Virus record (IMG/VR): IMGVR_UViG_3300031857_001301 | Location: 1 to 24,769 of that record | Reading direction: 5' to 3' (one strand) | DNA length: 24,769 nucleotides | From: a virus | Shown: in pieces, positions 1 to 24,769 of the stretch | Position numbering within the stretch: position 1 is the stretch's first letter | How the letters are laid out: each line of letters opens with the position of its first letter | The notes under the pieces: model-generated | Told to the model about the DNA's origin: nothing | Seen by the model: only the letters and a program-made list of their open reading frames with translations | Database searches by the model: none | Translations under genes and position numbers: made by a program

Positions 1-27
1 TTTTACCGTACCAACGGCAAGGGCAAT

Positions 28-100
28 GGGAACGCACAGAATCGAACTGTGACCTCATGTTCTTCAGACATACGTGCCGACCAACCTACACCACGTTCCC
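28..100 (-). tRNA. tRNA-Phe (anticodon GAA)
   Basis: A complete cloverleaf reads on the minus strand. The 7-bp acceptor stem is GGGAACG/CGTTCCC, the T-arm is CACAG-TTCGATT-CTGTG, and the anticodon stem-loop is TATGT-CTGAAGA-ACATG with GAA at 65-63. CCA is not encoded. It is the last tRNA of the cluster in the direction of transcription. Confidence 0.95.
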
Positions 101-179
101 ACACGTTACAGTCTACACGTTATAGACCTTTAACCGACGTAAGTAAAATCGGTTGGAGTTTTACTAGTATTCTCCAAGT
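101..179 (-). ncRNA. structured spacer RNA 1, chain of interlocking stems
   Basis: The spacer between tRNA-Phe and tRNA-Pro has no ORF but carries a chain of perfect complementary segments: 111-115 with 123-127, 132-137 with 149-154, 142-148 with 159-165, and 153-158 with 172-177. The 7-bp pairing 142-148:159-165 joins the loop of the 132-154 hairpin to the loop of the 153-177 hairpin, so the stems either form a pseudoknot or kissing pair or are alternatives to one another. The octamer acacgtta is repeated at 101-108 and 115-122. What is seen is the base complementarity; that it is a functional RNA is inferred. Confidence 0.5.
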
Positions 180-252
180 CCAGATGGAGGGATTTGAACC
201 CCCGACTTCTCCGCCCCAAACGGAGAGCTCTACCAAACTGAGCTACATCTGG
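180..252 (-). tRNA. tRNA-Pro (anticodon UGG)
   Basis: Minus-strand cloverleaf with acceptor stem CCAGATG/CATCTGG, D-arm TAGCTCAGTTTGGTAGAGCT, anticodon arm CTCCG-TTTGGGG-CGGAG (anticodon TGG) and T-arm GGGGG-TTCAAAT-CCCTC. CCA is not encoded. Confidence 0.95.
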
Positions 253-257
253 TTGGT

Positions 258-328
258 ATTCCTAACGGGATTCGAACCCGTGCTGCAACCTTGAAAGGGT
301 TGTGACCTAACCGCTAGTCGATAGGAAC
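258..328 (-). tRNA. tRNA-Glu (anticodon UUC)
   Basis: Minus-strand cloverleaf with acceptor stem GTTCCTA/TAGGAAT (G-U at the end pair), anticodon arm CAACC-CTTTCAA-GGTTG with anticodon TTC, and T-arm CGGG-TTCGAAT-CCCG. It lies only 5 nt from tRNA-Pro. Confidence 0.95.
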
Positions 329-495
329 TTGATGAGAGGGGTATCTCACAATAAGATAGTAAGCACTTGTAAGTTATAGACCTATCTTAAATCAACTTAC
401 AAGCGGGGCAAGAATCCCTCCCCAATTCCAGTTATACCTACAACATTTCTCTACATACTGGCAAACTCTAAGAAATGCGTGGGATTTCTCCCAAC
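329..495 (-). ncRNA. structured spacer RNA 2, two H-type pseudoknots and three hairpins
   Basis: This 167-nt spacer between tRNA-Asp and tRNA-Glu has no ORF and is almost fully accounted for by pairing modules in series. In transcript order (high to low coordinate) they are: hairpin 481-492 (GGGA-GAAA-TCCC, a GNRA-type loop); pseudoknot 428-432:457-461 interlocked with 444-450:471-477; hairpin 405-408:420-423; pseudoknot 366-375:394-403 (10 bp, perfect) interlocked with 352-359:382-389 (8 bp, perfect); hairpin 333-337:344-348. Each pseudoknot has the alternating order A-B-A'-B'. It does not fit a tRNA and no tmRNA tag ORF is visible. It could be a phage stable RNA; its function is unknown. 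Confidence 0.6.
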
Positions 496-567
496 CACCC
501 ATAGGGGATTCGAACCCCTGATACCTACTAGACAGGTAGGCGTGATAGACCACTTCACTAATGGGCG
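496..567 (-). tRNA. tRNA-Asp (anticodon GUC)
   Basis: Minus-strand cloverleaf with acceptor stem CGCCCAT/ATGGGTG, anticodon arm CCTAC-CTGTCTA-GTAGG (GTC) and T-arm AGGGG-TTCGAAT-CCCCT. It begins 4 nt after the end of tRNA-Gly. Confidence 0.94.
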
Positions 568-642
568 TGGAGCGAAATATCGGATTTGAACCGATGGCAT
601 CAACCTTGGCAAGGTTGCGTTCTACCGCTGAACTAATTCCGC
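568..642 (-). tRNA. tRNA-Gly (anticodon GCC), 3' TCCA encoded
   Basis: Minus-strand cloverleaf with acceptor stem GCGGAAT/ATTTCGC, anticodon arm CAACC-TTGCCAA-GGTTG (GCC) and T-arm ATCGG-TTCAAAT-CCGAT. The mature body is 572-642; positions 571-568 add T and a genomically encoded CCA. I do not see CCA after the other tRNAs of the cluster, so this one may have been acquired separately or the match is chance. Confidence 0.95.
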
Positions 643-646
643 AAAA

Positions 647-765
647 ATTATTGGTCTAAACTCACCTATGTTTAGTGTTCTCCCTACAACCCTAGCGAGG
701 AGTCAGGTTGGTGAAGCATCTTATATCCAACTACTCTCGCCAGCAGTTAGAGATGCACCAATAAT
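647..765 (-). ncRNA. structured spacer RNA 3, 119 nt, closed by a 9-bp stem with an internal pseudoknot
   Basis: The spacer between tRNA-Ala and tRNA-Gly is closed by a perfect 9-bp stem (attattggt 647-655 with accaataat 757-765). Inside are a 6-bp hairpin (656-661 with 670-675), and a long stem 695-703 with 733-740 (8 bp, one bulge) continued by 707-711 with 727-731. The loop of that stem contains gcatct (716-721), which pairs perfectly with agatgc (751-756) and so forms an H-type pseudoknot stacked on the closing stem. The only ORF inside is 15 codons with no ribosome binding site. It is most likely a discrete folded RNA processed out of the tRNA transcript; the function is unknown. Confidence 0.6.
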
Positions 766-788
766 CATTGAATCCCCCAAAGGGGAAT

Positions 789-860
789 GGAATCTAGGGG
801 AATCGAACCCCTAACCTCTTGCTTGCAAAGCAAATGCTCTACCAATTGAGCTAAGACCCC
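789..860 (-). tRNA. tRNA-Ala (anticodon UGC)
   Basis: Minus-strand cloverleaf with acceptor stem GGGGTCT/AGATTCC that contains the G3-U70 pair diagnostic of alanine tRNA, anticodon arm TTTGC-TTTGCAA-GCAAG (TGC), T-arm AGGGG-TTCGATT-CCCCT and discriminator A. A small C4/G4 hairpin (774-785) follows it on the transcript. Confidence 0.95.
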
Positions 861-865
861 AAGGT

Positions 866-955
866 GGGAGAGAAGGGAATCGAACCCCCGATGGTTCCTA
901 TGTGACGGTTTTACAGACCGCTCCTACACGTATTGCCGACAGTAGGCACTCTCCC
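866..955 (-). tRNA. tRNA-Tyr (anticodon GUA), long variable arm
   Basis: Minus-strand type II tRNA of 90 nt: acceptor stem GGGAGAG/CTCTCCC, anticodon arm GCGGT-CTGTAAA-ACCGT (GTA), a long variable arm as expected for bacterial tRNA-Tyr, and T-arm CGGGGG-TTCGATT-CCCTT. Confidence 0.93.
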
Positions 956-958
956 AAA

Positions 959-1027
959 TAGGTTCAATTGAGTTACGGCACTGAGGAGCATTAAATCTCC
1001 CCCAAGAGTCCGTTTCAAGAGAACCTA
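959..1027 (-). ncRNA. structured spacer RNA 4, long imperfect hairpin
   Basis: The 74-nt spacer between tRNA-Lys and tRNA-Tyr is one nested hairpin: 959-965 with 1021-1027 (7 bp, perfect), 968-971 with 1015-1018, 975-978 with 1010-1013, and 985-988 with 997-1000, separated by small internal loops. The 7-bp outer stem resembles an acceptor stem, but no T-arm or anticodon arm can be placed on either strand. It may be a degenerate tRNA or a processing or stable RNA element. Confidence 0.5.
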
Positions 1028-1029
1028 AT

Positions 1030-1100
1030 GGGTCTGGTGGGATTCGAACCCACAACTTCCAGGTTAAAAGCCCGTTACTCTACCGTTGAGTTACAGACCC
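1030..1100 (-). tRNA. tRNA-Lys (anticodon UUU)
   Basis: Minus-strand cloverleaf with acceptor stem GGGTCTG/CAGACCC, anticodon loop CTTTTAA (TTT) on a stem with one A-G mismatch at its base, and T-arm GTGGG-TTCGAAT-CCCAC. It is the first tRNA downstream of the promoter at 1153-1181. Confidence 0.94.
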
Positions 1101-1130
1101 ATTAAAAGGTTTAAATTTTCAAGGTGCGTG

Positions 1131-1181
1131 GTGGTCTCTCAACCACTCTTTAAGAATACCACCGAATCAGAGAAGAGTCAA
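1131..1181 (-). promoter_or_regulatory. sigma70-type promoter with leader hairpin, cassette copy 1, tRNA operon
   Basis: On the minus strand TTGACT (1181-1176) and TATTCT (1158-1153) are 17 bp apart, and the -10 is preceded by TGG (extended -10). Shortly after the expected start the transcript forms the hairpin GTGGT-TGAGAG-ACCAC (1146-1131). The whole arrangement recurs at 1959-2011. It points into tRNA-Lys and the remaining tRNAs and is the likely main promoter of the tRNA/ncRNA cluster. Confidence 0.8.
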
Positions 1182-1312
1182 GTGGTGTGTGCCAGTTTCA
1201 GAATTGGAACTTGGCATTTGGGGTCTCGTTCCCCCACCGATGTACTTAGAATACCACTGCTTGGAACTTTTGGGAAGTGGGCAGTGGACACTTGCGAAAC
1301 TGTCACAAGAAA

Positions 1313-1351
1313 CAAAAAAGGGGAGGAAACTTTTGGTTTCTCTCCCTTTTG
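1313..1351 (-). terminator. rho-independent terminator after the 33-codon late ORF
   Basis: A stem of about 15 bp (1317-1331 with 1335-1350, one mismatch and one wobble) is followed on the minus strand by a run of six U. The other strand also ends in a T-rich tract, so it could act in both directions. It separates the short late unit 1375-1502 from the promoter that drives the tRNAs. Confidence 0.75.
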
Positions 1352-1372
1352 TTTGCTTTTTATGGTCGGTTC

Positions 1373-1474
1373 TTACATTTGACCTACCATATCCGCAAAC
1401 AGGGGAGTGCCCGCGATATGCCAATAGCGGCAATCAAGGGAACTAAACTGTTTTGTGGGCATTGGGTAAGTCAT
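1373..1474 (-). CDS. 33-aa late ORF, unknown
   Basis: A 33-codon ORF beginning MTYPMPTKQFSS and ending ADMVGQM. I do not recognise it. The case for it is context: a perfect TATAAATA late box lies 20 nt upstream of the ATG (1495-1502), the same spacing as for other late genes here, and a strong terminator begins 22 nt after the stop. It is therefore a self-contained monocistronic late unit placed between tRNA-Arg and the promoter for the remaining tRNAs. The peptide has one Cys, several aromatic residues and no membrane segment. No Shine-Dalgarno sequence is visible. The same unit also contains interlocking complementary segments (1388-1396 with 1413-1420, and 1408-1412 with 1457-1461), so it could instead be a non-coding RNA of about 170 nt. 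The 425-nt stretch 1101-1527 holds only this unit, two promoters and the terminator. Confidence 0.45.
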   Translation of the reverse strand: MTYPMPTKQFSSLDCRYWHIAGTPLFADMVGQM

Positions 1475-1494
1475 TGTTTTTTACAAGTATGTTT

Positions 1495-1502
1495 TATTTA
1501 TA
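1495..1502 (-). promoter_or_regulatory. T4-type late promoter TATAAATA
   Basis: An exact match on the minus strand to the T4 late -10 box recognised by the gp55 sigma factor, 20 nt upstream of the 33-codon ORF. Confidence 0.7.
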
Positions 1503-1527
1503 AGACTTTTTTTTCAAAAAGTCAAGC

Positions 1528-1600
1528 GCCTCAGGTAGGATTCGAACCTACGACTCACGCTTTAGAAGAGCGTTACTCTATTCCACTGAGTTACTGAGGC
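1528..1600 (-). tRNA. tRNA-Arg (anticodon UCU), 5' end overlaps the HNH gene
   Basis: Minus-strand cloverleaf with acceptor stem GCCTCAG/CTGAGGC, anticodon arm ACGCT-CTTCTAA-AGCGT (TCT) and T-arm GTAGG-TTCGAAT-CCTAC. Its first 10 nt are also the last codons and stop codon of the HNH endonuclease gene, whose TAA is tRNA positions 8-10. UCU reads AGA, a codon common in this AT-rich sequence. Confidence 0.95.
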
Positions 1601-1899
1601 AAACGTTGCTCACTGTGAACTTCACGGTGGCAGTTTGAACAGAGCATAGAACATTTATCCAACTCTGTCAAGACCTTGTTCCAATTCCATTTTCTCATCT
1701 CATTCCAAGATGCTTCTTTGGCGGTTGGTTCAAGATGGTGGAACTCTAGAGCGTCGGGGCATTTATTGTACCCACAACGCTCACATTTCCCACCTTTGTA
1801 TTCAATAGCATCAAGTTTTCTTTGTCGCCATCTTTGAATACAATATTGATTAAAAGAAGATTTTTCTTCTTCTGTCATCAGTTTATATGGTTTTCCCAT
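1591..1899 (-). CDS. HNH endonuclease, probable free-standing homing endonuclease
   Basis: A small HNH (beta-beta-alpha-metal) nuclease of 102 aa. A zinc knuckle is formed by C39-x2-C42 and C87-x2-C90; the catalytic signature is the HH pair at 54-55 and NCHREVH at 89-95. It is about the length of the minimal phage HNH enzymes that move as homing genes. The gene lies at the head of the tRNA cluster, and its last three codons and stop are the 5' acceptor region of tRNA-Arg, so either the transcript is cleaved for the tRNA or translated whole, not both. A TATAAATA box is 26 nt upstream of the ATG and a sigma70-like promoter further upstream, so it could be made early and late. The start is the ATG at 1899; an internal ATG at codon 8 is an alternative. 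The cleavage target cannot be read from the sequence. Confidence 0.85.
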   Translation of the reverse strand: MGKPYKLMTEEEKSSFNQYCIQRWRQRKLDAIEYKGGKCERCGYNKCPDALEFHHLEPTAKEASWNEMRKWNWNKVLTELDKCSMLCSNCHREVHSEQRLPQ

Positions 1900-1925
1900 A
1901 TGCTTAGTCCTATAATTTCTAATCT

Positions 1926-1933
1926 TATTTATA
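1926..1933 (-). promoter_or_regulatory. T4-type late promoter TATAAATA upstream of the HNH gene
   Basis: An exact late box on the minus strand, 26 nt before the HNH ATG. It sits at the centre of an inverted repeat (ctaat...attag, 1919-1940). Confidence 0.65.
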
Positions 1934-1958
1934 AGGATTAGAATTTTGAAGACTAAAC

Positions 1959-2011
1959 GGGTGATCTCTCAACCACCCTTATAGAATACCACAGGTGCAG
2001 AGCGGTGTCAA
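1959..2011 (-). promoter_or_regulatory. sigma70-type promoter with leader hairpin, cassette copy 2
   Basis: TTGACA (2011-2006) and TATTCT (1988-1983) are exactly 17 bp apart with extended -10 TGG, followed by a leader hairpin (1974-1978 with 1959-1963) whose loop repeats TTGAGAGA. The stop codon TGA of the upstream Hc1-like gene lies inside the -35 hexamer. Downstream are the HNH gene and tRNA-Arg. Confidence 0.8.
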
Positions 2012-2199
2012 CCCCCCTTCGCTTCCTTTCTGGCAGTCTTTTCTTCCGTGATTTCAGCACGGCGGGTCTTGACCAGTCTAGCAATTTCCTGCAGTGCTTT
2101 CCGTGCCCTTGTGCCAGCCGCACTATTGCCCTTGACAAACTTTTCGTCTTCTACTTTCCACGCATCAACGGCAGTGAGTAGTTCTTGTGATACAGACAT
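2008..2199 (-). CDS. histone H1-like (Hc1-type) small basic protein
   Basis: A 63-aa, strongly basic, helical protein. The stretch GNSAAGTRARKALQEIARL (residues 25-43), followed by Lys/Arg- and Glu-rich sequence, resembles the bacterial histone H1-like Hc1 family (GNKAA-x-R-x-R pattern), whose members bind DNA and condense chromatin in chlamydiae and are found as short versions in many bacteria and some phages. The start is the ATG at 2199, because GGAG lies 6 nt upstream; the frame is open a little further, but only to a TTG inside that binding site. It probably binds phage or host DNA; whether it acts in the host nucleoid or is packaged is not shown. Its stop codon is embedded in the -35 box of the next promoter. 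The family call is from memory of the motif. Confidence 0.7.
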   Translation of the reverse strand: MSVSQELLTAVDAWKVEDEKFVKGNSAAGTRARKALQEIARLVKTRRAEITEEKTARKEAKGG

Positions 2200-2235
2200 A
2201 ATAATCTCCAATAAAATAAGATATGTTTATATATA

Positions 2236-2676
2236 CTACTTTTTATCTTCATCTGGACAATCAGGCACCCAAGGAGCACATAATCTCATTTCTCCACCTA
2301 ATAATTTAGATTCTCCTGTTTGAAGTTCTGGATTAATAGGTCTTTGACTATATTTTGGAGAGGGTATTCTTGCAACTCCATAATCACCTGTGGATCTTTC
2401 GTATTCATTAATTGCATCATCAACTTGTCTCTTCACACGATAATCAAGTAACTCAGGATCACTAATAATCTTACGATTCATTTGATCACGAATTTCTTTC
2501 ATCAAATCATTTTCATTTGGAAGATCCCATTTAATCATCTTTTGAATTTCATAATAGAACTTCCAGATATCACTTTCAGTAATTCCACAACCCTTAAGAT
2601 TGACTGTTAACCACAATATCGTAGATGCAATAATCGCAGAAGCAATTGATTTTCTACCGAATAGATTTATCTTCAT
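2236..2676 (-). CDS. membrane-anchored hypothetical protein, shares C-helix motif with upstream genes
   Basis: A 146-aa protein of unknown function. The N-terminus is a signal-anchor or lipoprotein-like segment: basic MKINLFGRK, a hydrophobic stretch at about 10-26, then LKGC at 27-30, which resembles a lipobox except for the Lys. The middle is helical and charged; residues 75-93 (ELLDYRVKRQVDDAINEYE) match residues 71-89 of the upstream protein and more weakly the end of the gene before that. The C-terminus is Pro-rich with two Cys (CAPWVPDC). It overlaps the upstream gene by 23 nt and is third in a three-gene operon from the promoter at 3276-3304. The muramidase gene is just upstream, so a role in lysis (spanin-like) is possible but only a guess. 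Confidence 0.7.
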   Translation of the reverse strand: MKINLFGRKSIASAIIASTILWLTVNLKGCGITESDIWKFYYEIQKMIKWDLPNENDLMKEIRDQMNRKIISDPELLDYRVKRQVDDAINEYERSTGDYGVARIPSPKYSQRPINPELQTGESKLLGGEMRLCAPWVPDCPDEDKK

Positions 2677-2944
2677 TTTCGTATTCTTGAATTGCTTCTG
2701 TAACGACTCTCTTAAGACGATAACCTAGAAGTTCTTCGTCTTTTATTATGTAGTCATTTAGAACATCTATTTTTAAAGAGAGTTGTAATCTATCAACTAA
2801 ATTAAAAACTCTTTCTTTTTCAACTCCAGGAATTAATGAAATCACATCAATACTTCCCTTGAGAAGTAATCCTAATTTTACATAATGGAATATATCCTTC
2901 TTTTCTTTTCCATACTTAAATTCAAAGATATTATACTTGCTCAT
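2654..2944 (-). CDS. hypothetical protein with ELLxYRxKR helix motif
   Basis: A 96-aa protein, not recognised. It has mixed charge, with a mildly hydrophobic middle (YVKLGLLLKG, 21-30) too short and too charged for a clear membrane helix. Residues 71-89 read ELLGYRLKRVVTEAIQEYE, nearly the same pattern as in the downstream 146-aa protein, which suggests gene duplication. It overlaps the preceding gene by 14 nt and the following one by 23 nt, so the three are translationally coupled. The start is the ATG at 2944. Confidence 0.75.
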   Translation of the reverse strand: MSKYNIFEFKYGKEKKDIFHYVKLGLLLKGSIDVISLIPGVEKERVFNLVDRLQLSLKIDVLNDYIIKDEELLGYRLKRVVTEAIQEYENEDKSIR

Positions 2945-3215
2945 TCCAGAAGTCCTCTATGGCATCATCAAGAATCTGTTTAGTATCTAGATTCTTTCTT
3001 GGTTCTTTAAGTTTCTTTGTGTCAAAGGTTAAAGTAGGAGTTATTGATCCATCTTGATTTACTTCTATCTTTGCACCAAGAATAGTTCCTTTTGGTTGAA
3101 TATTGATCTTATTATGCTTTTCCAATGAAAGAGTAAGTTCTTCTGTCTCTACCTTAAGAACTTGTGATCTTCCTAGAATGTCTATTACTTGTTTCTCGTT
3201 AGGTAGGTTTTCCAT
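2931..3215 (-). CDS. hypothetical protein, first gene of a three-gene cassette
   Basis: A 94-aa protein, not recognised. The middle (about 40-70) is rich in beta-forming residues; the end is a helix KQILDDAIEDFWNE (79-92) that fits the C-terminal part of the motif in the next two proteins (VDDAINEYE, VTEAIQEYE). The start is the ATG at 3215; only a weak purine-rich stretch precedes it. It follows an early-type promoter at 3276-3304 with a leader of roughly 50 nt. The shared helix may be an oligomerisation or partner-binding element common to the three products; this is inference. Confidence 0.75.
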   Translation of the reverse strand: MENLPNEKQVIDILGRSQVLKVETEELTLSLEKHNKINIQPKGTILGAKIEVNQDGSITPTLTFDTKKLKEPRKNLDTKQILDDAIEDFWNEQV

Positions 3216-3275
3216 AAGGGTCTCTAAGTATGGCCTTAAAGCTTCTTAAACCTTATCTTCAAACCCAACAAAGGT

Positions 3276-3304
3276 ATTCTACTGATAATTCATAAGGTTG
3301 TCAA
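3276..3304 (-). promoter_or_regulatory. sigma70-type promoter for the three-gene cassette
   Basis: TTGACA (3304-3299), a 17-bp spacer and TAGAAT (3281-3276) on the minus strand, about 60 nt before the ATG at 3215. Confidence 0.75.
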
Positions 3305-3307
3305 GAG

Positions 3308-3315
3308 TATTTATG
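3308..3315 (-). promoter_or_regulatory. possible late promoter CATAAATA
   Basis: One mismatch to TATAAATA, just upstream of the early-type promoter. It is 93 nt from the next ATG, further than other late boxes in the window, so support is modest. Confidence 0.35.
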
Positions 3316-3324
3316 AGTAGATAC

Positions 3325-3350
3325 AAAAAAAGGGAAGTTGTTACACTCCC
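3325..3350 (-). terminator. rho-independent terminator after the muramidase gene
   Basis: On the minus strand GGGAGT pairs with ACTTCCC (one bulge, loop GTAACA) and is followed by seven U, 16 nt after the stop codon of the muramidase. Confidence 0.8.
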
Positions 3351-3365
3351 CCCAATCTTATAGTA

Positions 3366-4022
3366 TCAAACCTCAGTCAAGATCATTCGCCTTGAGTACT
3401 CATAGGCAAAGTCAGTTCGGGCACCATGATGACCCCAACGAATCCATTTTCTAGCGAGTCGCATATAATCATTAATTGTACGACCGGGAGTTTTCATTTG
3501 ATTCTCAATCATCTTCCAGTCACTCTCATTGATCATATAATCAAGTTGAGTTTCAAGTGCAGAAGGATTCGCACCAATCCTGTAAGCGTGTCTACCAAGA
3601 CCATTATATCTTGCAGAATCTGTCCATTGAATCAGACCGTATCCACCGCTTCTGCACCCGCTGTATGACGTTCTAGCACCACCTTCGCAGATATTAGGTA
3701 TGAACGTAGATTCTTGTCTAATATTGCCCATAATGGTTGCAAGGGCATTTTTATCAGTAATCCCCTTGTCTTGCAAGAAAGCAAGAGCACGGGATTCGTA
3801 TGTATTACACCCTTTACAAACAAGTCGTTTTTCTTTTGGTTTTTCGGGAACAACTTCTTTGGTCTCTGTCTCCTGAGTCATGCTTTGGTTTAGTACCGCA
3901 ACTTCTTGAAGTTTCATCATCAAGTTGGATTGTGAAGCATAACCCGGTGTTGGCATCGTTGCCGCTGTTGTTGCAACCGTCCCAAGAAGAGAAACGGCTA
4001 CAGTTGTAAAGTTCTTTAGCAT
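3366..4022 (-). CDS. secreted phage tail-lysozyme-type muramidase
   Basis: A 218-aa peptidoglycan hydrolase of the phage tail lysozyme (Phage_lysozyme2) type. Residues 1-29 form a signal peptide (MLKNFTTVAVSLLGTVATTA core, likely cleavage after GYA). The catalytic domain spans about 75-215: TIMGNIRQESTF (97-108) holds the probable catalytic Glu at 104, and GYGLIQWT (127-134) with the following SARYNGLGR is the typical second motif. Cys at 69, 72, 112 and 123 could form disulfides in the periplasm. The Sec signal suggests export without a holin pore, or a virion-associated enzyme. It is monocistronic: a terminator follows the stop and another precedes its leader. No clear Shine-Dalgarno sequence is seen before the ATG at 4022, and the leader folds (see 4045-4092). 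The role in lysis is inferred from the family. Confidence 0.85.
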   Translation of the reverse strand: MLKNFTTVAVSLLGTVATTAATMPTPGYASQSNLMMKLQEVAVLNQSMTQETETKEVVPEKPKEKRLVCKGCNTYESRALAFLQDKGITDKNALATIMGNIRQESTFIPNICEGGARTSYSGCRSGGYGLIQWTDSARYNGLGRHAYRIGANPSALETQLDYMINESDWKMIENQMKTPGRTINDYMRLARKWIRWGHHGARTDFAYEYSRRMILTEV

Positions 4023-4044
4023 TTAGTTAAATTGAATTCGGCAT

Positions 4045-4092
4045 CCGTATAGAAAGGGGGTACACCCAATTCTCAAAGGGCACTTTCCACGG
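4045..4092 (-). other. folded 5' leader of the muramidase gene
   Basis: Between the upstream terminator and the ATG at 4022, CCGT (4092-4089) pairs with ACGG (4048-4045) and GAAAG (4087-4083) with CTTTC (4056-4052), with an inner CCC/GGG hairpin (4078-4080 with 4065-4067). No convincing promoter or late box is visible here. The fold may control translation timing or may be incidental. Confidence 0.35.
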
Positions 4093-4121
4093 CTCTAGGT
4101 GTCACGTCAAAATCTCATAAT

Positions 4122-4144
4122 AAAAAACCCTACTCATAATAGGG
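4122..4144 (-). terminator. rho-independent terminator after the 72-aa gene
   Basis: CCCTA-TTATGAG-TAGGG followed by six U on the minus strand, about 45 nt after the stop codon at 4190. Confidence 0.75.
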
Positions 4145-4189
4145 ATTTTACATCATAAGTGATTATTTAGTTTTTGTCAAGGATGTTGA

Positions 4190-4408
4190 TTACCGAACAT
4201 CAACCTCTTCATCATCTGTCCAATCATCGTTTTCAATACAAAGATAGTCTAGTTCATCAACTCCCTCGGGAATATTAATCCATTCATCAAACTCTGCAGC
4301 AAGGGCCATGGCATTCCTATGCCTATCTGCATCGTGAAGGAGATTAATTTTATTCATAGCCCATTCACGAACCTGCGTCACCGATTCGCTTTCAATCTGA
4401 GTGTCCAT
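4190..4408 (-). CDS. small acidic conserved cyanophage-type protein
   Basis: A 72-aa acidic protein beginning MDTQIESESVTQVREWAM, with a helical middle (HDADRHRNAMALAAEFDEW) and a very acidic tail (NDDWTDDEEVDVR). I believe close relatives occur in many T4-like cyanophages as uncharacterised proteins, but no function is known to me. The frame is open for 72 more codons upstream, but that part lies entirely under the GIY-YIG gene in another frame, so I place the start at the ATG at 4408, which overlaps the end of that gene by 17 nt and indicates translational coupling. A terminator follows. Confidence 0.75.
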   Translation of the reverse strand: MDTQIESESVTQVREWAMNKINLLHDADRHRNAMALAAEFDEWINIPEGVDELDYLCIENDDWTDDEEVDVR

Positions 4409-4829
4409 AATAGTCTTTTCGGTAGAATCTTCCGAGGATGTTGGAATTATAGAATGCAGGTTCTCCGTTGTCAAGGGCCTCTGTGAGGACATTGTTTTTG
4501 AAGAGTTCGCTCGTTTCTCCAAAATTTGTTCTTCCTCTTGTTTTATGTAACGATAATATAGTTCTACTAAAATTTTCTTTGCCGTATTTTTGAATATCTT
4601 CTTTAAGTTCCGGACAAGACCCATAATAGTTTTTCCAATCTGATTCTGCTTTTACTTTTCTTTTTTTGCCCTTAGGTGTTCTAAACTGCCAGAAATACTT
4701 TCTACCAATGTATTTCCTACTATTAAGATTATTCTGGATAAGATAAACAAAACCAAAAAAATCTTGTATATTATCTGAATTAAAAGGTTTTCCATTATAA
4801 CTCCAAGGATTACTATAATCGCAATTCAT
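4392..4829 (-). CDS. GIY-YIG-like endonuclease, T4 Seg-related
   Basis: A 145-aa protein. Residues 26-44 carry a degenerate GIY-YIG signature (GFVYLI, then KYIGRK), followed by a basic segment (KGKKRKVKAESDWKNYYGS) and KENFSRTILSLH, the usual order in phage GIY-YIG proteins. The family cuts DNA with a single catalytic Arg and Glu; free-standing members in T4 (Seg) are homing endonucleases. The short length and changed first motif (GFVY for GIY) leave open whether it is active. The ATG at 4829 lies in the last codons of the upstream 50-aa gene (17-nt overlap). A CATAAATA box sits 27 nt upstream of the ATG, inside that gene. Confidence 0.75.
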   Translation of the reverse strand: MNCDYSNPWSYNGKPFNSDNIQDFFGFVYLIQNNLNSRKYIGRKYFWQFRTPKGKKRKVKAESDWKNYYGSCPELKEDIQKYGKENFSRTILSLHKTRGRTNFGETSELFKNNVLTEALDNGEPAFYNSNILGRFYRKDYYGHSD

Positions 4830-4965
4830 TTACATAGTCAATAATAGCGTTAAGATATTTATGTGCCAGGGCCTTCTCATGGATATTTGAGGGTTCTTTA
4901 TCTAACTGATGTTTGAGTTTATTCAGTTTTGCTTTGAGTTCGTAAATATCTGTAACGTGTAACAT
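4813..4965 (-). CDS. 50-aa hypothetical protein
   Basis: A 50-codon ORF: MLHVTDIYELKAKLNKLKH at the start, then a second helix ending YVNELRL. It looks like a helical hairpin or short coiled coil. It overlaps the GIY-YIG gene start by 17 nt, which supports real translation. The ATG at 4965 begins only 3 nt after the U-tract of a strong terminator and has no Shine-Dalgarno sequence, so its transcript must come from readthrough or an unseen start. I believe similar small proteins exist in cyanophages; the function is unknown. Confidence 0.65.
   Translation of the reverse strand: MLHVTDIYELKAKLNKLKHQLDKEPSNIHEKALAHKYLNAIIDYVNELRL
4856..4863 (-). promoter_or_regulatory. possible late promoter CATAAATA for the GIY-YIG gene
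   Basis: One mismatch to the late consensus, 27 nt before the ATG at 4829, the spacing seen for the exact boxes. It lies inside a small coding region, so chance is possible. Confidence 0.4.
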
Positions 4966-4967
4966 AC

Positions 4968-4994
4968 AAAAAAAGAGGAGGTAAAACCTCCTCT
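4968..4994 (-). terminator. strong rho-independent terminator after the nrd operon
   Basis: On the minus strand AGAGGAGG-TTTTA-CCTCCTCT is a perfect 8-bp stem followed by a run of U. It starts directly after the stop codon of the 53-aa gene. The stem contains an AGGAGG sequence. Confidence 0.9.
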
Positions 4995-4996
4995 AT

Positions 4997-5158
4997 CTAT
5001 ACAACATCGTTAGTATTTTTACCTAACCACTCTTTTTCGTAGTTATAATCACCAAACAAAAAATCATCTTGTTCAGCAGCATTTTTGTATGCGTTCAGAA
5101 TTTCCTGCTCGCACCATTCATCATAGTTTGAATCCTGAGAAAGTATCTTTGGTAACAT
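4997..5158 (-). CDS. 53-aa acidic protein overlapping the nrdB 3' end
   Basis: A 53-codon ORF starting MLPKILSQDSNYDEWCEQE and ending KNTNDVV. It is acidic, aromatic-rich and has one Cys. Its first 38 nt overlap the end of nrdB in another frame, and GGAGG lies 11 nt before the ATG at 5158. A terminator follows immediately. Placement at the end of the nrdA-nrdB operon suggests a nucleotide-metabolism or regulatory accessory role, but I recognise no domain. Confidence 0.65.
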   Translation of the reverse strand: MLPKILSQDSNYDEWCEQEILNAYKNAAEQDDFLFGDYNYEKEWLGKNTNDVV

Positions 5159-6347
5159 CTTGTTTGATTCCTCCTACGATATAGGACTCCACTTCTGTCT
5201 CCTGAGGTGCCACCTGAAGTCCTTTAGAGGAAATCCAATGTTCAGTCCAAGGAAGTGGATTATTCTTTGCAGAAATATCATAAAGGGGTCTGAGACCAAT
5301 CGCTTTCATTCTGCGATTAGCAATCCATTCAACATATTGATGCAACAATTTATCGTTTAGTCCAATCATAGAACCATCTTTGAACAGATACTCTGCCCAA
5401 AGTTTTTCTTGATTTACAGCATTTTCAAAGGTCTTATAAACCCACTGTTCTTCTTCTTTGCAAATACGTTGCATCTCAGGGTCATCCCCCTCTTTCCACT
5501 TATTCAGGATATTTTGGGTAATGACTAAGTGCTGATTCTCATCCCTAGCAATCAGAGAGATGATTTTTGCACTTCCTTCCATAAGCTTGAGTTCGCCAAA
5601 TGCAAAACTGCAAGCAAAACTGACGTAAAAACGAATACCTTCAAGAATATTAACGTTTGCAACTGCTCTGAACAGTTTACGCTTGAGTTCATAACGCTCT
5701 CCTAGTGCTTGTGGAACTTGTTCTTGGGCGTATTTCCAAAGTTCAGTTGTTCCATAATGTTGGGCACTATTGATAAAATCATTATATGCCTCGGTTACAC
5801 TTGTAGCTCTTTCCATAATACGATCATCTCTCAGAATAGTATCAAATACTTCTGAAGGGTCGGAATATACATTTTTAATAATATAAGTGTATGAGCGAGA
5901 ATGAATCATCTCCATAAACTCCCATACTTTCATACACGCTTCCAATTCGGGAAGTGAACAGTATGGCGCAAATGCCATACCAGGCCCACGTCCCTGAACA
6001 GAGTCAAGCATAACTTGGTATTTTAGATTAGAACTAAAAATATGTTTTTGTTCTGGTCTGAGAGTTTGATAATCGCCTCTATCTTTTTGTAAGGAAATTT
6101 CCTCAGGTCTCCAAAAATAGCTCAACTGTTGCTGAGTTAATTTATCAAAGATTGGATATTTATAGGTGTCATATCTTTGAATCCCTAAAGGTTTACCAAA
6201 AAACATGGGTTGTTTCTTAGTATCAACCTCTTCGGAATTAAAGACCGTCATTTGATTTATCACTTTGGCATCCTCTAAATTTGATTTAAAATTAAAATCC
6301 ATTTCTTCCCTGCTAAGAACCGAACTCATACTATCATATTTAATCAT
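5121..6347 (-). CDS. nrdB: ribonucleotide reductase small subunit NrdB (class Ia R2)
   Basis: R2 subunit, 408 aa, which houses the diiron-tyrosyl radical that NrdA needs to reduce ribonucleoside diphosphates. Seen, numbered from this start: DRGDYQTL (89-96, iron-ligand Asp), EFMEMIHSRSY (143-153) with Glu146 and His149 as ligands and Tyr153 as the radical tyrosine, LEGIRFYVSFAC and ARDENQHL for the second set of ligands, and the C-terminal tail ending SGFKL that docks on R1. Motifs follow E. coli NrdB closely. The ATG at 6347 is 2 nt after the nrdA stop; a TTG five codons upstream would overlap nrdA, and a second ATG at codon 7 is possible. In the cell it supplies dNTPs for phage replication, together with NrdA, MazG and the replisome encoded nearby. 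Confidence 0.97.
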   Translation of the reverse strand: MIKYDSMSSVLSREEMDFNFKSNLEDAKVINQMTVFNSEEVDTKKQPMFFGKPLGIQRYDTYKYPIFDKLTQQQLSYFWRPEEISLQKDRGDYQTLRPEQKHIFSSNLKYQVMLDSVQGRGPGMAFAPYCSLPELEACMKVWEFMEMIHSRSYTYIIKNVYSDPSEVFDTILRDDRIMERATSVTEAYNDFINSAQHYGTTELWKYAQEQVPQALGERYELKRKLFRAVANVNILEGIRFYVSFACSFAFGELKLMEGSAKIISLIARDENQHLVITQNILNKWKEGDDPEMQRICKEEEQWVYKTFENAVNQEKLWAEYLFKDGSMIGLNDKLLHQYVEWIANRRMKAIGLRPLYDISAKNNPLPWTEHWISSKGLQVAPQETEVESYIVGGIKQDVTKDTFSGFKL

Positions 6348-6349
6348 CT

Positions 6350-8650
6350 TTAAACTGCGCAACTTTCGCAGATTTCTTCATCAGAATTCATAATATCACT
6401 TAGAAGAGATTGAAGATCTTGTTTTGGTTCTTCTGCCACTTCATCAGTTTTAATGTCATAGGTATTTTGATAATAACTTGTTTTCCACCCAACAGAGTAT
6501 GAGTATAGCATGTCCTGTGCCATTACGCTAACAGGAACCTCATTATCCGGATAATGTTCCGGATTATAGGACCAGTTTCCAGAAATCGCTTGATCAAAGA
6601 ACTTTTGCATAACTGCAACAATATTAATATACCCACGATTGCCATGCATATCCCACAGAAGCGTATAGTTGTTCTTAAGAGTTTGATACTGGGGAACAAT
6701 TTGCTTAAGAAGACCTTTCTTGGACTTTTTAATGGACAAGAAACCGCGAGGTGGTTCAATTCCATTTGTTGCGTTTGACACAACGGAACTGCTCTCCGAT
6801 GGCATCTGTGCGGACAGTGTTGAGTGCCTGAGACCATGTTTGAGGATAGATGACCTAAGAGATTCCCAATCATGTTGAAGTTCAATTGAAGAGATTTGGT
6901 CTACGTCTTTTTTATATGTGTCAATTGGAAGAATTCCATCAGCATACTTGGTACGGCCAAAGTATTCGCAATGTCCTTTTTCTTTTGCAAGTTGATTTGA
7001 TGCCTTCAGAAGATAATACTGGAAAGATTCTGAAAGTCCATGCACTGCATCCCATGCCTCCTGAGAGTCATAATTGAACCCAAGTTTGGCAAGGTAATGT
7101 GCAAGGCCAATATAACCTATTCCAAGCGACCTACGAGCCCGTGTAGCAATCTCTGCTGAGATTACTGGATACTTCTGATAATCAATCAATTCATCAAGTC
7201 CACGGACGGAAAGATCACAAAGTTCTTCAAGTTCTTCATCAGACTTTACTTTACCCACATTAATTGCAGAAAGAATACAAAGTGCAATCTCACCATTTTC
7301 ATCATCAATGTGCTGAATTGGATAAGTTGGCAAAGTAATTTCTTGGCAAAGATTGCTCATCTCAACTTTATCCTTGAAGGAACTATGAGAATTGCAGTGG
7401 TCAATGTTCATGACGTAGATACGACCCGTTTCAGCACGTTCTTTGAGGAGATTAAGAATAAGTTCTTGTGCCTTAATAGTTTTTTTCGGAATGGACGGAT
7501 CGTTTTCATATTGAACATATAGATTATCAAATCTATCCGTCCCGAAAGAATCATAAAGTCCAGGTACATCGTGTGGTGAGAAAAGCGTGATTTCGCCATC
7601 CTGAATGAACCTCTCATAAAAGAGTTTACTGATTTGAATGGAATAGTCAAGTTTTCTAACACGATTATCTTCTGTTCCTTTATTATTTTTTAGTACGAGG
7701 ATGTCTTGGATTTCTTGGTGCCAGATTGGGAAGTGGACAGTTGCTGATCCACCACGGATGCCATTTTGAGTGCAAGATCTGACAGTTGCTTGAAACTTTT
7801 GGAGGAATGGGATAACGCCCGTGTGAATAACTTCTCCCCCTCTGATTTTACTGTTGATGCCACGGATTCTGCCTGCGTTGATACCAATTCCTGCTCTTTG
7901 AGCAACATACCTAAAAATTGCAGAATCACTAGACTCAATACTAGGGAGGGTGTCATCAATATCAACAAGAACACAACTTGCAAATTGACGAAGTGGGGTT
8001 CTAACTCCTGCCATGATTGGTGTAGGAATGTTGATTTTGTGCTTTGAAATTGCGTCATAGTACCTTCTAACATACGACATTCTAGTTTCTTTTGGATACT
8101 CTGCAAACATAGTCAGAGAAATCATCATATACATGAATTGTGGAGTCTCATAAACACCACCACCACTCCTATCTTGTACAAGATACTTATCTACTACCTG
8201 ACGTAGACCTGCATAAGTAAACAAATAATCTCTATCATGATCAATAAAAGAGTTTGCCTTATTGATATCTTCCTTTGAGTACTTATTGAAAATATCATCA
8301 TCATAAACTTCGCGACTTACGCAGTTATAGATATGTTCTTCAAGAGAAGGAAGTTCTTTCATCTTCCCGTAAAGTTGCTTACGCACAGAGAATAATAGCA
8401 GACGAGCTGCAACATATTGATAATTGGGATGATCCAAATCAATCAAATCTGAAGCAGAGCGAATCAGGATTTCTTGAATCTCTGCAGTAGTAATGCCATT
8501 ATAAAATTGAATTCCTGAGGTCATCTCAACTTGACTCGCAGAGACGCCTGCAAGACCCGCACACGCCTCTTCAACCATCAAATGCATCTTATCTAGGTCA
8601 AGTGATTCAATTCGACCGTCACGCTTTTTAACCTTTGTTCCGTTACTCAT
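6350..8650 (-). CDS. nrdA: ribonucleotide reductase large subunit NrdA (class Ia R1)
   Basis: R1 subunit, 766 aa, catalysing NDP to dNDP. The N-terminal ATP-cone (about 5-95) would bind ATP/dATP for activity control. Active-site residues are Cys226 (QFASC), the SNLCQE motif (432-437) with Asn433, Cys435 and Glu437, and Cys458 (EIALCILS); the C-terminal redox pair is CESC, four residues from the end. Length and motifs match E. coli NrdA. The start is the ATG at 8650, whose ATGA overlaps the gp61 stop; GGAAG lies just upstream. No intron or intein is seen, although nrd genes of T4-like phages often carry them. It is the second gene of the operon gp61-nrdA-nrdB from the promoter at 9639-9666, which ties primer synthesis to nucleotide supply. 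Confidence 0.97.
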   Translation of the reverse strand: MSNGTKVKKRDGRIESLDLDKMHLMVEEACAGLAGVSASQVEMTSGIQFYNGITTAEIQEILIRSASDLIDLDHPNYQYVAARLLLFSVRKQLYGKMKELPSLEEHIYNCVSREVYDDDIFNKYSKEDINKANSFIDHDRDYLFTYAGLRQVVDKYLVQDRSGGGVYETPQFMYMMISLTMFAEYPKETRMSYVRRYYDAISKHKINIPTPIMAGVRTPLRQFASCVLVDIDDTLPSIESSDSAIFRYVAQRAGIGINAGRIRGINSKIRGGEVIHTGVIPFLQKFQATVRSCTQNGIRGGSATVHFPIWHQEIQDILVLKNNKGTEDNRVRKLDYSIQISKLFYERFIQDGEITLFSPHDVPGLYDSFGTDRFDNLYVQYENDPSIPKKTIKAQELILNLLKERAETGRIYVMNIDHCNSHSSFKDKVEMSNLCQEITLPTYPIQHIDDENGEIALCILSAINVGKVKSDEELEELCDLSVRGLDELIDYQKYPVISAEIATRARRSLGIGYIGLAHYLAKLGFNYDSQEAWDAVHGLSESFQYYLLKASNQLAKEKGHCEYFGRTKYADGILPIDTYKKDVDQISSIELQHDWESLRSSILKHGLRHSTLSAQMPSESSSVVSNATNGIEPPRGFLSIKKSKKGLLKQIVPQYQTLKNNYTLLWDMHGNRGYINIVAVMQKFFDQAISGNWSYNPEHYPDNEVPVSVMAQDMLYSYSVGWKTSYYQNTYDIKTDEVAEEPKQDLQSLLSDIMNSDEEICESCAV

Positions 8651-9615
8651 ATTTTCTTCCAGGTAGTAAATTTAAGGTTTGCCTCTAATCCAGAGTAAGT
8701 ATTTAATTGTATCACAGATTCAACGTCAAGTCCAGACAAAATCATTTCATTAACATCCTTCTCTTTAATCGAAGAAGGCCAAATCACGACCTTTTCTCCG
8801 CGAGAAATGACTTTTGATATTCGTTGGTGGATTTCTGCATTTCGTGGTTCGTTATCATAAATCCAAACAGGATTGCTAATACCCCACTTATCAACATCAC
8901 CGTCAGCTCCGCACAAAGCAATTGAGTTTGGAATGAAAGTCGAATCAAAGGGTCCTTCCGTAATGTAGACAATTTTGTCTTTTTGTATCTCATCAAGACC
9001 GTAGATTTTTGGTGCTTCATCATCAAGCATAATAGTAATGTATTTAATCAAGTTTGAATCAAGCGATCTTCCCTGAAATCCAACGAAAGTATTCTTGTAA
9101 AACAAAGGAATTATGATTCTTGGTTCATCTTTAGAAGTATCTTCAAATACCTCTTTTATAGAATTAGTCCATGATTTAAATTTTTCTGCATAATAAAATT
9201 TATTAGGATCTAATTTCCTATTTTCTAGATATGATTTAGAATTTGAATTTGATGATGCTTTAGGCAAATCTAATTTTGGCCTAAACTTTGGCGACTCAAA
9301 TGTAAATTTTGGTGTCTCGGTTACAAAGTTTTTGCCAGTATTTCCTTCTTTAAATTTTTCGAAAGAATATTGTTTATAAATTGTTGGATCAATTTGTTTC
9401 AAAAAATTATTGAAAGAGATGTTAAGACCACAATTATGGCACTTGAAATTAGTATTGTTTTTTACTTGGTAAATGTATCCCCTTGCTTTATTTTTATTTT
9501 TTTGAGAATCGCCACAAATAGGGCAACGAAAATTATAAAGATTAATCTTTACTCTCTTAAACTTTTGAAGACGAGAAGATATCAAGTTGATATATTTAAC
9601 ATCAACGAAGTCCAT
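8647..9615 (-). CDS. 61: DNA primase (T4 gp61-like, DnaG family)
   Basis: Primase, 322 aa, which makes RNA primers for lagging-strand synthesis with the gp41 helicase. The N-terminal zinc ribbon is C31-x2-C34 and C59-x2-C62 (CPICGDS, CHNCG). After a Ser/Lys/Phe-rich linker (about 95-140) comes a TOPRIM-type catalytic core: IPLFYKNTFVGFQGRS, VYITEGPFDSTF (conserved Glu) and the acidic YDNEPRN motif. The order and length fit cyanophage gp61. I chose the ATG at 9615 (MDFVDVKYINL), the conserved beginning of the family; a GTG three codons upstream is the alternative. An early-type promoter lies 24 nt upstream. It ends in a 4-nt overlap with nrdA. Confidence 0.93.
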   Translation of the reverse strand: MDFVDVKYINLISSRLQKFKRVKINLYNFRCPICGDSQKNKNKARGYIYQVKNNTNFKCHNCGLNISFNNFLKQIDPTIYKQYSFEKFKEGNTGKNFVTETPKFTFESPKFRPKLDLPKASSNSNSKSYLENRKLDPNKFYYAEKFKSWTNSIKEVFEDTSKDEPRIIIPLFYKNTFVGFQGRSLDSNLIKYITIMLDDEAPKIYGLDEIQKDKIVYITEGPFDSTFIPNSIALCGADGDVDKWGISNPVWIYDNEPRNAEIHQRISKVISRGEKVVIWPSSIKEKDVNEMILSGLDVESVIQLNTYSGLEANLKFTTWKKI

Positions 9616-9638
9616 AAAAAACACAGTTTATTTCCACC

Positions 9639-9666
9639 AGTCTATCAGACTATCGTGACTTGTCAA
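9639..9666 (-). promoter_or_regulatory. sigma70-type promoter for gp61-nrdA-nrdB
   Basis: TTGACA (9666-9661), a 16-bp spacer and TAGACT (9644-9639) on the minus strand; the next start codon is at 9615. It lies across the end of the small ORF 9650-9757. Confidence 0.65.
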
Positions 9667-9757
9667 GGCACAATGCAGTGATTATTGAGGTCCATTTGAT
9701 TACAGAGTTTGTAATTTTTTGTAGAGAATAAAGAGTTGCTTTCTTTTTATATTTCAT
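9650..9757 (-). CDS. 35-aa basic peptide, late-type promoter
   Basis: A 35-codon ORF starting MKYKKKATLYSLQK and ending ALCLDKSR, with a basic N-terminus and a hydrophobic C-terminal half (WTSIITALCL). An AATAAATA box is 25 nt before the ATG, and a 6-bp hairpin (9757-9773) covers the start region. The frame is open seven codons upstream but without ATG. I recognise no family, and it is short enough to be chance. Confidence 0.4.
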   Translation of the reverse strand: MKYKKKATLYSLQKITNSVIKWTSIITALCLDKSR

Positions 9758-9781
9758 TGGCAAACTCTGCCAACACTCTAA

Positions 9782-9789
9782 TATTTATT
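9782..9789 (-). promoter_or_regulatory. possible late promoter AATAAATA
   Basis: One mismatch to TATAAATA, overlapping the stop codon of the 146-aa gene and 25 nt before the ATG of the 35-codon ORF. Confidence 0.35.
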
Positions 9790-10225
9790 TTTCAATATCA
9801 GTAGACTGATGAACATGACCTTCTTTTTGCATTTGCATTTCTGAGGGTGTCCACCATCCGGAGGCAAGAGCAGAAATTGCTGCTGTCAAAATTGCCAGAA
9901 GAACGCCACAACCAACAGTCATCCATTTTATCTTGGAAATATCTTTTATCTCATCTTCAATATCATCAATTCTTTTGGATACTAAATTATGTTGCTCTCG
10001 ATTTTCTTCTTTCAATTCATCAATCATTCTTGTTATGACAAGATCATTTTTCCCGCCCTGATCTATTCTTTCATCGTGAACAGCTAACATTTTACTAATG
10101 TTCTGGCTGGTTTTGCCCATTATTTGAATGGCTTCATCTATTTTTTTCAACATTAGTTCATAAGAAGAAAGTCTTTCTTCCAAAACAGCAATTTTTGTAT
10201 CGGTTGAGGTATTTTGATTAAACAT
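9785..10225 (-). CDS. coiled-coil protein with one C-terminal membrane segment
   Basis: A 146-aa protein. Residues 10-105 are predicted coiled coil (heptad-like leucine/isoleucine pattern, many Glu/Lys, KIAVLEERLSSYELMLKKID), followed by a single hydrophobic helix (about 108-127, MTVGCGVLLAILTAAISALA) and a short His-containing tail. The topology, long coiled coil then one membrane span, resembles haemolysin XhlA-like phage lysis proteins, but the protein is longer and I cannot confirm homology. The start is the ATG at 10225 (MFNQNTSTDTK); the frame is open 14 codons upstream only to a TTG. It lies at the end of a run of late genes, so a structural or lysis accessory role is equally possible. 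Confidence 0.75.
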   Translation of the reverse strand: MFNQNTSTDTKIAVLEERLSSYELMLKKIDEAIQIMGKTSQNISKMLAVHDERIDQGGKNDLVITRMIDELKEENREQHNLVSKRIDDIEDEIKDISKIKWMTVGCGVLLAILTAAISALASGWWTPSEMQMQKEGHVHQSTDIEK

Positions 10226-10292
10226 TTCTAACTTTAAGGTAGATAGAATTTCCCTACTACAAAACAAATACCCCAGATAGTAGTATTAGAAT

Positions 10293-10300
10293 TATTTATT
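10293..10300 (-). promoter_or_regulatory. possible late promoter AATAAATA
   Basis: One mismatch to the late box, 68 nt before the ATG at 10225. The spacing is longer than usual here. Confidence 0.3.
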
Positions 10301-10520
10301 ATTTTGGTTTCATCCATTTTTTTCTCGAACCCAATCCAAGATAAATATTTTTCTTTTTGTTTTTAAAGACTGGAGGATTTCCTGGGTCTGCTTGAGGAGT
10401 ACCTGCGATTTGCCCACCACCAACATTATTAGTCGGCGTAGAAATTATCCCCTCTTCCTTCAATTGAATATAGTTACGAAATGTTTCTACTATTTTATCA
10501 ATCTTTTTCTTCTTTTCCAT
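10299..10520 (-). CDS. small cyanophage-type protein with basic C-terminus
   Basis: A 73-aa protein starting MEKKKKIDKIVETFRNY, with a Gly/Pro/Thr-rich flexible middle (NNVGGGQIAGTPQADPGNPP) and a basic end NIYLGLGSRKKWMKPK. The tail KKKxIYLGxGSRKxWM recurs, as I remember it, in small T4-like cyanophage proteins of unknown role. The start is the ATG at 10520, overlapping the upstream gene by 23 nt; the frame is open 13 codons further to a TTG. It sits in a late operon with the structural genes, so a minor virion component is likely. Confidence 0.7.
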   Translation of the reverse strand: MEKKKKIDKIVETFRNYIQLKEEGIISTPTNNVGGGQIAGTPQADPGNPPVFKNKKKNIYLGLGSRKKWMKPK

Positions 10521-10893
10521 TGTAAATTTTGTAAAGTTCTGACATACAATATAAATCAACTTGAATATCGTGAATACCTGATTTTGGGTATTCTGGTAAT
10601 CTGTTGAGAAATAATATAAAAGATTTTATAGAAGACCACAACTCTTTTTCTATTTTAAAGAATAGCATTGGAGTTGTTGCCTCACCAAAGATATTATAAA
10701 GAATAATAAAATGATTTAAAATGAGATGGGTTTTTAATTCACCATCTCTTTTATATCTTTTAAGCAGTCTTTTGATATATTTAAAATGATTTAAATCTTT
10801 ATCAAAATCTTCTTTTGTAACTGCCTGTGGGTTTTGATAGTTTTTTATTGCAAATAATAAAAAATTATCCTCATTCAACTCATTAAAAATCAT
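10498..10893 (-). CDS. conserved T4-like cyanophage protein, unknown function
   Basis: A 131-aa, helix-rich protein beginning MIFNELNEDNFLLFAIKNY, with the basic stretch FKYIKRLLKRYKRDGELKT and hydrophobic helices around LNHFIILYNIFG. I recall a widely conserved cyanophage protein with this N-terminus, always uncharacterised. It starts 7 nt after the stop of the 340-aa structural gene and overlaps the next gene by 23 nt, so it is cotranscribed with probable virion genes from the late promoter at 11958-11965. Confidence 0.8.
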   Translation of the reverse strand: MIFNELNEDNFLLFAIKNYQNPQAVTKEDFDKDLNHFKYIKRLLKRYKRDGELKTHLILNHFIILYNIFGEATTPMLFFKIEKELWSSIKSFILFLNRLPEYPKSGIHDIQVDLYCMSELYKIYNGKEEKD

Positions 10894-10900
10894 AGGTCAA

Positions 10901-11923
10901 TCATGCAGTTACATCTAAAATATCAGTACCCAATCCAACAGATGCTGCAGTTCCTGCGCCGCCAATATTATAAAGAAGTCCAGTAAGACCTTTATTTACA
11001 GGACCTGCACCAGAGAAATCGGTGATTGTACCGACAACTCCTGCAGTCAGATCAAGAACAAGTTTAGTTTTTGCAGTTCTTGTGCTAAAGGTAGCAGCAG
11101 TTGCTCCAGTAATTGTTGATGAAATTGTACTTGCCGTACCAATTCTTACAAAAGTGTCTCCGATTGATACTACTGGAACATTTGTAAGTTTTCCAGTGAC
11201 ACTGAGAGAACTTCCAACAGAAACGTTCTCAACAGAATCAACCCATATTACTGTTGCTCCAATAGCAACCGTTTGTCCAGTTGTAGTTGCTGTTGTTAAG
11301 AAAGGTACGTTTGCAGTAAGAACTGTACTTGGCGAAGTAAATGCAAATGCAACTCTATTGCTAATTTGTCCATTATAATTTTGGACCATTACATACCCTT
11401 CATCATTCGTATAAACTGGAATTTCCACTCCAGGTGCTACAGATACTGCGCTTCCGACAATTGCAGTAGATTCATTGGCACCATTGGCATCAAATGTTCT
11501 AATTCTAACTGTTGCGCCGGCAGAACAATAAACGTTTTCATTCCATGCAACATGAACATAACCAGTTCTACCTGTTCCAATACCAGTAGTTCCTCCAGCA
11601 CCAATAGAAATAGGAGATGCCAGATTTGGATCCTCAAAGAAGACTGCAACTGGAGTAGCAGTTCCAAGTCCAGTATTGTTTTCACCATTTCCAGGAGAAT
11701 CTGTTCCTGTGTTTAAACCTGCAACAGGAACTAGAACTTCATCATAATAAGATGATGACAATCCAGATTGCTCAGTTGTACCATATCTTCTATAAACCCA
11801 ACCACGAACATCTGCAAAGGTATTCCAAGGTGTTCTATTTCTATCTACACTATGCTTATATTTTGGAATAGCGTAATTATTTGCCGCAGTTTCAGTTGTT
11901 GTGGAAATGCCCCAGAGTGCCAT
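10901..11923 (-). CDS. probable virion structural protein
   Basis: A 340-aa protein rich in Gly, Thr, Ser, Val and Ala with almost no Lys in the second half and repetitive beta-strand patterns, typical of tail, neck or decoration proteins. The N-terminus MALWGISTTTETAANNYAI recalls cyanophage structural proteins that begin MALWG. Several segments (AVSVAPGVEIPVYTND, TGQTVAIGATVIW) suggest Ig-like or adhesin-like strands. There is no signal peptide and no membrane segment. The start is the ATG at 11923 with AAAGG upstream; an exact late box is 34 nt before it, and a terminator for the preceding operon lies just beyond. The exact place in the virion cannot be told. Confidence 0.75.
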   Translation of the reverse strand: MALWGISTTTETAANNYAIPKYKHSVDRNRTPWNTFADVRGWVYRRYGTTEQSGLSSSYYDEVLVPVAGLNTGTDSPGNGENNTGLGTATPVAVFFEDPNLASPISIGAGGTTGIGTGRTGYVHVAWNENVYCSAGATVRIRTFDANGANESTAIVGSAVSVAPGVEIPVYTNDEGYVMVQNYNGQISNRVAFAFTSPSTVLTANVPFLTTATTTGQTVAIGATVIWVDSVENVSVGSSLSVTGKLTNVPVVSIGDTFVRIGTASTISSTITGATAATFSTRTAKTKLVLDLTAGVVGTITDFSGAGPVNKGLTGLLYNIGGAGTAASVGLGTDILDVTA

Positions 11924-11957
11924 TCTTTTTTACCTTTACTAAATTGTTTCGTAGAAA

Positions 11958-11965
11958 TATTTATA
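11958..11965 (-). promoter_or_regulatory. T4-type late promoter TATAAATA for the structural gene
   Basis: An exact late box, 34 nt upstream of the ATG at 11923. Its first T is the last U of the terminator U-tract of the preceding operon. Confidence 0.8.
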
Positions 11966-11995
11966 AAAAAAGGAGACCCTGAATTTCAAGGTCTC
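11965..11995 (-). terminator. rho-independent terminator merged with a late promoter
   Basis: GAGACC (11995-11990) pairs with GGTCTC (11978-11973), then seven U leading directly into TATAAATA. It closes the operon that ends with the 61-aa gene. Confidence 0.8.
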
Positions 11996-12017
11996 TATTT
12001 ACTATGGTATCTAAAAT

Positions 12018-12203
12018 TCAGGGTGTGGGATCTACTCCACCACCTTGCTTTGCTCTATTTCTTACTTGCTCAAGAACAAAAGATACGATTCCGTTAGCTT
12101 TAATTTGTGGAACTGCGCCAAGAAATTCAGAAATAATCAAAAGAATTGTTAAAATTGCTGCTTCGTTTGCTTTGTAAAAAGCGAGTGTTGCTGCTAAGGA
12201 CAT
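12018..12203 (-). CDS. 61-aa small membrane protein, holin-like candidate
   Basis: A 61-aa protein: MSLAATLAFYKANEA, then a hydrophobic helix (about 15-32, AAILTILLIISEFLGAV), a second mildly hydrophobic amphipathic segment (NGIVSFVLEQVRNRA) and a polar C-terminus GGGVDPTP. A strong Shine-Dalgarno sequence (AAGGAGG, 7 nt before the ATG at 12203) predicts high expression. A single-span small hydrophobic late protein would suit a holin or a membrane-active virion peptide, but no family is recognised and the muramidase gene is 8 kb away. GATAAATT about 20 nt upstream is a poor late-box match. Confidence 0.75.
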   Translation of the reverse strand: MSLAATLAFYKANEAAILTILLIISEFLGAVPQIKANGIVSFVLEQVRNRAKQGGGVDPTP

Positions 12204-12242
12204 AATAACCTCCTTCTATAATTTATCCTATTATTATATATG

Positions 12243-13871
12243 TCAATGACTATCTAAAGGAAGTCTTCCTTGTTTTTGAAGATTAAGTCTTTGCTTTTCA
12301 AGTTGCTGTTGTTTTTGTTGTGTGATTTTTAGATTTGCGTATCTTTGTCTTTCAAGTGGAGTATCTAGAGGTTTTTGTTTTGGTTCTTGTGTTTTTGGTT
12401 GCATTTCTAATGCTTGCTCTGCCATCTTTTTAGCCATTTTGGTGGCAGTAGCATACATTACTTCTTTACCACGACCAGGATATCTTGTCTCAAAGTCTGA
12501 TGAACTCTTCTTCATAGACTTAACAAGTTCCTCTTTCTTTTTAGTTTCTGCAGCAGTTAAAGTTTTTTCGTCAATAATTACACTCTCATTTCTGACTGAA
12601 GCAAGAAGATCATCAAGTTTGTCAGTTTTCTTTACTTTGGTCGTTTTTGGTTTTGCCTTGGGTTTTGCCTTTGCTGCTGGTTTTGCTTTAGTCTTAACGT
12701 CGGAAGATTTTGAATAACTTCCTTCCCAAGGATCTGAAGATGTTTCTGCTTTCTTTTTGGTTGGTGGAGTGTAAGAACCACTACTTACTCTTTCCTTGGT
12801 TCCTGCACCAGCGCCACGATAGGTTGATGCAGTTCTGGTTTTTGTATGTGCGGAACTTGGGGTCTTATCGCCACCTTCCATCTTGCGAGCAACTCCAAGT
12901 GCTCCCTTTGCAACTTTTCTGGCACCAGTTGCTACTGCTTGTTTTGCAGATTTCTTGAGTCCAGAAAGTTTTCTTCTAGCGACACTTAAAAGACCTTCTT
13001 TTTTCTTTTCGGGAGTAGATGGAGTATCGTGACCAAAAGTAACTTTTGCTTCAGTCAAAGCATACTCAATTGCATTTTCAATATCCTCATCCTCATATCC
13101 CTCATCTAAGAGTTCATCATAAACACTCTCTACAATATAATCAATTTCATCAATCTCAACCATTTCGAGTAAAGTTCCACCAAGATTTTCTACTGCTTCA
13201 GATATGGGGGGATTGATTTTGATTTTATTATTTACTTTCTTTTCAACAACTTTATTCTTCTCATCTTTTGCCTCAATCATATCAGCAATTTCAACAAGGT
13301 CTTCTCTCCAATTTGAGAATCCTTCTTTCACTGTCTTTTTCTTTTTCTTGAACTTACCAGAAACTTCTCCTTCTTCATATCCCTTTCCGTCACCATCGTC
13401 ATCCCACCATCTCTTAACTTCTTTTGCTTCTTGAGTTGAGATTGCCTTACCAACTGCCTTTCTGCGATTTAGAAGATACTTATCAGACTGTGTATTCTTC
13501 TTGCCGTCATTATCAACATCAGCATCTTCTTTACCTACAGGATCAAGTGCTTCTTTTCTCATTTCTTTATATCGCTTTGCAGTTGCTGGTTCTTGACCTT
13601 TATCAAGTTTTTCAATCTCTCTCTGCATTGCAGCATATCCCTTCTCATATCCCCCACCTTTCTTTACTCCACCACCAACTTTACGGTCAGTTTCTTCATC
13701 AAACTTCTTTGCTGCAGTTGCTGCCATACTCTTATGAGCCTTTGTCTTCTTCATATCTTCAACTGCCTTTTCATTATTCTCACGACGCTTCTTCATATCA
13801 GTCTCAAGATGAGAAGATTCAACAATCTGCCCATAATAAATGCTTGAAATATCTGTTATAATATTAGACAT
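12243..13871 (-). CDS. large basic low-complexity virion protein with EF-hand-like loops
   Basis: A 542-aa protein of unknown exact role. The N-terminus contains IVE|S at 16-19, a possible prohead-protease site. Residues 25-110 are helical and Lys/Glu-rich. Two calcium-loop-like motifs follow: DVDNDG at 118-123 and DDDGDG at 157-162. An acidic helical domain (about 223-275) resembles part of other cyanophage structural proteins. Residues 385-415 are a Lys/Ala/Pro repeat (AKPKAKPK), and the C-terminus is Gln/Lys-rich. The high charge and repeats suit a head-internal or DNA-associated scaffold-like protein. The ATG at 13871 overlaps the nucleotidyltransferase stop by 8 nt; a late box sits 34 nt upstream. 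The function is inferred from composition and context only. Confidence 0.7.
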   Translation of the reverse strand: MSNIITDISSIYYGQIVESSHLETDMKKRRENNEKAVEDMKKTKAHKSMAATAAKKFDEETDRKVGGGVKKGGGYEKGYAAMQREIEKLDKGQEPATAKRYKEMRKEALDPVGKEDADVDNDGKKNTQSDKYLLNRRKAVGKAISTQEAKEVKRWWDDDGDGKGYEEGEVSGKFKKKKKTVKEGFSNWREDLVEIADMIEAKDEKNKVVEKKVNNKIKINPPISEAVENLGGTLLEMVEIDEIDYIVESVYDELLDEGYEDEDIENAIEYALTEAKVTFGHDTPSTPEKKKEGLLSVARRKLSGLKKSAKQAVATGARKVAKGALGVARKMEGGDKTPSSAHTKTRTASTYRGAGAGTKERVSSGSYTPPTKKKAETSSDPWEGSYSKSSDVKTKAKPAAKAKPKAKPKTTKVKKTDKLDDLLASVRNESVIIDEKTLTAAETKKKEELVKSMKKSSSDFETRYPGRGKEVMYATATKMAKKMAEQALEMQPKTQEPKQKPLDTPLERQRYANLKITQQKQQQLEKQRLNLQKQGRLPLDSH

Positions 13872-15165
13872 TGGAATAAATGCTTTCTTTTATTTTTCTA
13901 TACTTATTTATAAAATTGACGCCATATGCCTTGCCACCATATTGTAGATTTTCTTTTCCAGTTCTAATTGCACCTGGAGTCATATTTGAATAATGCTTGA
14001 ATGCCCCCAAAGTTCCTACAAGAGTATTTGGATGCTTACTATCTCTCATAGGACTATCCATCTTAACCTCACTATATTCCATCAAATCCTTAATCCAAGA
14101 CTTAAACATATAACCTTCTTCAGTCACACAGATTAAATGATTAGTCCCTCTACGCATTACTTCTCCAATCAATCCTGTATTTAAATTCTGAACCCTATCT
14201 CCAATTCTATAGATTTTTCCGCTTACATAATTTTCGCGAAGATTTCTCATATCATACTTTGGAGCAATCTCCCAGAGATTATAACTTTCTTTTTTAACCT
14301 TTGATTTCTTAGCACCCATTCCTTGACGAACTGAATTAAAGAGTGCTTTAGTTTCTGCATCATCCAATTTCTTTGGAGTGCCTCTGCGGAAAGAATCAAA
14401 GTCATTATCCATTACCGCTTTCCTCATCTTGGATGCAGACATTCCTTCTACACCATCAGCATCGGCATCACGAACACCAGCAGAAACAACGCGAATCAAA
14501 TCAAATGTATAGAGGTCTCCATTATATTTTTGAGCAAGATTTTCAAACTCTGCTTGCCTATCGGAACCAACAACAATATTTACATTTGCATACCCATCTT
14601 TATCTGCATTTGTAAGAACATCAAAGATGGTCTTCATCTTATAATCATTAATAATATCTTCACCAAAATCAGGGAAGATTTTTCTCATATAAGAAATCTT
14701 AGTATCAGGATCTAATGGATTCTTCTTTGGATCCTGACTTCTTGATGGGTAAATCTTAATATCCCCACCCACAGAAATTCTCTTTGCGGAACTTAAGAGT
14801 TTTTCGTGTCCTACTGTTGGGGGATTGAAGCGTCCGAAGACGACGGTAAGAGTGGCGCCCTCTTCCTTCTGGTCTTGGTCTTGGGGAGGTGCCTGAGGGG
14901 CAGCAGGAGGGGCACCAGCACCCGCAGGAGCGGTCTGGGGGGCAGCGGGAGCGCCTCCTGCCTGCGCGGTGGCAGCGGGTTTCTCTGCCCCCTTTGCCTG
15001 GCGGCCGTCAATATACTTAAGTTTTCCTTTATCTGTTCTTGCAACAAGTTTGCCAGAGCGATCCAACCAACCTCCGTGGCCATCTCCAGTATATCCAAGT
15101 TTTTTCGCTTGCATTGCTGCTTGCGACTGTGTTGCTTCTGTTAGAAATTTAGAAAAACTCTTCAT
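13864..15165 (-). CDS. nucleotidyltransferase (cytidylyl/NMN-adenylyltransferase-like) with capsid-targeting-like N-terminus
   Basis: A 433-aa multidomain protein. Residues 1-10 (MKSFSKFLTE|A) resemble the T4 internal-protein capsid-targeting peptide (MKTYQEFIAE|A), with an LxE|A prohead-protease site. Residues 20-60 form a small Gly-rich domain (GYTGDGHGGWLD). A Pro/Ala linker (62-95) is encoded by unusually GC-rich DNA. The catalytic Rossmann domain (about 104-285) has GRFNPPTVGH (111-120), a variant of the T/HxGH nucleotide-binding motif, and MSASKMRKAV (242-251), the ISSTxxR-like motif; this superfamily moves a nucleotide from ATP or CTP, as in NAD or phospholipid-precursor synthesis. The C-terminal part (about 310-370) looks like a KOW/SH3-type barrel (YRIGDRVQNLNTGLIGEV). 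The substrate cannot be told. A late-type box is 21 nt upstream of the ATG. Confidence 0.8.
   Translation of the reverse strand: MKSFSKFLTEATQSQAAMQAKKLGYTGDGHGGWLDRSGKLVARTDKGKLKYIDGRQAKGAEKPAATAQAGGAPAAPQTAPAGAGAPPAAPQAPPQDQDQKEEGATLTVVFGRFNPPTVGHEKLLSSAKRISVGGDIKIYPSRSQDPKKNPLDPDTKISYMRKIFPDFGEDIINDYKMKTIFDVLTNADKDGYANVNIVVGSDRQAEFENLAQKYNGDLYTFDLIRVVSAGVRDADADGVEGMSASKMRKAVMDNDFDSFRRGTPKKLDDAETKALFNSVRQGMGAKKSKVKKESYNLWEIAPKYDMRNLRENYVSGKIYRIGDRVQNLNTGLIGEVMRRGTNHLICVTEEGYMFKSWIKDLMEYSEVKMDSPMRDSKHPNTLVGTLGAFKHYSNMTPGAIRTGKENLQYGGKAYGVNFINKYRKIKESIYSNV
13905..13912 (-). promoter_or_regulatory. T4-type late promoter TATAAATA for the 542-aa gene
   Basis: An exact late box within the last codons of the nucleotidyltransferase gene, 34 nt before the ATG at 13871. 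Confidence 0.65.
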
Positions 15166-15185
15166 ATTATGTCTTGATATACTTA

Positions 15186-15193
15186 TATTTATT
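15186..15193 (-). promoter_or_regulatory. possible late promoter AATAAATA for the nucleotidyltransferase
   Basis: One mismatch to TATAAATA, 21 nt before the ATG at 15165, overlapping the end of the previous gene. Confidence 0.5.
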
Positions 15194-16496
15194 ATAACGA
15201 TTCTGCCAGCAAATCTCCAAGAAGAGAAAGTTTTTCAACATAATTTCTTATGTATGGTTTTCCATCAGATTTAAACTCTTGCTTTACTCTAAATTGAATT
15301 AAATCTTCATTCCCACTACTTATAATTATAGTTGGCAATCCACTTGTACCAGTTTTAATACTTGATCTATATTTTTTAGTAGATATTTTTTCATATATAT
15401 CATCAAACTTATAAACCTTCGTTTTTCCCCCACCAACTTGAACTAAAGAAACGTAATCTTCATTTAACGTAGCAAAATAATTAATTGCCTTTGATAATTT
15501 TTTAAGAATTTCCTCGGATTTATTACCACTCAAATCCTGGTTTAGTTGCTGATTTACTTTTTGATAAACTAAAAATACTGCCTCATCCGGTTGTTTATCA
15601 ACGAACATCAAATCATCGTATTTCTTTTTAAGTGATTTTATTATATTTTTGTACCCAAATAATTGTTCCCAGAGTTCTTCTTGCTTTTCAAATTCTGCTC
15701 CAGAAACTTGACCAAACTGTTTTACATCACCCGCCTTAAGAGATACTAAAATATCTACAGGCAACAATTCGCCCTTATCATTTGTAATCTTAACCGAAAC
15801 ATCAACTTTTGTTGTTTTTTGTCCTCCCAAACCGTCAGATAATACCTCTATTTTATCATATCTATTATTTTCATATACCAACTTAGACCACTTTTTCACA
15901 TTGGCACTATTCGCATACTTTACAGCAGAATCAACATATTCCTTTAGTAATGCTTCATTATTTCTGGATAGTAACGCCATCATATTAACTTCGGCTAAAG
16001 ATATAAAGCACCTAACATCATCCATTATTTTTGGATTAGCATTAGCAGACTTAAATGTTCTTTCAACTTGCTTTCCTTTTTTTCCTGGATAATTTGTCAT
16101 TCCAGATTTTGCTAAAGATCTCAAAACGCCATAAACAAGTTGTGAATTTATATTTCTATTTTTATAGATAAATCTTGCAGTAATGGCAGCACCAACTACA
16201 CCCTCTGCCATATCGCCAAGATTATATTTTACATTAGGTTTATTTAAAGAACCTATTGTAATAGTTTTTGTTTTTGGATCAGTAGTTTCTAATGGGATGT
16301 CAAGTGCATCTTTTTGAAAAGAAGCCCCTTTCATTCCAAGTTCAGCAAATTTTTTTACAGCATCCTGATTAAACTTGCCTTTTGTCAATCTATAGGTTTT
16401 AGATGCAGTAGTTACAGTTCCACTATTAATTATATCTATAGTTGGAACAATATACTTTCCAAGTTGTCCGGGAGAAGTACTTCTTAAAACCGCCAT
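15192..16496 (-). CDS. large hypothetical protein, possible PD-(D/E)xK-type nuclease
   Basis: A 434-aa protein, not recognised with certainty. Residues about 92-110 (YNLGDMAEGVVGAAITARF) form a conserved-looking helix. The segment TKVDVSVKI (about 229-237), then PVDILVSLKAG and KQFGQVSG, has the spacing of a restriction-endonuclease-like core (Asp, then an S-x-K variant of the D/E-x-K motif), so a nuclease or degraded nuclease fold is possible. The remainder is helical and Lys-rich and ends LLGDLLAESL. No signal peptide. The start is the ATG at 16496; TCTAAATA, a near-match late box, lies 19 nt upstream, which places it among the late genes. Alternatives are a virion structural protein or a packaged enzyme. 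Confidence 0.65.
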   Translation of the reverse strand: MAVLRSTSPGQLGKYIVPTIDIINSGTVTTASKTYRLTKGKFNQDAVKKFAELGMKGASFQKDALDIPLETTDPKTKTITIGSLNKPNVKYNLGDMAEGVVGAAITARFIYKNRNINSQLVYGVLRSLAKSGMTNYPGKKGKQVERTFKSANANPKIMDDVRCFISLAEVNMMALLSRNNEALLKEYVDSAVKYANSANVKKWSKLVYENNRYDKIEVLSDGLGGQKTTKVDVSVKITNDKGELLPVDILVSLKAGDVKQFGQVSGAEFEKQEELWEQLFGYKNIIKSLKKKYDDLMFVDKQPDEAVFLVYQKVNQQLNQDLSGNKSEEILKKLSKAINYFATLNEDYVSLVQVGGGKTKVYKFDDIYEKISTKKYRSSIKTGTSGLPTIIISSGNEDLIQFRVKQEFKSDGKPYIRNYVEKLSLLGDLLAESL

Positions 16497-16514
16497 TGTA
16501 TTTTAATTTTATTT

Positions 16515-16522
16515 TATTTAGA
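16515..16522 (-). promoter_or_regulatory. possible late promoter TCTAAATA
   Basis: One mismatch to TATAAATA, 19 nt before the ATG at 16496, the usual spacing here. Confidence 0.45.
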
Positions 16523-16549
16523 ATAAAGAATATCAAAGTTTATAGACTT

Positions 16550-16578
16550 AAAACCCGCCCAACATAAGTCAAGCGGGT
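16550..16578 (-). terminator. rho-independent terminator after the 177-aa gene
   Basis: ACCCGC (16578-16573) pairs with GCGGGT (16558-16553), followed by a short U-tract (TTTTAA) on the minus strand, 24 nt after the stop at 16602. Confidence 0.6.
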
Positions 16579-16601
16579 CAGAGAAACTTTCGCTTTATGT
16601 A

Positions 16602-17135
16602 TCAGCGAACGTTCTTAGCATACCATTTCTCAAAGTCCTCTCTACGCTTATCTCCTCTTGGAGGCATAGGAGTTCTTTCTCCACGAACAGGAGCAGACTT
16701 TTTGCTCTGTTCTCTTTCATACTTCTCAGGATTTTCTCTTGCTGCTTGTGCTTCTCCAAGAACAATCTCAATCGCTTCCCCATCAATCACATTTGCCATT
16801 AACCACTCTGCTTCTTCTAGAGTGTCTGCATATCCTTCTACTTGAAGGAACTCAAGAACTTCATCAAAGATATCTACTTCTTCCTTATTCAAAAGTTCAG
16901 TTCTACGAGAGGCAGGACTTTGAATCGCGATACGACGCTTCATTTGCTTATTGGTTTCTTTCTCGTCACCAGCAGCAGCAGCACGAACTTCTTTACCGTA
17001 TGCTTTGGTTGCTTGACGTTCCATCTTCTCTTTAGGAAGAGGACGAAGACCTTCATCAAGTTCTTCTTGAGGAGTATAGATTGCGTGATATGCCTCAAAG
17101 AGACCAAGAGCATCCTTTCCAGTAATTCCAGACAT
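16602..17135 (-). CDS. probable virion or head-internal protein, charged and helical
   Basis: A 177-aa protein starting MSGITGKDALGLFEAYHAI. LFE|A at 12-15 is a candidate prohead-protease site. It is very rich in Lys, Arg, Glu and Ala; residues about 87-125 form an acidic helical domain (VDIFDEVLEFLQVEGYADTL) like the one in the 542-aa protein, and the C-terminus is basic (RREDFEKWYAKNVR). I recall proteins with the same N-terminus in many cyanophages annotated as structural. An exact TATAAATA is 22 nt before the ATG at 17135. There is its own terminator, so it is a monocistronic late gene. Confidence 0.75.
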   Translation of the reverse strand: MSGITGKDALGLFEAYHAIYTPQEELDEGLRPLPKEKMERQATKAYGKEVRAAAAGDEKETNKQMKRRIAIQSPASRRTELLNKEEVDIFDEVLEFLQVEGYADTLEEAEWLMANVIDGEAIEIVLGEAQAARENPEKYEREQSKKSAPVRGERTPMPPRGDKRREDFEKWYAKNVR

Positions 17136-17156
17136 TTTTTACGAATACTTTTTAGT

Positions 17157-17164
17157 TATTTATA
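17157..17164 (-). promoter_or_regulatory. T4-type late promoter TATAAATA for the 177-aa gene
   Basis: An exact late box, 22 nt before the ATG at 17135, fused to the U-tract of the terminator at 17164-17190. Confidence 0.85.
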
Positions 17165-17190
17165 AAAAAAAATCCCCCCGAAGGAGGATT
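17164..17190 (-). terminator. UUCG-tetraloop terminator of the replication operon, merged with a late promoter
   Basis: On the minus strand AATCCTCC-TTCG-GGGGGATT is an 8-bp stem with a C(UUCG)G tetraloop and nine U, the last of which begins TATAAATA. It ends the early operon and starts the late one. Confidence 0.92.
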
Positions 17191-17193
17191 GAG

Positions 17194-17367
17194 TCAAACT
17201 ACTTTTTCCAGTTGTTTATCTATTTGATCAATCACGTCACGAAGTCTTACAATTCGTTCTGGTGGAAACTCTGTACTATATCCAGCAGTGGCACCATCAA
17301 GAACTTGAAGAACTTCAAGAGTAGATTGTATGTCTAATTTAAGAGTTACTTGTTTTTCTTTGGTCAT
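17194..17367 (-). CDS. 57-aa hypothetical protein coupled to mazG
   Basis: A 57-aa protein starting MTKEKQVTLKLDIQSTLEVL and ending IDKQLEKVV, mostly helical, soluble and charged. Its ATG overlaps the mazG stop as ATGA, so it is translationally coupled, and the operon terminator begins 4 nt after its stop codon. I recognise no domain; the ordered, non-repetitive sequence and the coupling support it as a real gene. Confidence 0.75.
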   Translation of the reverse strand: MTKEKQVTLKLDIQSTLEVLQVLDGATAGYSTEFPPERIVRLRDVIDQIDKQLEKVV

Positions 17368-17777
17368 ACATCATTCTCCACACGATTTTCACTCCGAAAT
17401 ACGTCAAATGAGCCCTCAGGATAACGAGCACTCAGTTTCTCATAGTTCATTTGAAGAACTTCTTCAAATGTAATATCAAGTGCCATACAAGCTTGGGCAA
17501 GATACCAACACAGATCACCCAATTCACGTTTCATATGAAAAACATTGTCCTCATTATAGGGTTTTCCTTGAAGGACGATTTTCTTCACAACCTCAGTAAA
17601 TTCTCCCGCTTCAGCACTCATACCAAGAGCAGCAGTTAGGAGACGGGGAACATCTGCATTGTGAGTTGCCTCAAGTTCAGTCATACGGGTAAGTAGTTGT
17701 GCAAAGTCACTACTTGCAGGACTGGTGGTTTGGCGAACGAATTCAATATATTTGTTTGTATCAATAACTTTAGTCAT
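17364..17777 (-). CDS. mazG: MazG-like nucleotide pyrophosphohydrolase
   Basis: A 137-aa, all-helical NTP pyrophosphohydrolase. The metal-binding signature is SAEAGEFTEVVKK (about 54-66, ExxE) and KRELGDLCWYLAQ (about 83-95, ExxD). Cyanophage MazG proteins were proposed to lower host (p)ppGpp and shift the cell towards replication; enzymatic work on phage MazG favours dGTP/dCTP, so a nucleotide-recycling role beside NrdAB is also reasonable. AAGGAG lies 12-14 nt before the ATG at 17777. It follows a homing endonuclease gene in the replication operon; the natural partner before insertion was probably gp41. Confidence 0.92.
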   Translation of the reverse strand: MTKVIDTNKYIEFVRQTTSPASSDFAQLLTRMTELEATHNADVPRLLTAALGMSAEAGEFTEVVKKIVLQGKPYNEDNVFHMKRELGDLCWYLAQACMALDITFEEVLQMNYEKLSARYPEGSFDVFRSENRVENDV

Positions 17778-17807
17778 ACTTTTTTCAATCTCCTTTTAAT
17801 TCTACAA

Positions 17808-18467
17808 TTAGTTTCCAATAAAGTCAAGTTTTTTAATAGTCCAATTTTTATGGTGTGTCCTTTCACCTTTCATAATCATAACGAATGCAGATTGTTGCAG
17901 GTTATTTTCTTTACAAAATTTTGAAAGATTTTTAACTACCACTATTCTACCATCTCTATTTTTTAATTCATAAGTATTTTTGCAATGAGATTTAGAAATT
18001 TTTTCTTTACAAGTATCAGTAAGATTTCTCCCAGTTCTATAAGCAATCATTTTATCAATGGTTTCTTTTGTAAGAATTTTTCCTTTATGTGCTTTGCTTA
18101 TTTTTTGTTTGTGTTCTTCACTTAGAGGTTTTCCAAGTAATTTTTGCCTTCTCTTTTCTACAGAACTTTCTGACTGTCTAAACCCTCTTGAACATTTACC
18201 ACCCTCCTTTATATTAAATCCATTTTCTACTGTATCGTAAAATTTAATCCAATACTGCTCTCGTTCATCCAATAAATTTTCATTTTCAACTTTTTCAATT
18301 ATACCATAAACAAAATTATATTTACTGTATTTCTGTATTGCTCTACTAATTTTAGTTTCATTGATTGTTCTAAAATGACGCACAACCCTTCTCTGCAATT
18401 TTTCTATAGTTTGTCCTATGTACTTTTTACTAGTAGATAAATTATGAATACAGTAAATAATTCCCAT
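17808..18467 (-). CDS. GIY-YIG homing endonuclease (Seg-like)
   Basis: A 219-aa endonuclease. The N-terminal GIY-YIG domain (1-90) has GIIYCIH at 2-8 and KYIGQT at 15-20 and the conserved REQYWIKFY segment. DNA-binding repeats follow: GFRQSESSVEKRRQ and GKPLSEEHKQKISKAHKGK (NUMOD3-type minor-groove motifs, about 95-160), then a helix-turn-helix-like end (KFCKENNLQQSAFVMIMKG). This is the layout of free-standing phage homing enzymes. Its ATG overlaps the gp41 stop by 1 nt (TAATG), and it separates gp41 from mazG, so its homing site is probably near that junction in phages lacking it. It is AT-richer and more Lys/Ile-rich than its neighbours, which is consistent with recent transfer. Confidence 0.9.
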   Translation of the reverse strand: MGIIYCIHNLSTSKKYIGQTIEKLQRRVVRHFRTINETKISRAIQKYSKYNFVYGIIEKVENENLLDEREQYWIKFYDTVENGFNIKEGGKCSRGFRQSESSVEKRRQKLLGKPLSEEHKQKISKAHKGKILTKETIDKMIAYRTGRNLTDTCKEKISKSHCKNTYELKNRDGRIVVVKNLSKFCKENNLQQSAFVMIMKGERTHHKNWTIKKLDFIGN

Positions 18468-19846
18468 TAGAACTTAAATCCATCAAATGTCTTTTTTGGT
18501 TTTTGTTCGTCCCGATATTCATACTCAAAATCATTTCCAGATTTTTGAATATCGGATTGAGCACTCTGTTCTACATCATACAATCTCATCTTAGAGCGGT
18601 CAATACCCAATACAAACCTTCTATATTTATCAGTTGATGCGTAACGGTTCTTAAGTTGCTTTACAAGTATTTGTCCCAGTTCTTCAAGTTCCTCTGTGCT
18701 AATCAGAGCAAACATAAGGTCAGCAGTAGCAGGAAGACCAAACGACTCTGAAGTATCCGTCAATTCAACATCAGATGATCCAAAACCAGATCTTGTTGTT
18801 TGGGTAGCACTGACGATAGGAACATTAAATTCAACAGCAAGACCACGAAGTTCTTCTGCAATTGCTTTCACAAATGTATAAGAGTTAATATTACTATTTC
18901 CCTTATATCTACTGGAAGAACAAATATTCAAATAGTCAATAAAAATAATATCAGGTTTAAATGACTTTTTAAGTGCAAGTTCATTCAAAAGTGACTTAAA
19001 GTGTCCTGCGTGAGCAGATGCTGTTGGGTATTCTTTAATTACCAAAGAACCCTGGGTCTTCTTAGCAAGATTTGTGATCTTATTTTCAAACATCTGCTTT
19101 GGGAGATTTACAATATCTTGAATGGGAACATTCAAGAGGTTCGCATCAATTCTTTCAGCAATGCGCTCTTCTGCCATTTCAAGCGTAATGTACAAAACGT
19201 TCCGTCCTTGGAGCAAGACGGAGCTAGCCACATGGCACATGAATAGAGACTTGCCGACGCCCGTACCAGCAAGAGCGATATTAAGAGTTTTGTTAGGGAT
19301 GCCACCTTTGGTAATTTTGTTAAAATATTCAAGATCAAATTCAATTTTATCCTCCTTTTTGTGATATGCCTCATATCTTTGCTCATAATCTTGCAAGTAA
19401 TCGTGACCAATATGATTATCAAAACTTACTGCAAGAGCGTCCGAAAGAATAGAGGGAATGCTATCTCTATTCTTTTTGTCATCTTTGCCGTCAGCAATAT
19501 GAATTGATTCCATAAGTGCTAAGTAAATAGCACGGTCACGGCACCATTTTTCTGTAGTAGAAACTAACCAATTAAATTCTGCAGGAACATCATCCAAGCA
19601 AGAAATGATGTGAAGAATTTCTTTAAAAGATTCTTCATTAATATCTTTTCGGTGTTCCACTTCAATACAGAGGACTTCTTTGGTTGCTGGTTGATTATAT
19701 TGCTCAACAAAAGAAAGTATTTCCTCAAATATTATTTTTTGATTGTTATCCTCAAAATATTCTGATTTTAAAAATGGTATTACTTTTCTGATATATTGTT
19801 CATTGTATAAAAGGTTTCTGAGAATTAGAAACTCAACTTTCTCCAT
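18467..19846 (-). CDS. 41: replicative DNA helicase (T4 gp41-like, DnaB family)
   Basis: A 459-aa hexameric 5'-3' helicase that unwinds the fork and works with the gp61 primase. The N-terminal helical domain is about 1-150. The RecA-like core has Walker A AGTGVGKS (193-200), TLEMAEERIAERI just after it, Walker B IIFIDYLNI (about 298-306), SATQTTR (motif H3) and the arginine-bearing LKNRYASTDKYRRF near the end; the C-terminal tail is acidic then basic. Length and motifs match cyanophage gp41. The ATG at 19846 overlaps the uvsX end by 14 nt. Confidence 0.96.
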   Translation of the reverse strand: MEKVEFLILRNLLYNEQYIRKVIPFLKSEYFEDNNQKIIFEEILSFVEQYNQPATKEVLCIEVEHRKDINEESFKEILHIISCLDDVPAEFNWLVSTTEKWCRDRAIYLALMESIHIADGKDDKKNRDSIPSILSDALAVSFDNHIGHDYLQDYEQRYEAYHKKEDKIEFDLEYFNKITKGGIPNKTLNIALAGTGVGKSLFMCHVASSVLLQGRNVLYITLEMAEERIAERIDANLLNVPIQDIVNLPKQMFENKITNLAKKTQGSLVIKEYPTASAHAGHFKSLLNELALKKSFKPDIIFIDYLNICSSSRYKGNSNINSYTFVKAIAEELRGLAVEFNVPIVSATQTTRSGFGSSDVELTDTSESFGLPATADLMFALISTEELEELGQILVKQLKNRYASTDKYRRFVLGIDRSKMRLYDVEQSAQSDIQKSGNDFEYEYRDEQKPKKTFDGFKF

Positions 19847-20840
19847 AACTAAATTCCTTACGGGCGATTTGATCCAATTTTTCCATTACTTCTTCAGTAA
19901 AATACACTTCAGGTTCTTTTAGAATCTGTTTAGCATAAATCTTCTTACCATCAATTTCATAACGACCCGCTACATTTTTCCAGAGTCCACCAAGTTCACC
20001 AAGTTCCAGAAGACCATAGTAACGATCAAGGCCGCGCTCATCATAATACAAACGGATTTCAACATCTTGATTCTCCTTACTTAAACGCGATTTATGAGTC
20101 TTTGCCTTGATAATGTTTCCAATGACTTCTGTTCCGTCTTTCTCTTTTTTCTTGCTGAGATAGATGATCGTAGAAGCAGCATACTTAAGACCACTACCCC
20201 CACCCATTTCTTTTGTAGGAACATACGCACCAATAACATCATAAGTATGATTAGTAACTAACATGGGTATTTTTGCTTGACCCAGTTTCAGAGTCAGCAT
20301 ACGGAAGGCACCCTTAATCAATTGGGATTTAGTCATGTCCCGAACTTCTTTATCGTTCAGAGCATCATTAATCTCCTTACTGGTTGAAAGCATTCCAAGA
20401 GAGTCTAGCACAAACATACAAGGACTGCGTTCCCCTTCTGGTTTCTTCATATAAAGGTCAACTGCCTTGAGTGCCTTTCCACGGAACTCTTCAACAGTTA
20501 CGACATTGACAACCACCAAGCGAGTTGTGTCAATTCCTCTACTTTCCAAAAGGGATTTTGTGATTGCTGCTTCAGTATCAAAATACAAACAATATCCAGT
20601 AGGATTATTGTCAAGGAAATTTTTAACGACTGCGAGAGAGAAGAAAGTCTTTCCAGTAGAAGACTCGCCAGCAATAGCAGTAATCTTATTCCCAGATACG
20701 CCACCAAATATGCTACCTGAAACCAATGCGTTAAAAATGTAAGAACCTGTGTCCACAAAAGTTTCACTTTCGTCAATCTCTGAAGCAAGTTGTGTATATT
20801 CTCCACCAATTTCTTTTACAATATCTTTAAGAAAATCCAA
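19833..20840 (-). CDS. uvsX: UvsX recombinase (RecA/Rad51 family), TTG start
   Basis: A 335-aa recombinase that forms filaments on single-stranded DNA for recombination-dependent replication and repair. Walker A is GESSTGKT (58-65), Walker B FVLDSLGML (about 143-151), and the strand-exchange region contains THKSRLSKENQDVEI. There is no ATG at the expected place: the frame has an in-frame stop 8 codons upstream, and the only fit to the family N-terminus (MDFLKDIVKEIG) starts at a TTG with AGGAGG 9 nt before it. The weak start codon behind a strong binding site may hold UvsX below the level of its neighbours. The start lies inside the preceding 48-aa gene. Confidence 0.95.
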   Translation of the reverse strand: MDFLKDIVKEIGGEYTQLASEIDESETFVDTGSYIFNALVSGSIFGGVSGNKITAIAGESSTGKTFFSLAVVKNFLDNNPTGYCLYFDTEAAITKSLLESRGIDTTRLVVVNVVTVEEFRGKALKAVDLYMKKPEGERSPCMFVLDSLGMLSTSKEINDALNDKEVRDMTKSQLIKGAFRMLTLKLGQAKIPMLVTNHTYDVIGAYVPTKEMGGGSGLKYAASTIIYLSKKKEKDGTEVIGNIIKAKTHKSRLSKENQDVEIRLYYDERGLDRYYGLLELGELGGLWKNVAGRYEIDGKKIYAKQILKEPEVYFTEEVMEKLDQIARKEFSYGES

Positions 20841-20973
20841 ATCCTTTTTCCTCCTTTTTTACGTTTTTATGAAATCTATAGGACCACAATTTAGCATATA
20901 AGTCCTTTTTGTCATATTTTTTTAACATTTCAATTAGAATGTCTAATTCCTTATCACTTATTGGTAGTTCCAT
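20827..20973 (-). CDS. 48-aa protein between gp43 and uvsX
   Basis: A 48-aa protein starting MELPISDKELDILIEMLKKY, with a basic end (KNVKKEEKGFGFS). The ATG overlaps the gp43 stop (TGATG), and the stop lies 14 nt inside uvsX, so all three are tightly coupled. I recall a small gene with this sequence at the same place in many T4-like cyanophages; the function is unknown. The size and charge would suit a replisome accessory or an RNA-level coupling peptide; that is a guess. Confidence 0.8.
   Translation of the reverse strand: MELPISDKELDILIEMLKKYDKKDLYAKLWSYRFHKNVKKEEKGFGFS
20850..20855 (-). promoter_or_regulatory. ribosome binding site deciding the uvsX TTG start
   Basis: AGGAGG on the minus strand, 9 nt before TTG (20840-20838). 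It lies within the coding region of the 48-aa gene. Confidence 0.75.
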
Positions 20974-23474
20974 CAAGAAAAAAATGAATCAAGATTTGCA
21001 GTTTTTTCTACTTTCCACCCAATAGAGTCAAGAATAATCTTGAGTGGTTCTAGAAATGCTTTTTCAAATTGTAGGTCATGGTCTATGTATCTGTCAAGAT
21101 TCAATTCCTTTGGAAATTCCTGAATGAATGAAATAACATTTTCTTGAATTATATTTGGTTTTTTTAGATAGATAAATTTAATTTTCTCTCCATTCTGAAT
21201 AAGTGAGTACTTATTCGTAAGATTTTTATCTTTAATGAGATGATTGAACAATAGTGCTCCGCGAACGTGAATTGGCGTTCCTTTTAAATAAATTGTATCA
21301 GATCCCCTGTATTTGTTAACATCAGAAGCTGAGCGAGGAAACGCAATCTGTTCTGGAGTAAGTTTCCTAAATTGCTTACGAGCATTCTCAATAAAATCAA
21401 TCACTTCATCTTCAGTTCCACTCATCAAAATCTTGAATGAGTCTTTTAGCATCTTTCGGCAAGGTGCAGGAGTAGAAGATTTAATTGCCTCAATGCCTTT
21501 AATCTTTAGTTTGGGTTCCTCATAGCGAACACCTTCACTGTCCCAAACACTCAGAATGTATCGTTTCTTCGCAGTCCAAATACCACGCTCAGCAATACAT
21601 TCACGTTTCATAAACATTTTTTGGTCGTAAGCATTCACATAGTCGGCCAATTTTTGGTAAGAACTTTCAATATACTTTTCAAATTCCACTTGACAGACCT
21701 TATCAAGGAACGAAACAACGCTTTGAGTAGTTTTCTCTCTTCCTGCGAATACCTTGTCCACCAACGGACCCATATTAACGTAAAGAGAATCAGTATCAGA
21801 AGCAATAACATAATCAACATCCTCTGTCTTAAGAACTTTGTTTAAATATCTATTCGTTGAATTCATAATCCACTGAATAGAAACCTGTCCAGACAGAGTG
21901 ATTGCCTCTGCGTTTGCTAGTTTGAAATAACGGAAATACTGATTGCCAATAGCACCATAAGCAGAGTTAAGTTGAATCTTCCTCGCCATTTGGATGTTGT
22001 TACATCGCGAAATTTCTTTTTCTAACTGTTTGGTTTTCTTCTTTTCATACTCCTGCTCGGCAATAAGCATCTTCTTCTTAAAGATCACACGTTCATTGTA
22101 AATCTTCTCCATCAGTTCTGGAAGAAATCCACGCACATCCTTACGATACATTGCACCATTAGCACAAACCGCATAATCTTTATAAGAACCAAAATTCAAT
22201 TGCTCATTCAGAATCTTATCAACATTTACTGACGGATGCCTCTCATCCAAAAGGGTTTCTGGTGAGATGTTGTATTGCATAATAAGGTGAGGATATAGTG
22301 AATTGAGGTCAAAAGACACAACCCAATCATACTTTCCCGGAATAGGTTCTTTTACATAAGCACCAGCATATTTGGATTCCTTGTCAGAACGTTCTTTGGG
22401 GGGAATCACAATATTCCTCTTCTTCAAATAATTGTAGATGATTGTGTCCCACATACGAACCTGATAGAACACATCAGCATAATTCACTTTAGCATCATAT
22501 GCCAGAGTCAATGCGAGTTCAATCAGTTTCATCTTGTCTTCCAAACGGTCAACAAGTTCTACGTCAACAATGTTATATTCAATAAACTTTTGCCAACCTT
22601 TAGTATAAAAGTCTTTAAAAGTATCAAACTCTGAGTGATCCAGTTTTTTCTGCCCCAGTTCAACTTCAGCAATATAATCTAGGCGATAAGATTCCTGTGC
22701 CTTATAAGTGAATTTCTTATAAAGATCCAAATAATCAAGTTGAGTCACTCCACCCACATCAAAAGAAGTATGCTTACGTCCATTAATAAAGACTTCACCT
22801 TCAGTTACAAGTCCCCAAGGAGAAAGACGCTTCATTAATTTTTCGCCAAGAACTCTGTTAAGTCTCTTGGCAATATATGGAATATCATAAAGTTGAATAT
22901 TCCATCCAGTAATTACATCAGGAACATCAACCATCCAATAATTAATGAAGTTGCTGAGAAGTTCATATTCAGATGGGCAATAATGATATGTTACATCACT
23001 GCGAGTATTCTTGAACGGTTTTACTCCCCAACTAACAATTTTTTTGGTAGTATAGTCCTGAATAGTAATTGCAAGAATTTCCTCACTACAAGATTCAACA
23101 TCAGGGAATCCTCCTTCTGATGCAACCTCAATATCCAAAGTTACAAGTTTAATTTTAGAAATATCAAACTTAATTTCATCTTCTGGATACTTCTCCGAAA
23201 TATATTGGTAGATGTACCTGTCATTGCCGTAGATTTCAAATCCATCTACATTTTCATATTTACTGTAAAATTCACGACAATCCCTGACCGTTCCTGGTTG
23301 AATAGGTTCTACCGGTTCTCCATTTAGAGTTTTATACTTAGATTCTTTTTTAGTTTTTACAAATAAAGTGGGGAAAAATTCATCCCTATTTTCAAATCGT
23401 TTTCCATTATCAACACCACGAACCAAAAATTGATTCCCGATCAACTGAACATTAGTATAAAATCTTAGACTCAT
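20973..23474 (-). CDS. 43: DNA polymerase (T4 gp43-like, family B)
   Basis: An 833-aa replicative polymerase with proofreading. The exonuclease motifs are LDIEVASEGGFPD (113-125, Asp114 and Glu116), GWNIQLYDIPYIAKR (190-204) and EYNIVDVELV (299-308). The polymerase motifs are FDLNSLYPHLI (A, 388-398), KIQLNSAYGAIGN (B, 499-511) and ASDTDSLYV (C, 558-566, with the catalytic Asp pair). The last residues, NLDSFF, fit a clamp-binding peptide for gp45. It is shorter than T4 gp43 (898 aa) but normal for cyanophages. It is in one piece, with no split or intein. The ATG at 23474 overlaps the upstream stop (ATGA). It is the core of the early operon that starts at 24066-24094. Confidence 0.97.
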   Translation of the reverse strand: MSLRFYTNVQLIGNQFLVRGVDNGKRFENRDEFFPTLFVKTKKESKYKTLNGEPVEPIQPGTVRDCREFYSKYENVDGFEIYGNDRYIYQYISEKYPEDEIKFDISKIKLVTLDIEVASEGGFPDVESCSEEILAITIQDYTTKKIVSWGVKPFKNTRSDVTYHYCPSEYELLSNFINYWMVDVPDVITGWNIQLYDIPYIAKRLNRVLGEKLMKRLSPWGLVTEGEVFINGRKHTSFDVGGVTQLDYLDLYKKFTYKAQESYRLDYIAEVELGQKKLDHSEFDTFKDFYTKGWQKFIEYNIVDVELVDRLEDKMKLIELALTLAYDAKVNYADVFYQVRMWDTIIYNYLKKRNIVIPPKERSDKESKYAGAYVKEPIPGKYDWVVSFDLNSLYPHLIMQYNISPETLLDERHPSVNVDKILNEQLNFGSYKDYAVCANGAMYRKDVRGFLPELMEKIYNERVIFKKKMLIAEQEYEKKKTKQLEKEISRCNNIQMARKIQLNSAYGAIGNQYFRYFKLANAEAITLSGQVSIQWIMNSTNRYLNKVLKTEDVDYVIASDTDSLYVNMGPLVDKVFAGREKTTQSVVSFLDKVCQVEFEKYIESSYQKLADYVNAYDQKMFMKRECIAERGIWTAKKRYILSVWDSEGVRYEEPKLKIKGIEAIKSSTPAPCRKMLKDSFKILMSGTEDEVIDFIENARKQFRKLTPEQIAFPRSASDVNKYRGSDTIYLKGTPIHVRGALLFNHLIKDKNLTNKYSLIQNGEKIKFIYLKKPNIIQENVISFIQEFPKELNLDRYIDHDLQFEKAFLEPLKIILDSIGWKVEKTANLDSFFS

Positions 23475-23731
23475 TCTTTAATTAAATCCTCATATTTTTC
23501 AAGAAGTGTGGGAGTAGGGTCTGCAAGAGTAAGAATCTTATCAGAACTTATCATAAAAGTATTTTGTTTTGTAACCCCAATTAAAAACGGTTCTAACGTA
23601 TTACCAAATTCAGAGTTTTTTACCGTAAAAGGATTGATTAGTTTGCAATCAGGTTCTCCTAGTTCCGAAGTAACTTCCTCAATCTGACTTATCAGAATCT
23701 GATTGTTCATTAAAAGCATCAGTTTGATCAT
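23471..23731 (-). CDS. small beta-rich protein upstream of gp43, paralogue of the preceding gene
   Basis: An 86-aa protein starting MIKLMLLMNNQILISQIEEV and ending LLEKYEDLIKE. The beginning matches the preceding product (VKLILLKSGENIISNVKE) in pattern, so the two are probably paralogues with a small Sm/SH3-like barrel; the fold is a guess. I recall a similar small gene before gp43 in cyanophages. I chose the ATG at 23731; an ATG two codons upstream is possible. It overlaps the preceding gene by 53 nt and gp43 by 4 nt. Confidence 0.8.
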   Translation of the reverse strand: MIKLMLLMNNQILISQIEEVTSELGEPDCKLINPFTVKNSEFGNTLEPFLIGVTKQNTFMISSDKILTLADPTPTLLEKYEDLIKE

Positions 23732-24044
23732 TTTCATTTCTCGTAATTCCTAAAACTTGAGTTTCGTACATTTTTTTAAGATCGCCATTAGGTTCTACAA
23801 TTGTAACAATCCAATCAGGAGGTACTTCAATTGTAGTTTGATTAGAAAGTTCTGGCCAAGTATGGAGGGAGATATTTATTTTATTTTTAAGATTTTCTTT
23901 ATCATAGTACTGATGCTCATCATTTACATCTACTATACAAGGATTTTCTAAAATATAGCAAACTAGTTTCTCTGCAAAGAAACCTTCTTTAACATTAGAA
24001 ATAATATTTTCACCAGACTTTAACAAAATAAGTTTTACTGTCAT
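23679..24044 (-). CDS. small beta-rich protein, first gene of the replication operon
   Basis: A 121-aa protein starting MTVKLILLKSGENIISNVKE, with a strand-rich core (KLVCYILENPCIVDV, TTIEVPPDWIVTIVEP) and an acidic Asp/Asn/Ser tail. A GGAG 5 nt before the ATG at 24044 fixes the start; the frame is open 31 codons further, but that part lies in the promoter and terminator. It is the first gene after a near-consensus early promoter, so it should be among the earliest proteins made. The first 20 residues match the next protein. T4 has RegA and the clamp-loader genes near gp43, but no similarity to those is seen. Confidence 0.8.
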   Translation of the reverse strand: MTVKLILLKSGENIISNVKEGFFAEKLVCYILENPCIVDVNDEHQYYDKENLKNKINISLHTWPELSNQTTIEVPPDWIVTIVEPNGDLKKMYETQVLGITRNENDQTDAFNEQSDSDKSD

Positions 24045-24065
24045 TTTTACTCCATACCTCTTATG

Positions 24066-24094
24066 ATTATAGCAAGAAAAAAATGAGGAGTCAA
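24066..24094 (-). promoter_or_regulatory. strong sigma70-type promoter of the replication operon
   Basis: TTGACT (24094-24089), a 17-bp spacer and a perfect TATAAT (24071-24066) on the minus strand, 22 nt before the ATG at 24044. The -35 lies inside the stem of the preceding terminator and the spacer is its U-tract. Confidence 0.9.
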
Positions 24095-24118
24095 CCTGGT
24101 TTTTGCCAGGTGCTCCTC
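24077..24118 (-). terminator. terminator overlapping the early promoter
   Basis: GAGGAG-C-ACCTGG pairs with CCAGGT-TGA-CTCCTC around a loop of A and C (24085-24118), followed by A and seven U. It ends the hsp20/51-aa unit just where the replication-operon promoter begins. Confidence 0.9.
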
Positions 24119-24141
24119 GCGACGACAATAGTTGCAACTAT

Positions 24142-24297
24142 TTATCTTTTTCTTTTGAACTTACATACCTTTTTGCCAGGAAGCATTGCATAACTAGTAG
24201 TCTTCCCATAACACTTTGGTTTTGGTGGCATTGCACCGTAACCAAAATCACCTTTCATTTCTTTTATTATAGATACAAATTCCTGGAAGGTTTTCAT
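24142..24297 (-). CDS. 51-aa basic late protein with capsid-targeting-like N-terminus
   Basis: A 51-codon ORF. The N-terminus MKTFQEFVSIIKE closely resembles the T4 capsid-targeting peptide MKTYQEFIAE, with IKE|M as a possible cut. The rest is very basic and Pro/Tyr-rich (GYGAMPPKPKCYG, ending KFKRKR), as expected of a small DNA-binding internal head protein. An exact TATAAATA box is 18 nt (24316-24323) before the ATG at 24297, and a terminator follows. There is almost no Shine-Dalgarno sequence. The ORF is convincing from promoter, sequence character and terminator; packaging is inferred. Confidence 0.65.
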   Translation of the reverse strand: MKTFQEFVSIIKEMKGDFGYGAMPPKPKCYGKTTSYAMLPGKKVCKFKRKR

Positions 24298-24315
24298 CTC
24301 TTATGCGTTTTTATG

Positions 24316-24323
24316 TATTTATA
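24316..24323 (-). promoter_or_regulatory. T4-type late promoter TATAAATA for the 51-aa gene
   Basis: An exact late box that overlaps the hsp20 stop codon, 18 nt before the ATG at 24297. Confidence 0.75.
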
Positions 24324-24753
24324 GATAATCCTTTCTTTTGTGATGATCCGGAACAATTCTACCTAGAGTAATCGCTAAAAGACCATCTTCAAAATCAACT
24401 GTTCTAACTTCGGTATCATCAGATAAAGTCCAGGATCGTTTAAAACTTCTCTGCGCTAATCCCTTATGAAGGTAATTAGTTTCTGTTTCTTTATCTTCTT
24501 TTTGACCTTCAATAAAAAGTTTTCCATCTTGGGTGTAGACATAAACTTCATTTTTTTTAAATCCAGCAAGTGCAATTTCTAATCTAGATTCTACATTACT
24601 TACTTGTACAAGATTGTAAGGTGGGTAATTTGAGGTTGTTTCGTGAAGATTAAATAGGCGATCAAAATATTCATCCAATCCAATACTGTTTCGCGTAATT
24701 CTATCCATCAAAGCAGGAAGATCCGCAGCAGTATAACGTGCAAGGTTTGTCAT
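24319..24753 (-). CDS. hsp20: small heat-shock protein Hsp20 (alpha-crystallin family)
   Basis: A 144-aa small heat-shock protein. The N-terminal arm is MTNLARYTAADLPALMDRIT, followed by GLDEYFDRLFN; the alpha-crystallin domain spans about 45-132: YNLVQVSNVESRLEIALAGF, GKLFIEGQKED, the conserved AQRSFKRSWTL and the strand EDGLLAITLGRI, a form of the family's GxL motif. These ATP-independent chaperones hold unfolding proteins; T4-like cyanophages nearly always carry one, near the replication genes, and it is thought to help virion assembly or protect proteins during infection. AAGGAGC lies just before the ATG at 24753. The window ends 16 nt upstream, so its promoter is not visible. Confidence 0.95.
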   Translation of the reverse strand: MTNLARYTAADLPALMDRITRNSIGLDEYFDRLFNLHETTSNYPPYNLVQVSNVESRLEIALAGFKKNEVYVYTQDGKLFIEGQKEDKETETNYLHKGLAQRSFKRSWTLSDDTEVRTVDFEDGLLAITLGRIVPDHHKRKDYL

Positions 24754-24769
24754 TATAGTAGCTCCTTTT

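Follow-up and report, generated by a model that had tools for sequence, protein, structure and literature searches.

The window analysed here is a stretch of 24,769 nucleotides of viral DNA (positions 1 to 24,769 of IMG/VR record IMGVR_UViG_3300031857_001301). On its minus strand, tRNA-Asp(GTC) at 495-567 (ARAGORN and Rfam) and tRNA-Glu(TTC) at 254-328 (ARAGORN; Rfam places it at approximately 254-328) flank a spacer that carries a structured RNA. Because both neighbouring tRNAs lie on the minus strand, the spacer RNA is read on that strand, from 494 down to 329. Compared with shuffled sequences, the spacer folds with a z-score of -2.1 on the minus strand (6 of 200 shuffles were as good) and -0.6 on the plus strand. 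The RNA module is approximately 154 nt long (329-482, minus strand) and starts just past the trailer hairpin of tRNA-Asp; its last base is the one preceding tRNA-Glu, whose 5' end it abuts. The covariance models R1 and R2 score it at 153.7 and 77.3 bits, respectively, and find one copy in the window. The first-pass annotation had described the interval as free of open reading frames; three (53, 53, and 36 aa) do overlap the spacer, but all of them run into the tRNA genes. The tRNA-Lys...Asp-RNA-Glu...Phe unit may start at a candidate sigma-70 promoter upstream of tRNA-Lys (TTGACT-17-TATTCT, 1181-1153, minus strand), which matches the consensus at 9 of 12 positions.

Several other features of the array, all on the minus strand, were noted in passing. 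The stretch between tRNA-Arg and tRNA-Lys (1102-1525) is conserved in approximately 30 related arrays, including that of S-PM2, and contains a T4-type late promoter TATAAATA, a terminator-like hairpin, a promoter-like site before tRNA-Lys, and a short ORF of 33 aa, MTYPMPTKQFSSLDCRYWHIAGTPLFADMVGQM, read by eye and conserved in relatives. Beside tRNA-Arg is a 102-aa ORF (1591-1899), by eye a putative HNH endonuclease, with the late-type promoter TATAAATA upstream. The segment 866-955 is probably a tRNA-Tyr(GTA) whose variable arm is long; ARAGORN missed it, and Rfam weakly called it tRNA-Sec. The tRNA-Gly/tRNA-Ala spacer at 643-786 is foldable by eye and had no homologue among the fetched loci.

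Four segment pairs reported at first pass, 352-359:382-389, 366-375:394-403, 428-432:457-461, and 444-450:471-477, are exact reverse complements at those positions, and both helix pairs interlock in an A-B-A'-B' arrangement. Judged from this single sequence, the suggestion that a junk spacer would not show such a fold holds for only one of the two pseudoknots: the 8+10 bp pair was found in 0 of 3000 dinucleotide shuffles, whereas a 5+7 bp pair arose in 14% of them. Comparative evidence is therefore needed for the shorter pseudoknot, and such evidence exists for both. The three hairpins in the same annotation also fared unequally. Those at 333-348 and 405-423 are not conserved, and their bases instead form a long-range helix that had been overlooked, P3 (334-340:416-422), with an extension (344-349:408-413). 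The hairpin at 481-492 (minus strand), GGGAGAAATCCC, is real and directly follows tRNA-Asp; it is probably an element of the tRNA-Asp trailer, since S-PM2, which lacks the spacer RNA, has a similar hairpin after its tRNA-Asp.

Homologues were collected from phage records and IMG/VR contigs, the latter designated by L-numbers (S-SKS1 is L318). A blastn search of the spacer against 50,697 phage records returned one true match, in Synechococcus phage S-CREM1 (44178-44330, 74% identity), where the RNA also lies between tRNA-Asp and tRNA-Glu and shares an identical 30-nt stretch, ATAACTGGAATTGGGGAGGGATTCTTGCCC, with the window; S-CREM1 remained the sole true match in these records when several homologues were used as queries. 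A gapped DNA pattern built on the conserved core identified 11 tRNA-array contigs in IMG/VR, a second pattern added 35 more, and a pattern excluding the usual P2 pair added three (L281, L296, and L299). The covariance model R1, built from 12 sequences with a consensus structure from RNAalifold, scores 48 loci (35 distinct sequences) at E<=1.2e-11 and revealed a divergent copy, missed by blastn, in the freshwater phage S-CRM01 (135609-135761, E 2e-8), although these E-values are rough. In total there are 51 homologous loci, 49 in IMG/VR contigs and two in the cultured cyanophages S-CREM1 and S-CRM01. With the window, the 52 loci represent 39 distinct sequences, as many of the contigs are near duplicates.

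When 19 positive records (up to 249 kb) were searched whole, each contained exactly one copy of the RNA, and a search of the whole of S-PM2 found none. Among 15 whole cultured cyanophages searched with R2, copies occurred only in S-CREM1 and S-CRM01 and not in the other 13. Several searches gave no further members: patterns requiring the exact core had zero matches, the sole match of the pattern GGGAGGGATTC..GAGATACCC (L005) was a chance match, and a loose pattern retrieved 110 contigs with no true homologue on inspection. A scan of 84,980 prokaryote species, made with the pattern that recovers the phage copies, gave 17 matches, all treated as apparent chance; the best of them reached only 18.6 bits with R1 and, by eye, had no matching P1 and P3.

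The first helix in the direction of transcription, P1, is formed by GCATTTCTT (470-478, minus strand) and GAGAAATGT (443-451, minus strand). It is 7-9 bp long, and its sequence changes almost completely among homologues: CATTTCT/AGAAATG in the window is replaced by CATTCTTC/GAAGAATG, ACGTCAT.CC/GGaATGACGT, TCATCATC/GATGATG, TCCTTCAC/GTGAAGGA, GCCTTCC/GGaAAGGC, or ACTCAACT/AGTTGAGT. In alignment A4, sequences of the S-CREM1 type have a wrongly placed gap in P1, and P1 pairing there consequently shows 85.8%; we added an alignment-free test in which strands were swapped between homologues. Own partners had a mean energy of -11.17 kcal/mol compared to -7.25 kcal/mol for swapped partners (sd 0.52), and 0 of 10000 permutations were as good. 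P2, the pseudoknot partner of P1, joins CCAGT (457-461, minus strand) to ACTGG (428-432, minus strand) and is paired in all sequences. CCAGT/ACTGG is found in nearly all homologues, and in S-CRM01, L281, L296, and L299 it becomes CTAGT/ACTAG, a C-G to U-A change on both sides; S-CRM01 was found by the covariance model and not by a pattern requiring the usual P2. As four of the five P2 pairs are invariant, the support for this helix consists of one double change in two groups together with perfect conservation. Judged by covariation, P1/P2 is an H-type pseudoknot with a nearly invariant core.

P3 pairs GGGAGGG (416-422, minus strand) with CCCTCTC (334-340, minus strand). All seven pairs are changed on both sides among the homologues, and 100% of alignment cells pair; some phages have GGAGAATAA/TTATTCTC or GAAAGACA/TGTCTTTC instead. 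In the strand-swap test own partners gave -14.28 kcal/mol and swapped partners -12.71 kcal/mol (sd 0.26), and none of 10000 permutations did as well. The extension, separated from P3 by a small internal loop, pairs TCTTGC (408-413, minus strand) with GTGAGA (344-349, minus strand); 98.6% of cells are paired, and three of five extension pairs show double changes. One locus, L176:12644-12800, is a recombinant copy with a 5' half of the L159 type and a 3' half of another type, and its P3 is weak, with only 4 good pairs.

P3 and its extension enclose the second pseudoknot, in which P4 is an exact 10-bp match between CTTGTAAGTT (394-403, minus strand) and AACTTACAAG (366-375, minus strand) and P5 an exact 8-bp match between TAAGATAG (382-389, minus strand) and CTATCTTA (352-359, minus strand). 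Homologues have GTAAGTT/AACTTAC, GCAAGTC/GACTTGT, or CACAAGTTG/CAACTTGTG at P4, and AAGATAG/CTATCTT, GAGATAG/CTATCTC, TGAGTTAG/CTAACTCA, or GGAGTAG/CTACTTC at P5. This apical region is exchangeable, and by inspection the P3 caps fall into three types. Type A (the window, S-CREM1, L008, L021, L199, and L238) is the P4/P5 pseudoknot. Type B combines a hairpin with a pseudoknot of GGATT/AATCC and ACGAAG/CTTCGT, which in S-CRM01 reads GAGTT/AACTC and CAGTT/AACTG, and type C is a single hairpin with a conserved, partly self-complementary stretch, GATTTTAAATC. Compensatory changes in P4/P5 were judged by inspection of types A and B.

Taken together, P1, P2, P3, and the extension pair in 95.0% of cells, compared to 42-57% in controls with the partners offset by 1-3 columns. 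Double changes occur in 16 of 26 pairs, compared to 8.6 in shuffles. The locus thus has what is expected of a conserved structured RNA, compensatory changes in P1, P2, P3, and the P3 extension, with those in P4 and P5 seen by inspection, and the proposal that paired bases would change with compensation in related phages is borne out for the main helices. One could still argue that the helices arose by chance or through recombination in a spacer that is mere junk, as a 5+7 bp pseudoknot is common in shuffles and the arrays do recombine, as the L176 hybrid shows. The compensatory changes throughout the helices and the complete absence of the 8+10 pseudoknot from the shuffles leave this explanation with next to no probability, and we regard it as near certain that this is a structured RNA and an RNA family. 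Rfam 15 (4227 models) at gathering score returned only tRNAs, and the covariance-model check proposed earlier found no match for the spacer (329-494) even at E<=10; the copies of L281 (at E<=10) and S-CRM01 (at E<=1) likewise had none. The paper on non-coding RNAs of S-CREM1 lists only abiF, wcaG, manA, and glnA besides tRNAs (PMC9964418), and we found no description of the RNA in the open-licence literature. The spacer RNA thus looks like the product of an RNA gene from a previously undescribed family that T4-like cyanophages carry in their tRNA operons.

The arrays that carry the RNA hold 4-29 tRNA genes, and its position within them is precise. The 3' boundary lies within 1 nt of an ARAGORN tRNA 5' end in 46 of 52 loci (Glu 39, Pro 3, Arg 2, Ile 1, and Val 1), and L220, where the tRNA is called by Rfam, brings the total to 47. 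In L218 the RNA runs to the contig end, and in L230 the next feature is an ORF that looks by eye like an HNH endonuclease gene. Upstream, the RNA usually adjoins tRNA-Asp; in L172, L196, and L230 the upstream neighbour is a manA RNA that ends 0-2 nt before the spacer RNA. L281, L296, and L299 carry the RNA without adjacent tRNAs, as the last part of a promoter-led RNA gene that has no tRNA in it. The order in L299 is a TTGACA-17-TATAAT promoter, a leader pseudoknot, a second folded element, the RNA, and the promoter-like site of the next gene. The promoter, the leader, and the downstream site recur in S-SKS1, whose next protein is 92% identical, but this phage lacks both the second folded element and the RNA. 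The RNA can therefore be present or absent independently of tRNAs, an argument against its being nothing more than a spacer for tRNA processing.

Two further conserved elements were observed in these phages. The leader is a second pseudoknotted RNA, located directly after the TTGACA-TATAAT promoter and, in arrays, before tRNA-Arg. It occurs at L007:2911-3000, L013:7779-7867, L018:4798-4887, L241:4421-4509, and in L281, L296, L299, and S-SKS1 (L318:1055-1150). It consists of a hairpin, AGTTGAGAAATCAACT, and the interlocked helices TGCTCC/GGAGCA and GTAGGTTC/GAACCTAC, the former varying as TACTTC/GAAGTA and CATTCC/GGAATG; the L281 leader had no Rfam match. A third conserved element, AAGGTAAGGAAAG..GGAGCATGGGA..GATACCGCACCTGCCTT, closed by AAGG/CCTT, is found at L011:1711-1786, L188:2485-2543, in L017, in L008 upstream of tRNA-Arg, and in L281, L296, and L299. 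It directly precedes the double-pseudoknot RNA in some phages and lies elsewhere in the array in others.

We propose that the spacer RNA is a new non-coding RNA family that is excised from tRNA-operon transcripts by tRNA-processing enzymes and acts in trans, with a host factor as its probable binding partner, a reading that we favour with some reserve. The RNA would be co-transcribed with the tRNAs from a host-type promoter. Its excision from the tRNA transcript is likely: the fixed abutment to tRNAs suggests that the 3' end would be generated by RNase P when it frees the 5' end of the tRNA that lies downstream, and the 5' end by 3' processing of the upstream tRNA or RNA. As no tRNA follows the RNA in L230, L281, L296, and L299, another enzyme must make the 3' end there. 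As covariation shows, the RNA folds into the P1/P2 pseudoknot, after which comes the long helix P3 with the exchangeable apical domain at its tip; this cap forms a second pseudoknot in the window and in relatives of types A and B, and one hairpin in those of type C. Once released, the RNA may act in trans, and its most likely role would be to engage a host protein encountered during infection, as a structural ligand or decoy. Action in trans is suggested by the single copy in each of the 19 records although arrays reach 29 tRNAs, by the tRNA rather than protein gene that follows the RNA in arrays, and by the tRNA-free RNA gene behind a promoter in L299, with the corresponding S-SKS1 site lacking the RNA. 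The decoy idea draws on the abiF RNA in the arrays of the same phages, next to which the S-CREM1 annotation shows no abiF gene. By analogy, our first guess for the target is an RNA-binding defence toxin, to which the RNA would be a phage-borne antidote. Precedents are phage PhiTE, which evades ToxIN through RNA-based mimicry (PMC3475682), and the AbiF system of Clostridioides difficile, which is encoded by a phage and regulated by RNA (PMC12373285).

Other functions would fit parts of these data. The RNA could serve tRNA maturation in cis, by guiding RNase E and RNase P to their places on the polycistronic tRNA transcript, by setting their pace, or by protecting tRNA-Asp and tRNA-Glu against decay, in keeping with its usual location between these two tRNAs and its abutment to the downstream one. 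Such an element would not be expected only once per array among up to 29 tRNAs, to be followed by five or more kinds of tRNA, or to be kept without an adjacent tRNA in three contigs, and the Asp-Glu pair of S-PM2 manages with a 56-nt spacer that lacks the RNA; we consider this function unlikely, if the strongest of the competing ones. The highly conserved pseudoknot core could also suggest a riboswitch that senses a metabolite, or an attenuator, comparable to glnA or to manA and wcaG, which are candidates for such a role, the more so as L172, L196, and L230 have a manA RNA directly beside the spacer RNA and some of the same contigs contain wcaG RNAs. A riboswitch would lie in the 5' UTR of a regulated gene and have an expression platform. 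In the arrays the next element starts within approximately 1 base, and 47 of 52 loci have a tRNA there, leaving no gene to switch, and a terminator scan of the spacer found only the 481-492 hairpin. Because a tRNA directly follows the RNA, this role is improbable.

Interlocked helices around a small invariant core resemble the architecture of small ribozymes, and a self-cleaving ribozyme that cuts the array transcript would share these features with the spacer RNA. RNase P should already cut at that end, the RNA is present as a single copy per array, and no Rfam ribozyme matched at E<=10, which makes self-cleavage very unlikely. Returning to the excised, trans-acting RNA, a wider and distinctly speculative extension, which we hold to be rather doubtful, is that the tRNA arrays of cyanophages serve as cassettes of several RNAs for taking over the host or countering its defences, in which the double-pseudoknot RNA, manA, orphan abiF RNA, leader pseudoknot, and tmRNA would be released together by tRNA-processing enzymes and the double-pseudoknot RNA would represent a new class of inhibitory RNA directed at a protein of host defence or translation.

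An RNA family with compensatory main helices enlarges the short list of structured RNAs in phage tRNA arrays and suggests that tRNA operons may be phage delivery systems for other small RNAs. As two cultured phages carry the RNA, its transcription, processing, and function are open to direct test. The arrangement of these arrays also casts doubt on the manA RNA always being a cis-regulatory leader.

The spacer RNA was finally compared with known RNAs. GOLLD and ROOL are phage-borne, occur near tRNA islands, and have complex folds and an unknown function (PMC12286853). The spacer RNA resembles them in being phage-borne, beside tRNAs, and complex in fold. It differs in size, since many GOLLD members exceed 800 nt, while the module is approximately 120-160 nt, not the many hundreds of GOLLD or several hundred of ROOL, and GOLLD and ROOL form nanocages; with no Rfam match to either, the earlier idea of a GOLLD/ROOL member was rejected. 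The accompanying alternative, a structured RNA with two pseudoknots that is possibly a new class, stands, given 39 distinct sequences with compensatory changes and no Rfam match. The manA RNA is likewise a structured RNA of T4-like cyanophages that abuts tRNAs (tRNA-Leu/manA/tRNA-Asn in S-CREM1), but it is approximately 200 nt long, and its model (RF01745) matches beside the spacer RNA and never on it; wcaG has no Rfam match on the RNA either. manA is a candidate cis-regulator, often of sugar-metabolism genes (PMC2864571). In S-CREM1 (10132-10643), L172, L196, L230, and L238 it adjoins tRNAs or the double-pseudoknot RNA with no protein gene directly downstream, which is a poor fit to a purely cis-regulatory role.

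Small RNAs such as the abiF RNA and the type III RNA antitoxins, including ToxI, bind a toxin protein. ToxI is itself a pseudoknot RNA (PMC5772629), and the abiF RNA (RF03085) occurs inside the same tRNA arrays (S-CREM1 10531-10567 and L230:12045-12081), possibly as a phage-carried RNA antitoxin against a host toxin. The spacer RNA is larger than these, has two domains, and lacks tandem repeats, an adjacent toxin gene, and a model match. A type III antitoxin locus, with tandem pseudoknot repeats and a toxin gene, was rejected, as each record has one copy and the neighbours are mostly tRNAs. Phage tmRNA (RF01851, RF04321) has pseudoknots and occurs in the same arrays, for example at L233:1572-1827 (RF01851 and RF04321), and ARAGORN calls permuted tmRNAs in L017, L165, L202, L222, and L252; array tmRNA tags such as ANNIVAFSRSKSTALV and ANKIVAFSRSKVATLV end in LV rather than the usual AA. 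The spacer RNA, in contrast, has no tRNA-like domain or tag reading frame, and neither ARAGORN nor Rfam finds a one-piece or permuted tmRNA at 329-494. The T4 tRNA cluster encodes two small, stable RNAs that have long lacked a known role, RNA C and RNA D (species 1 and 2), whose likeness to the spacer RNA is purely positional: in different hosts, both lie between phage tRNAs.
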